A DNA stretch of 64,000 bases from NCBI RefSeq assembly GCF_026210795.1, contig NC_089434.1, forward strand, positions 4,464,001 through 4,528,000, read 5' to 3'. The translations under genes were made by a program, and so were the position numbers. This document shows positions 1 to 64,000 of the stretch, one piece after another; within the stretch, counting starts at the first letter, position 1, and every line of letters starts with the position of its first letter. Origin of the DNA: Rhizophagus irregularis. Taxonomy: Eukaryota; Glomeromycota; Glomeromycetes; Glomerales; Glomeraceae. A model generated the notes under the pieces. It worked only from the letters and a program-made list of their open reading frames with translations. It did not search any database and had not been told where the DNA came from.

Positions 1-12
1 CCTGTTGGAAAT

Positions 13-264
13 TTATTTAAAGGTAATAAAATATTCTTCCAGATTATTCGGTAAGAAGTGGGTGATAACATTATAGAATTTCACGTGATTCTCGTTGGTA
101 ATAGCGAGAATATTCGTAAACACCTGAAAATATATCCATAGAAAAGGTACGGATACTTGACACCAGGTTTTATTTACTAAACTACATGAATGCAAAGAAT
201 TGACTGAGATCATCATGTAATTCAGTAAAATTAAGAAGAGACAATCTCTTATGAGTGATGCCAT
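13..264 (-). pseudogene. F-box-like protein fragment (N-terminus)
   Basis: An 83-codon frame opens with ATG at 264-262 and stops at 15-13. The N-terminus MASLIRDCLFLILL followed by SLHSCSLVNKTWCQVSVPFLW matches the start of the large F-box-like family typical of Rhizophagus (leucine-rich F-box, then LVNKTWC and VPxLW). In that family the F-box recruits a target protein to an SCF ubiquitin ligase. Full family members are roughly 400-600 residues, so this one is severely truncated. After VPFLW the usual KNPW continuation is missing and the sequence drifts, so I read it as a decayed copy. A gene that continues beyond the window edge through an intron is the alternative. A TATA-like box lies about 130 bp upstream. 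Confidence 0.6.
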
Positions 265-390
265 ATTGTTAAAAGTGATAAATGCGATTATGAGAATTAT
301 AAATTATTAAAAAGCGCCTCTCTAGCGAAAAGGAAATTTTGAAATTGAAGAGAAAAGGAAAAAATTACAGCTGAAAGATATGAATGCATA

Positions 391-398
391 TTTATATA
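391..398 (-). promoter_or_regulatory. TATA-like box upstream of the F-box fragment
   Basis: On the minus strand the sequence reads TATATAAA, about 127 bp before the F-box ATG. The position suits a fungal core promoter, but such strings are common in DNA this AT-rich. Confidence 0.25.
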
Positions 399-890
399 AA
401 AATTTGTCAAGACTAATCGTAAATTAGAAATTACTATATATGTTTAGTTTAGTTAATAATGTTTGATGAAATACTAGGGGCTTACATGCTTTTCATGCGA
501 GCATGTTCAATTCTTAAAAAAAAAGATAAAATTTTTTTGATTGTTTGAATCAATAAAACAATCATCAGAAGATAAATATTTAATGGTCTTGATTTTCAAA
601 TTAGAGAAATCTGCTGTGTCCCAATGATGACACTTTTTCTTCCATTTAAGATAATTATTGAAAGTGCAGCGTTTTTTGTATGACATTAACTTAATAAATC
701 ATGAACTTCTATTGGAAACCAATAAATTTTATTTTAGAAATAAAAATAAATATTTCTTCATTGAAATTGATAAGTTTATTTCAGAGATAAAATAAAAGAT
801 GTTTCAAAATTCAAAATTCAAAAATTAAAAATTCAAAATTAACGTTAATATTTATTTTTGTGGCTAAAATGACAATCATTTTAAAGTTTT

Positions 891-1012
891 CTTGTGTAAC
901 ATCTACATCAATTAATAATCTTGATACACAAGCAGACAAGCTATTATTGTTTGGTAAGAAATTTCTTCTTGTGTAACATCTACATCAATGATATCAAATA
1001 ATCTTGATACAC
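891..1012. repeat. Duplicated 40-45-bp segment
   Basis: Two copies (891-930 and 968-1012) share CTTGTGTAACATCTACATCA and a second block AATAATCTTGATACACA. They lie 77 bp apart, and the second copy has a small insertion between the two blocks. No coding function is visible. The rest of 400-1680 is AT-rich with no gene I can support. Confidence 0.6.
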
Positions 1013-1685
1013 ACTCGTTGAGATTTCCATATGTGGTTTAATTTGTAATTAAAAGATTTATTAAGATAATTGATTTGCTTATCTGTTTTATTTGTTCAAA
1101 TATGTGAGAACAATTCGGACTTATCTTCCGCAAAATTTTTATTATGAGAAGGCATAGTATATATGATAACGGCTTTTCTTTCCTCGCATCGTAATAATAA
1201 ATTATTTTTCGTTTAATAAATTAGTGTTCGCTCAATTAAGAGATTTGTGTTACCTTAATAAATAAAGTTTTAAAAATAATTAATGTTTAATGTTATTGAT
1301 AATGTGAAATATAAAATATTTTATACGCCATGCACCACTTTGCAGAAACCCGTGATTTGTTACCATGCAGTTAAGAAATCGTCATCAAATCACAACGATC
1401 TATTATCCAACATGTGACGACATAGTATCAAACGATCTCATGAAATTGTCGATATCAATAGAAGTTGTAAAATGCTACTAAATAGGTGTGAATATGGTAA
1501 ATAGGTGGAATAACACCGAGAATTAGTAGTGAAAATTAATCTAAGATATTTCTTAGATGTATTAAATATTATTTGGTGATGAATCTGCCAATATACTTTA
1601 TTCATATTTTTATATAAATTTTATTCTGTATGATAATTTTTTAACACGTGGTATTATAAAATAACTATAGTTTGATCTAAACTAT

Positions 1686-2075
1686 TTTTTAACTTTTTTT
1701 TTTCAACAAAAATCCTCCCTTTCGCTCTTTACCTTTCATTCCCCATTTCTTTCCTTTATTTTTCTCTTCGTTCCTTCTCCCCTTCGTTGTTTTATATCTT
1801 TTTTTTTAAAAAAAATTTTTTTTCTGTTAAAAAAACTCTGTTTTATAATTTGCTTAAAAAAATTATTTTTTTTTACGTTTTTTAACTTTATTTTTTTTTT
1901 ATAAAAAAATAAATTTCGGGTTTCTTCCCTCATCCTTTCCTTCTTCTCTCGTATTTTATTAAAAAGAGTTGAAGAGAACCCACAAAAAAAATCAAATTCT
2001 ATAACAGTAACGAAACATTATAACATTTCAATTTTTTTTTTTTTTTAGGCTGCTCCCTCGGTCCCCTATACGATA
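1686..2075. repeat. T/C-rich low-complexity tract
   Basis: This is a long pyrimidine-biased stretch with T runs and CCTTTC-type blocks. The reverse frame reads only K/N/R/E-rich low-complexity protein, which I do not accept as a gene. It lies just downstream of the stop codon of the Argonaute pseudogene. Confidence 0.6.
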
Positions 2076-2913
2076 TTTCGTTAGGAAAAAAAATAGGAGA
2101 GTTTATTTAGAATATGAAACATTTAATAATATAAATTTGAGACATGTTTATTCATTTGTAATATTTACCCGTTGTAGTTCCGGCTTTACTATTCCAAATG
2201 TGACCGCAGCACCACCTGCGCCTTCTTCGGACTCCGTATCACTAAATGGTGCTGCGCGCGTGAAGTTTTGCTCGTTTGGTAACTAAATGTGCATAATACA
2301 CTTGCGGTACCTACTTAAATATAAGACTATTATTACTATTACTGCATACAATAATAATAAATGCAATTTAAAATCTTACCAGAGATACCGAACGCATACT
2401 TCGCGCGTATAAATAACAATGACAATGTTTGTAACCTAAATTATTAAATACATAAATTAGTTACTAGTATATTAAATTTATTAAATTAAATTAAAATTAA
2501 CTTACATGTCTGGATTAAAGCCATTATCATCTTATAGAACATAATAGTGAGCTGACCGAGATGTCCCTAATAGCCCAGCGTGACTTTGCAAATCTATTAT
2601 CATATTTGCTCCATTATCAGTTGCTTATCAAGGATTCTAAAATCATTTATTAATGTTTGTTATAAATTGTATATGTTAATATAAATTAAAAAAATTAAAA
2701 TTACTTACAAAAGTCGAATTCAAACGGATGGGTTATAACAGTATCGATTACTGTACCAAGAAGACAATTTCCCGATCACATCTATCTATTGAGAAAATGG
2801 GACTAAGGAATGAATTCATTCCACCGAGTTTCACGTTAATTTTAGACGAACGTTCGCACAATATTGTTTTTTAATCTGCTTTGTGTATTTACTCTGGACA
2901 CACTGAGTCGCAA

Positions 2914-3074
2914 TGTTGTGCCCCAAATCTCAATATGCCCCAAATTGGCGATAATCATCGATGATTACTATATGTGAAAAGTAATGCTTTGAAAATTCTT
3001 AAGGTATTATAAAGATGGGCCGATAATTTAGGCCGATCGTTGATTTGGGGCAATCGTCAATTTGGGGCACAACA
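2914..3074. mobile_element. 161-bp MITE with GTTGTGCCCC ends
   Basis: The perfect terminal inverted repeat starts TGTTGTGCCCCAAAT and the internal part repeats GCCCCAAATTGGCGA in both orientations. It is flanked by the 4-bp direct repeat GCAA (2910-2913 and 3075-3078). It interrupts an Argonaute exon between VIGV and ATQCVQS; removing it and one GCAA rejoins the homologous sequence. The superfamily is not clear. Confidence 0.75.
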
Positions 3075-3116
3075 GCAACACCCGATGACAATGTCGCTCA
3101 TAATTATTGTCCCGTG

Positions 3117-3774
3117 TAGGGATGGCAACGGTCACGGTCATTAACCGATTATGACCGGTCATGACCGTGACCGATATCGGTCGGTCAAGACTTCTGACCG
3201 ACCGTTTGACCGACAGTTTGACCGACCGGTTTGACCGACCGTTTGACCGATCATTATCACCGCAACATTTTTATTTAAAAAACGTTGCGAAAACGTTTTT
3301 TATTAATAATTTAACGTTTTTCGCAAACGGGTTTTAATTAATTTAACAAAAAACGTTGCGAAAACGTTTTTTATTAATAATTTAACGTTTTTCGCAAACG
3401 TTTTTAATTAATTTAACAAAAAAATGTTGCGAAAACGTTTTTTATTAATGATTTAACATTTTTCGCAAACGTTTTTAATTAATTTAACAAAAAACGTTGC
3501 GAAAACGTTTTTATTAATAATTTAATTAAAAAAAAACGTTTTCGCAACGTTTTTTAATTATTTTAATAAAAAAAAAACGGTTTCGCACGTTTTTTTAATT
3601 GCCTTAATAAAAACGCTGCGAAAATGTGTTTTATAATGATCGGTCAAACCGGTCGGTCAAACGGTCGGTCAAACGGTCAGCCATAGCGGTCGGTCAGAAC
3701 GGTCGGTCGGTCAAAGGTTCTTGACCGGTTATGACCGACCGATGACCGACCATGACCGACCGTTGCCATCCCTA
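3117..3774. mobile_element. 658-bp hAT-like non-autonomous element (MITE)
   Basis: The termini are TAGGGATGGCAACGGTC and its inverse. The element is flanked by a perfect 8-bp duplication GTCCCGTG (3109-3116 and 3775-3782), which is the hAT signature. Subterminal zones carry many copies of GACCGACCGTTTGACCGAC-like motifs in opposite orientation at the two ends, plausible transposase-binding sites. The core has four direct copies of a roughly 71-bp unit containing AACGTTGCGAAAACG (near 3281, 3352, 3424, 3493), then inverted copies from about 3535. It has no coding capacity. It sits in the Argonaute MID exon right after the IIPNTG codons; the paralog near 30630 is an empty site. Confidence 0.92.
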
Positions 3775-4250
3775 GTCCCGTGTTAGGAATGATGCATAGT
3801 ATTAGTTGTGGTTGGGCCTTGGCACTATTGCCTTAATATTTCCCTGAGAATTTGCATGTAAAATGAGAGGATTTTGATTTGGTATATTCTGTGGTTATAA
3901 TAATATTAATTAGAAACTTGAATGATTCATAAAAGAATAATTCATTAAAAAATGGATTAACTTATTCACTTACCATCCCTGTATCTTAATACACGGTTGC
4001 TAGTTCTCTTACAAACGTAGAAACAACATGATCGGGTAAAACGTCAGAGCTTAAAAAAGCCAAAACACACTAAGAGCTGAAGGTGGCCCCGATTGCAAGT
4101 TTCTTATTACGTAAGTTCCAAGTTTCATCTGTAGGGTTGGATACAATTCTCTCTTGATGACGGATGATAATTAATTGTTGAGGTGGAAAGAACTCTAGCA
4201 TCCACCTGTTCGTGTTAACTTTTATTTTGAGGTTTTGATTGTTTTCTAAA

Positions 4251-5706
4251 ACATTTGATGGTTCCTTTCAGAAAGGCCCCTAAGGAGATCCAAATTCCAA
4301 TATTTTTGTTAAAATTTGTATAAGTGGACGTCATTTTGATTGAAAGCGGTTGCACTTAATAAGTAGTTATTATTGTAAAGGTATTTATGGAATTATGTGT
4401 AATTCTTTTCTACTATTCTGTTGCCATATAGCCTCTCATGATACTGCCACGCCTGATTCTGCCAATGTTTCCATTTCTTGAAGTTTGTATCCATACTATT
4501 ACTTCTGTAGCTGGTACTTGTTTCACTTTAAATGCTGTTGCACTTGCTGATGAGCTCACTGATGCTTCTACTTCTGCTAAAGCATACTAATCTATGGTAA
4601 TTATAAACTCTGGTTAAGGATAATCATATTTAATAATTTTAAGAACTGGTAATATCTTGACTCATAGGATGTTTTGATATTATTTAGATTGTTTGATATT
4701 TTTGACTGGTTATAGGATTAATTGATATATTTGATAGAGAACAAAAAAGGGGGAAACCATTTGATTTATCACAAATTCTTAACCTATTTATATTTAATTT
4801 TTAACACATGAAGCTTATCTGTTTTTAAGTAACACCTGGATGAAATTTCAAGATTTCAGTTTATGCTAACTCCAATTACCATTACAGCCACAAAATAAAC
4901 ATGTTAAGGCTTAAAATATAGGCTTAGTAATATTTACATTGCTAATCCTGAATCTTATCCAATATGTACACAGCATACATTATATATGATAACAGACTAT
5001 TCTACACTAACTAACTTTAAAGTACCTATTATTACATAGTATTTGGTAAAAATTGGTATAAAGATAGTTGAATTATAGAAAAAGACAAGCAATTAATATG
5101 TTATTAATAATCAATGATACCACTTTTATTAGCAGGATATTTTAAATTCTAAATTATACCAAACTTGTAAAGTATATGTATATATATAACTAGTGAGAAA
5201 ATTTATTCCTATGTTTATTATGAGTGGATTGACAAATTATATTGCATTCTTGATATTTATTTAATAAATAAATTACAATCTAATTACAATGCTTCAATTT
5301 TCTTAATAATAAATTTGTAAGTTATTTTCATCATTGACTAAACCTGACCATATTTGAGTAACTAATATACTGTTTTAAAATAAAATAAATTTTATCATAA
5401 ATTATACCATTGAAAATAGTTAACTAAAGAGACAATAGAATTATACTCCAAAGATCTTATACTAAAATTGAGTTTTAAATTGCAATTTGATCATTATTAC
5501 ACTTTATTCTATAATAACTATCATAATACAATATACAACTGAAGCTTGAATTTGTAATGTTAATCATTTATAGTACAAAAATCTTTCTTACTATAAATTC
5601 CAATTATGCATAAATAATTTTTATTTAACATTCTTATTCTTGAAAAGTCAAACTTTATTGGTAAAGTCAATAAAAAAAATTCTGGAAAGATAAATTGATT
5701 CAACCC
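4251..5706. other. Region without a supported gene
   Basis: AT-rich sequence between the Argonaute pseudogene and the LINE insertion. A compositionally richer patch at 4438-4592 is open on both strands for about 50 codons, but I recognise nothing in it. The far end, 5695-5706, is the left copy of the LINE target duplication. Confidence 0.5.
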
Positions 5707-7756
5707 ATTATAAAAGAATTGGAAGACACTTGATAATGATAGGAGACGAATATGACTTACACAATTCACCAAATTTAATACATTGCGAAGGTTGTTTTAG
5801 AAATATAAGTAAAAAGAAAGGAAAAAAGGAATGTCTGATTTATATAAACAATGACATTAGTAGAAAAATAGAAAAACGAAAAGAAAATGAATTCATAAAA
5901 CCTTACGAAACACTTAATAACATCTTAGAAAAGAATATCTGGTTGAAAAACCAAACAGAAGAAGAAAGAGTCGATATATTTTATAATAAGAAAATCGAAA
6001 TTATAGATAATATAATAAAAGCGAACGAGGAATTTATAAATATTATGAAAAATAGTATCTTCGAAAGATCAGATTTAGTAAATGATATCAAGAAATTTTT
6101 TATTATAATCGAAGTTTCAAAAAATAAATCGATAGTAGACGATAAAGGTAAACGATCAAGTTTATACAGCATAGCTTGGAAAATCAGGAATTTTAATATA
6201 AACAATAGTGACGACGAGATATTTTTTATGGCAAAATACGAAAGTGTGGTGGAAAATGAATTTAAAATAATTTTGAGAAGTTTAATTTTAGGACTAATGA
6301 TAATAACAGAAAATAGCGAAATAATTTTAGGATTAAATGATAATGTAGTCAAAGTAATTTTAGAATTTATTAATAATTGTAGCAATAGACGTAAAATAGA
6401 TAGCGATTATTATTTAGAATTACTTTTTATAGAAAATTTTTTGGAAAAAAATGAGATACAATTATTGGAAGTAGATGAGAAAATCTTAGATAATGTCATA
6501 GAATTAAAGACAAATTTAAAAGAACTTCTAAAAACCAAATCCATTACAGATATGATAAAAAATGAGTTCGAATTAATAGATGAGGCTTTAGTGGTAAACG
6601 AATTCAATTTGATATGGAAAAATAAAATTATAACAGGAGGCCTTAGAACATGGCGGAAAAAAATTACGAACGCTATTTGGAAAAACGAAATATTAAATAG
6701 CGAAAAACTTGATGATCTTTTTGTATACAATTATAAGAAGGAATTTGATTGGGTGTCTACTTTAAATTTTATAAGTAATAGAATTAATTTTTCCACAAGG
6801 CAATGCGGTGACAAAGACACGAGAGAACGATCATATAGAATCAAGAATATGTTGAGAGAACTTCCAACATATAGTATTTTATACAAAAGAGATACGAATA
6901 AAATAAATTCACCAATTTGTATAAGATGTGGGAAAGAAGAAGAGGTTTGGGAACATGTTTGGGTTTGCGAGGCCAACGAATTCTCAATCGATGAAATAAT
7001 TCAAGAATCACCATATAGATTTGAATTAGAACTAGAAGCACACGGCAAAAATAAAGAGATAGAAATACTTAGAGATCATCTCTGTAATTTTTTAATGATA
7101 CTCGAAAGTCCTTCATTAATATTACAAGGAAAAAGTAGAAAATGGGAATTGATCAGAGGAATTTTCAACGATAAATTTAATGACCTATCAAAAATAAAAG
7201 AAGAAAAGACGACGATTAAAGAACTTTGGAATTTTATATACGACGAATTAAAGAAAAGAATTTGGATACCACGATGCGAAGAAATTAAATTTCTAGAAGA
7301 AAAGGAAGGGATAACAAAATTGGATTTGAAATTAAGAAAGCAGAAACTGAAAGATGATCATAACGAAGAATCAGAATTAGAAAAAATTAAAAACAACAAA
7401 AATACAAAAACAAAAGAAAATAAAAATAAAAACAAGACAAACAAAATCAAAAATAATCAAATTAAAATAGTAACTTTGGGAAAGTTAACGAACGCAGTAA
7501 CAGATGGTTTAAATATAGATAAAATTTGGGATACATCAACGAAATTACCATTTTATTAGAATAGAAAATTTTACATAGTTTTATTTCAAGCACTAATTTT
7601 TAGTTTTAGTAATTTAGAAATTTTTATTTTTTTATTTTTTCGAAAATTACTTAGTTATAGGGTTTTACAAAATTTATTTTTGTTTAGCTCTAGGTATTTT
7701 TATATTTAATTATGTAATTGTTTTCGCAATTCTAAATAATTAATAAAATGCATTAC

Positions 7757-7787
<31 letters not shown>
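5707..7787 (+). mobile_element. 5'-truncated LINE (non-LTR retrotransposon) insertion
   Basis: The insertion ends in a run of about 25 A at 7763-7787 and is flanked by the direct repeat TTGATTCAACCC (5695-5706 and 7788-7799; up to 15 bp if the preceding AAA is counted). Those are the marks of target-primed reverse transcription. The reading frame is open from the 5' junction onward, which indicates 5' truncation within ORF2. An AATAAA signal at 7742-7747 and a short 3' UTR precede the tail. The clean duplication and the undamaged frame suggest a recent insertion. Confidence 0.9.
5736..7559 (+). CDS. LINE ORF2 C-terminal part: RNase H-like region and CCHC motif
   Basis: The longest intact frame in the window has its first ATG at 5736 (607 codons). 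The same frame runs unbroken back through the insertion junction, so the original protein was longer and the reverse transcriptase part has been lost. An early CEGC motif lies near residue 20. Residues of about 110-220 resemble the RNase H module of Rhizophagus LINEs (SSLYSIAWKI, VENEFKIILRSLIL, LGLND). The usual DGS position reads EVS, so one catalytic aspartate looks replaced while the E and the last D are kept. A second module has STRQCGDKDTRER and the zinc-knuckle CIRCGKEEEVWEHVWVC (C-x2-C-x8-H-x3-C) near residue 390, typical of LINE ORF2 C-termini. The tail is a highly charged K/E/N coiled stretch. It probably cannot move by itself. Confidence 0.8.
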   Translation: MIGDEYDLHNSPNLIHCEGCFRNISKKKGKKECLIYINNDISRKIEKRKENEFIKPYETLNNILEKNIWLKNQTEEERVDIFYNKKIEIIDNIIKANEEFINIMKNSIFERSDLVNDIKKFFIIIEVSKNKSIVDDKGKRSSLYSIAWKIRNFNINNSDDEIFFMAKYESVVENEFKIILRSLILGLMIITENSEIILGLNDNVVKVILEFINNCSNRRKIDSDYYLELLFIENFLEKNEIQLLEVDEKILDNVIELKTNLKELLKTKSITDMIKNEFELIDEALVVNEFNLIWKNKIITGGLRTWRKKITNAIWKNEILNSEKLDDLFVYNYKKEFDWVSTLNFISNRINFSTRQCGDKDTRERSYRIKNMLRELPTYSILYKRDTNKINSPICIRCGKEEEVWEHVWVCEANEFSIDEIIQESPYRFELELEAHGKNKEIEILRDHLCNFLMILESPSLILQGKSRKWELIRGIFNDKFNDLSKIKEEKTTIKELWNFIYDELKKRIWIPRCEEIKFLEEKEGITKLDLKLRKQKLKDDHNEESELEKIKNNKNTKTKENKNKNKTNKIKNNQIKIVTLGKLTNAVTDGLNIDKIWDTSTKLPFY

Positions 7788-7799
7788 TTGATTCAACCC

Positions 7800-8338
7800 C
7801 TTCATAGTTCTCAATTATTCAATTGTGCAACATGAAATATGACTGTGCCCAATTTATTCCACATTTATTATAGTTAAATTAATTTGGTCGGCTATCATGT
7901 CATGATTATCATGTAAATCATGAGATTTGTGGCTTATCCAATTCCGGCTAAGTCAGATATTTTTTTTGACAAAATTTGTACACGTATGTATTTGTAATTT
8001 GTTCCTTTCATGTTGAAAAAAAAAAATTTTTGCCCTGTTATATGCTGCGGCCAATTGCATCGTATAAAATATCTTTTTCCAATTCTTACAACCAAAATTT
8101 TTTCTGAAACTTTAATATTTTATTTATTTGTTTTTTTCTTAAAACCGAAAAAATTTCTTTAATTGGTTTTTATTAGCTAAAAGTTTTAATTTTTTTAAAA
8201 ATATTTTATTTTCAGTAAAGTTGAATTTTTTTTATTATTACCTCTAAATATTAATCAAAATTTAATTGTTATATTAAGTTAAACTCATCAACTGTAGTGA
8301 ACAGGTTATAGTTAGTAAATAACCAAGAATTTTTCCAA
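7800..8338. other. AT-rich region without a gene
   Basis: I see only T/A runs and no open frame or repeat worth naming. Confidence 0.5.
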
Positions 8339-8612
8339 AACAATAATAAGCCAATTTTCACAAACAGTATAATAAGCCAATTTCTAAGCCAAATTTCCAC
8401 AACAGTTTCAAAACAATAACAAGCCATAAGCCAATTTCCAGTTTAAAAGCAATAATAAGCCAATTTCTACAAACAGTTTCAAAACAATAATAAGCCAATT
8501 TCCACAAACAGTTTCAAACCAATAATAAGCCAATTTCCGCAAACAGTTAAAAACAATAATAAGCCAATTTCCACAAACAGTTTCAAAACAATAATAAGCC
8601 AAATAATAAGCT
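8339..8612. repeat. Tandem repeat, unit about 35 bp
   Basis: About seven imperfect copies of a unit made of CAATAATAAGCCAATTTC, then CACAAACAGTTTCAAAA. The later copies (8450-8600) are the most regular; the first ones contain deletions. The reverse frame through it (W/L/Y-rich) is a by-product of the repeat and not a gene. Confidence 0.9.
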
Positions 8613-9099
8613 AATTTCTTTATTTGTCAAATCACACTTGTGGCTGGCACTATAAACATCAAATATCCTCCTATAGATTAGTGATGCAACTCTAAAATAT
8701 TAATGATTTATTATTTAAATTTTAGTTTCTAAAAATTGATTAACTAAAACAATAGGATTAAAAATCCAATGATATCGTCTAATACTGAATTAGTATGTGT
8801 TTGCATTTCTATTTCTCTTCAGAGATAATTTCACAAACAGTAGAAATACTTGCAATTTCTTTTAATTTTAATATACTAATTCATTCTTATATTTGTCAAA
8901 TAAATAAGAATGAATTTTGATATACTTAACATCAGGACTTGTACGTTTATCTCCAATCATCCATTTAGGTATGGAAAAATTTCGTTCACAACCTTACTTG
9001 TGAAGGGGTCATACCAAATAATCCTTATTTTTTAAAACTTATAGAACCCCACCAAAGTTCAAGTGTATCTATACCCATTTCAATTTTTGATCAAACCAC

Positions 9100-10057
9100 C
9101 TAAATTGACTGAGAAGTTTTCTGCATTATTCTTCAGGATTTCAGGATAACCTAAGTTCTGCCAAAGAGTTGTAGCAGCAATTGCAGCATTTCTGAATCCA
9201 TCATCATTAACACCTAAAGCTAAAAACAATAATTTTAATAAAATTTTTAAAATGATAATCAAACTTAAATATTTTACCTTTATAGTAAGGATGAAGACAA
9301 TAACATAAAAAGGTAAGAAGAATGTTGAAATTCAAGATAATATAATTAAAAACTTGAATTGCTTCATACTTGTAAAGATTTGAAGTAGAAATATGGATTT
9401 AATCATTCGAACAAAACAATCAGCTAGAACAGCTGATTTTGCTTCAAGAATATTAATGCATTCTTTGATAAAAGCTCAAATTGAATTTGACGGCAATTTA
9501 TCCTCATCCTGCATCAAAAAATGAACTTCAGAATTTAAAATAATATCATTATGTTCTAATAATATCTATTAATAATCAAGTTAGTTTTAATTGTTAGTGA
9601 TTATATAAATAATAACATAATATCTATTAAAAAATCCTATCCAGGATGACGTAAAATGAATATATGATGAGCCCTATCTAGTTTTACACCATGTTTGTAA
9701 TCCTTCAATCTTAATTTTCATATTTTTTAAACCTTGGAATAGAATTGCAGAAGCTTGATGTGAATTATTAAAAAATCTTGTAATTTTTCCACGATCTAAA
9801 ATAAGATCTTTAATATTATCAAGTTTTACAAGATCGTCTGCCATTAAATTAATAGTATGAGCTATACATCTTAAATCCCAAATATGACTATACTTTTCCA
9901 CTCCAATTTTTTCTATAATTGCAGAAATTTTTGAAGCAAAGAACTTTCCTGTATGTGATTCTGTAGAATACTTCCCTATAAAAATTAATTGTCCGTAAAA
10001 TGTAATAGTAAATAATTGATAAATAACGGTTATATAGATGTCTAGTAATTTAACCAT
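9100..10057 (-). pseudogene. hAT-type transposase with DUF659 domain, decayed
   Basis: Read on the minus strand. KYSTESHTGKFFASKI and YSHIWDLRCIAHTINLMADD are the DUF659/hAT transposase core (ESHTxEF and RCIAHxxNL motifs). The family's segment between them with the VSDNA-type motif is missing, so a catalytic part is deleted. FFNNSHQASAIL and LQTWCKTR follow, and the invariant TRW tryptophan has become TAG (just below 9684). Further on are ECINILEAKSAVLADCFVRM (about 9475-9405) and LHPYYK. A clean 58-bp GT-AG intron (9220-9277) follows, and then ALGVNDDGFRNAAIAATTLW, the C-terminal region. Frameshifts and stops occur at 9300-9670. A 60-codon frame at 10170-10352 could be the more N-terminal part, but I am not sure. 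Confidence 0.8.
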
Positions 10058-10429
10058 TTTATATATGTATTTTAAATGTTAAATATACGGAAATTTGAAA
10101 TCTAAATGTAAATTATTTGTTTATTAAATGTACTATTCTCACTAATATGTATATAACCCATTCTATTAGTTATTCATCTGTATAATCTACATCCTTATAT
10201 ATCACGTAATAAGTAGTTTTAATCAGAAAAAACCCTACACAATGGTCTATAGCAAATGCATCAATAAATTCATGCGCTCCAGATTTTTGAAATGAGATAA
10301 GACCTGCACTATCTTCTCTAACATCTGCAGTCCAATGAATATACGTTAACATATAAGTTACTTTGTCAAATTCGTAAGCAAGATAATATTCAACCTGTTC
10401 ATAAAAAAAATTAAATAAATTAAATTATT

Positions 10430-10735
10430 TTTTTAAAAAAAAAATAAAGTTTTGAAGTGTTGTTCAAGACGAAACTCACCTATCCAACGAACTAGAGCCA
10501 AAATCTACAAAATAGAAAAAAAATTTTATTATAAAGTTTCGAAGTGTTATTCAAAACGAAACTCACCTATCCAACGTCCAAGAACCAGAGCCGAAACCTA
10601 CAAAATAGAAAAAAGAAATTAATAAATTAAATTATTTTTTTTAAAAAAAAAAATAAAGTTTCAAAGTGTTTTTCGAAACGAAACTCACCTATCCAACGCC
10701 CAAGAGCAGAAACCTACAAAATAAAAGAAGGAAAA
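10430..10735 (-). repeat. Tandem micro-exon-like array (3 units)
   Basis: On the minus strand each unit reads CTATTTTGTAG, then a 25-31-nt block (for example GTTTCGGCTCTGG...TTGGATAG), then GTGAGTTTCG, then an AT-rich spacer. The plus-strand landmark CTCACCTATCCAACG recurs near 10485, 10563 and 10684. Each block is thus bounded by a good 3' splice site (TTTGTAG) and a good 5' splice site (GTGAGT). No protein family is recognisable. About 70 bp upstream on the minus strand is ATCACGTG with a TATA-like run (10800-10815). See also 14990-15375, 29520-29960 and 53590-53960. Confidence 0.6.
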
Positions 10736-10868
10736 AAAATTTTTTTAAATGAAAAAGTTTCAAAGCGAAACGAAACTTTAATAAAAAAAAGTTTATCACA
10801 TATACACGTGATAATCTTTGCCAGCCTATAAAATATGTTCAACCAACTTCGGAAATGATATTCGTAAA

Positions 10869-10920
10869 GTCATGTGTCGAAATTTAACTTTGGCTGAAAC
10901 TTAGCCAAAAGTCACATGAC
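10869..10920. repeat. 52-bp imperfect palindrome
   Basis: Outer arms GTCATGTG and CACATGAC enclose inner arms ACTTTGGCT and AGCCAAAAGT around a 6-7-nt loop. It could be a tiny fold-back element or a structured transcript. No flanking duplication is obvious. Confidence 0.5.
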
Positions 10921-10935
10921 CAAAAATTTTTGATT

Positions 10936-12161
10936 TTGACTAGTGCAATAGAAATAAAGAATCTATCGAAAAGCAGCAAATTGAAAAACAAAACAAATTG
11001 CCAAATAAAATCTTCAAATTTGTATGTACCTTTTAAATGTGTAATAAATAATTGATTTATAGTGTTAATATTAGAAAATCGACACCGCAGCTAACATTTC
11101 GTAAATCATCTCGTAAAAAAGACAAATGTTGGAAAACGTCTAATTGAAGATAATAATTCAAGCAAACCTGTCAATAAATGACGATATAAAAGAAAATAAA
11201 AGTCATAAATTTTACAATAGGAATTTACTATACGTAAATTGACCTTATTATGTAATGATTGCATTTTGCATTATGTTTAAACACGTTATTTGAATGTATG
11301 TTAAGTTAGTTCTTGTTTATGTTTACAATACAACTTACGAATATTTAATTAAAATTATGTTCAAATTATAAACAAACAATGATTTTCAAATAATATATGG
11401 TCAAATAACATACATTTTATGGAAATTGTGTTTTCATAGGGCTTACTTAAAGTGACTAAATATTCAAAAAAAGTTGGTTTATTATTATTAATCATTTCAT
11501 TTCCATTATGCATCGGTTTTGTTTTAAACCCAGATTTTTTAAAAAAAAATTTAAAAAATTTTCTTTTTTTCCTTCCTTCCGGTTCTTTTAAGGCCGTTTT
11601 ATTTTAATCAGTTTTTTAAACCAGATTTTCAATTAATTTAATTTTTTTCTTGCAAATTTTAATAAAATTTTGTTCATCTCTTTCATAAGACACTAGCCAC
11701 TCACTAGCCCCACCTTTGTTACAAGAACCTGGAGGTGTGTTTCAGAATACTTTCAAAGACTCTTTTTTTTAAAAAAAACATTTTAATACGCAATAACTTT
11801 TATTTATTTTTTTTTTTAGAAGAATGGCTCCCAATATAGTTTCGGAAATTTTGAAAAAATGTTAAAATGTTATTAATAGAGTTAAAAGGACATTTATCAT
11901 TATAGGAAAATTTATATCTATGTTTATTGAACAATTTAGTTTTATTATAGATTAGAATAATTCGTATGATTAGATTTAGGATAGAACAATTTAATATTTC
12001 TAAAATAAAGTTTATAGTACATCAATTTTAAAATAAATAAACTATAACTTTACTGCAACTTTAATATTTGTTTACTATATTAAACTTAAACATGCATTTA
12101 ATATAATTTAAATATACATTCACTATATGTTTTCGATTTCAATACTATTTTTGCACGAGCT
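10936..12161. other. Region without a gene
   Basis: AT-rich DNA. A short CCTTCCTTCCGG patch near 11570-11583 and some T/A runs are the only structure I see. No frame is convincing. Confidence 0.5.
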
Positions 12162-12322
12162 CCCAGTAAATAGTTTTTATATAAATCTGTACCAAATGGG
12201 CTCATCTATATATAATTGGCTCTAGATTGGCTTAAATTTGGATTATTTTTTGCATAAATTTGAGCTAATTTCGAGCCAATGAGCCCGTTTGGTATAAATT
12301 TATACAAAAACAATTTACTGGG
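12162..12322. mobile_element. 161-bp MITE with CCCAGTAAA ends
   Basis: Long inverted repeats of about 50 bp with mismatches begin CCCAGTAAAT and continue through ACCAAATGGGCTCAT (left) and ACCAAACGGGCTCAT (right). It is flanked by the 3-bp direct repeat GCT (12159-12161 and 12323-12325). No coding capacity; a CACTA- or PIF-like 3-bp duplicator is possible. Confidence 0.75.
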
Positions 12323-12619
12323 GCTGGTTAAATCCGGTGACGATTTCCTTAATATGCATCAACTTTATACATACGATCCGCGTCAAGATTTGTGGTATTA
12401 AATCTTTACATGATAAAGTTTTGATATTGTTACGATATAGTTTCGATTTTAAAAGTTTCTGCAAAATAGGCACTAATAGAGTAATGAAATAAAATCATGA
12501 GATATGGAGTACGTAAAATTAATGTAATTCCCGACCAGTGGTATTAGAGTAACAAAATAAGTAATTTCATGAATTTTCATTTTAAGTGTTTCCAAATTTA
12601 GAAATATATCGTATATTAA

Positions 12620-12793
12620 AGAGAAGGTACACAAAAACGCACTACTTTAATATTGGAGGACATTATTAATCTTACACAACCGATCTTTGAAAATGTAGAA
12701 AATGTGGATAATAATACTTTTGAAGAAATTAATATAGACAGAAATGTGGATTTTATTCCTATTGATTTAGTTAATCAAATTTTAGAAAACTAA
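12620..12793 (+). other. Coding-like open frame, 57 codons, unrecognised
   Basis: The frame is open from directly after a stop at 12617-12619 to a TAA at 12791-12793, with no ATG at its start. The translation has REGTQKRTTLILEDIINL followed by acidic FENVENVDNNTFEEINID, and looks like a protein C-terminus, perhaps of a transposase. Nothing firm can be said about its function. Confidence 0.3.
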
Positions 12794-12970
12794 TTTGTTA
12801 ATTGTTAATTTGTGATATTAAATTGAATAACCGAAACTCATACAGTAAATCATATGTCAAATTTGCCAAGTTTTAATTATTATATTTTAAGTTGCATGCG
12901 TCTTAAAATACGGCATACGTCATTATTTCAAATTTACTCTTGAGTTACGTGTCTGTCGTGTCATACGTCT

Positions 12971-13005
12971 ATGACGTGACTTACCTTGAGGTTACGTCAC
13001 GTCAT
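12971..13005. repeat. Hairpin ATGACGTGAC / GTCACGTCAT
   Basis: A perfect 10-bp stem around a 15-nt loop, inside a patch enriched in TACGTCA/GACGTGAC motifs (12900-13005). CRE-like TGACGT cores occur in both arms, so clustered bZIP-type binding sites are one possibility. Confidence 0.5.
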
Positions 13006-13443
13006 TTAAGGTAGTCTTAGCATAAATTTTTTACATTTTCCTTTAATTAAATTTGTAACCCCGCAGTTATTCGATTTCTTATAATAAATTAATGTTAAGT
13101 TCAATAGGTTAAATATATTTACGTAAATTAAATAAATAAATCGGCAGAAATTATGATTAATAAAAATCAATCGATACGAATAGGCTTGTAGGCGCGTGTA
13201 ATTAGTGAGCGTCAGATTTTTCGTAATTTCAAAATACCATCTATATGTTACGCACAGCTGCAAGTTACAGTATGATAAATTGTCAATTGCATAAATTTAT
13301 AGACAATGTTTAAAAATTAAGTGATCTTCATCTAATATTTTACTCGGATTTATCCTTTCAAAATCCTAGCCGACTGTAGTATTGTATTTGTTGCTACAGG
13401 TGCAGTATTGATAAGTCCGTTAGTTCCGATTTACGTCTTATAC

Positions 13444-13846
13444 TATACATGTTGCTGAAACTTTTTTTCAATTTCGGCCGCATTTCGGCTCCAAAATATA
13501 GCTACTTGTAGATATATCAATAAATTTTTTTAAACCTCAGATAATTTGGGCCAGATCTGCAGCAACTTTTAGCAGACTTCAGAAAATTTCGGCATAATTT
13601 GTAATAATTTCGAATCGGACTTTAAAGTTTTGGCCATATATTAAATATAGGTTGTCCGAAATTCCAGAGCCCTGCCGAAATTATGTAAGTTGGTCGAAAT
13701 TCCTCAAAAGTTCTTTCATAGGTTCTTCAGACCCGGATTAACCTATTTGAAGCCTAATTTCAGCCAGATCTATGAAATCAGATGATTTTGCTTTGAAGAG
13801 TTTGTCATGTGGACGAAATAGCCAAAATATTTCGGCAACATGTATA
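13444..13846. mobile_element. 403-bp MITE with 8-bp target duplication
   Basis: The termini TATACATGTTGCTGAAA and its inverse (one mismatch) are bounded by a perfect 8-bp direct repeat TCTTATAC (13436-13443 and 13847-13854). The interior is rich in TTTCGGC/GCCGAAA motifs in both orientations. No coding capacity. An 8-bp duplication suits hAT, P or KDZ-type transposases. Confidence 0.85.
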
Positions 13847-13854
13847 TCTTATAC

Positions 13855-14779
13855 CAAAATCGGTGGTAACAATGTTATTTATTAATTTTGTAAAATTATT
13901 TTTTTTTCCTCGTTGCGAAATTGTAATTCTAAAAGAAAAATTTCCTTAGATATTATGATAGAATTATAGATACTAGCTAAATAAACCCTAGATCAAGCAA
14001 GCAAACAATGACGTCGGTAGAAGTGAATTTGATTGCCATCCGTACACAAATCAGTCCCGATTTGGTTTCGATTTGAAAAGTTTCTGCAAAGAAGTTAAGC
14101 ATTTTTTTAAGTTTTGGTCGTTAAAAAAATTATTTAATAATAATATCATAAGCAAAAGTGTAAAAGCCTTTAATGATGTCTTGTAAAAAATAATGTAAAG
14201 AGTAAATACTTTAATTTTTTTCCACGATCTATCCATAATCTCTTCACGATCCCCGACGCGGTAATAATTAAACGTTTTATATAAAGGGAAAATGCATATC
14301 TCGCAGTTAAAATCTCGCATTCTGTAACAAAAAAAGAAATTCTTAATATACAAACTTTTTTAAAAAATGTCTAATATGTGTATTTTCCCCTGCTCTGCAA
14401 GTTTACTTAATTCTGGTCAGAATTAAATGATCGTCATACAGAATATCCTTTTTGGAATAAAGGCGAGATTTAAACATCACACAATCACACATGGGTGCGA
14501 GATCTAAATTTACCCTACGAGAAATTTATTCCTCACCCTCCAATCACGTGAAATTTAACGTTTATAATTTTTTTTTTAAAAAAAATTAGTAACGCGTTTA
14601 TTAATTATGGTTATTTTAAAAAAAAATTACAGAAGACTATCTAAATACTACACTAAACTATTATGTAATTTAACTCTCGTTCCCCAATTATTTTTAATCG
14701 ATCTATCCACTAGTTACATCACCTAATAAACTATCTCTTGTTACTAATTTAATTAATTTTCTGTATTTTTTTCATTTAA
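13855..14779. other. Region without a supported gene
   Basis: It includes a 100-codon minus-strand frame (14051-14353) with no recognisable motif, which I treat as chance. CCAATCACGTGA at 14540-14551 is a CCAAT plus E-box-like site about 440 bp before the next array. Confidence 0.4.
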
Positions 14780-14989
14780 ACTATTTTTATTTGTTTTTTC
14801 ATTTTTTCTTTTCTTGATTTTTTATTACCGTCCCTATCATCATCATCATCTTTTCTTTTTTTCCTTTTTCTCTTATCCTTATTATCTATACCCTTATCTT
14901 TCTCTATTTCAGCCACTTCATCGTTCTTAACGTTTATAATTAGTACATGCGTCAATTGCGTCATCATATAAAACTATTTGTTTCGCTTT

Positions 14990-15375
14990 ATTTTCTTTAG
15001 CAGCTGACGGCCAGAATTTTTTTTCTTTGGTATCAGGTATGTTTCTTTATTTTTTTTCTTCCTTATTTGTTTATTTAATATTACATTTCTAACTTCTTTC
15101 CTTTTTTCTTTCTTTTAAGTCTTTGGGCCTTTTGGTTTCGCGTTTAAAGGTATGTTTCCTCTTTTTTGTTTTCGTTCCTTACTTTTCATTTTTTAATTCC
15201 TTTTTCTTTTTTTTTCGGGTCTTTAGATTTTCGACTCTATGGTTAAAAATAAGTTTTTATTCTTTTTCTTTTTTTTCTTTGTTTTTTGTTCTTGCTTTTT
15301 ATTTCTAATACTTTTTTTTCTTTCTTCAGTAGGTTCTTCTTCGGGTTTGCAGTCAAAGGTGTGTCTTTGCTTTCC
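14990..15375 (+). repeat. Tandem micro-exon-like array (about 4 units)
   Basis: Plus-strand units each show a pyrimidine tract ending in AG, a block of about 25-30 nt, and a GT donor. Examples: GGTATCAG before GTATGTTTC near 15037; CTTTTAAG, then TCTTTGGGCC...TTTAAAG, then GTATGTTTCC (15119-15160); GTCTTTAG, then ATTTTCGACTCTATGG; CTTTCTTCAG, then TAGGTTCTTC...CAGTCAAAG, then GTGTGTC (15329-15365). Spacing is about 80-120 bp. The blocks show no protein family. A poly(A)-type AATAAA is at 16127-16132, after the pyrimidine tract. Confidence 0.55.
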
Positions 15376-15479
15376 TTTTTATTTTGTTTTTTATATTTTG
15401 TTTCATACTAAATACTAACTATATTCTATTCTTTATTTTATGGGTTTCTCATTTACGGGTTTTGTCCTTTCTTTGTTTT

Positions 15480-15990
15480 AAATTTTTGTGGGTTGCTTTT
15501 CGTTCTTCTTCCCCCTTTTTGCTCTTTTTCGTTTCTCCTTCCCTTTTTCTTGTTTTCTTTCGTCCCTTCTTTTCTTATTATCTTTCATTCCTTCTTCCCT
15601 TTTCCTTGTTCTTTTTTATCCTCCTCCTTATTATTTTTCGTTTCTTCTCTTTTTTATTACTCTTATTCGTTCCCCCTTCTCTTTTTCTTACTTTTTTCAC
15701 CCTCTTTCTTTTCTCTTATCCTTTTTCGCTCCTCTTTTTTTTATTATTCTTTTTCTTCCTTTTCTTGTTCTTTTTTATTTCCTTTTCCTTTTTTCGCTCT
15801 TTCTCATTTTCATCTATTTTTTTCATCATGTTTCGTTCCCTATTGTTTTTTCGTCCTTTATTATCTTTTTTTCACCTTATCTTTATCTCCCATCATTTTT
15901 CATCATCTTTTCATTTTGTTCATCACCTTTTCATCTTTATTATTTCGTTCATTACATTTCATCTCTTATGTTTTTTTCGTTACCTAGTTT
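15480..15990 (+). repeat. Pyrimidine-rich (C/T) degenerate tandem tract
   Basis: About 500 bp of almost pure C/T with recurrent TTCGTTCC, CTTGTTCTTTTTTAT and TTATTATTTTTCGTTTC-like blocks; the wider pyrimidine bias runs from about 14780 to 16010. The long F/S/L-rich frames on all three plus-strand registers are composition artefacts. Mirror-repeat stretches could adopt triplex DNA. Confidence 0.8.
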
Positions 15991-16139
15991 GTTTGTTGTT
16001 AAAACAAAATGTATATTTCTTGACTCGGAAGTAAAACCTGCCTGTTAGGTGATCATGTTTTTCTGATATATTACTCGTATGTAGCGCTCTTGTCTTTGAC
16101 TTGTTTTGTTATATATTTAGTAAATTAATAAACATCAAT

Positions 16140-17630
16140 TATTTCTTTGCTATATAAAAAAAAATGTATATTTCTTGATTTTGATCGGTATTTCTTAAAA
16201 TACTTATGAAAATAAAGTCTTTGTTGTTAATTTTCTAATCAAAAACATAAATAAATTCGTGTACTGTTAATTAGCCAATCAACATTTAGGAGTGAGGACT
16301 CACCCGGTGTGAGGAATAACTCTATCCTATATATATTTATAAAAAAAAATAACTTGATCTTTAAATTCATCATTTCATTCAAAATATCTTAAATTTGTTT
16401 GAGCTTTGATTAATTCTACTATTCCATAATTAGTTTATACGCATTTATTGATTTTAATTTTTTGTATACATTTACAGATTTTTCTTAATTCACAAAGGTA
16501 GAGATTAATTATGGTGTCACAGACTAATTCTGAGAGTAATTCTATTCGTGGATAAGCTTCTGAGAATCGATGATCAGTGTTTACCACGTCGAGTCGTCAA
16601 GATATTGTACTCTTGAACATTTACTTAACAAGAGTTGGTAAATTTCTTGTTCTAATAAAAGAAATTGATTATGAGGTAAATGAGATCCAATAAAAATTAT
16701 TATTAATAGTCTTTACAGTGATACTTCTGCCATAAGATAAATAATCAAATACTGGAGGCAATTCAATTCTTGATTTGTTAAGAGTCGTTTCATGTCATTA
16801 GGTAAATACTAGGAAGCGATAACGTTGAATAAATAGATTTCTTTTTCCGACAATTTTATGATAAAGCCAAGGATTCCTCCATAAAATTGGAATTGCAGCT
16901 ATGCACCAAAGTCTATTTACTATTGAACATGAATGTAGAATATTTAAATCATCTTAAATATCAACTTTATTAAGATTGGACATTTTTTTTTTTGATTTCT
17001 ACCAACTGGAATAATGCCTTTAAATATAATTTTCGTCTAAAAACCCAATACATATGTCAAACACGGCTTGCCATACGTATGACAATCACATAACGATATT
17101 TTACGATAAAAACTAATAAAATATCATGTTTTCAAATATATTATGCATATATTATAAAAAATGGTGCTGTATAATTAATTCCTTATAAGAAAAAGATTCG
17201 ATTCATAAACTTGTTTATGATACTTACGATTGCTGTATATATTTTAATTAATTTGAAATTTTAGTTTTTGCCTCAATTAATTTTTCCATTTTATTCACTA
17301 TTCTGTTATCCATTTCATCCGTACAACATCTGAGTTAATAAACATGTCGGACATACCCGAGATGAATGTAGACATATAAATAACCCTTGACTTGTTCATG
17401 TAGGATCTGCAAATTTTATTTTAGTTGTTTATGTATCTAATATTCATATATTTTATTTTTTTATATTGATGTTAATTGTAATAATGATACAGTCGTGTAT
17501 GCAGTTGAAAATACAGCGTCCATAAAAAAAAAAATCTTCCTTATTTTTATGGTTGGTCAATTATTTCAATCAGTAGTAATGTATAATGACGGTATATTGG
17601 CGCAGAAAAATTAACTATTGTATTTGACAT
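16140..17630. other. Region without a gene
   Basis: AT-rich DNA; no convincing frame or element. TTATTCCTCAC occurs inverted near 16310 and at 14527, but the match is too short to call terminal repeats. Confidence 0.4.
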
Positions 17631-17635
17631 ATTTT

Positions 17636-19085
17636 CATAATTTTGATAATTTTGGCCAAAATCAGTAACATTAGATTTCCTTTTTCGTTTTAGAACAAGG
17701 TATATATGGTAAAGAAGTTCTATAGATTTGTTCCAGACTCCTAATAAAGAAATACAAATATAACAATAGAATAATCAGAAGAATAAGTTATGCAGCTTAT
17801 TCATACGTACATTGAAATTACACAAAAGGAATAATAAATAGGAATTAAAAAAAGAAATTTTTATTTAATTATTATAAAATTATGTTGTTTATTATAAATT
17901 TTCTAAATCAAACCATTGAATAATTAATTTCAATGACATAAACACATGTGAAAAATATATTAAACATATTAAATAATTTTACAAAGAACTTATACAACTA
18001 AAAGCGTCAATAAGAACTTTCAAAATCTAGTTTAAGTAAGGGTTTACTTGATTCTAACAAGTTCAAAATGAAAATTTAATTAATAATTCTTTTGAAAAAA
18101 TACATTTTCGGAAAACACAAATGCATATTGGCGCACCAGAATTGGTCATATGCCATCTTTTATTTATTATTTTTTTTAAAAAAAAAATCAAAATGCTCAA
18201 TATTAGTCGATCGACTTACGTGTAATGGAGTTTTTCCTATTGCGCCCTATCTCTTTACGAAATAATTACAATTGATTGAAAAGTTAACCAATCCTTCATA
18301 CTGTATTAATTACTCTCCAAAATCCGCTAGATAAATGCATTAACATATAAGCTATAACCGATTTTCAAAATTCTTTTAAATTTTGGCTGCGGAAGAAAAT
18401 TGATGTCACGGGTAATGCAGATGATTACGTCAACTCAATAGTAAAAACGTAGAATTCCAAAATTTTATGGTAAATCCCTTTTTTTTTAAAAAAAAAAATC
18501 AACCCCATTTTTTGAAAAAAAAAATAAATAATTTATCTAAATTTAGTTTCTTTTAAAAAAAAATTTATCTAAACAGATGACCAATTCTGAAACGTCAACA
18601 TGCATCGGAGTTTCCAGAAATGCAGCTTTTTTAAAAAACTTTATTAATTTAATGTCATTTCGAACCCTCTGGAATCAAGTAAAATGGATTATGAAAGCTT
18701 CTATGACGTCTTTTGTGTCGAGTAATTCATTGTAAAATTTTATAAGAATCATACTTGTTTCACATATGTTTACGCCATTTGAAATTATTTATTTAATTGT
18801 TTGATTTAAAAAATTTAAAATAAACAACATATTTTTATAATAAAGAAACAAAAATAGTTAATTTTAATCCTTATTTATTATTCCTTTTACAGAAGTTCAT
18901 TACATGTATGAATTAACGCCTTTGATGATCCTATTGTTCTTTGCATTCTTTGTGTAATTCCTTTTAAAGGTTTGGAACAAATCTATAGAACGTCTTTACC
19001 ATTCTTCGTTAAAAAACAAAAAAGGAAATCTGACGTTATCTGACTTTGGCCAAAATTATGAAAATTATCACGGGTTTTAGCTGAG
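17636..19085. mobile_element. 1.45-kb fold-back element (long inverted repeats)
   Basis: The left arm (about 17636-18165) and right arm (about 18575-19085) are reverse complements with drift. Landmarks are the TTTTGGCCAAAATTAT outer ends, TCTATAGATTTGTTCC, and the inner block GACCAATTCTG. The spacer between the arms is about 400 bp. Single-arm relatives occur at about 41770-42190, 43600-43960 and 49230-49700. No transposase coding and no clear target duplication are seen. I infer a fold-back or palindromic MITE family. Confidence 0.65.
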
Positions 19086-19446
19086 GATCTGCAAATTTAC
19101 TTTATCTGGATGATTGATCATCTAAAACTATCTAAAACTCTTTATACGTTAGCCATTCGCATCTACAGATCAAATTTCTATAATCAGAATCATATGAACA
19201 CATTTTTTTTTCTCTAATGGTGATATGATTTATTTATTTTGGTTAATGTATACTTATAATATCAGACAATATAATAGTGATAACAGAAAATATATACGCT
19301 AGTATAAATGATAAATGATTGTAGTTGTATAATTTATATTATTATAAATAAAGAATTTAGTTAGCTTAAATTATAGCAATTATTATAAAAATATGTAATA
19401 ATAAATTTAACTTAAATATACTCAATGGAATAACATTGTACATGAC

Positions 19447-19527
19447 GTATACACCGATGGATTTTATACTTTTTTATATTTTTTTATACCGGTGAAGTAA
19501 TTTGCAAAAAAATCCATCGGTGTATAC
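19447..19527. repeat. 81-bp hairpin element
   Basis: Nearly perfect 18-19-bp arms, GTATACACCGATGGATTT and its inverse, around a 43-nt AT-rich centre. It has the size and shape of a very small MITE. Flanks do not show a clear duplication. Confidence 0.6.
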
Positions 19528-19754
19528 ATAATACTGACGGGATAATAGTAAATAACTTACGTCCTATAATTTTTTAAATAAAGAATTATACTGTAACTTG
19601 CAAACTAACATAAATTACCGAATAATTATTAAATAATATAAATAATGACGGCAGAATATACTGTAAATAAATAACTTACGTTCTATATTATTAATAACGA
19701 ATTTAGTTAGTTTAAATTATACTCTTGATTTATTGGTATTCCTTGATTTTACAG

Positions 19755-19883
19755 GAGTATATTAAATATGATCGTCTAATTGGAAGTTTTGTTAACAAAG
19801 AAATTCTTTCGGATTCTTCTACTGTAGATGAAAAACTGGCATCGGGAATTATCGGGTTTCACAAACTAATACATATACGGTAA
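19755..19883 (+). other. Possible exon, 42 codons, unrecognised
   Basis: An open frame begins right after a splice-acceptor-like TTTTACAG and runs to TAA at 19881-19883. It reads EYIKYDRLIGSFVNKEILSD and so on. It could be an orphan exon upstream of the kinase fragment at 20.6 kb, but the sequence is not recognised. Confidence 0.22.
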
Positions 19884-20640
19884 TAATATTCGGACAAAAG
19901 CATTTTTATGATTATGTTGGCAGAACCAATGCAACAATAACCAAATACGTGAAACAAAATCGGAGTATGCATTCTTTCAAAAAAAAAATATATATATAAA
20001 TGCTAAATTTTGTGCTGGATCAAATCAACTTCTAGTAATAGCAAACCATTAATTTTTATACATATAAACTGCTTCTCTCTTAATCGCAATTTCACGATAC
20101 TTTTCGTATCAATCTCTAATAAGAACTCCTTAGAGAACAATATATTCGTATTATTAGAAGATTTAGTTATTCTTTGATCAACCTATTGTAATTGATAAAA
20201 GTATAAACTTGACGTACTATTCAAAGATAACACATTTGATCTCGGATCCTTTACAACTTATTGAATCAAAATATAATACATCTTAGATATTTTAATAACC
20301 GGATCAATTTAATTTTCTAACACACCCCCCCCTCCCCCCCTCCAAATTTTAATTTAGATAGACACCAAAAAAAAGCAAAATTTTATCAATTTTTTAAATC
20401 CTCCCTCCTTCCTCTCAAAAATTTTGGTCCATATAGATATTAAAAAAAAAATTTTTATAATATTCCCCCATGGAAATCTAATTTTTAGATTTCTTTTTTA
20501 TTACTTTTCCCTCCCCCCCGTCCCCTCATTTTTTAAAAAAAATTTTGTAATTTATTTTTGTCCCTCCCTTCCCCCTCTTTTTAATAAAAATTCTTGTTAA
20601 ATAGAAAATCCAATTGGCCTGGCCTTATTTTTAATTTTTA
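19884..20640. other. Region without a gene; C-run patches
   Basis: It includes 20322-20345, a run of C interrupted by single T, and further T/C patches to 20580. No gene. Confidence 0.5.
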
Positions 20641-21006
20641 AATTCATCCGCGATCATAAATCTGCACGGTCTTACCAAAAATTCAGATTGTCCTGCAGAT
20701 AATATAGTCATTATGGACTATGCATGTAGTGGAAATTTAAGAAGAAACAAGTAAAAAGAATTGGAGAAATTTATAGACAAGATATTTCCATCATAATGAT
20801 GGAAATATTTTACTTCATAAAGATGTGGATGAAAAAATTTAAAGATACCCACAATGTTACGTCAATTTAATGAAAAGGTGTTGAGATGAAGATCCAAATG
20901 AAAGACCATCAACATCCGAAGTTTTGGAAGATTGGATTTATCTTTCTGATGAAAAGAAAATTGAAGATATTAATGAGGAAATAAAAGACCAAATTATGGA
21001 ATTTGG
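20641..21006 (+). pseudogene. Protein kinase fragment (TKL/Sel1-type), internally deleted
   Basis: Pieces of a kinase domain in order, separated by deletions and frame changes. The hinge region reads IINLHGLTKNSD followed by IVIMDYACSGNLRRN. The catalytic-loop remnant is HHNDGNILLHKDVDE (normally HRDFHxGNILL; the aspartate context is lost). The C-lobe is YVNLMKRC-stop-DEDPNERPSTSEVLEDW (20858-20935). The stop replaces the invariant tryptophan of CWDxDPxxRP (TGA at 20882-20884). The activation segment is missing. The tail KKIEDINEEIKDQIMEF matches the linker seen after kinase domains in the Rhizophagus family. Not functional. Confidence 0.85.
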
Positions 21007-21009
21007 CAC

Positions 21010-21141
21010 GGTGGTATTATCACATTAAACGAAGAAGATATTCCAGAAATACTACGAGTGTTAGGTGCTGCTGATCAACTTCACCTCCAAGAACTAGTTG
21101 ACTTTTTACAAAAATATTTAATTGAGAATAAATCTGAGTAA
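21010..21141 (+). pseudogene. BTB-domain protein fragment
   Basis: A 43-codon open stretch, GGIITLNEEDIPEILRVLGA then ADQLHLQELVDFLQKYLI, ending ENKSE-stop. It matches the second half of the BTB/POZ domain as found in the many BTB proteins of Rhizophagus, which pair substrates with Cullin-3 ligases. It directly abuts the kinase fragment in a different frame, so two unrelated gene scraps are joined. No N-terminal BTB half or downstream domain is seen. Confidence 0.75.
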
Positions 21142-22106
21142 GAATATTACTACAGATTCTCATCCACAAGCGGAATGTCTAAATTGTATGATTGATGACA
21201 CTAAGAAAATTAATTAATGACTAAAGTAATAATTCTATAGTTTTTCTTTATATCATTATACTGTATATATAATTGAATTAAAAAGCTTTAACATGATATC
21301 ATTTTCCTATAAACATTTTCTAATTTTTACTCCAGAAAAACTCAGACATGTGATCAAATTTTTTTAAAAAAAAATTTTATAGAGTTTGACTGAACAATAA
21401 AAAATTAAATTAAACAAGATAATCTTAAATCAACCTAGTCAGATTTAAGGCTATCTTTAATATCTCAAATTACCAATTGCATATTTTTTATAAAATGTAT
21501 AAAATGTTCGATTTTTTTCGTCCTACATAGGACATTGTTTCAAATTTCCATATGTACAAGTAGTTAGTGCATAACAAGAAGATAAAAATTCAAACTTGTA
21601 ATTAAAATTATTATCATACAAATTTTATGCAATTTATTGTAGAGATAAGTATTCGATATATAAACTTGTTAATGTATGAGAACGTATTTTTGAAACATAT
21701 GACCAGCTTCAAACGACAAATAATAAATGATTGTGGAAAATTGAAAAAAAAATATTAAAGAAATAATTTTTTTTTATTATTTAATAATTATATTTTGATA
21801 TAATTATTATTAAACTTTCAGTTATACTTTATATTAACAGCAGCAGTAAGTAAACACATTTAATAAAATAATTTTTGTAAACTAAATACATATAATAAAA
21901 ATTAATTTATTTATGATTTGGAGGCTGCACTTCAATTTTATTAATTTTATAGAGTTTCGCGCCAGTTAATTATAGAATAGATGACGCAAATTAAGGGAAT
22001 TTCTATCCTGGTGATTTTTGGCGCTAATTTATTAGATCTTTTTTAAAAACTTTTGCACTAGTAAAAAACATAACTTGAGAATCAAACACTACGTTTAAGG
22101 CATCAG
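21142..22106. other. Region without a gene
   Basis: AT-rich; no frame or repeat I can support. Confidence 0.5.
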
Positions 22107-22355
22107 ATGCGAAGATACAATATCATATTATTCAACTCACAATTAATTCAATTATTGCACTCAATCACAAATCACAATGTTCGATACCGAAACCAAAATA
22201 CACTTCACGATTATATTATCGAGGCGCCGGCGAGTGATGTCATAACTTTCTTCATTAAAACAGAAATAATAACTTTGGACTTAAGTCACTTAACCACAGC
22301 GGTACACCCAATCTACTTCATTAATACTACATCAATTTCCCGCTTCATTAGCTAA
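22107..22355 (+). CDS. Hypothetical 82-residue ORF
   Basis: ATG at 22107, stop at 22353-22355. Composition is more balanced than the surroundings (RYRNQNTLHDYIIEAPASDV). No family is recognised. Together with the next frame and the A-rich tail at 22979-23004, it could be part of a decayed retroposed sequence. Weak evidence for a real gene. Confidence 0.25.
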   Translation: MRRYNIILFNSQLIQLLHSITNHNVRYRNQNTLHDYIIEAPASDVITFFIKTEIITLDLSHLTTAVHPIYFINTTSISRFIS

Positions 22356-22451
22356 TTTCGTTCAAAGCTATGTCAAAAAATTTTCCTCTTAAAAAAGGTC
22401 AACTTAAATACAGTTCAAGCGATCCAAAAGGATATCTTCGAAGAAATATGG

Positions 22452-22721
22452 ATGGCTCACAACCGATACCTTAAAGATTGGGAAACTCTCGATAATATCA
22501 CTAAAAATCACAAGAAATCTTACGATACGTTTAGTGACGCAGCTAATATCGCACGTCGTCGTCAACATCACAATTCAAGATCCTTATACCCGAACGCGAT
22601 CAAAGGCGGGGTCGACACATTTTACCCCGATGTGGATGGTTTGTCATCAATCCTTGGCTTATTAAAGTACAAATATTACTTCCAACTATTTACATTCGGG
22701 TGGATGGACTTCATTTATTAA
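22452..22721 (+). CDS. Hypothetical 89-residue ORF
   Basis: ATG at 22452 to TAA at 22719-22721. It is basic and polar in the middle (SDAANIARRRQHHNSRSLYP) and aromatic at the end. GC content is higher than in the flanks, and a GC-rich patch (CGGGACGGTCTCACGCGTGGG, 22861-22881) follows before an A-rich (TAAAAA)n-type tail at 22979-23004. That layout hints at the 3' end of a non-LTR retroelement, but no RT, RNase H or zinc knuckle is seen and I found no target duplication. Confidence 0.3.
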   Translation: MAHNRYLKDWETLDNITKNHKKSYDTFSDAANIARRRQHHNSRSLYPNAIKGGVDTFYPDVDGLSSILGLLKYKYYFQLFTFGWMDFIY

Positions 22722-22978
22722 TACTTATGATTCAATAGAAAATTTTTTTTTATATTTTCTTTATTTTCTAGTTTTTTTAGTTTAGATTCTTTTATTTTTA
22801 CTTTTAATATTTCTAATAAAACTGGTCATGCCTAGATACTAGTTCGAGGTATGTATTAGGCGGGACGGTCTCACGCGTGGGATTAAGTTTCAACTCTTTC
22901 AGTTGAATGAACAGTTTTATTACTTTATTTTAAAGTGATTGCTACATACTTGTTGTACTTCTGTTCTGTCGTTATGTT

Positions 22979-23004
22979 AAAAATAAAAATAAAAATAAAA
23001 AAAA
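22979..23004 (+). repeat. (AAAAT)n-like tail
   Basis: Simple A-rich repeat AAAAATAAAAATAAAAATAA followed by more A. It could be the 3' tail of a retroposed sequence covering about 22000-22978. Confidence 0.5.
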
Positions 23005-24096
23005 GTAATGGTCGTTTCACAAGAAGCTTAAATATCATTGATTATCACGATCCGTACGAAATCAAAATCAAAGTTGGTATAAAAAATGTTTTTATTAAAA
23101 TATGTAATTTCTAATAATTAGTATCAATTAAAATTATTAAAATTTCGATTAAAAAAAAAAAGAGGTTATAAAGTAAAATCGAAAGTATACAACACTCTCA
23201 CTATATGATCTCTATAATTCTAAATAAAAATTTTCGTACTAATAAAATTCCGAACCATAAATAGTTACTGTATATTCACCACACTACCACTACCACATAA
23301 AATGTTTAACAAAGTTTCAAATTTTGTATAAACTTGAAATAAAGAACCTTTGGCCTTATTTTTATTAAATTACGGCAAGTTTTGTTATTTCAAATTAACG
23401 GATTTTTTTTCTTTAGGCGAAAATTGAAACTTTTGGAATCTCGGGGTATGGGATTACGGGGCTACCATCATCAGTCATATCGACATTGAGCCAACCAATC
23501 CAACCATATTGAGAAATATTTCCAATTCCATTATTTTAGTTCGGTCAAGGGCTAGCTTCGTCAGGTAGGACAAAAAAATCAACCGTTTCGAAAATTTATT
23601 AGGACGAATATATTCATTTAGAATTATATGATTATAGAATGAAAATATCGTCTCCTGTTCAATGTTTAATTTGAAATACGAAGGATATGGAGGGAAAGTG
23701 ATTTTTTTTAATTGTTTTACATGATTTTTTTTATTTTTATTTTTATTTTTAATTTTTTATGGGCCTTTTTACTAGCTATTTTATATTATATTGATATTAG
23801 TTGCCTGTCCTGTATGCCATATTTAGGAAGTTATTTAATGATGGAATTTTAAAATTAATATGTTAGTTGCGAGACAAATAAACTTTAATGAACTACAATC
23901 ACCACCATTTTTATTATCTGAAACTTATTTATATGCTATATATGTCAAACAAATAAGAATGATAATAATTTAACCGGTTACTCGGAATTATGAACTTACA
24001 AATCTTTAACTGATATATAGTAAAGATCAAAGAAGTTTTGTTAAACTGAATTAGAAACAATGGACAGAATATGTTATACGTGCCGATTGACCTTAG
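23005..24096. other. Region without a supported gene
   Basis: A short minus-strand frame ending at 23413-23415 reads QYGWIGWLNVDMTDDGSPVI and looks coding-like (about 40 codons), but it is unrecognised. The rest is AT-rich. Confidence 0.35.
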
Positions 24097-24423
24097 TCAC
24101 GTGCTTATTACTACTCAGTATATAGGATACGGAAATCATCATCTCATCCATGGCTCATTCATGGTGTCTCATTAAAATACAGTCTTAAATTTGTTAATAA
24201 CAACGATCAATCGTATATTCTTCGTAAATCTACAGTACTTACTCTCACAACAAATAGTGATAATGCTAGTAATTCATTTCGGAGATTCACTATTTCGCAT
24301 CATTATCGAAATTTAAATGAGAAATTTCTATTTACATGCGGTAAAACCTACTTTCCTAAGCGATATTTGTATGCAATTTCCATAAATATACATTCGGAAC
24401 ATTCAATTGATTTACCTCATTAA
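24097..24423 (+). other. 108-codon open frame without ATG, unrecognised
   Basis: It runs from just after a stop at 24094-24096 to TAA at 24421-24423 with no methionine, so it would have to be an exon. The translation has natural-looking composition (HPWLIHGVSLKYSLKFVNNN, RRFTISHHYRNLNEKFLFTC). No domain is recognised. One such frame could occur by chance in a window of this size. Confidence 0.3.
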
Positions 24424-24758
24424 TGATCAAATTAAATTTTAGCAATTTTTTCAAATGATGTAATTTGATTTGTAGTTCGTGTAACAATCTTACAGACTTA
24501 TACCAATTAAATTTGCATTTGAAAGAAATATTTTGTTTAATAAACAATCATTAATTTATTAAACTTAATATCGTGAGATAGTACAAATATCTCATTCAAA
24601 TAGATGTAAGATTGGACAATCAATAGCGATATCATTGATTACTATGCATATCCATACTATAGAAGTATGGTCCAAAAATTTGAAATAAACTCGTTTACTC
24701 CTGGTTTCAGAGATTCCCGATCCTGTAATCCATTTTTGGGATAATTAAAGTTTATCGC

Positions 24759-24845
24759 ACCCCCACTTAGGCGCCGATCAAGGTTATAACCTCATTATTT
24801 ATGTCACAAGTGTATATGTTATAACCTTTGAGTGGGGGTGGTTAA
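24759..24845. repeat. Short fold-back repeat, copy 1
   Basis: CACCCCCACTTAGG and GAGTGGGGGTG form inverted ends. The centre has GGTTATAAC and GTTATAACC arms around TTATGTCACAAGTGTATATG. A second copy is at 26193-26290. Confidence 0.7.
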
Positions 24846-24995
24846 AAACAACAGATTTGCTTACATTATAAATCAAGAATTCAAAAAAAAAAAAATCCAA
24901 TCAAAAACGGTTCTAAATAAAAAATTTTAGTACTATATATCGACGAAATTATCAAACTTGCTGTTTGATAACGCATTTAATTGGAGTAAGAAAAT

Positions 24996-25193
24996 ATGTT
25001 ACAACTGAAATTCGAGGGTAAAACCGAATTTTTTCATTATTCAAAGTCAAATTTATACTACTGTTTGATAGCAAGGGGTTCTAATAGTACTTTTAATGAG
25101 CTTCACGAAAAATTCCTGAAAAAGACCTCAATCGAGAAAAAAAGAACTTCAATACTCCAATCGATGACGGAAACGATAATCGAATCTAATTAA
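24996..25193 (+). CDS. Hypothetical 65-residue ORF
   Basis: It starts at an ATG at 24996 and stops at 25191-25193 (MLQLKFEGKTEFFHYSKSNL at the start, a basic middle, TETIIESN at the end). No family is recognised, and there is no promoter or intron evidence. It may be chance. Confidence 0.2.
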   Translation: MLQLKFEGKTEFFHYSKSNLYYCLIARGSNSTFNELHEKFLKKTSIEKKRTSILQSMTETIIESN

Positions 25194-25872
25194 CTTATCT
25201 CGAAAGATAAAATGCCAAACTAATAATCTAACACCGTTGAAATATAAGAAAAGTTCATCAATTATCATGCTTGTTAAATTTTGAAACTATTAACAATTTA
25301 TAAATATGATTATTAAATCTTATAATGAATCTTGCGCTAGAAGAAAATACAGAATTTTTTTTTTAGTAAACCGTACGTATAATTTTTTACTTTTATATCT
25401 TTATAATAATTTTACTGAAATTTAAAATAATTCTTTATATTTCGTATAGGAAATTGATTCGCTAGAAACATCATTGCTCAGATCGACTTTTAACCGGTAA
25501 AATTTGATTAAGCGTACGATCAGTTGTACCTGCGCAGCTGGAGAAGAGCACGTTTTAAATTTCCGCGCATGCGATTGAATAGCGACGCTTACTAAAATAT
25601 AATTATTAAATGATTATATTTTATGTTTACATTTCTCCTAATCTCATTTATTAAAAAGTAACAAGATTATACCTTGTGTTTCCACTTTACCTTACGGTAA
25701 AACCTCGTCCTCAAAACTAATTTTATAATCCTTATCTCAAGGTAAATTATTTAAAAATTATTTTTATGTTCTTTATTATAAAATTCTTTAGTATTTCTAA
25801 AACATTACTGATAATTTATACTAGTGGTGACAACTAACGAAATACGAACAAATTTACGAATAATAAAGGATC
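25194..25872. other. Region without a gene
   Basis: AT-rich. A somewhat GC-richer patch at 25490-25590 (TGCGCAGCTGGAGAAGAGCA) has no frame or motif I recognise. Confidence 0.4.
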
Positions 25873-25960
25873 ACCCTATAAAAATTTCAGAAAAATGATC
25901 ACGTGTCTGAGTTTCTTCGGAATAAAACCGGAGTTTTTTCCAGAAATTTTTTTATTAGGG
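25873..25960. mobile_element. 88-bp MITE, CCCTATAAAA group (copy A)
   Basis: The ends CCCTATAAAAATTTC and its imperfect inverse (AGAAATTTTTTTATTAGGG) are flanked by the 3-bp repeat TCA (25870-25872 and 25961-25963). The core AAATGATCACGTGTCTGAGT is nearly identical in a second copy at 45691-45787. Confidence 0.75.
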
Positions 25961-26192
25961 TCAATCTGTCGGGAAACGGTCCGTAAGCGATATGTAGTTG
26001 GAGATTATTAATTATTTATTAAATATTAACAGCGCATCGTTTCAGATCGCGAAAAAAAAAATTTCAACGATAACTTTTTATTTTAATTAAAATACTATTC
26101 TATATTTTAGCATTTCCAATCATTTTAAATAAATGATTTAAGTAAAAACAGAGTATGCATCGGAAAATCTATTATCCCTGATAATTCCGATA

Positions 26193-26290
26193 AACCACTC
26201 CCATTCAGGTGATCATCAAAGACTATAACCTTACTATTTATGTCACAAGTGTATATGTTATAACCTTATATGGAGCAGCTAGCTCACTCG
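26193..26290. repeat. Short fold-back repeat, copy 2
   Basis: It shares TATTTATGTCACAAGTGTAT and the TATAACC arms with 24759-24845. The outer GGGGGTG ends are eroded (CACTCCCATTC). Confidence 0.6.
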
Positions 26291-26531
26291 GATCCTGTTT
26301 TTAACTGCCTGTATTCCAAATTTAGGAGGATAATTTTTAATTGGAGGAAAAACAAATAATCCGGCGGATGCATATGATAAGATATCTTTGTGTTCTCGCT
26401 AATAATGATTTAAAAAAATCTAAATTTAAATGCACTTGTCTCCTGAATTAAATACTTTAATAAACGAAACAAGAGGAGAAAATAAAGCATTATATTTTAA
26501 AAAAAATTATTTTTCTTTTATGATAATTTTC

Positions 26532-26597
26532 TAATATGACTGACGATCGAAATTTTTTTTTTTTTTTTTGAAGTAAATATAATATGACTGACGATCG
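26532..26597 (-). mobile_element. 30-bp poly(T) insertion with 18-bp direct repeats
   Basis: TAATATGACTGACGATCG occurs at 26532-26549 and 26580-26597 around a 30-bp insert that is mainly a T run. An 18-bp duplication around a poly(A) on the minus strand fits an extremely 5'-truncated LINE or retroposon insertion. Replication slippage is the alternative. Confidence 0.5.
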
Positions 26598-26865
26598 TAT
26601 GTTCAGCAATATATGAAAATTTGACAATCAAACTGATGACTTATTTAGTCAATTTTGCTATTATAACAATTACGCGTAATTAATTGTGTCGGATCGGGGA
26701 TATGTATTTTTAAACTGAAACATATTGCAATTTTAGTGATAAGTTTGTAACCTATTAAATTCTTTGAGGCATAGTTTTAAAATCAGATTCCATTCCAATA
26801 ATAAATATCGCAAAATTAAATAAGTTAATAAAAAACTTTTATCAACACACACTCCAACTGAAATA

Positions 26866-27620
26866 CAGTGAAATTCGATATAACGGAACCATCCGTTCCA
26901 GTAAAATTATCCGGTATATCGAGACTTCCGATATACCAAAAAATTTCGATATACCGGATTTTATATATAAATCATATGAAATTCCGTTATATCAAGTTTT
27001 TATTTGTGCGACATGTGCTACGAACATTGAAATTTAGATTATTTTTTATTTAAAAAATTATTTGAGAAATTTTATACACTGAAATTAACTAAAACTTAAA
27101 AAAAAACAACTATCCTCTGTTTTTGCTTTTCTTACTTCACTATTAGACATATTTTCAATAAAAAAATTCGTGATTAAAGTGTAAAAAAAAGATTTCGTGT
27201 ATGATCTGATTTATTTTTAGGTGTTTCACATATATTAATATTTCCAAATAAACAATTTTTATTTAGGAGATTCTATTTATATTACATCCTTATAAAGTGA
27301 TAAAGATCTTTAATATTTTCAACATTCCTAGTCAATATATTCAGAAAAATTTCATCCGAGTCTTCAAAGCTTGCGTATTTCACTAAAATTTTTAAAAGGT
27401 CATCACACTTGCTGCTAATTTTATTGGTTTAAAACCGTGAATCATCACGTGTTCCGGTAAATCGAATCATTTTTAATATAACTGATTCGTTATTTGTTCC
27501 GTTATAGCCATTATCGAGATTTTACTAATAAATTCCGTTATATCAAATTTATTTTAATATATGTAATTTTGTTCCAGAAAAAAGTTCCGGTATAAGGCCA
27601 GTTCCGACAAATTATAGCAA
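26866..27620. mobile_element. pogo/Tigger-like non-autonomous remnant
   Basis: The left end TA-CAGTGAAATTCGATATAACG is of pogo/Tigger type (CAGT start, TA before it). The interior repeats CGGTATATCGA/TCGATATACCG and TTCCGTTATATCAA motifs up to about 27600 in both orientations. The right terminus is eroded or absent, and no transposase is present. Short ATG frames inside (for example 26868-27053) are not genes. Confidence 0.55.
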
Positions 27621-28064
27621 TATTTTTAGAATTAGATCAGCGATCATTTAATCTTTTTCCCCAATCAAAACATACAAAGAAAAAAATTATAATTATTGCT
27701 TTTTAAGAATAAATTAAGAAAAGAATTTTACCAATATGGATTATCATTCAGAAGCACGCAGTGAGAATTGTCGTTATTAGACAACAATGATAAAGGGAAA
27801 ACTTAAAAGTATTTTAAAATTTTATCAAATAAAATAAAAAAGATTTAGGGTAAAGAAATAATAATTTTGGGGTTAAAAATAATGCTGGCTTATTAATAAT
27901 ATTTTTTTTTTTTGATTACAATATGTTTAAGCTTATATTTTACTCAAAAGATAATAATAATACGAAAATTTAATAATATGTATTATTCAAAAAAAGGACA
28001 TGAATAAAATTACCAAATTTCATGCATTTTTCACAGTATCTGGACTTTTCACCGAAGTATGTTG
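27621..28064. other. Region without a gene
   Basis: AT-rich, with a poly(T) run near 27901-27914. Confidence 0.5.
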
Positions 28065-28232
28065 ATCACTAATATTTTCAGCGAAATGTCCTTCGACAAA
28101 ATGAACGATTCGGGGAAAAGGATTCGGCGAAATGTCTATTCGACAAAACGCCCATTTGACGATATATCCCTTCGGCGGGATCTCGGCGAAATGGGTTTCA
28201 GCGAAATAGACTTCGGCGAAACGTACCGTAAC
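28065..28232. repeat. Interspersed CTTCGGCGAAATG-type short repeats
   Basis: About nine imperfect copies of a 14-20-bp unit around TTCGGCGAAATG, which is partly self-complementary (TTCG...CGAA). The frames on both strands therefore read as F-A-E or G-E-M-type periodic peptides. This is a repeat and not a gene. Confidence 0.75.
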
Positions 28233-29057
28233 TTTTTTCACATTTACTTGTTAAATAAATGTATTAGGATTCCATCAGTACATTAAAATAATTAACGTAT
28301 TTTTGCTAGAGTTTGTTGATATCTATCGGAAGCGTTGATGTATAATCCTTAAATTCTTTCCTCCTTTTTTTTAGAGTCATGTGGCAACGTCTTAATTTTG
28401 ATATATCGCAGATATATTATTAAATTTTATTTAGTTTTTACTACATTGAATTTAAATTTTTTAAATCACTGATATATTAACTAATTAATGCATAATTTTA
28501 ATAATGTGCCATCTAGAAGTGGGAATAATATTGCTAATAATTTATTAATCAAAGTATTTGACTTTATAGTGGCGAACAAAGGCAGTTCGAACCAATTTAG
28601 TTAATTTTGTCATATTAGTATTTGTTGTAAAAAGTTCTTATCTATTGCAGAAATCCATCATGCCAAAACAACAATTGTCACATCATCATGATCGTGCCTT
28701 CCCTGTATACAGAATAATTATTATAAAAAACGCTTGTTTATAATAACTTTATACTGATGTATTGACATAAATATTAGACAAATTCACAATTTATACTTTA
28801 AAAACGCATTTTTATTTACTATTGTTTAATTATATTAATAATATTCCCTATAAGAAATATGTATACGGAAAGGATACGTTTTGTATACATTTTATGTACG
28901 TTTCTATAGTTTCCGTATACAAATTCCGTATATTTAATAAGCAATTCATTTTTGAACATTTTTTAAAAAAACTAATGTATACGGAAAAAATTAATCATAC
29001 GGAATGTATACGGAATTTTTAAACTTAATATTTTTTAGTTACGTATCATAACACGAG

Positions 29058-29112
29058 ATCACGTGATTGTTTATTGTTTTGTTTATGATACGTTTTTTGT
29101 TTTTTATATAAA
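29058..29112 (+). promoter_or_regulatory. E-box palindrome plus TATA box
   Basis: ATCACGTGAT (29058-29067) lies 37 bp before TATATAAA (29105-29112), facing the T/C-rich array in the element. This is a plausible RNA polymerase II core promoter; expression is not shown. Confidence 0.45.
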
Positions 29113-29519
29113 CCCTTACTTTGATGAGTTTGATCTTCCGATCTTCCTTTCTGTCTTGTCTTATTTTTGTTATTTTTTCTAAATTTTTCTTCTTTTGTCA
29201 CCCCCCTTTTAAAAAAAAATTTTTTTTTTCGTCACTCCCTTAAAAAAAAAAATTTTTTTTTGATTTTATTCTTTTATTCCCACTATTCCCACACTTCTTT
29301 TTTTTAAAAAAAAATTTCTTCTTTCTATTTCTATTTCCTCTTTATAAAAATTTTTTATTTTTCTAACTTTGACGTCCTCCCTTTAAAAAAAAAATTTTTT
29401 TTTTAACTTTCCTAACTTCGTTACCCTCTTTTTAAAAAAATATTTGTTTTTGATTTATTCTTTATTCCCCTTTCTTTTTTATTTATATATATCCCTTTTT
29501 TTATTTCATAGGCCAGCAG

Positions 29520-29960
29520 ATTTTTTTTTTGTGAGAAGATTCAGTTTCTTTTTTCTTTTTTGTAGATCAGTTTGGGAGTCCTTCCTTTTGTAGGATTGTT
29601 TAGGATTTTTTTCTTTTTTTAAGTCAGTTCAAATTTTCTTTTTTTTTTTTTTGTAAGTTGGGTTCAGATTCTTTTCTTTTTGTAGGTTGTTTCAGTTTTG
29701 TTGCTTCAGAGTCTTCTTTTTTTGTAGGTCAGTTTTGGATTTATTTTGTTGTTTTGGTTTCTTTTTCATCAGATGCTTCATAATTCTTTCATTTATGTAG
29801 GTCAGACATTCTGGAGTTCTCTTTCTTTTTTTGTAGGAATGCTGACCTTTGGTGACTTGGACGATTGCAGATACTATATGAAGGGGGTTTTGTTTCCAAT
29901 TAAGTTAGACGTTCTTATGTTTCTTTTTTTTGTTTTTTTTTTAGGTTGTTTGACTCCAAA
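29520..29960 (+). repeat. Tandem array of TTTTTGTAG 3'-splice-site-like units
   Basis: At least eight pyrimidine tracts ending in (T)GTAG or TTTAG occur at about 29565, 29593, 29685, 29728, 29800, 29836 and 29944, with degenerate copies at 29622 and 29655. Each is followed by 20-50 nt that often starts GTCAGTTTTGG or GTTGTTT. An 86-codon frame (29746-30006) crosses the last units and reads through the tracts. After splicing, the final blocks could give LTPNEPELIDNFGCNRWF-stop. A poly(A) signal AATAAA lies at 30068-30073. Confidence 0.5.
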
Positions 29961-30539
29961 TGAACCTGAACTTATAGATAATTTTGGTTGCAATAGGTGG
30001 TTTTAATAAGGAGGGAATTTTCATAATGTATTTGTATTTTGTTTATTTTTTATTTTTTATTTAATTTAATAAAGTAAAATTAGATTTATGTAAATATATT
30101 ATAGTAAACTGTAATACAAATAGTAAATTCAGTGACCAAATCGTATAAATTTCGTGATAAAATCAGTGATCAAATCATGTAAATTCCATATGAATTCCGT
30201 GCAAATTCCGTATCCAAACCATATTTTAGTGATACAGAATTGTGCATTTTTCCGTATCCTATTATGATACGTTATTTCTAAGGAAAAAAAATCGTATAAA
30301 AACTTTATAAAAAACGTATCCCGATTTTTTTATAGGGATTATATTTATATTGCCATATATTTATCTTATTAAATTTATTATATTTTTTAAAAACCTTATT
30401 TTTTTTACATATCATAATTAACATATATATGTTTCCATAATAATATTAATAATTTTAAGAATTTTGTAGTCCATAAATTATAGTCTACGAAATTCAATTG
30501 TGAAAGAGATTTTTTTTCACAATATCATTAAAATGTTGT

Positions 30540-32320
30540 ATCTGCAACGTTAAAATACTTTCGCAAATACTGGTTATCTTGTATGTTTATCTTGGATAAA
30601 CACGTTTAATTTTGGCGTATAATGATTGACCCGTGTTTGGGAGGATACAGAGAAATGAGATGTGGTTGGGCTTGCTTAACACTATTACCAGCCTTCAACC
30701 TAATGATTCCTCTATATTATTTGCTTGAGGATTTGCATGTAAAATTGGGAGATTTCTATTTGGAATATTTTATGATTATAATAATATTAATTAGAAACTT
30801 GAATGATTCATAAAAAAAAAAATGTGTTTATATGGTTTAACTTACCATTTAATGTATTTACTAGTTCTCTTAATAAGAATGCATTAATAGGTAAAACATT
30901 AGGGCTTAAAAAAGCCATAACAGAGAGTAGCGCTAGTTGCTACCTTAAATTCTATGATCCATTTGTTGGTTTGAACACTTGACGGGGCGGTAATGACATC
31001 CGCCTGTAAAATTAAGTTCGCGTTATTAAAGATAAAATTATAATCAAAGAATAAATTATTCCTATGTCGCAATGAACCTACCACGGCCATTTCTTTTGAT
31101 ACTTTAAATAATTATTTTGATAACTCTTGGGTTTTATTTGCACAGGTGGACGGATACTGTCAAGAAAATGACATCACACCATCCGTTTGCTTCGTATTTA
31201 ATTTTTTAATATATCTTTGTCCTTGGCTCCCTGTTATATAAAATAATTTTATTTTTTTTTAGAAAATAAATTCTTATAATCATATGATATTGCGAGATTA
31301 ATCACATAATTTACCGTAGATATTTTGCAGATCTCGGAAGGGAGATAGATGTTCTTCCATACGATCGATGACGTAAGGAAAAATTGGGTAATATAATTAT
31401 TGCCTATTGTAAGCGTTGAAGAAATATGTTACTACAGTAATGTTATTAATTAAGAAAAAAAAAAAAATTACCCTCTTTCTCAAATGTAGTATTGTTTTTC
31501 ATTTTGGGATCTCTTGTTTTTAGATTTCTTATAACTCTTTCTACAAAGATCATCTGGAGATCTAACGTCTAAAAGTTTGAATAAGTGAACCACCTTCATA
31601 AATAGTAGTAGCACTTAAAATCTATGTTAATCCCATTCTTCCTCTCGTGAGACGCGCAGATTGATAATACCCTTGCACGACTTCAGCACCTCCAGTGATA
31701 GGATTGATAGGATGAGCTCCCTGCGGGATGTAAAACACTAACATATACTGTATGACCAATGACAACGCCTAGCGCCATATTTACTTATTACATAAATGAT
31801 TATAATCCATTATGAGATTCATTTTATTAAAAAGACAGAAAGGAAAATAATAAAAAAAACTTACTCGTTCGGCAATTGTTGGTCATGTGGCTTCTTGCTT
31901 GTAAAAAACTGAATTAATTTCTGCCATCGCGATATGCCCAACTCTTTTGATTTTAATCGTAAATCCTTGTATTCATCACGACTATGCATTCTAGTTGCAC
32001 CAAATTTATTGAATATAATTAATAAACTTTTTTATAATTTCAAAAGCCAAGAAAAATAAAAAAAAATTAAAGATATTTACTGAGTAGCGATATCTCCGAC
32101 ATATTTTTTCTTCCTACAAACCATTTGCTAAAAGTTAGTATCTATTTCCATTCTTTTAATTACAAGTATATATTTAGATACAGTTTTGGCACATTTTTAA
32201 CGAAAAATAATTTTTCTTTTACGTACCATCGAATACTGGTCTCGCGCCACCAAGGCAGTACCATTCTTCCACTATTGTTTAAACACCAATTTCTCGCCGC
32301 ATTAAATAAAACCAAATAGA
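30540..32320 (-). pseudogene. Second Argonaute (AGO) pseudogene, N to MID
   Basis: Domain remnants appear in family order on the minus strand. N domain: CLGGARPVFDG (32240) and FTIKIKRVGHIAMAEI (31960-31910), with a splice donor GAG|GTAAGT near 31860. L1/DUF1785: GAHPINPITGGAEVVQGYYQ, then SARLTRGRMGLT-stop, then TTIYEGGSLIQTF and, one frame over, RSPDDLCRKSYK. PAZ end: NIYLPSEICKIST (about 31350). L2: a 63-codon frame, 31090-30899, with VQTNKWIIEFKVATSATLCY. MID: NSVKQAQPHLISLYP and its continuation at 30690-30630. Many stops and frameshifts are present. It ends near the right edge of the element at 28846-30337; PIWI is not recognisable. The stretch 30625-30925 is paralogous to 3775-4075 in the first copy. 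Confidence 0.85.
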
Positions 32321-32477
32321 CTAAAAGAAAACCAAAATTTCCTCATGGCTCTATTTCCAGAGGAGAATTGATTCTTTTTATAGGCATTTGAGTATTTGAG
32401 TCACAAAACAGTTAAATATTTTCATATTTAATCGCGGATTATGGATAAGAATATAATAATAAAATAACCGTATTTCA

Positions 32478-32516
32478 CTGTTATTAAGCACTCTTTTCGG
32501 GAGTGCTTAATAACAG
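32478..32516. repeat. Perfect 16-bp stem hairpin
   Basis: CTGTTATTAAGCACTC and its exact inverse are separated by the 7-nt loop TTTTCGG (arms 32478-32493 and 32501-32516). It lies about 160 bp upstream of the visible Argonaute N-terminal exon. It has no surrounding element and could be a mini fold-back or a transcribed stem-loop. Confidence 0.7.
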
Positions 32517-35185
32517 TTAAAATAGGTATTTTATAAAATTTTATTTAGGAGTGTAAAAAGGAATTTTTATTTCTTTTTTTTTTTCCTGGTAGCTTAGCTC
32601 TTGGACAAAAATGAACGATTTTTATAATAATTTGGATATATTCATGAGTGATTGATTGTCATACATGAAAGTTGTTTCGACAATTCGACTTGTATAATTA
32701 AAATAAATTACACATAAATATATATTTCAGAATAAGTTGGATTATATTTTTTTTTTTTGCGTATGAAATAAATTAACGGCTAATTCCTAATTGAGCTTAG
32801 ATTAAATGCATTCGTAAGCCTCATGAAAAAAAACATTGTAATTGTCTTCCAATTTGGTAGAAAGCAGTATACAAAAATAGATAATATTATTAACACTTAT
32901 ATGAATTTGGTAACTATAAATAAAATAATTTATCTATTTTAATATAATCTACCGTATTACATGGTACATAAGTGATATTATAACTAACCAAAATCGATCC
33001 AGATTTCGGATAACATATAATTTATTGAAAATTCTTGACTCCTTACTTTCCATATATGCATTGAACCATATGATCAAATCATTTGATGATGATTGATCTA
33101 CACAAAAGAATTTCCGGTTCTGGTTACTGATTTTTTTTTGAAGGGTTTTTTTTTATTTTAAATCATTTAGATGTATGAATTAAAAAGTATATTTTACAAT
33201 CGGACTTAAACACGCTTTTAATCTTTTATTTTGTGCAAACTTGTTTAAAAAACTTTAAATGAGATTAATGAAAGACGCCAACGAAATAAAAAAGATTAAG
33301 AAATCGCTTATATAATATTAAATTAATTATTGGCGTAAAAAAACTATGCCAATTAAGAAATGCCCCATTCTTCATGGGTTTTCTGTTTTTAAATATAATA
33401 TCACATACACTGTAAATACTTGAATTATTTTTAATTTATTAAATATATTATATTAAAATAATTTACTGTAAACGTATTTTACTATAGTATCATTATCATT
33501 ATATAATACGGCATTTTTTTTTATAATTTTATTATCTCCCTCTTAAATATATATTTATTTGTATTATTCAAACAGAAAATGCCTCAAAAAAGATAAAAAC
33601 AGCTAAAAGACAAAGAATCAAGAGAAGGATATATGGAAGACATTCTATTCAAATGCCACCAATAATAGATACACATTGAGCCGCATAATTTATGAATATC
33701 TTGTATTACTATATGCTATTCATCGTAAATCACCTTATCCTTTGTTGTGGTTATTGTAAAAAAATTTTCTAATAGATAACCAACTTTTATAGTAACGTCA
33801 TAAAAATAATTATTATCTATGTTACAATAGGTTCCATGTGAAATTTTTTTTTATGTTTTCCTTCTCCTGCTGCAGGAGAAAATGTTTCATAATATATTGT
33901 AAAACACATATATATGTTGGCGCAGGTGACGCAGCTAACCTTTTTACATTCTCTATTTTATGCATATTTGTCATGCATATATTGCATATCGTTGTTATGA
34001 TCGATACTGTATATTCCAAATTCCTGCCTTTTTATTATGCTGATAACGTATGTTAATATTGTTAATAATATTTAAAAGTTGTCTAAAAATGATAAACATT
34101 TGAAGAATTTATTTTTTGAAGATATTAGAATAGTTAAAAAATACTTCAAATTTAAAAAGAACGAAATTTTCAAGATAAAGGGCAAAATAATGTCAAAAGA
34201 AAAAAGAAAAAAAGATTCTTATATTCGACTAAACCTAAAGTGAATTTTTTTTTAAAATTATCAATATGACGTACTGAAAAGTCGGAGTTTGGACATATAC
34301 ATCCGCTAGTTTACAATCTTATTCGTTAAAGGAATACCAATTTGAAGAAGTTTCGGAATCTCCACGATTCTATGCAGAATGTTGAAATTGAATTATTTAC
34401 ATTTTTTATTAATACAATAAAATTCGTTTATAGAAAATTAAAAATAAATTATCCTAATTCTTGAAATAATAACATAATCTATTATTGATAAAAAATGGTC
34501 TAACTTAAAAAAGTACCTCCGGTGGGAAAAAAAAATTTTTTTTTTTTATTCCCACTTTTATAAAATCTTTTCATCCATTCAAATCAAGAATCAGGTTTTA
34601 TTACAAGTTATTCGGCATATTTTTTTATTAGTTATATAAGTATAGATATTCTATCATAGTATCACAACACTATCACAACGTTTCTTATTTGTATAATTCT
34701 ATTATAGTAAGATACTGATCTTTCATATACAGAAAAAATCTTAAATATCTTTTTATCATCTATTATCGATTTCAGGTAGGGTATAATATTTTAATAATTA
34801 TTAATTAGGTGACAAATACAAAGTAAAGGCAGAACAATGAATCACGTCAGCATGAGCCGCCTTCACGTGATCTCAATTTATGGGTGATCATTATCAATGA
34901 ATTACTTAGAATGCAAATCAAAAATTTTTATTTAATTACTTTGTTTTACATTTTAGTAATTTTGGATCGGAGAACAATAAAAACTTGATCTATTTCTAAT
35001 GAACTTATTTTATCCTAAACTCTCTTCTCTACCCGAATTTTCTCCTTCTGCGATCCTTCAACCTCATACTATAAAATAAATTAAATAATAATGTATTTAT
35101 TTGTATCATTTATCAGCGCTCTTTCGCGTACATTATTTGAAATTTTTATGCATAAAAAGCATAATCTATTTTTCTAATGGGTTAA
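32517..35185. other. Region without a supported gene
   Basis: AT-rich DNA. Weak features: an open patch at about 34265-34383 (WTYTSASLQSYSLKEYQFEE and so on, one upstream stop), unrecognised; a G3A9/T12C3 hairpin at 34525-34556; and opposing 65-72-codon frames at 33822-34056 that overlap each other and look like chance. Confidence 0.35.
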
Positions 35186-35353
35186 GGCCCTATAAAAAAA
35201 CTTATCCATTATTTCCGTAAAAACTTCGTAAAAATGTGAAATGTAAATAATTTGATAAATAATTCTGTTGTATAAGGTCATTAATTCTGGTAATATGAGC
35301 CTTTAACGGAAAAAGATGGAATATAAAAAACGGATCGGCTTTTTTTACAGGCC
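35186..35353. mobile_element. 168-bp MITE, CCCTATAAAA group (copy B)
   Basis: GGCCCTATAAAAAAA at the left faces an eroded inverse at the right (TTTTTTTACAGGCC), with GGAAAAA-type subterminal similarity. No clean target duplication remains. Confidence 0.5.
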
Positions 35354-35512
35354 TTGGGTAAAAGGATTAGGTAATAATTTGATAAGGGATTTGGGGTAAA
35401 GAAATTAGTAGGAAATTAGGTAAGAAATTTCAAAATTATCATAAAGAGGTGAGTTAAATATTCAAATTATATAAATTGTATCAATGAAATGAATATGATC
35501 CAAAAAAATGTA

Positions 35513-35784
35513 CAGTACACGAACCTAAACTCTCGACTTACCGAACTTTTTTAAAAAACCGATTTCATAGTACTATACCGAATTTCATATAAAACATAAA
35601 AATTCTTAATATAATCACGTGGTTTGAAACATATCTGGTAATGATTAAAATCTTAATTCTGGCCAAAAATAATATTCTTATTCACGTGACATATTTATCT
35701 CGGTATATAAAAAAATTTACATCGATCATATATCGACCCTTTTTTCTTGAACTTTCACTTGCTCGGTATATAGAGGTTTGACTG
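35513..35784. mobile_element. 272-bp pogo/Tigger-like MITE
   Basis: TA duplications (35511-35512, 35785-35786) enclose CAGT...ACTG termini. The right end GGTATATAGAGGTTTGACTG and the left end CAGTACACGAACCTAAACTC align imperfectly. It contains two CACGTG sites. No coding. Confidence 0.65.
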
Positions 35785-36282
35785 TAAACAGGTAATAAAT
35801 CAGTATTGATCGATATAAACTAATTAAGATATAATTTTTGACCATAACCTGAAATAATCTTAATTTCAGCAACTGAAGTTATATTTTGATATTGTTAATT
35901 ACCATTATTTGTTTTTGTTACTGATAATTATTAAAAATTAAATAAATATTGATTCTTAGTTCATTATTTTTAATTATTTATTTCAAGTATTTTAATTCGT
36001 TCATTTGGATTAAATAAATGATACTTAAAGACAGTATTTTTTTATCATGAAAGTAGGAAGTGCGTGATTGATTTAGGCAGCTTCAACGGGTTAATTGATC
36101 GCACTAACAAAATAAAATTGGCTTTTAAAAATGAGATTTTAAAGAAGAGCGTTCAATATTAAGTCAAGAGGATAGTAATTACATAAATTATTGTTAAACT
36201 TTGTAATTGAGTGATTAATGTGTGCATTTAATTTATTTGACCTGATCCAGCACGTCGCGAGCTTAGACCAATCTAATAGCAA

Positions 36283-36514
36283 CCCTATAAAAAAATATTG
36301 TCCAAACACTGGTTCGGAAAATCGACCCCGTTCCGAACATTTACTTGACATTTATTGGACATTCATCATGACATTGTACGTTTTTAATGTGGTTAAAAAA
36401 TTCTCAATCTCCGCATCTTGTATTAAATTGTAACAAATATTGTATAATAACGTGCGAATGTTCGGAAAATTGACCCCATTCCGAATAATTATCGGACAAA
36501 TATTTTTTATAGGG
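36283..36514. mobile_element. 232-bp MITE, CCCTATAAAA group (copy C)
   Basis: The ends CCCTATAAAAAAATATTGTC and the inverse of CCCTATAAAAAATATTTGTC are flanked by the 3-bp repeat CAA (36280-36282 and 36515-36517). Internal TTCGGAAAATCGACCCCGTT and TTCGGAAAATTGACCCCATT are direct copies. No coding. Confidence 0.85.
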
Positions 36515-36517
36515 CAA

Positions 36518-37137
36518 AAACATAGTAATCAATTATTAAAATAAAGATCATAATTTGGGTATATAATAGAATAATACTATTTATTTCCTTAATTATCTTA
36601 AAAAATTTATAATTCATAAAAATAAACCTAATTACAATGTTTGGAACTATTGTATAGAAGCATACTTTCATTTTTTTAAAATCTTTTAAGACAATAATAT
36701 TATCATAAATCTTAGACATGGAATGAAATTATAATAAAGCAACAACCTTCCATTAGATTATGAATATTGTTGGATCAGTTCTTTAATGCTTAAATAATTA
36801 AGCGAATGATTTAATTATGTAAGCAGAAGGTTTATGTATAATAATCAGTGTATAATTAAACGGTATATCGAAAATATCCAATCAGACGTGTAGTATAGCA
36901 CTTTACGTCGGCATATATATACGTTCAACCACGAATAAAAAATATTAAACTTATCAATAAATAATAATAAGATAAACTTTATTAAATATCGTTATCTGTT
37001 GTTATCTAAAAGAAATATTACTACAAAAAAATTGACCTGTATTTATAATAAAACTACATATACTAAATGATTAATAAATTTAACATATTCAACATGTTTA
37101 AGTTTAATATATCTTACATATTTAATATGTTTAATAT
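36518..37137. other. Region without a gene
   Basis: AT-rich, with short TTTAATATG repeats near 37085-37140. Confidence 0.5.
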
Positions 37138-37247
37138 GTTAATGTCACCACCGGTTTTTGACGTTCGGTCAGGTAGTAACAGAAAGAGACATAAGGATCG
37201 GTTAACAAATGATAGGGTAATATGACGTTGTATAACAAGTGATAGGA

Positions 37248-37422
37248 CCCTATAAAACCGAAATGTGTTAAATTTGTTGTTCATGTGTAATAAGTGTCTA
37301 AAAAAGCACCATTTTGTCCAATTTATGTCTTATTACAAAAAAACGAAAATTAAACAAATGGTGCTCTTTTAGACATTTATTACACATGAACAACAAATTT
37401 AGCACATTTCGTTTTTATAGGG
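37248..37422. mobile_element. 175-bp MITE, CCCTATAAAA group (copy D), long TIRs
   Basis: Best-preserved member: about 68-bp inverted repeats starting CCCTATAAAA and running through GAAATGTG, TGTTGTTCATGTGTAATAA and AGCACCATTT. It is flanked by the 3-bp repeat GGA (37245-37247 and 37423-37425). It is inserted in the LTR-like cluster. The near-perfect arms would fold into a long hairpin RNA if transcribed. Confidence 0.9.
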
Positions 37423-37942
37423 GGATAAAAGTGTATACAAATAAATAATGATGTAAAGTGAACGGGTTAATAAACGATAATAAACGATGTGATAAACTGA
37501 GGGTAAATCGGATTGTGTGTGTATAGGAAACAGTTAGTAATAAAATGTATACAGATAATCAATGATGTATAACGAAAAACTAATAAGTGATAATAAATGA
37601 CAATGACAATAAACGATAATAAACGATAAGGAGTAATAATTAACAGTATGATAAAATATGATAAAACGTGTATAAGAAGTTCAGAAACAAATCGGCAGGT
37701 TTATTCGTTAATAAAAAAAATACGATGTTACTGCCTCTGTCAGCGCTCTGTAATATCCGTATATCTATCTTTTAACTTAATAAAACTACACGAACTGCAC
37801 TTTTCCAATCCTCCACCATCGGTTCTTTATATATTGTTAAAAATCCGGTGCGAATCTGACTATCGAACAGATTTGCCATCTGGTCGTATTTTGTCTATTA
37901 AGCCACTGTTACCACCGGTTTCTGACGTTCGGTAGGTAGTAA

Positions 37943-37968
37943 CTAGGGATGGCAACGGTCGGTTATCG
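37943..37968. repeat. Solo terminus of the hAT-like MITE
   Basis: TAGGGATGGCAACGGTCGGT is the same end as the 3117-3774 element, but no opposite end follows. It marks a second, truncated copy at the border between the two LTR-like segments. Confidence 0.7.
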
Positions 37969-38561
37969 GCGCTCTGTAATATCCGTATATCTATCTGTTG
38001 AAAATAAAACCTATACTAAACTTAAACTGAACTTAAAAAAAATCTCTAACTAATTACTCCAACTGCACCTCCAACAACGGTCCTTTTTATATTGTTAAAA
38101 TTCTGGTGCAAATCTGTCTTTCGAACAGAATTGCCACCCGGCCAATTGTGGCGATCTGGGCACATTTGTCTATACAGCCACCTGTATTCAGCCGCTAAGC
38201 TTCCGTTGTTTTATCTAATCACTAATTAACTAAAAATAACTAAAAATAACATAACTAAAAATAAATAAATAAAAAAAATAAAATAAAAAAATATCCCGTG
38301 ACACCACCTTTAATTCAGCACTGCTAAGCTTCCGATTTTATCTAATCGTTAAATAACTAAAAATATCTTTACGTAACATAACTATAAATAAACAAATAAT
38401 AAATAATAGATAAAAATAAATACATAACAACAAATACATAACAACATATATATATATAAAAGAATAATATATCCCGTGACATAAACATGTTAAACTTTCG
38501 TAGCATCGATCAATTCCGAACCGGCACATGATGATCACATGACATCGACATCGACAATTTA

Positions 38562-39812
38562 CAGTGGTGTGCAAAAAAAATGACAATTTTTTTGAGTAAT
38601 GATCAGCAGGCATAACTTATCCGATTTTAGTCGTATCTACACAAATAAATATGCGTATGAAAGCCCCGTGATTACTTTATTTTTTAACGAAAAATTTTAA
38701 CCGTATAAAATGCCACTATCTAAGCAAGAAACTCAAAGACAAACGATATTACAATTCTGGAGGCAAGGAATACGTACTGCCGCCAAAATTCATTCTTTGA
38801 CAAAGATACCACTTAGGACAATATATAGGAACCTTAAAAAAATCAAAAAAACCGGAGATGTGAAACATAGAGGTGGCAATGGACGTATTAGTAAAATAAC
38901 GCAAAAGGCTGCTCGTGAAATTGGACAATATATTCGAAGAAAACCCACAATTACCGCCAAGTTCATTGCTGCCAAATTGGAAGATGTTGGTGTTAACGTC
39001 TCTCGCTCAACAGTTTCAAGGTATTTGACCAGTCACGGATACAAAAATGCACTCCCCCTTGCTACACCAATGCTTACTCCAGCCCATAAGCATAAACGTA
39101 TTGAATGGGCACAAAATCACATGAATGATGACTGGGCAAAATACTTTATTTAGTGATGAGACAGCTTTCCAGCTATTCCGCAACACAGTAAGACATTGGT
39201 ATAAAAAACAACGGCCAATTCGTCCCATACCAAAAGACCGAAGTAAAATTTTTGCATGGGGTGGTTTTTGCATAAGAGGTAAAACAAGTCTTTTTTGTTT
39301 TAGGGGTATAATGGATGGAAAATTTTACACAAAAATATTAGAAAGACAAATTCCAGAGGTGTACAGTATGTTAGGAGATAGTTGGCGGCTGCAACAAGAT
39401 AATGATCCTAAACATACTAGTCGGGTTGCTAAGGAATTTCTCAAAAATAATGTCCCAGAGGTTATGGACTGGCCATCCAATAGTCCAGATCTAAACCCCA
39501 TAGAAAACCTTTGGGCAATTGTTAAGAGAAATACAGAGTTGCGTAGACCAAAAAATCTTAATGAATTAGATGTTTTTTTGCATGAAAAATGGGTAAAAAT
39601 TCCAAATAACCTCCTAATTAATCTTGTAAATTCAATGCCGCAACGTTGTAGGGAGGTTATTGACAGAAATGGTGAACGAATACCATATTAATTTTTTTTA
39701 ATAAAGTCTACTATGTTTTAGCTTTAAAATAATACTTTTTATTTTTTGATTGGTTTATTGGTTAAAAAATTAACGTGACTTGAAAAATTGTCATTTTTTT
39801 TGCACACCACTG
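38562..39812 (+). mobile_element. Tc1/mariner element, 1251 bp, complete ends
   Basis: Thirty-bp identical terminal inverted repeats start CAGTGGTGTGC and are flanked by TA target duplications (38560-38561 and 39813-39814). One transposase reading frame spans almost the whole element. Length, ends and duplication are those of a standard Tc1-type transposon. The identical ends and a single frameshift suggest recent activity. Confidence 0.95.
38710..39691 (+). pseudogene. Tc1-type transposase (DD34E) with one frameshift
   Basis: The transposase cuts and pastes the element at TA sites. ATG at 38710 starts a 147-codon frame with two HTH units (ILQFWRQGIRTAAKIHSLTK; SRSTVSRYLTSHGYKNAL) and the RKPTITAK linker, ending at TAG 39151-39153. 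The catalytic part continues one frame over to 39691. First aspartate in LFSDETAF, second in QQDNDPKHTS, glutamate in SPDLNPIENLW with the DD34E spacing. Joined length is about 325 residues, normal for the family. The frame change lies at an A4 run (39138-39141), where one extra A accounts for it. That could be a true inactivating mutation, a sequencing error, or programmed slippage. The C-terminus CREVIDRNGERIPY is typical. Confidence 0.92.
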
Positions 39813-39819
39813 TATATCA

Positions 39820-41560
39820 GATAATAATAATAAGTGTATTTAATTAATATTGTTAACATAATTTAAAAATTAAGCGCTTTTGTCTTTTGAAGCACAACCG
39901 GACGGATAAAGAAAATTTAGCAGGTATTCTGGAACGTCAATTTATAACTTTACGAAAGAAACATTAAAGAAATTATCTTAAACCAATAAAATTTACATTT
40001 AAAAGAAATACCTTGTTTCAATAAAGTTTATATGGCTAAATAATTGAACTCATCAAAGGCACGTTAAAGTTTACAAATAGTAATAAGAAACAACTGAAAC
40101 AATATCAAAATTAACAATATTAAGAGATCCGATATATACTTTCTTATTCTGTATAATTGATTATACGGATGATCATCCATTTAGATGAACGTATGATTGG
40201 ACAACTGTTCAAAGTACTAGCATTTATGTTTATCCATACTGTAATGTTCATTCGTGATTGGTTCTAAGTTTTGAATGAAATAATATGAATTGATGAAAAA
40301 AGAAATTCGGCTAATATCGAAGAATTTCATTGATTCACTCCTACAGTCCTATAACCTATATTTGAAATTATTTTGTTTGAGATGAAACTTTCCGAAAGAT
40401 TCGCCGATTCATATTACTGTGAGCATAACTGGTCACGAGCCAATTAAGTTATTTCTCCTTGTTTCATAAATTACAGTAGTAATCTATTTATGAAACATTA
40501 AAAGTCTTCCTAATTTTGGAAGTTTATCGAAGAATTTCATATCATTACTTGTTTAATTGCAAAATTTTTTGCAACCAATAAAGACCAAGTAAAACTAAGC
40601 AACTTTATATAATTTTTATTAGTCTAAAGCTTAAGTATGATTTATCATAAACTTTTAAGTCTCATGTTTATATGATTGATAAATTGCTCGTTGTTTATCA
40701 GATACTTTAACGTTGGGATAATGGTCGATGTTGAATTGTGCCATTACGTACAACATGACAATAATTAATCGGGAATAACATATTAGTATACTAAAATTTT
40801 GAAATAAATCTTTAGAATTTTATTTTCATATTTTTTTGGAAGAAAGCGGGTTTCAAAAATAAATAAATAAATAATAAATAATTCTGACGAAAATATTATG
40901 CGCCAAATAGAATCTGATATACTGATAATTTTTAGACTAAGATACAAATAATTAGTACTTTTGATATTTTTTGCGTTACGTCATTTAGATTAAATATCAC
41001 ATTTTACAAGTAAAGTAGTACTATATATAGTTTGTTTATATGAAGCATGATCTTGGACATCAACAGACTGCTTCGCAGTGATATTCCCTATCCAATAGTT
41101 GTGTTGTAAATAATTATTCATTGATAAAATAGATAGAATTATAGGATATTTATGGTATCGGTATGTTGCACGATTTTACATTTCGCATTTGAAATTAGGA
41201 ACGTGAGAAAGTTATTCGCACTTTCTTAAATTTTTGTTTTTAGCGTTTTTTTTATTAATTTCTTTTACGTAATTTTATTAAATAATAGTAAACAAATAAA
41301 TATTCATTATATAATTCTCGTGAGTTTTGTTCTAAAATATTAATTAAGAAAGAATTTTTAATTCTAATTCTAAATTATTATGAAAACTAGAAATAATAAA
41401 TACTGGAGATGTAAAATCATGCGCGGAATATGTAAAAATGTGTAGCTAGTGTAGCCATATCAGCATATATAGGTGTATAGGAATCCCACGCAACCAGTAC
41501 TTCCATCAAAAGATGCATAAAAATTTTTGAATTTTCGAAGTTTTAAAAAATTGTACACTT
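39820..41560. other. Region without a gene
   Basis: AT-rich. 40155-40265 resembles 47190-47290 (GATGATCAT..., ATTGGA(C/T)AA, TTCATACT(A/G)TAATG blocks), an old dispersed repeat; similar words recur near 24605-24660. No frames. Confidence 0.4.
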
Positions 41561-41569
41561 CTAATAATA

Positions 41570-42190
41570 AACGTCATTTAGAACCTGCTGGAACTAAATA
41601 AGATGATATGCACAAAAATTATTAGATTTTTTTAGCTACGTCACTCATTAAGGTTGTTATATAAATTATTATAACTGCAGTGACGTTATTGACGTAACTG
41701 CACCTCTATTATAGGTTAATGCATTTATCTAGTGGAACACGTAACATGATTTATTTTTTTAAAAAAAAAATAAATAAAAGATGGCAGATGACCAATTCTG
41801 GAGCGCTAATATACATTTGTTTTTCCGAAAATGTATTTTTTTGAAAGAATTATTAATAAAATTTTCATTTTGAACTTGTTAGAATCAAGTAAACCCTTAC
41901 TTAAATTAGATTTTGAAAGTTCTTATTGACGCTTATAATTTTATAAATTCTTTGTAAAATTATTTAATGTGTTTATGTTATTGAAATTAATTATTTAATG
42001 GTTTGATTTAAAAATTTTTAATAAACAACATATTTTTATAATAATCTTCTTCTGGTTATTCTATTGTTCTATTTGTATTTCTTTATTAGGAGCCTGGAAC
42101 AAATCTATATATAGAATTTCTTTACCATACCTTGTTCTAAAACGAAAAAAGACATCTGGTTTTGGCCAAAATTATCAATTATTAAAATAT
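41570..42190. repeat. Single-arm relative of the fold-back element
   Basis: It shares with the right arm of 17636-19085 the blocks GATGACCAATTCT, GAATCAAGTAAA, ATAAACAACATATTTTTATA, GGAACAAATCTATA and TTTTGGCCAAAATTAT. The part before 41770 resembles the spacer and left side (ATGCATTTATCTAG). No inverted partner is adjacent. Confidence 0.6.
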
Positions 42191-42414
42191 GTCACTCACT
42201 GGTTTCTATTTTAAAAATTTTTATATTACAATTTTAGATTGAAAATAAAATAATATATATTATAATTTAATAAATTTATGCTTTTTTCGCGATATTATAT
42301 ATTATAAATTATGTACATTTATTATACTAAACTTCATGGCAATTAACGTATTTGACGCAAATTTTAAGGAAAATATTTGCATAAACGTAATAAAAGAGTA
42401 ACAAGACCATTGAT

Positions 42415-42590
42415 GTTACACCAAGAACCAGTTATTATCTTAAAAAACACAAAACACAAAACAAAAATTGCAGGAAAAGTTTCATGACGAAAAGTATCTA
42501 AATGAGGTAAAAGGAGCAATCTTCTATAAACATTCTGTAAGACAATATAATATATATATGTATGATTTCTGAAAAAATCTTAGTATGATC
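42415..42590 (+). other. Possible kinase N-lobe scrap
   Basis: EPVIILKNTKHKTKIAGK and, one frame over, KFHDEKYLNEVKGAIFYKHS resemble the beta-3 lysine strand and helix C of the TKL-like kinases common in this genome type. It is short, frameshifted, without other kinase motifs, and uncertain. Confidence 0.25.
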
Positions 42591-43154
42591 TTATCGTTAA
42601 ATATATTAATCAATAAAAAAAAATCCAATTATATTGATACTACTACATTTCTTTTATATAATATGTCTTTTAATTACTATCAAAAAAAAAATTATATATA
42701 AATGTACATGAATAAAGGAAATATTTAACAAATAATTGTCTTGTTCACTACTTAATTTACAAAAGTAAATGTTATGCTAAATAATAAGAAAATATTTAAG
42801 TTTTTAAATTTTTTGATTTCGATATGATTATTGATTATTCAGTATTGCAGTAGCCATACGATACCATATCATACACATGCCTATATATAGTACAAACTTA
42901 ATGATCTAATTAAAGTGAAACGATTACTGAACAGTAAAATTACATCAGAAAAGAACAAAATTACGACTCCAAATATTGAAAAGATTTATTGATTTACAGG
43001 ATTATTTTACAGAAGTTCCTACGCATGGAAGTTATACTTAATAAAAAATTATCGTAATAAATTTAATAAAACTGTTCAGTGCGAGCATCTTCCTGTTTCT
43101 TTTTTAAGAACAAATTTTAAATTAATACATAATTTATATTATTAGCTATTTAAG

Positions 43155-43580
43155 TTAATTGCCACCTACTTTATCAAAAAATTGATTGTCTTCATTTTGT
43201 TCGTTATAAACGATTTTTGTTGGGTCTTCATCGGTGATCTTCGATTTCTTATGATGGACTTTTTCATTTTCGCCATGGGTATCCTCTTTATGACGGATTC
43301 TCTTGGAGCTTTTCATGTAGGGATGTCCCATTTGTTTAAAGTGTTTGATATGGTTGACGGGACGATTGAAATTCCTAGTTGATGGCACAATAGTTTCAGG
43401 AGGACTTTTAGTTGTTGTCGCAGCGCTTTTTTTTGCTTTTAGATATTCAATCAACTGAGCGATCTCAGGATCATTTTTAATATCATTATTATCGATGTTC
43501 ATGCTTTCCGACATATCCATATTTTCCGACATAATAATAAGAAAGTGCGTTTGTGATGAAAAATTTGTTCTACTACTCAT
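43155..43580 (-). CDS. Hypothetical protein, 141 residues, intact
   Basis: An uninterrupted ATG-to-stop frame (43580-43155), one of the few in the window. Residues 1-45 include a Met/Ser/Asp/Asn-rich acidic stretch (MSENMDMSESMNIDNND), so the real start may be the second Met at about residue 17. A short helix PEIAQLIEYLKAKKS follows, then a basic, histidine/lysine-rich part (KRIRHKEDTHGENEKVHHKK), and the end is DNQFFDKVGGN. No signal peptide, membrane segment or known domain. The acidic-then-basic layout would suit a nuclear protein, but that is only inference. A fold-back-family arm lies directly upstream, so it may instead belong to that repeat. Confidence 0.45.
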   Translation of the reverse strand: MSSRTNFSSQTHFLIIMSENMDMSESMNIDNNDIKNDPEIAQLIEYLKAKKSAATTTKSPPETIVPSTRNFNRPVNHIKHFKQMGHPYMKSSKRIRHKEDTHGENEKVHHKKSKITDEDPTKIVYNEQNEDNQFFDKVGGN

Positions 43581-43599
43581 TTATAACTTTTTCTGCTTT

Positions 43600-43960
43600 G
43601 TCTAAAAAAAGATGTCAGACACCAATTCTAGAACGCCAACATGCATTGGAATTTCCTAATCCAAATGTAATATTCTTTATTTTTTTTTTTGTTAATAATG
43701 TTTGTCCATTTAAAACTTAAAAGATTTTTGTGTTACAAAATTCTTTATAAAAAAGAAATAAATTTATTATTATTATTATTATATATATAAATTATAATAA
43801 AAAAAGAAAAATAAATATATATATTAATCGTTTTCATTATTCTTTTTACAGAAAAGAAATTCAAAGAGCTATATACGGATTGTTCTATTTATACGCATTT
43901 TTCTATAATTGATCGAGCTATGCCCTGAATATCTAAGATCTGCTAACTTTAAAAAAATTA
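43600..43960. repeat. Diverged arm of the fold-back family
   Basis: GATGTCAGACACCAATTCT, GAACGCCAACATGCATTGGA and the TTATTCTTTTTACAGAA block match the right arm at 18575-18900. A (TTA)n/(TA)n microsatellite lies at 43760-43795. Confidence 0.55.
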
Positions 43961-44654
43961 TCTGTTATTGTTTTCTACTTTTGGCATTCATATTTTTTTT
44001 TTTATTGAATTTTTATTTTAAAATTATATAGTTATTTTAAAATTGTATTGTTATTTTAAAATTGTATTGTCATTTTAAAATTATTACATACTTCGTGTGA
44101 ATTTTTTGAAAAATATATTATTCTTAAAAAAGGATTATAATTAGGTTGTAAATCCTTATATTTTCATTACTTGTGTTTATGTTTATTTTCAGGAGACAAA
44201 AAAACGTTTCAATTGTTTCATGATAACTGATAAGTCAATCCGTATGTTTTTTTTTCTTTAGAGAAAGGTTATATTACATGTATGTTAACGCAACAAAGAA
44301 CCCTACCCTATCTATATATAGTGCATCACATAAAAATAAATTTTTTTTTTTGACAAATCAAAGCCGATTTGCATTCATTCATTCATTAGTCAATTAAAAA
44401 TAGTGCAGTATAATTCAGGCCAAACTCACGATGCCGGCCAGAATTACATATTTATAATATCACGTGATATATTATCGAATGAGATCACATGATGCGATTT
44501 ATCATGCGGTTTCTCATCATATATACATCGAACATTATCAATTTGACCTGAGTCTGCCATCAACCTCCACAATCAACAAATATTTAGTTAAAATCTCTTC
44601 AATTCAACTTGAATTATTGGCGAACTATTAAAAATTTTTGCCTGAATCGGAATA
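43961..44654. other. Region without a gene
   Basis: Four tandem copies of an ATTTTAAAATT(G/A)TATTGTT-like 19-bp unit lie at 44030-44095. A palindromic ATCACGTGAT is at 44459-44468 with a TATATACAT run 50 bp on, a promoter-like pair with no gene behind it. Confidence 0.4.
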
Positions 44655-44860
44655 CAGTTAGTGAGTCAGACCTCCATAATTGCACACCCCTTGGGACCAT
44701 ATGCATAATTTTCAAAATAGTGCATTTAAAGAGGGTGTGCATTTATAGAGGTAAAATAATTAGAGATCATATAAGCTTGGGACCGAACCAGAGGGTGCAT
44801 TTAGAGAGGGTATACATAGTGGGTGCAATTATGGAGAGTGCAATTATAGAGGTCTGACTG
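44655..44860. mobile_element. 206-bp pogo/Tigger-like MITE
   Basis: TA duplications (44653-44654, 44861-44862) surround CAGT...ACTG ends. The inverted repeat CAGTCAGACCTCTATAATTG (right, inverted) matches the left end apart from a 7-bp insertion TAGTGAG. Interior GAGGGTGTGCATTTATAGAG-like words are repeated. The 82-codon frame inside is not a gene. Confidence 0.85.
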
Positions 44861-45147
44861 TATTTACCTATTTTGATCGACTATATGTAAATGATTCTAA
44901 GTACGAGAGAAAAATTTTGGGTTACTATTAGTGGATCTTGTGTATCCCTCTTTAGCTAGTAGTCTATCAGCGCGATCATTGTGAACGTCGGTTATTTGAA
45001 TGTGCTTTGACTTTATGCATATTTATTTCTCCCAGATTAAAACATTGTTAATTCCCATAAAAAATTTTTAATTTGCGTCGAATACTTAATGTAGGTGAAT
45101 TAATTTAACAGTTAATTACAGTAAATATAAGATTTACTACGAAATCC

Positions 45148-45262
45148 CGACAATCAGAATCCCGCTACAACACAAATCCGACGCTCACAATCCCGACAAA
45201 TCATAATCCCGAAACTTCAGAATCCAATAACCACATTATTCCCGACATTCATTATCCCGAAA
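45148..45262. repeat. Interspersed AATCCCGACA short repeats
   Basis: About eight copies of AATCCCGAC/ATTATCCCGAAA-type words spaced 14-20 bp apart. It is comparable in style to the CTTCGGCGAAATG repeats at 28065-28232. Confidence 0.7.
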
Positions 45263-45690
45263 CTATCCTCCTAGCAATTGAAATATAATGACATAATATA
45301 GAAATTCTAAAAAATGATTTATTAACATCTTTAATCAGTATATTAAAAAAATAAAAAAATTATTATATCTCTATGACGCAATAATTTAAATTTTTATTGA
45401 ATTTAAAAACAAGATCTTTTTTTTTAAAAAAAAAATTAATCAAAATAAATAAAGTTTACAAAAATTTATGATTTTGCATTTTACAATAAATCATTATATT
45501 TATATTACGTCCATAAAAAAAGTAATAAAAAAAATAGCGTATCAGGATACTCGCTAAATTTATAAGTTAATATTTGGTGCAACATGAAAATATAAATGAA
45601 TTAAATTTAAACTTTTAATTAAATAGGATTTGGATAGGATTTGGATAGAAATATGACGAAGAATAGGGGTATTAAAAAGTGCGCTTAAAT

Positions 45691-45787
45691 CCCTATAAAA
45701 AATTTTCAGAAAAATGATCACGTGTCTGAGTTTCTTCGGAATCAAAACTAGAAAAATGATCATTTATCGGAAATTTTTTTTATAGGG
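45691..45787. mobile_element. 97-bp MITE, CCCTATAAAA group (copy E)
   Basis: The ends CCCTATAAAAAATTTTC and the inverse of CCCTATAAAAAAAATTTCCG share the core CAGAAAAATGATCACGTGTC with copy A. No target duplication is visible (flanks AAT and ACT). Confidence 0.75.
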
Positions 45788-48731
45788 ACTGTAACAATTT
45801 ATTAGAAAGATTCGCCGAAACAATACAAGATTTGATATAAATTCTTAAAATGGATTTTCTTTATTGCATTTTATTTCTTTTAATTCATCTAAATAATTCC
45901 CTGTTGTTAAATTGGATATACAACTTTACTGACTCTTTTGTATCTTGAAACAAAACTATTTGTTACATTTAATATAAAAATATTCGGCATTTGATAGGAA
46001 AAAGAAAATTTATAAGTTAATGCAAATAAATGCATTGTTGGTAACTTCCAAGGATTATTAATGAGCGAGCGATTTTCTGATTTTAGGCATAGTTCATTTA
46101 TAAGAACTAATAATATTTGGTTGCTTGGACATGAACTATCTTTTATACATATATGAATTTATATTAGTATTAAAAAGTTAGATAACCTGATTTAGATTTA
46201 GTACTTAATTGATTTTACCACCCAGTCCAATAAACTAATAACTTGATGATAAGATTTAAATCGACGATTTATTTATTTTATCAATATATTTAACCCACCG
46301 TTGTGATTGGTGATTTCATTAAAACGTTTATAGTTTTAAGAGCGTTATAAAAACGTTGGGAAAGATATAAAATAAAATACATTTAGGAACTATACTAATC
46401 AAATTAAAGGTTAATACGATCACCTTGGCATGGGTTTGGATTTTGGAAAAATTTATAAACCCGGATCTGGGTTTAGGTCGGAACCTCTTTACTTTTACCA
46501 TGTTAAAAACTGAAAAAAGGAAATTCAATTGGCCTACGGTCTTACTATATCGTGAGTTTGGGCTGAAGTACTGTAAAACAATTTGACTAGTAAGACTTCA
46601 GAGAATTTTTTTACTAGTGAGTTTTATAGTTTTATACATACAGTTTATGAAAATTAAATTTATTTGTATCAATTATTAAAATAAACGCTTTCGAAGTTTC
46701 CCGATTTCTTTTATTATAATTGTCTTACGAAATGGAAGAAAAAACATTATCGAAATAAAAAACGTTAAAACGAAAAAAATAAATATCGAATTCTTACAAT
46801 CACTAAACAAAACGCGAGACATGGACCAAAAAAAATCTTATAATATCTTAATTTCTTCTTAAAACATCTTAATTTTTCATTATTAAAAAAAAAAAAAAAT
46901 GACAGTGGTCGGGTACGGAAGTAATGGGTTGGAGAAATGGACGTGTTTTTTCTCTTGCCTCCCGGTCTATTTTACCGCACGTTAAAGACTGGGGGGAAGG
47001 ATTTGTTTCTCCAATTAATTGGGATTCGGATTTGATGTTAATTATTAGTAACACTTTTTTAGCGTTGCTAATTTATTTTTAGGATATAAGGAAAGAATAG
47101 AATTTTAGATCTCTATTTAACAGAAATTATATTTTTTGATAATAATGTTTTTGATAAACATTAATTAGCCAGGAATGTGATACGAGAACAACAGTTACAT
47201 GACCAGATGACCAGACGATGATCATTTTCATTAAGATGCGCGAACGATTGGATAATTGCATTTTCTGTTCATACTATAATGAATGTAACTGGTCCTAAAG
47301 ATTATATAATTAAAAATTAATTAATTATTAAATGTTACAGTTAAAATTGTAAATAACTTATACGAATAAGGTTATTGATATTATCGGATATAAAGTTTGC
47401 ACCGAATAATTTTATTACGGTTGAGGGGTTTGTTTTTTTAAATAGCTACGATAAAGAAAATTCTCACTGAATTGTTTTTATTCTGTGATCAAAACAAGTA
47501 ATATTTGATTGTTCTATTCATGCAAACAAATGACTGGATAATAAAAAGTATAATTCTATGTATGTAACAAAAAATTGGCTGATGAACACTTCGTAGATTC
47601 ACGATTCTTTACGTTCTTATTCTATACTTGGAATCATATTATTTATTGTATTGATTGTATTGAAATAAATAAAATTTTTTTTCGAATTTCCAGATTTCGT
47701 AAGATAAGCAATATTTTGATGTATTGATATAACCTTCAACCCGAATATGATTAAGAGTTTGTTTTTCAAAATATATATGTGTGTGTGTATATATTTGCAA
47801 GTAAATGCTATTGGCTGATTATCAGATGTATGTACGCAAAGCGAATAATTAATTAAATAATGTAAAAATAACTATTTAATATTATTAAATGTATATAATT
47901 AAATACAAATCTCCGTAATTTTTTCTATTTATTTTCACATATCGGAATATCGTTAAACGGAGTTAGAATCATTCAACATGGATAATTTGCGTTCTTATTT
48001 GACATTATATGTGTGAAAATATGCAAGTAATAATATTTTAAAAAAAATTTCTAAAAATACTATAAATGTTGTAATACATCCAAAAATCTAAAATGCGACT
48101 TCTTCAAGTTCTATTAATTATGATAATTGCATATAAAGTTATGTTTAAAACGACAACTAACCTTTTATAGGACAATAAATAAGATTTTAAATAAATTATC
48201 ATTTAGAATTTGATACTTTCCAAATAAATAATTTATAGAATCATATGATATATTTCTTGGCATTTTTATTTCACATGTTTTGTAAATTTCGTGTGGCAAT
48301 TAAATTTTATATTACATTTATTTATTATGTGTAATATTTTATAATCATTTGTCGCGCAAACAAAAATTTTTAAGAATTATTTTTATTCGTTCTATTATAA
48401 AATTAATGTGAATTTACGAGCAAATTATTTTAACTGTAGATGTCACAGGCTCACATGTAAGTTTTTTTCGGAATAACATTTTTAATTCACGAATTCACAC
48501 GGATTACACGTTCTAGATTATATTTTATCAATCACGATTGGTGTCACAGAAAGGTAATCAATAGAATGGGTTCAAATTTTATTCACAAAAAAAATTAATA
48601 CCTTTTTGTGTTGAATTTACAAATAATATATATATGTGTGTGTAGGGACGCATTTATTTATAGTATGGCATTTTTATCAGATGAAGGAAAATATATAAAA
48701 AAAATGCAAGTATTAAACCATCTTTAAAGAT
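45788..48731. other. Region without a supported gene
   Basis: AT-rich. A plus-strand open patch at about 46914-47082 (SGTEVMGWRNGRVFSLASRS and so on) is composition-rich but unrecognised, and the opposite strand is open too. A small (TG)n/(TA)n run lies at 47768-47790. Confidence 0.35.
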
Positions 48732-48735
48732 ATTT

Positions 48736-48892
48736 GGGCGCTTTGCAGTAGAAAAGGACGAAACTACTAAAAAAATTCAAATTTTCTTTTATATACCAAA
48801 AATATTCTAAATGCTATAATTTGTTCAGATTTTATATTAACTCATTTTTTATTTTTTTTAGTAGTTTTGTCCCTTTCTACTGCAAAGCGCCC
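48736..48892. mobile_element. 157-bp MITE with GGGCGCTTTGCAG ends
   Basis: Inverted repeats of about 40 bp (GGGCGCTTTGCAGTAGAAA at the tip; one or two mismatches) around an AT-rich centre. Flanks carry ATTT on both sides (48732-48735 and 48893-48896). The tips and short duplication resemble PIF/Harbinger-derived MITEs, though the length of the duplication is ambiguous in AT-rich DNA. Confidence 0.8.
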
Positions 48893-49229
48893 ATTTATCG
48901 ACATCTCGAATTCCTTATCTGACAACATGTTTTTAACATGCATGTAGTAGATCTATTGTATCCCATGTGAAAGTTTTTATTCGACAATCATAATATATTA
49001 ACATAAAAGAAAATTTTGAAATTTCACGATATTTAAAAAATATTTTTCTATCGCGATAAGCTTTTTTTTCTGAGATAAAAGAAAGAAGTAATAATTTACC
49101 TAAATTTGATTTTTTTTTTGATTATTAATTTATAAAAACTACATTTGGCAAGTCTTTTTAAAAAATGAAGATAAGAATAAAAAATAAAACTAAAACTAGT
49201 AAATAACCTCATTAAACAACAAAGAATAT

Positions 49230-49735
49230 TGGTTGTCATAACGCCAATATGCATTCATTAGAGTTTCCGAATGTACATATTTTTTTAAAATTATCAATAA
49301 ATTATCATTCGGAATTAGTAAAAAAAAAAAGATTTTAAGAGTTCTCATGACATTTTTTTTTTTTTGTGTATGCGAAATAATTTGTAAAATTATGCAATCC
49401 ATTTCCTGTAATGTTTCACATACTCACATATGTTTGCATCGTAATTTGATTTAAAATATAGAATACTTTTATAATAACAACATAAAAATAATTTTTTTGA
49501 TCCATGTTCTTTGTTCTTTTACAGAGCTTTATTATCATAATATGATATTATTTCAACCAAACTTCTCCTTTGCATATTTGCGTAATTGTTTATAGACGCT
49601 TAGAACAAATTTATGGAATCTCTTTATCATATCCTCATTATAAACCAAAAGAAAATTGGAAATTTCGGCCCGCATTAGGATTTTTTTGGCCTGCATTATT
49701 ATGATCTTTACCGGAATTGTAAAGGCTTATTTTCA
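49230..49735. repeat. Single-arm relative of the fold-back element
   Basis: ACGCCAATATGCATTCATTA, TAGAGTTTCCGAATG, TTTCACATACTCACATATGT and TTAGAACAAATTTATGGAAT follow the right arm of 17636-19085 in order. Confidence 0.55.
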
Positions 49736-51960
49736 GTTCATCTGTAAAAAAAAGTTACATATGAAAGAAATAAATCTTCCTTATCTCCTTTATTGACTCG
49801 TTCATATTTTGCGGGAGAAAACGTTTCACAATAAATCAAATAAATATTTTTTTCAATATAATTATTTACAGTACGTTGATAACAGTTGATAATTCTATAT
49901 TGTATATAATATATACTTGTATCACAATTCACAGATCCGCATAGCAACAGAATTTTCGAGTTTTTTTTTTGGCTACATAATTTGAAATGATTATCTGACT
50001 AACCATTTTTCTTTCTGGCTAATCAATCTTTTTTTTATATAATTTCAAAAAATTACTTGAGCCGATTGTTATTGAATTTTCGTCTAGTATGATGTTAACT
50101 TGTTACTCTCCAAGTTTTTGAAAATTTTAAAAAGTATCTCGTTCAGTTTGTTAAAAGACTTCTTACAATTCATAAACTCCTTTTTACAATTAACTTATTT
50201 TAGACACATTTTCTTGATATCTATGAAGGAAGAATGATACTTCTGATGAGAGGTTAATGTGGAGAGGTTGTTATTTGAAATAAAAGCGATAGGCGAGATC
50301 TTTCTTAGAATGAATTTAGATCATTTATATAATTTACAGAAATAATTTGAAATAAGAATTTTGAGACAATGATGAATTTTTGTGTGAATCTCATAAAAAA
50401 TATTGATGATCCGAATGATCCATGTTCTAAAATGTGGAATATTCACGGAATTTTCGAAAAAAATTTTTTGTAAGTTGATTTTTTTGCTTTTTCGAATTTT
50501 TTTTAATTTAATGTAGGAAAAGGAAATTTTGTAATTTAAAGACGAGAATGAATATTTTGTATGGATTTGCGTATTTGTTATTTTGAAATGTTTTTTTTTT
50601 TTTGTAATTTCGCTAAGAAATTCAAATGAAAAAGGTTCTTACTTAAAAATAGACTTATTGAAACGTTTAATCATGAGATCATCGCGAGAAATAGTTTTTG
50701 AAAGAAAGAAAAATTCCCCTTATAAAATGCGTTACTTGTTTCGAGCCATTATTTTTGTAATTAAATTAATAAATCAAATTATTTTTGTAAGATTAAAAAT
50801 TTATGAAACAAAAATTTCCATGATTGTCATTTTAAGATGACGACATATCACATTTTCTAATGATAGAATCTACTTTAATTATTTGATGCGACCTTAACTC
50901 CACCCAGAATACATCATGCACACAAGCAACAAATTGCACTTTATCAATCTTAATCATTCACTTACTTTTTCATACCAGGCTCCTAATAAAATATTGATCC
51001 CCAGTATCATCATTTATAATTAATTGCGAAATTTATGTGATTGCATTACCATTTTATCATTTTTATCATTAAGCGAACCATAATAACCGAATGGTGATTA
51101 TGGAATACGGATGTTTCAGAAACAGGTAAATAATGTCACGATAAGCTAAACTCATCTAATATCTTTATTATCAAAATAAGTAATAACAGATAAAAATCTC
51201 TGAAAATTTTTACCAAAATACACGTTAGGAGTTTTTATTAAAATAAGAAATTCAGAATAGGACCAAAACCTAAATGTTAATGGCCGGAAAGTAACTTATA
51301 TTTTTAAATGCACGATCATGAGAAATACTACACATAATATTAATTTCAAACTAATTTACAGTACAATTAAAAATTTAATTTCAGTACGGGTTATATCGAT
51401 TAATTTATATTAAATTCTTTTTTATTAATCAAGGTTTTTCGAAAGTATCGGAAATCATAAAAAAGATTTTAGATTCCGTAGTGAAGTTTAATTTACTCAT
51501 AGGATCGAAATTATTGTCAAATCGTTTATTGTAAAATGTTTCATCAGAAAGATTCGTAGAATAAATTTATTGAGTATCGTACAAAATATATCAATGTAGC
51601 GTGACATTCTAAATATAGTTTACAAAATAATAGAAAGATTATTTAGTATAGACCCACCCCTTATAGCAAGATATTTTTTATATAATCACATAAGATATAA
51701 TTTGCGATTTATACAAAAAAATTTTATTATATAATTTTAAATAAAATATTAATAAATTTAATAGTAAATAATTGTATCATTAACGTGATTACCTTTTTAA
51801 TGAATTTTTGATTGTAATAATTGAATGAAAATTCATTATAACTGAAATCATTGTTAACTTTCAATAATAAATGCATCCCACCCACCTCCTAATTTATACC
51901 TTAATTTGAAAATTACGAGTACCCCATTTTATTATAACTGTAAAAATTAAATTTGCATTA
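49736..51960. other. Region without a gene
   Basis: AT-rich. An 85-codon frame at 50583-50840 has no recognisable motif. The right part should contain the 3' end of the Tigger element; TTATAATAAAATGGGGTACT (minus strand, near 51921) could be a remnant of its terminus. Confidence 0.35.
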
Positions 51961-51965
51961 CCCTA

Positions 51966-53430
51966 TTACATTAAACAAATAAAAAAAATACAATTATTCC
52001 ATACCACAACCATTAAAAAATAAATTAAGTGTACCTTGCTTTTTCGAATTAAACTAAATATTTTCTCCATTATATCATTTTGTTGCTCAAAAAAATTAAT
52101 AAAAGTTTCCGGTCCACTAACTGCTTTTTTTACCGATATTGCAGGTATTTCGTCATCATTTACTTCTTGATTAATCAGCTTGTACCAAATTAATAATTTC
52201 TTCATCAGTAAGGTCGAATTTCATGATCAAGTATCTTAAAATATTCTATTACATCATCGGACTCTGGCAAACGATTAAGAAGACTTTCTTCATCTACATC
52301 ATAATTATCATAAGATGGATTTTAATCTAATAATTTCGTATTTTTTTTTGAGTAACATTATTTCATCCTTCAGCAATATAATCAATGGACTCCTTAGTTA
52401 ATATTTGTTTCTAATATAATAATTAATATTAATTAAAAAATAGTTTTATAACTTACTTTACATAATCTATTCCAGGGTCAAATTGACGAATTAAACGTTT
52501 ACAAAACTCCTGCTTGTACTTGATTTTAAAACTATGAATAATACCCGCATCCATAGGTTGAAGATGAGCTTTTGTATTTGGTGGTGCCTATGATTTTGAC
52601 TTGATTCTTGTTCGTTATCTATCATTTCCTCATTATTAATATCATCATCATCTTTTTCATGTCTTATTAGATTAAAATGGGAGCCTGCATTATCAATAAG
52701 TAGTAAACTCTTTCAATATAATGTACGAAAATAATTATCTAAATGCTTTAATCATTCAATAAAAATATCAAAACTCATCTATGCTTTTGAATTAGCACGA
52801 TAAATCACAGGAAGAGCCAAATTGTTAAAATTTTTAAGGCATCGAGGGTTAATTTATGAGAGCCCGTAGCATTAGCATAAAAAGAACAGAACCCAGCTTT
52901 TATCCTATAAATAAATAAAAAATCAATAACTAATTGTAATTAAATAATAAATTAATTTTTTTTATTATATTTTATAATATAAAATTGAAATATTCTTACT
53001 TTTTTACGTTCAGCAACTGCTCCAGTACTAAGTGTTTGATTTGGTTCCATTCAAAAAAAAAGGCCTGTCTCATCTGCATTATAAATATCTTCATCATATT
53101 TAGCCAAAAATGCACGTAAACGTATACGTTCCTCTGAAAAACCTTCAAGCGGTGCACTTTTAGCTTTCCCTGAAACATGAATTTCTTGAAGACTATTACG
53201 CAATTTAAATCTACACACCCATCCATTAGCACAACTTTCAATATTTAACCTAGTCTAACCCTTTTTAAAGGAACTCCACTAGCTAAGTCCAAATTTGCAT
53301 AGCCAATATCAAGTTCTGAAACTGAACAGAACGTTGCCAAAAAGTACGTGCAGTCTGTGAAGTAGAAAGTGCTTCTACCCATTTTTGATGATCCTTCCAC
53401 GTTTATTAATGGTCGTTCTTTGGATATCTA
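51966..53430 (-). pseudogene. Tigger/pogo-type (DDE_1) transposase, decayed
   Basis: CENP-B-related transposase read on the minus strand. CENPB-type HTH remnants (ANGWVCRFKLRN) are followed by EIHVSGKAKSAPLEGFSEE, then YNADETGLFF with the first catalytic aspartate, and PNQTLSTGAV. Next comes an intron of about 95 bp (donor GTAAG near 53000, acceptor TTTATAG near 52907). Then ANATGSHKLT, KNFNNLALPVIYRANSKA, LLLIDNAGSHFNLI with the second aspartate, PMDAGII-like residues near 52550, and QEFCKRLIRQFDPGIDYVK. The C-terminal segment is YDVDEESLLNRLPESDDVIE and VNDDEIPAISVKKAVSG. At least three stops replace tryptophan or similar codons (52779-52781 TAG, 52752-52754 TGA, 52713-52715 TGA). It is not functional. 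Its likely non-autonomous relatives are the CAGT...ACTG MITEs in this window. Confidence 0.88.
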
Positions 53431-53589
53431 GTCCAGGATATTTGTATTAAAAAATCACCTTGACTTAACTAAAATATAATTTTTATAATTTTTCATAATG
53501 CGAAATTGAGATTTGGCAAATCATCAACAAACATTCAGTGAGTAATATTGGTAAAAATATATTATAAATATTATTACAATTGAAATTGC

Positions 53590-53960
53590 AATTATTTGAT
53601 TCATAATTAAATCCAAACAAAAGAAAATTTCTGAATTTCCACTGAAATCCATGTCCCAGATCTGACTAAAATGAAAAAGTTGAAATGTTAGTTTCGTTAA
53701 AATTAACAAAATTAAAAAAAATATCTTCCGATTTCTCACCAAGAAAAATCTTCGTGAATTACTGAATTCACACATCCATACTCGTCTAAAAAAAAGAAAA
53801 GAACGAAATGTTAGAAACATTTCGTTAAATGAAAAAAATTAAAAAAAATATTCGTTTTCCCACCGAAATCCACATTCTACCGTCTGAAAAAAAGAAAATT
53901 TTCGAATTTTATAAGTTCAGGCATATTAAAAAAAAAAGAATAAAATTTTGAATGTTAAAA
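53590..53960 (-). repeat. Tandem micro-exon-like array (3 units)
   Basis: On the minus strand the units are TTTTTTTCAG, then ACGGTAGAATGTGGATTTCG, then GTGGGAAAACG; TTTTTTTTAG, then a block of about 45 nt beginning ACGAGTATGGATG, then GTGAGAAATCGG; and CATTTTAG, then TCAGATCTGGGACATGG and onward. Spacing is about 90-120 bp, with A-rich spacers. The layout copies the arrays at 10430, 14990 and 29520, although the block sequences differ. Confidence 0.5.
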
Positions 53961-53984
53961 TGTGTTTCGGTAGAATAAATAGAC

Positions 53985-55390
53985 TAAGGCACTAAGCAGA
54001 CAAAGTATTACGGCATGGGATTGCGTGGTACTATTCAATATTAGATGCGTCGTAGAGCTGAATTATTAGATCTGATAAAACAGATAAGGTCTCAGAGAAT
54101 GATTTTCTTTACATTTAGCGCAGATATACATTAGCAAGACCTACATAATCTAATGCCTAATGGAGAAAATTCTGTAAACACAGAAACAGCCCAGGAAGCT
54201 GCCTAAAGATCTCATAGATAATCTCCATATTGCTGCATGGTTCTTTGAAAAGCGATTTAAATTTTTTTTTTTGAGAAAGTGTTAATTCTTAAATGGGGAT
54301 TAGTTGACTAGTGGTATCAACATCATCATGGTAGTGTTCATGTTCATCAGTTCATGGCATAGCCAAGCGAAAATAAGCACCAGAAATTGATTGAAAAAAT
54401 ATGAAAAATAATGATGAAATAATGGAAGTAGTAGTACATTGCTTGGATTCTTTAGTTACAACAATCAACCTATGCCAAAAGCGCTCTGAAGACCCTTAAT
54501 GATGATATGCAGGACTACGCAATATGCCTTTTATCAAAAAGATGTGATCATGAAACACCAGAAATGTGGTGCTCTCGTATTTGCTGAATTGATCGATAAT
54601 AATGGTCACCTAGAACTAACAACTGCTAGAATGATCCACTTATAAATCCATTCAATTACAGGGATGGAGGGCAAATGTTGATTTGAAGCCATCCTTACCA
54701 CATGCTGCTTTACAGTATGTTTCTAAGTATGCTAGTGAAGCAAAACCACGGTCCTTAGGGCCCTTAGCCTTTTCAGAAGTGTTGGACGAAGCTCTAATGA
54801 TAACCCAATGATCCAGCTGTTAAAGCATTTCTCATTCGCACAGTCAAAGAACGTGATTTTTCGGTGCAAGAAACTTGTCATCATCTTCAATTACCGCTCT
54901 ATCATAGTAGCCGAAATTTTGTTAGTCTAAAACTTAACAAAGAAGCGAATCGACAGCTTCGTGATAGTAATGAAAATGATGAGAACAATGGAAATAGATC
55001 TCTCACCTCTACAAAGATATCGGCCGAACTTGGGGAACTTTCATTGTTCAAATTGGATCAGCAATATAAATTAGTAAAAGGCAACTGGGTAGAATGCTCT
55101 GGTGAAAACATTGTACGTATTTAGCCACGTCCACCTCCCATTCGAAATGGTCCCCAGTGGGAGGAATTTTGTCGTATAAAAGTCCTCCTACACGTTCGTT
55201 ATAGAGACCTTCTTAGCCTCACAGAGAATCACATTCTTTCATGGATTGATCTATCAATATGATGGAAAGTCTACACGATCCGATTGGATGACGCGAATTC
55301 CAGAAAATATTCCTGAATCAGAAAGAAAAACTTCTTCAGAATTCATCAATGTTATAACAACATAGGAAGAAGTGGATAAAATAAATTTGA
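53985..55390 (+). pseudogene. Helitron Rep (HUH endonuclease) region, decayed
   Basis: Helitrons transpose by rolling-circle replication with a Rep-helicase protein. Visible pieces of the Helitron_like_N domain in order: GLRGTIQY, MRRRAELLDLIKQIRSQRMI, FFTFSADIH-stop-QDLHNLMPNGE (stop in place of the family W, 54132-54134), AAWFFEKRFK, KWGLVD-stop-WYQHHHGSVHVHQFM (HVH is the HUH motif; stop 54309-54311). Further on are NDPLINPFNY, GWRANVDLKPSLPHAALQYV and SKYASEAKPRSLGPLAFSEV. An 87-codon open part (54864-55124) has YHSSRNFVSLKLNKEANRQL, followed after a TAG by PRPPPIRNGPQWEEFCRIKV and LLHVRYRDLLSLTEN. The helicase core is missing; a C-terminal helicase scrap on the same strand lies at 57535-57810. 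Confidence 0.88.
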
Positions 55391-55990
55391 ATATGAAACC
55401 TCCAAGTTAAAAAAAAAATAAAAATAAATTAATTAAAATTAATTAAAAACAAATTAAAGACTCACCCTCGATATTTAAAACTGACATTGGAGATAATGGT
55501 ATATCCACGAGGAATCTTAAATGATGCAATGAAACTTTTAGATTTAGTTGCTGATAATTAAAATTGCCAGATGAAACATATCCATAAGCGTGTTCAAGTT
55601 GAAAAAAAAATACTCATCCACATTTAACCGACACACTGCCACCATGGTCCACGACACGTCGACACCACGTTATGTAGAATTTATACATGTACTTTCACGT
55701 GATTAAATATTTCAAAAGATTTTTATTTAAAAATAAAAAATAAAATAAATTCATTAAATTTATTAAATTTCTAATTTACTTAATTTGTTGATCGACTTCC
55801 CGCATACACCTATAGATTGCCTTCGTTCATGTATTTCACAATTCCTTCTCCCTCTCATACATAAAAACGATATTGTATTGGATTATAAAATTTTCCACTT
55901 CATTTCATCCCTGTTAGATCAACTAATCAACTATAACGCTTCATGTAATATGCTCAGAGCCCGCATTTGTGAGTATGGCGGCAAGCCATT
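55391..55990. other. Region without a supported gene
   Basis: It holds a 71-codon plus-strand frame at 55785-56000 (LIDFPHTPIDCLRSCISQFL and so on) that is unrecognised and overlaps the end of the minus-strand kinase remnant. TTCACGTGATTAAA lies at 55692. Confidence 0.35.
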
Positions 55991-57320
55991 TATGATATAG
56001 AAAAAAGCAATTAGAAAGAAGTAATTCGACTGCTTTTTCCTTAAATCCATGAACATTTGATTGAATTTCCATTGACATGTCTCCAGGTTGTAATTCAGGT
56101 ATAGAATCGTTCGCGAGAATCTCCTTTCATCACGTTGTCCTTTGCAGTATAACAAGAATTTGTGGATTCTGTTCATAAATGATGACAGGAAGAGATATAT
56201 AAGTAAATAAATATAAAGTATATGTGTGTGTAAGCACATTTATAATTTAACCAATTAGAGAATAAATAATTCGTAGATTATAATTAAGATTATATTATAT
56301 TTACCGGTATAAATTTTACATAATCTTCAGGTGTATTAGGAACAGGTGTCTCCAAATAAAAGCATTTTTAACGGGAAATGTCCACTGGATATTTCCCATA
56401 ATAGTACACTAATGCATACTTATTGGGAAGATTGGACAAACCAAGATTTGCTAATTTAATATTTTGATGAATTAACATCATAATATTGTAGTGCTATTAT
56501 CAGATGCAATAAATAACAAATATTAAAATTATAATATAATAACAATATAACAATATAAAATAAGAAAAATAAGAATGTAAAACAAACGAAATTTACCAAA
56601 TCATCTTTCTTGACACTAAGAGTACCATCATCAGAAGTTTATTTAAAAAAAAAAAATTATTTTAGGTCTGTATATATATATATATCAAAAATATTTAAAA
56701 GAATTCATTATACCTCTCATATAGAGTCCTAATTCTTGAGGTAGAAATTCCACGCAGAAATTATAATTAACGTCAACATGATCCATGGAAGTATGGATCA
56801 TTTTCATTTTCAAATGGTCTTTCTTTTCTTTTACGATTTATTTCAGATGCTCCTATTCCTCTGATGGTTCTTATCCGCGGTATTTGCATCCAATTTATCG
56901 TTGGCTGTGAAGCTGCGGATTTGTCCATACCGCAAGAACTTTCCCTCAAGATCTAAGTACAAACCTCCATATAATCACCCTCAAATCTTGACATTAAAAG
57001 TACCGCCATCAGCGTATTCTAGCGAAGTTTATTTAAAAAAAAATTATTTTAGGTCTAAGGTAATTATATTTTGTGTATATATATATCAAAAATATTTAAA
57101 AGAATTCATTATACCTCTTATATACATTAAGAGAACCGCCATCAGCGTATTCTAACGAAGTTTATTTTTTAAAAAAATTTAAAGGTAATTATATTATGTA
57201 TATATCTATATCAAAAATATTTAAAAGAATTCATTATACCTCTTATATATCACAAATCTTGACACTAAGAGTACCGCCCGCAATCAGCGTATTCTAACGA
57301 AATTTATTTAAAAAAAATAA
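55990..57320 (-). pseudogene. Protein kinase pseudogene (TKL/Sel1-type) with repeated hinge exon
   Basis: Minus strand. Several blocks carry the kinase hinge LEYADGGTL or LEYADGGSL (near 57285, 57155, 57020 and a worn copy near 56625), each followed by a GT donor AG|GTATAATGAATTC. Downstream, KLANLGLSNLPNK stands where DFGLS is expected, with the metal-binding aspartate changed to asparagine. It then jumps to VYYYGKYPVDIS and ETPVPNTPEDYVKFIP, the C-lobe tail before the CWDxEPxxRP motif, ending at a GTAAAT donor. DSIPELQPGDMSMEIQSNVH (about 56105-56045) may be the linker that follows. Key catalytic parts are missing. It lies between the two Helitron pieces but on the opposite strand. Confidence 0.75.
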
Positions 57321-57395
57321 AAATATATTAGGTAATTATATTATGTATATATATATATATCAAAAAATATTTATTATACCTCTTATATTGGCGTA
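56617..57395 (-). repeat. Tandem duplication of kinase hinge exon plus intron, unit about 115-150 bp
   Basis: Three to four head-to-tail copies carry TCAAAAATATTTAAAAGAAT, TCATTATACCTCTTATAT and CATCAGCGTATTCTA-like words (start positions near 56617, 56985, 57130 and 57245). 56720-56985 separates the first copy and contains other exon-like sequence. TA-microsatellites of varying length sit in each intron. Confidence 0.75.
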
Positions 57396-57534
57396 AAATA
57401 TAACAAGTTCAGCGGCAAATGCACTTGTTGTTCATACCTCTCTACTTTGAGGAGGACAAAGTGTTCTCTTTCTCTCCCTCCGAATCTCTAAGTACAGTCA
57501 AACCTCCATATAATCACCCAGGTTGGTGTTTAGC

Positions 57535-57810
57535 ATAGGCCGATTCCGAAATTGCAAAAGGAATTGAAGCTGAAATATTATTATGCAGAATGCTGGACTT
57601 ATAAATGGGGTAAGACAATAACAGATATTTTATATAAAAAGAAGCCTCCTTTACCTGCAGTTATTTTAGTTTAGACGTATGTGGGAAAGCAAAACCGGAA
57701 GTTGCTCTCGCTTGCAATTTCCATTTTCTCTTGCGTGGGCCAAGGTCTGACTTTACCAAAAGCAGTAATAGACCTTGAGAACCAAATTTTTATCAATTCG
57801 ACTAATGCAT
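57535..57810 (+). pseudogene. Helitron PIF1-like helicase, C-terminal fragment
   Basis: Pieces across frames: ADSEIAKGIEAEILLCRMLD, then ITDILYKKKPPLPAVILV (about 57615-57672), then FPFSLAWAKV and, one frame over, GLTLPKAVIDLENQIF (57760-57790). This is the end of the PIF1-type helicase fused to Rep in Helitrons, where LAWAxTxHKSQGLTLPKAVxDL forms motifs V-VI. The HKSQ core is deleted, joining LAWAK to GLTLPK. A pogo-like MITE begins 10 bp after. Confidence 0.8.
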
Positions 57811-57819
57811 AACAATAAA

Positions 57820-58437
57820 CAGTCAAAGCTCGTTATAGTGAACCCTCGGTTCCAACTTACTTACAACCATTTTCGTTCACTATAACGAATTCACAAAAAC
57901 GAAAGATTTCTTTATAGTGAACCTTATATTAATACAATAAAAAGTTTCTTTTAACAAAAGTATTTAATTTTTGATTTTAAAGCCTTTAAGAATTTCCAAT
58001 TCTGTGTATATTTAGACCAATGAATTATTTATAATTTCTTTATCTGATAATAGTTCTATTGGCATTTCATAGTATGATCTTGTAAATTTAATTCCTTATA
58101 CATATAATATCAATAATAAAGTGGAATACCAATCCTAATTTTGTGTTTAAAGTGATTCGTGAACAATATACCTAATGATTTCACATGATATTCACTAAAC
58201 GAATATAAACTTTATAATATACGTTCTATATAAAATTTTTAAAAAGTTTACTATATCACCTCCATCCCAAAACTCCGTATTTGGCCCGCCTGAAATTTAT
58301 GTATTCGACTAAAGGCTCCAGTCTAAGTAAGTTTACTATAACGAATAAGATTTATTAGTAAGTGAACCGGGGGAATAAAAAAAGTTCACTATAAGCAAAT
58401 TTACCATAACGAGCTTCACTATAACGAGCGTTGACTG
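57820..58437. mobile_element. 618-bp pogo/Tigger-like non-autonomous element
   Basis: CAGTCAAAGCTCGTTATAGT at the left and the inverse of CAGTCAACGCTCGTTATAGT at the right. A TA follows the right end (58438-58439), while the left flank is AA, so one duplication has mutated. TTCACTATAACGA words are repeated through both subterminal zones. The centre is AT-rich with no transposase. Confidence 0.88.
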
Positions 58438-58479
58438 TAGAAAGTCCTTCACATAATTACTGTAATTCCATTGATTTGA

Positions 58480-59540
58480 GATATATATTTCCATAGGAAA
58501 AGTACTGCTATCTGAGACCAGGATCTACAAATAAATTCTTAGCCAATCGGCGTTCCTTTGTTAGCCAACTTCCGCCTGCTTTTAAAGCTTTTCACAAGGA
58601 CGCAAGAATGTAAAGAAGAAATATCATCTTGTAATTCGAGCATAATCAATATAAGAATATCTGCATAAAGTTGAACCATAGCTATGATGAAAAGAAGAAT
58701 AAATAGTATGAATGATTATTATGTATGAATGAATAGTATGTATAAACGATTGAATAGAATGAAAAAAATTATAAATGTCAAAAACAACAAAATACATATA
58801 AAAAAAAAAATTCTTATTGTTACCAAATATGTTAATTTAGATGTCTGGTGGTTTGACTAATACAATGATTATTATAGATTTGCTATGTTCCGATTTCCGA
58901 TTTATATTGGCAAATTCCGAGTCGGCCGTTAGGTGTGAAAGGTATGGCTATCCGAGACCAGGATCTATTCACAAGGACGCAAGAATGTAAAGATGAAATA
59001 TCATCTTGTAATTCGAGCATAACCAATAAAGAATATCTGCGTAAAGTTGAACCATAGCTATGATGAAAAGAAGAATAAATAGTATAAATGATTATTATGT
59101 ATGAATGAGCAGTATGTATAAACGATTGAATATAATGAAAAAAATTATAAATGTCAAAACAACAAAATACGTATAAAAAAAAAAGTTCTTATTGTTACCA
59201 AATATGTTAATTTAGATGTCTGGTGGTTTGACTAATACAATGATTATGATAGATTTGCTATGTTCCGATTTCCGATTTATATTGGCAAATTCTGAGTTGG
59301 CCGTTAGGTGTGAAAGGTATGGCTATCCGAGACCAGGATCTATTTACAAGGATGCAAGAATGTAAAGATGAAATATCATCTTGTAATTCGAGCATAATCA
59401 ATAAGAGAATATCTGCATAAAGTTGAACCATAGCTATGATGAAAAGAAGAATAAATAGTATGAATGATTATTATGTATGAATGAATAGTATGTACAAACG
59501 ATTGAATAGAATAAAAAAAATTATAAATGTCAAAACTAAC

Positions 59541-59572
<32 letters not shown>

Positions 59573-59710
59573 AAAAAAAAGTTCTTATTGTTACCAAATA
59601 TATTAATTAGATGTCTGGTGGTTTGACTAATACAATGATTATTATAGATTTGCTATGTTCCGATTTCCGATTTATGTTGGCAAATCTGAGTCGGCCGTTA
59701 GGTGTAATTG
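58480..59710. repeat. Tandem repeat, three copies of a unit of about 376 bp
   Basis: Landmark CACAAGGACGCAAGAATGTA starts at 58593 and 58970, with the worn form TACAAGGATGCAAG at 59345, giving spacings of 377 and 375 bp. All copies contain ATGTCTGGTGGTTTGACTAA and GGATCT near a GAGACCAGGATCTA junction. Copy 1 has an 80-bp extra segment after GATCTA (58515-58592), probably the unrearranged form. The copies are over 90 percent alike by eye, so the duplication is fairly recent. No long frame persists. Confidence 0.9.
59541..59572. repeat. (TA)n microsatellite
   Basis: An AT dinucleotide run inside the third 376-bp copy, absent from the first two, so it expanded after duplication. Confidence 0.85.
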
Positions 59711-59823
59711 TATCGGAAATCAAAGCTGTATCAAATCAATTGTTAAAATTTTATCATGCATAAATCAAAGATTCCGACTATGTAATAGATCACAGAAATA
59801 GTGTATACCCTATTTAGAAAGTA

Positions 59824-60320
59824 CAGCCAGCCCTCGATATAACGAAGTAGGCGTCCGGGCTGGTCAGGCCTTCGTTATGAGAAAATTCGTTAATGCTATA
59901 ACGAATTATTCGGTATAGCAAAAAAATTTGGTATAATGCAGTAAAATAGAGGAAAATCAAACCATTTGTAGAACGTGGCAAAGGAAACTTCGAAACATAA
60001 ATCATCCATCTTTTGATAAATTGAATTAAAAGTGGTAAATTGCTTATTTGAGAAAAATTCTATAAAACCAGCATCAAACTGCCCTTTATATTAAAATTTA
60101 TCTTGCAAAAATCTGTCATATTAAACGTTTAAAAAGAAATTCGTTATAAAAGGGGTCACTTACATCCGTGAATTTATAAGTTTTTCTTCGTTCAACGTTA
60201 TACTGCATTTTATTAGTAAAATTCGGTGTAACAATTTTTTTTTCACATGATTAAATGCGTACCACAATAAAGATTTGAAATTCGTTATATCAAAATTCGC
60301 TATAGAAAGGGAAATCACAT
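59824..60320. mobile_element. pogo/Tigger-like remnant
   Basis: The left end TA-CAGCCAGCCCTCGATATAAC is followed by many ATTCGTTATA/TATAACGAA words in both orientations to about 60310. The right terminus is not preserved. The minus-strand frame at 59814-60005 is incidental. Confidence 0.6.
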
Positions 60321-60605
60321 TGAATAACTTTTTCATTTTCTTTAATCTCTTTTAAAGACATTTGATTCAAAAGATATTTGCTTTCTGTGTAATGACGTTG
60401 AAGATCTTTATTCAACACATCACTTTTTAATATATTAATAATATCGAGAAAATTATTTTTCATGAAATTATACCTTCTTTATTATACTAACAAAGTGTAA
60501 ATTATAGCTCAAGCATCAAAACCGCGTGATTGTTATTCATGTTGCTCTTACTGTTCATACCCAGTGATGAATTCTTAACAGTATGACATCGTCAATTATC
60601 ATTAA

Positions 60606-60842
60606 ATGACTTGGGTTTCTTTTTATGTGATTGTTATATCCGATTTTTCCTATGAATCTTCTTTGTATATTTTTTTTTCTTCTACATTAGAACATCTTCC
60701 TTTGAATAACAATTTTTTTTTTATCATTATGCCCTCACTAGTCAATGCATCAATTCTTTTTCTTTTAGTTTGCAATCAATATCGAACAAAGGACGAAATT
60801 GATTCATTATCTGCTGGGGACGCTGCCAATGATAAATATTAA
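60606..60842 (+). CDS. Hypothetical 78-residue ORF
   Basis: ATG at 60606, stop at 60840-60842. The first 60 residues are aromatic and hydrophobic and the end is polar (YRTKDEIDSLSAGDAANDKY). No family is recognised. It could be one exon of a gene continuing into 60918-61199. Confidence 0.25.
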   Translation: MTWVSFYVIVISDFSYESSLYIFFSSTLEHLPLNNNFFFIIMPSLVNASILFLLVCNQYRTKDEIDSLSAGDAANDKY

Positions 60843-60917
60843 TTCGATGAACTTTGAATTTTTTTAAAAAAATTAATATAAAATTCTTATCATTTAGACT
60901 TTCTAAATTTTTCACGA

Positions 60918-61199
60918 TTGTTTATATCTTCAGCCAAAAAATATGCTTTTCGAACTGAACACGCTAACAAAGTAGTAAATCCAATGTATAAGCCGAAATC
61001 TAAGCAACACCGATATTACAGTTTGAGAATCCTTACAGTTATGATAATGTATCATGTGCGTTATTTATATATCTTGTGGAGCGTTAAATCAGTAATCAAC
61101 AGTGACTGTTGTTTTTATTTTAAAATAACTTCCTTTCTTTTAATTTACAGATTTACTTTTTCAAATCCTATGGAGATCTTTTTGCCACCTTGGTTGTAA
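60918..61199 (+). CDS. Hypothetical 93-residue ORF interrupted by a MITE
   Basis: It may begin as an exon after the acceptor-like TATCTTCAG at 60926-60934 and reads AKKYAFRTEHANKVVNPMYK then PKSKQHRYYSLRILT, becoming hydrophobic later. Its stop lies in the 9-bp target duplication of the element at 61201-61796. The sequence after the element (61806 on) continues GC-wise like this one, so the insertion hit a former gene or its edge. No family is recognised. Confidence 0.28.
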   Translation: MFISSAKKYAFRTEHANKVVNPMYKPKSKQHRYYSLRILTVMIMYHVRYLYILWSVKSVINSDCCFYFKITSFLLIYRFTFSNPMEIFLPPWL

Positions 61200-61200
61200 G

Positions 61201-61796
61201 AACAGGGCGGACATCCTCATATTATCACATTTTTGCAGATCATTTTGCCGATCATTTGTTAATTATCTATTCGATATTATCACTATTATGGGTTTTTTTG
61301 CAAATTCTGTTATACATAAAACTAAAATAATTTGAATTGATCATCTTGAGGGTCAAAATGGTCAAAATTAGCCAAAATTACATCATATAATTAGAAAAAT
61401 TAAAAGTAATTTGATGATACTGCAGCAGCCAGTGATCAGAATTTAATGTTTTATGGCTTGTTGAATTCGTCAAATCAAGACGAACATTTTGATTATAAGT
61501 TCATAAATATTTACACAAAATTGATTGAGAAATGATATTTTAAAAACTTCTATTTATTATATAAATTATAACAATATGATTGCCAGTATAATTTCGGCCA
61601 TAACTTTTGTGTTACCTAAAATTTTACTGTGTTACTTTGGCCATTAATTCTAAAGCTGTTAATCTATAACCCATAAAAGTTTCAAGTTTCGCCCGAACTT
61701 CTGTGGCTTCGCCCGAAGCCTTAAAGTCTGATATCACCAAATTACTATATGATCGGCAAATGATCGGCAAGGTGATATAAGGATGTCCACCCTGTT
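61201..61796. mobile_element. 596-bp MITE with 9-bp target duplication
   Basis: The termini AACAGGGCGGACATCCTCAT and the inverse of AACAGGGTGGACATCCTTAT extend into repeated TTGCCGATCATTTG blocks. A perfect 9-bp direct repeat GGTTGTAAG (61192-61200 and 61797-61805) flanks it, which fits a Mutator/MULE-type transposase. No coding. Confidence 0.9.
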
Positions 61797-61805
61797 GGTT
61801 GTAAG

Positions 61806-62780
61806 TGGTATATCACGCATGGGTAGATTACTAGATTGCTTTATCTCTATATGATCTGCTTTTTAGAATTTCTGGTCCAATTCTCGATAATTTTATAGGT
61901 CTTAACAATAAATACAATTTTTTATGAAAAACGTTTTATTATAATATATAACAGATTTATTCTTTTACATATTTTTTAATATGAATAAAATTCTGGGTTT
62001 AATATTTAGTTCATATTTTTTCTTTTTTTTTGATGTTAATATTTGCTTCTAAAAATCCTATGTATATTCATCGAAGTCAGACTTTACTCATATTGATCTA
62101 ATGATAAATTTATTCCAAAAAAAAATAAAAAAATACAAGTAAAATTAAAAAAAAAAATCATTTATCGTCATGAGAAAAAAAAGATGAAGAAAATCGGAGA
62201 GGAAAGAAAACAGAAAATTTAATTAAAAGAAAATTTAATGTAGGTGAGCGGAACGCGCCGCAAAAATATAGTGCCTTTAAAATGCACGCAGAAGCCTTTT
62301 CGTATTCCTCGTGATATTTCGAATCCATAAGACTACAGTATTGTAAAAGGCAAAACCCCAAAGTGTGTTGAAAGAATTTCTGAATATTCTAACAAAAGAA
62401 AAAGAAGCCATTGATCTTTTAGTAAATAATTTTTTATCAAATTACCATGAAAGACGACATTTCAAAAGAAAAAGAAGTCATTGATAGTAAATAATTTTTT
62501 ATCACAAATTACCTTGAAGGATCATAAGATTTTTATAGGCGCGAGTTCCGCCCGCCAACATTAGATCTTTTTTTAATTGTGCCTTCCGGTTTCTTTCTTC
62601 TCCGATTTCCTTCGTCTTCCTTCTCCCGATTACTACGCGGTGAATGCGATGCCTCGTTCATTCAAGGACTAACATTTGATTCTTTGCCGGATGATGCATT
62701 TATTACAATAAAGCAATCTAAAACGATTCATAATATCGCATTGTTCGTTTAATTTAATTATGATTTAAATAATCGTTTTT
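61806..62780. other. Region with weak minus-strand coding only
   Basis: A 67-codon minus frame at 62158-62361 is unrecognised. Two copies of a 65-bp segment (AAAAAGAAGTCATTGATAGT..., 62399-62447 and 62460-62512) recur once more at 63205-63258. A pyrimidine-rich patch (62565-62625) precedes CGCGGTGAATGCGATGCC. Confidence 0.35.
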
Positions 62781-63208
62781 TTCCAAGTATAGGTTCCGAA
62801 GTAATAAATATGATGATGTTCCAATTATTCGACCAACAATTAATGACAACATCGGTAATAAGCTTAGCAATTGGTACGATGTTTACGTGATCTTGAATTT
62901 CACGAAATAAGGCATGAAACATGTGCATTACACTCTTGTTCCTATCAGTAATGTCACAGCTTTATTAAAATTGTTATTGCGTCTCGACCAAGTTCAGAAA
63001 AGGTAATTGAATGATCCTTTTCCAAAGAGATATTATAGTATTCATCACTAACATTATTCCCATTCCCATTTCGAATAGACAAGTTTCGTAATTTACTCTC
63101 AAAGGTTGACATAATAACTTTCGATTCAGTTTCATTGGTTAGTCTGTTGTCACAAAACTCTTTGATTACGATAGATTTTGTACATTCGATTAATTTACGA
63201 CATTTCAA
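62780..63208 (-). pseudogene. Unrecognised coding region with a frameshift
   Basis: The minus-strand frame 63208-62954 (KSIVIKEFCDNRLTNETESK, SLEKDHSITFSELGRDAITI) stops at KL-stop. A second frame picks up directly as DITDRNKSVMHMFHALFREI, VNIVPIAKLITDVVINCW, to a stop near 62780. One inserted or missing base near 62957 would connect them, giving about 140 residues of natural-looking sequence. No family is recognised. A TATA-like run on the minus strand (63394-63404) lies about 190 bp upstream. Confidence 0.4.
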
Positions 63209-63393
63209 AAGAAAAGGAAGTCATTGATGGTAAATAATTTTTTATCATAAATTACCTTAGGAGTATACAATTTAATGACGCATTTGTAGCAACAGATTCT
63301 GTAAAGTGATAAAAAGAATTATCTTTGGTATATCAACAGAAATACATGATTGCTGTTACATTTAGATGCATTCTAGAGGGACGACCAAGACCT

Positions 63394-63404
63394 CTATTTA
63401 TATA
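63394..63404 (-). promoter_or_regulatory. TATA-like box TATATAAATAG
   Basis: On the minus strand, about 190 bp before the frame at 63208. An open stretch between them (NASLNCILLR before a GTAATTTATG) could be a leader exon. Speculative. Confidence 0.25.
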
Positions 63405-63465
63405 CAAAATTGCAACGGAGTACATGCATTGTGGCTCAGCAAAAATCTTTCGATGATTAGCGTAT

Positions 63466-63629
63466 GGTGATTTACTGAATTAGGACCGTGTTTCATGTTT
63501 TCGTGTTTTGTTGTGAAGAATTTTAGATTGTTTTGTTGTGAACGATTTACTGAATTAGGATCGTGTTTCGTATTAAGTGAATCAAAAAATTCTTCGCAAC
63601 AAAACACGATCCTAATTCAGTAAATCACC
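63466..63629. repeat. 164-bp fold-back with a third internal copy
   Basis: GGTGATTTACTGAATTAGGA at 63466 is inverted at 63610-63629, and the same block occurs directly again at 63544 (GATTTACTGAATTAGGATCG). TTTTGTTGTGAAGAATTTT also recurs in both orientations. Likely a small fold-back repeat. The 69-codon frame across it is incidental. Confidence 0.7.
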
Positions 63630-64000
63630 ATAAATACTTTGTAACACATGTAATAACAAATTGCGCGACGTGAGGCGTATGCAACTTTTTTAATTAAAAA
63701 AAACGTAGTACTAAACGTAAAAAATAATATTAATAAAAAAATTCAATCATAAATTAATAATTATGATCTGGATAGAACAGGATAGAACCGTTATCCGGAT
63801 ATCGTAATTGTTGCGCCACTACTATAATGGTGCAATCATCCGGATATCCGAGAAAATAAAATTATCCGATTGAAAATTTCCAGCCTTTTTTTTTTATTTC
63901 TTGTTGATATTCACGCATTGACATTATCCATATGGTCGGCTTTTTATTTTTCTCAGAAGCAAAAAAGCCTCTAATAAGGTAAATTCAAGAATTCTTATTG
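63630..64000. other. Region without a gene
   Basis: AT-rich. TTATCCGGATATC and ATCCGGATATCC at 63792-63804 and 63838-63849 form a short palindromic pair with TTGCGCC...GGTGCAA inside. Confidence 0.45.

Follow-up and report, generated by a model that had tools for sequence, protein, structure and literature searches.

A high-copy, probably EnSpm/CACTA-like non-autonomous DNA transposon of Rhizophagus irregularis with an acceptor-rich, donor-poor strand

In a stretch of 64,000 nucleotides of the Rhizophagus irregularis genome (the window, C6:4464001-4528000), positions 28846..30337 of the + strand hold a 1492 bp element with terminal inverted repeats (TIRs), which is probably a cut-and-paste DNA transposon, non-autonomous and present in many copies, of EnSpm/CACTA-like type with non-coding cargo. 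The kind of mobile element is a known one; the unusual part is its cargo, one strand of which is, as a property of the sequence, rich in splice-acceptor-like sites and poor in donor-like sites.

The element begins with CCCTATAA at 28846, runs to 30337 in TTATAGGG and lies between two copies of a 3-bp target duplication, ATT (28843..28845 and 30338..30340), bearing out the borders and the duplication proposed in the first-pass annotation. Its left end (28846..29035, + strand) carries opposed subterminal repeats, TATACGGAA at 28862, 28978 and 29007 and TTCCGTATA at 28911 and 28924, and its right end (30110..30337, - strand) closes in TTATAGGG after shorter TTCCGTA repeats at 30206 and 30250; the opposed subterminal repeats also named in that annotation are present, their full 9-mers being confined to the left end and only the shorter TTCCGTA occurring at the right. 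The interior has a palindrome, ATCACGTGAT, which includes CACGTG (29058..29067; exact in 44 of the 59 full copies described below), followed by a TATA-box-like TATATAAA (29105..29112, + strand), exact in 55 of the 59 copies and missing from L055, L059, L060 and L075. A stretch of repeated A-tract/T-tract palindromes (29181..29450), including a 33-bp tandem repeat at 29181-29261, corresponds to the region of highest variability from copy to copy. The acceptor-like cluster of six TGTAG and other AGs occupies 29505..29944 (+ strand), and an AATAAA resembling a poly(A) signal is placed at 30068..30073 (+ strand); the TATA-like site and the AATAAA had both been called before, and both were found. 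A 55-aa open frame of the window copy (29839..30006, + strand) was not taken as a gene, since no more than 4 of the 59 copies keep a 55-aa form of it open.

The genome in which copies of the element were sought comprises 32 contigs and 146,748,485 bases. Searching with the whole element gave 46 matches (40 of 452 candidates scored), the left-end 25-mer with up to 2 mismatches gave 332 (reversed control, 0), and two right-end patterns gave 34 and 254 places, possibly overlapping. For the first 100 left ends, a right end was listed within 1.7 kb in 64 cases and farther away in 14, with none listed in the remaining 22. Among the first 40 loci, 32 yielded full copies, as did 27 of a further 37, where the remaining ten were dropped because they had no canonical end; the resulting 59 were chosen among best matches or listed left ends and so form a non-random sample. 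They measure 1259-1600 bp, and identical 3-bp flanks were present in 56 of them (the exceptions being L009, L033 and L064), with 27 different words among the 56 duplications and a base preference in that G stood first in only one. With 332 left-end matches and these duplications, the view that the element is mobile was upheld. Two copies, L055 and L059, lack both the TATA region and a piece of the array that carries two of the six TGTAG, the second and the third, and they stand at different sites within duplications of their own (CGG and ACC). As both moved though deleted, the TATA region and the missing part of the array are unneeded for movement.

Several loci showed features of their own. 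L004 is a copy that has landed in a G run of another family member, and the border shows a 5-G match. L068 and L070, which lie on different contigs, have the same flanking sequence over at least 8 bases to either side, so that one of them may be a segmental duplicate. Insertion or break points in copies fell within consensus positions 258-317 in 10 of 23 cases, i.e. in 60 of 1588 positions (binomial 4e-9, for an interval picked post hoc in a non-random set of copies, from a list of points made partly by eye). This interval corresponds to about 29085-29140 of the window, around the TATA-like site; a second group of break points lay in the A/T tract at consensus 681-702, and the clustering could be explained by promoter targeting or by plain A/T preference. 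Other sequence of about 3-13 kb interrupts the copies L074/L086, L076/L087, L063/L037, L089 and L090, the last with a 765-aa frame that we take to resemble part of a LINE. At L050, a gene-like frame starting MPAQLSTILYVSDYKERTSSD follows, as judged by eye, about 0.9 kb downstream of a broken left part of the element (398 element positions) that includes the TATA-like site, and donation of a promoter to this frame is possible. All that the L053 locus keeps of the present family is about 35 bases of a left end; at 1431-1625 lies a distinct small element whose ends are CCCTATAAAGACGAAATGTGTT...AACACATTTCGTTTTTATAGGG and which is flanked by a CAA duplication; it was perhaps moved by the same enzyme as the present family.

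By its ends and its duplication, the element appears to be a large non-autonomous TIR element of EnSpm/CACTA-like class. Elements of the EnSpm/CACTA (CMC) group have ends that begin CMCWR, a 3-bp target duplication without fixed sequence and subterminal repeats in both orientations. In the present family, CCCTA stands at both ends of all 59 full copies, which fits CMCWR (partly by construction, the copies having been selected by their ends), the duplications in 56 of 59 copies vary over 27 words, and subterminal repeats occur in both orientations, the right side being the weaker. PIF/Harbinger elements make a 3-bp duplication of TWA type, which does not fit the present duplications (TTA in 2 of 56, TAA in 0 of 56).

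Transposases of the EnSpm/CACTA superfamily are abundant in this genome, with at least 155 Transposase_21 matches and 123 Plavaka rows. In one element there that bears a Transposase_21 match, the ends are CACTGGTC and both copies show, by eye, 3-bp duplications. No autonomous relative with the ends of the present family was found when the first 100 of the 332 left ends were compared by eye with the listed Transposase_21 (155 matches) and the 123 Plavaka rows. Among the matches listed, a single transposase row (C3:1038964) lay within 12 kb downstream of a left end, 8.8 kb from that at C3:1047715, a copy which looks ordinary because its own array is reached within 2.1 kb. Three of the 14 end pairs longer than 1.7 kb were fetched and rejected as autonomous copies, being ordinary copies with inserts. 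The consensus matched neither three pairs of transposase-bearing loci nor the rest of the window. Elsewhere in the window, at 38701-39688, are two long frames with a QDNDPKHTS motif that presumably resemble a Tc1/mariner transposase.

Forty-four stop-to-stop frames of at least 25 aa (25-92 aa) overlap the element, and the only one scanned, that of 92 aa, had no Pfam match at E<=1; the 55-aa frame is part of it, and with this part open in 4 of 59 copies the coding reading was rejected. Frames differ among the 59 copies and none is conserved, and neither a transposase nor a conserved reading frame was detected in the element, in keeping with the absence of transposase reported earlier. No Rfam family reached its gathering score in the window, the two matches in the element (E 0.3 and 0.87) falling far below theirs.

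A layout of TATA-like site, acceptor-like AGs, short last frame and AATAAA is gene-like, as would be expected if the interior were the remnant of a captured or decayed host or transposase gene whose introns had supplied the acceptors. We hold this improbable. Two array-unit patterns occur at 215 and 221 genomic places, fewer than the 332 left ends, and for 77 of the 88 exact array-unit matches listed on C1-C10 an element end lies on the side where it should; of the 11 remaining, two are in interrupted copies (L057, L035) and another five proved, once fetched, to be intact or broken copies. No source gene for the array was seen among the array-unit matches looked at on C1-C10. Donors are scarce, a conserved frame is absent, the scanned frame lacks a Pfam match and the consensus is unmatched in the three transposase-bearing families fetched, all of which likewise speak against capture. 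The suggestion of a captured host gene made in the first-pass annotation was not borne out, the examined array matches being element copies with no conserved frame.

The array contains TGTAG at 29561, 29589, 29681, 29723, 29796 and 29832, spaced by 28, 92, 42, 73 and 36 bp, together with further pyrimidine-tract AGs among and after them at 29623, 29627 (TCAG), 29657 (TAAG), 29772 (TCAG) and 29944 (TTTAG), and an AG ending at 29511 (CATAG). It had been described as eight or more regular units of TTTTTGTAG every 30-60 bp, a description that did not survive counting: there are six TGTAG only, 28-92 bp apart and irregularly spaced. An origin by tandem repetition was also rejected, since Tandem Repeats Finder gave short runs only and no 30-60-bp unit, and the segments that follow the AGs resemble one another only as much as random segments do (P 0.38). 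The array does exceed what T-richness gives, as had been proposed. TTT[N]TGTAG has 10 overlapping starts (at the six sites) in the array, where chains trained on its own sequence average 0.28 (order-1) and 0.64 (order-2), and at least 6 matches were reached in 0 (order-1) and 0.3% (order-2) of 2000 chains; other T- or A-rich 480-base stretches of the window have no TTT[N]TGTAG. An order-3 chain, with a mean of 3.9 matches and 6 reached in 26%, fails to separate the array from chance because it already learns the words. The array also recurs inside the other copies, every one of the 59 having between four and six TGTAG (6 in 30 copies, 5 in 23 and 4 in 6).

These motifs could be sites at the RNA level for a protein of Nrd1/Seb1 type that would end transcripts early, the element then making a short non-coding RNA or blocking read-through. 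Cross-links of yeast Nrd1 show UGUAG and those of Nab3 GNUCUUGU, according to a passage of PMC3197677, and a passage of PMC5382271 has Nrd1 recognising UGUAA/G and Seb1 binding UGUA. By analogy with these proteins, the six TGTAG and one TCTTG (29154) of the window element, both motifs coming after the TATA-like site, would be consistent with such a role. We nevertheless consider it doubtful: the binding data come from yeasts, TTTAG, ATCAG and GTCAG sites share the tract-AG form without TGTA (of the five non-TGTAG sites scoring at least 8 in the splice model below, one sits 5 bases after a TGTAG), and TGTAG columns, when compared with the rest of the array outside T-runs, showed no significant conservation (P 0.15).

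To score splice sites, we used a host model built from 31 introns of actin and chaperonin genes of the same genome, delimited by an automatic rule; the set may contain errors, and GT[AG]NG donors were preferred where several cuts fitted, so that the donor model is biased. The full model served to score the sites of the element, and each real site was left out of the model that scored it. The model introns have lengths of 61-182, and their commonest acceptor ends are ATAG (8) and TTAG (6), GTAG occurring in 2. The six TGTAG scored, in order, 10.6, 5.9, 14.1, 12.0, 10.0 and 10.3, compared with a median of 4.4 and a maximum of 10.0 for left-out real acceptors. Twenty-one AGs of the array lie above the lower quartile of real acceptors, a density equalled in 0 of 2118 480-bp stretches of the window (both strands), and the 5 AGs scoring at least 10 exceed expectation from composition (order-1 mean 1.3, P 0.007; order-2 mean 1.6, P 0.023). 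All 59 copies have 4-8 AGs scoring at least 10 on the + strand, and on the - strand 47 copies have none, 11 have one and 1 has two. The acceptor-like motifs of the first-pass annotation therefore match a host-derived model at sequence level in 59 of 59 copies.

Donor-like sites followed the opposite pattern. On the + strand of the window copy, 1 of 88 GT reached the lower quartile of real donors, compared with 12.8% in the window, 9 of 45 on the - strand of the same copy and 5 of 57 in a T-rich control tract, with several + strand candidates just under the cut-off (4.3-5.0). Chains of order 1 and 2 for the whole element predicted 7.5-8.6 donors (P 0.001-0.002), and those for the interior 4.1-4.3 where 0 were observed (P 0.014-0.018). 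Across the 59 copies, an average of 1.9 of 83 GT were donor-like. The control tract, window 14560-15840, is itself strongly T-rich and strand-asymmetric, and at window 15001-16000 the AT skew is -0.68 and the GC skew -0.40.

Such a strand might be a working splice-acceptor array, with RNA from the element or from host exons spliced to several AGs and ending at the AATAAA, which would yield families of spliced non-coding or chimeric RNAs. This would accord with the scores of 10.0-14.1 for five of the six TGTAG (5.9 for the sixth) where real acceptors reach 10.0 at most, with an AG-richness found in no other 480-bp stretch of the window, with the excess of high-scoring AGs over composition, and with the five of ten consensus sites scoring at least 8 that keep the tract-AG form without a TGTAG ending. 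We judge it a rather unlikely reading, if a more credible one than capture or early termination. The + strand of the window copy has hardly any donors, which makes splicing confined to the element improbable; of the five gaps between TGTAG, three fall below 61 nt, the minimum length among the 31 introns; and no CTRAY lies within 55 nt of 11 sites, real introns with CTRAY being only 7 of 31.

The pattern of substitution also bears on this reading. Raw substitutions affected acceptor AG columns in 10 of 1152 cases (0.87%) and other A/G of the array in 236 of 7807 (3.0%), a contrast (Fisher 4e-6) in which related copies are counted repeatedly. Strong conservation of the acceptor AGs was dropped as a conclusion because the copies are related, and parsimony on the tree removed the effect: changes per column were 0.45 at acceptor AGs, 0.43 at other AGs of the element (P 0.64) and 0.68 at the array's remaining A/G not in runs (P 0.19). 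A substitution-only simulation gave P 0.027 for acceptor-AG conservation and is a weaker test than parsimony, which across the 59 copies revealed no excess conservation of the kind that selection on acceptor AGs would leave. A self-spreading transcription unit with alternative acceptors, as had been envisaged at the outset, sits badly with few donors on its own strand, moved copies that are TATA-less and no excess conservation of AGs.

Our preferred reading is that the interior is passenger DNA on a trans-mobilised transposon. The element would be recognised, at its CCCTATAA ends and its subterminal ATACGGAA/TTCCGTAT repeats, by a transposase from elsewhere, probably of EnSpm/CACTA-like class and acting in trans. 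The 3-bp duplication would arise on insertion. The interior, comprising the TATA-like site, the A/T palindromes, the one-strand cluster of acceptor-like AGs and the AATAAA, would have been inherited from the founder, would be unneeded for movement and would undergo mostly neutral decay. When a copy lies in sense within a host intron, its donor-poor acceptor cluster followed by AATAAA may capture upstream exons, and mobile passenger DNA with an exon-trap side effect is, from the motifs, possible. A natural gene-trap transposon, sense intronic copies of which would take over upstream exons to give truncated or chimeric RNAs across several hundred copies, would go further and seems to us a long shot, drawing its main support from the acceptor-rich, donor-poor strand.

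We found no description of the element family, or of an acceptor-array transposon, in the open-licence literature searched, and repeat libraries may contain the family without a name. In a passage of PMC11075540, about two thirds of the transposable elements (TEs) of R. irregularis are reported as unclassified; the present work defines one TE family of this fungus, which has clear borders and 332 matches to its left end. Should the acceptor cluster be used, transcripts of the host could be reshaped at some hundreds of loci. R. irregularis has, in a passage of PMC8647823, long been considered an ancient asexual, and long-read cDNA is described for R. irregularis DAOM197198 in a passage of PMC10234402.

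The family resembles non-autonomous EnSpm/CACTA (CMC) elements in its CCCTA end, varied 3-bp duplication, two-way subterminal motif and lack of a transposase, but differs from them in that its interior holds an acceptor-like cluster, and its ends differ from those of the CACTGGTC family of the same genome. Engineered gene-trap cassettes combine an acceptor with a poly(A) signal; the present element similarly has acceptor-like sites and then a poly(A)-like signal without a donor, but it is natural and its putative acceptors are many. The MITEs of R. irregularis, limited to 50 bp-1 kb in a passage of PMC11075540, share with it terminal inverted repeats, the absence of a transposase and many copies, whereas the present element, at 1.26-1.60 kb in 59 copies, is above their 1 kb limit. 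Exonized transposons such as mouse L1, which carries functional antisense splice sites according to a passage of PMC2176070, are a further parallel in that a mobile element brings splice sites that host transcripts might take up; in contrast to L1, the present family, known from sequence, has its acceptor-like sites gathered on the donor-poor strand that also bears the TATA-like site and the AATAAA.
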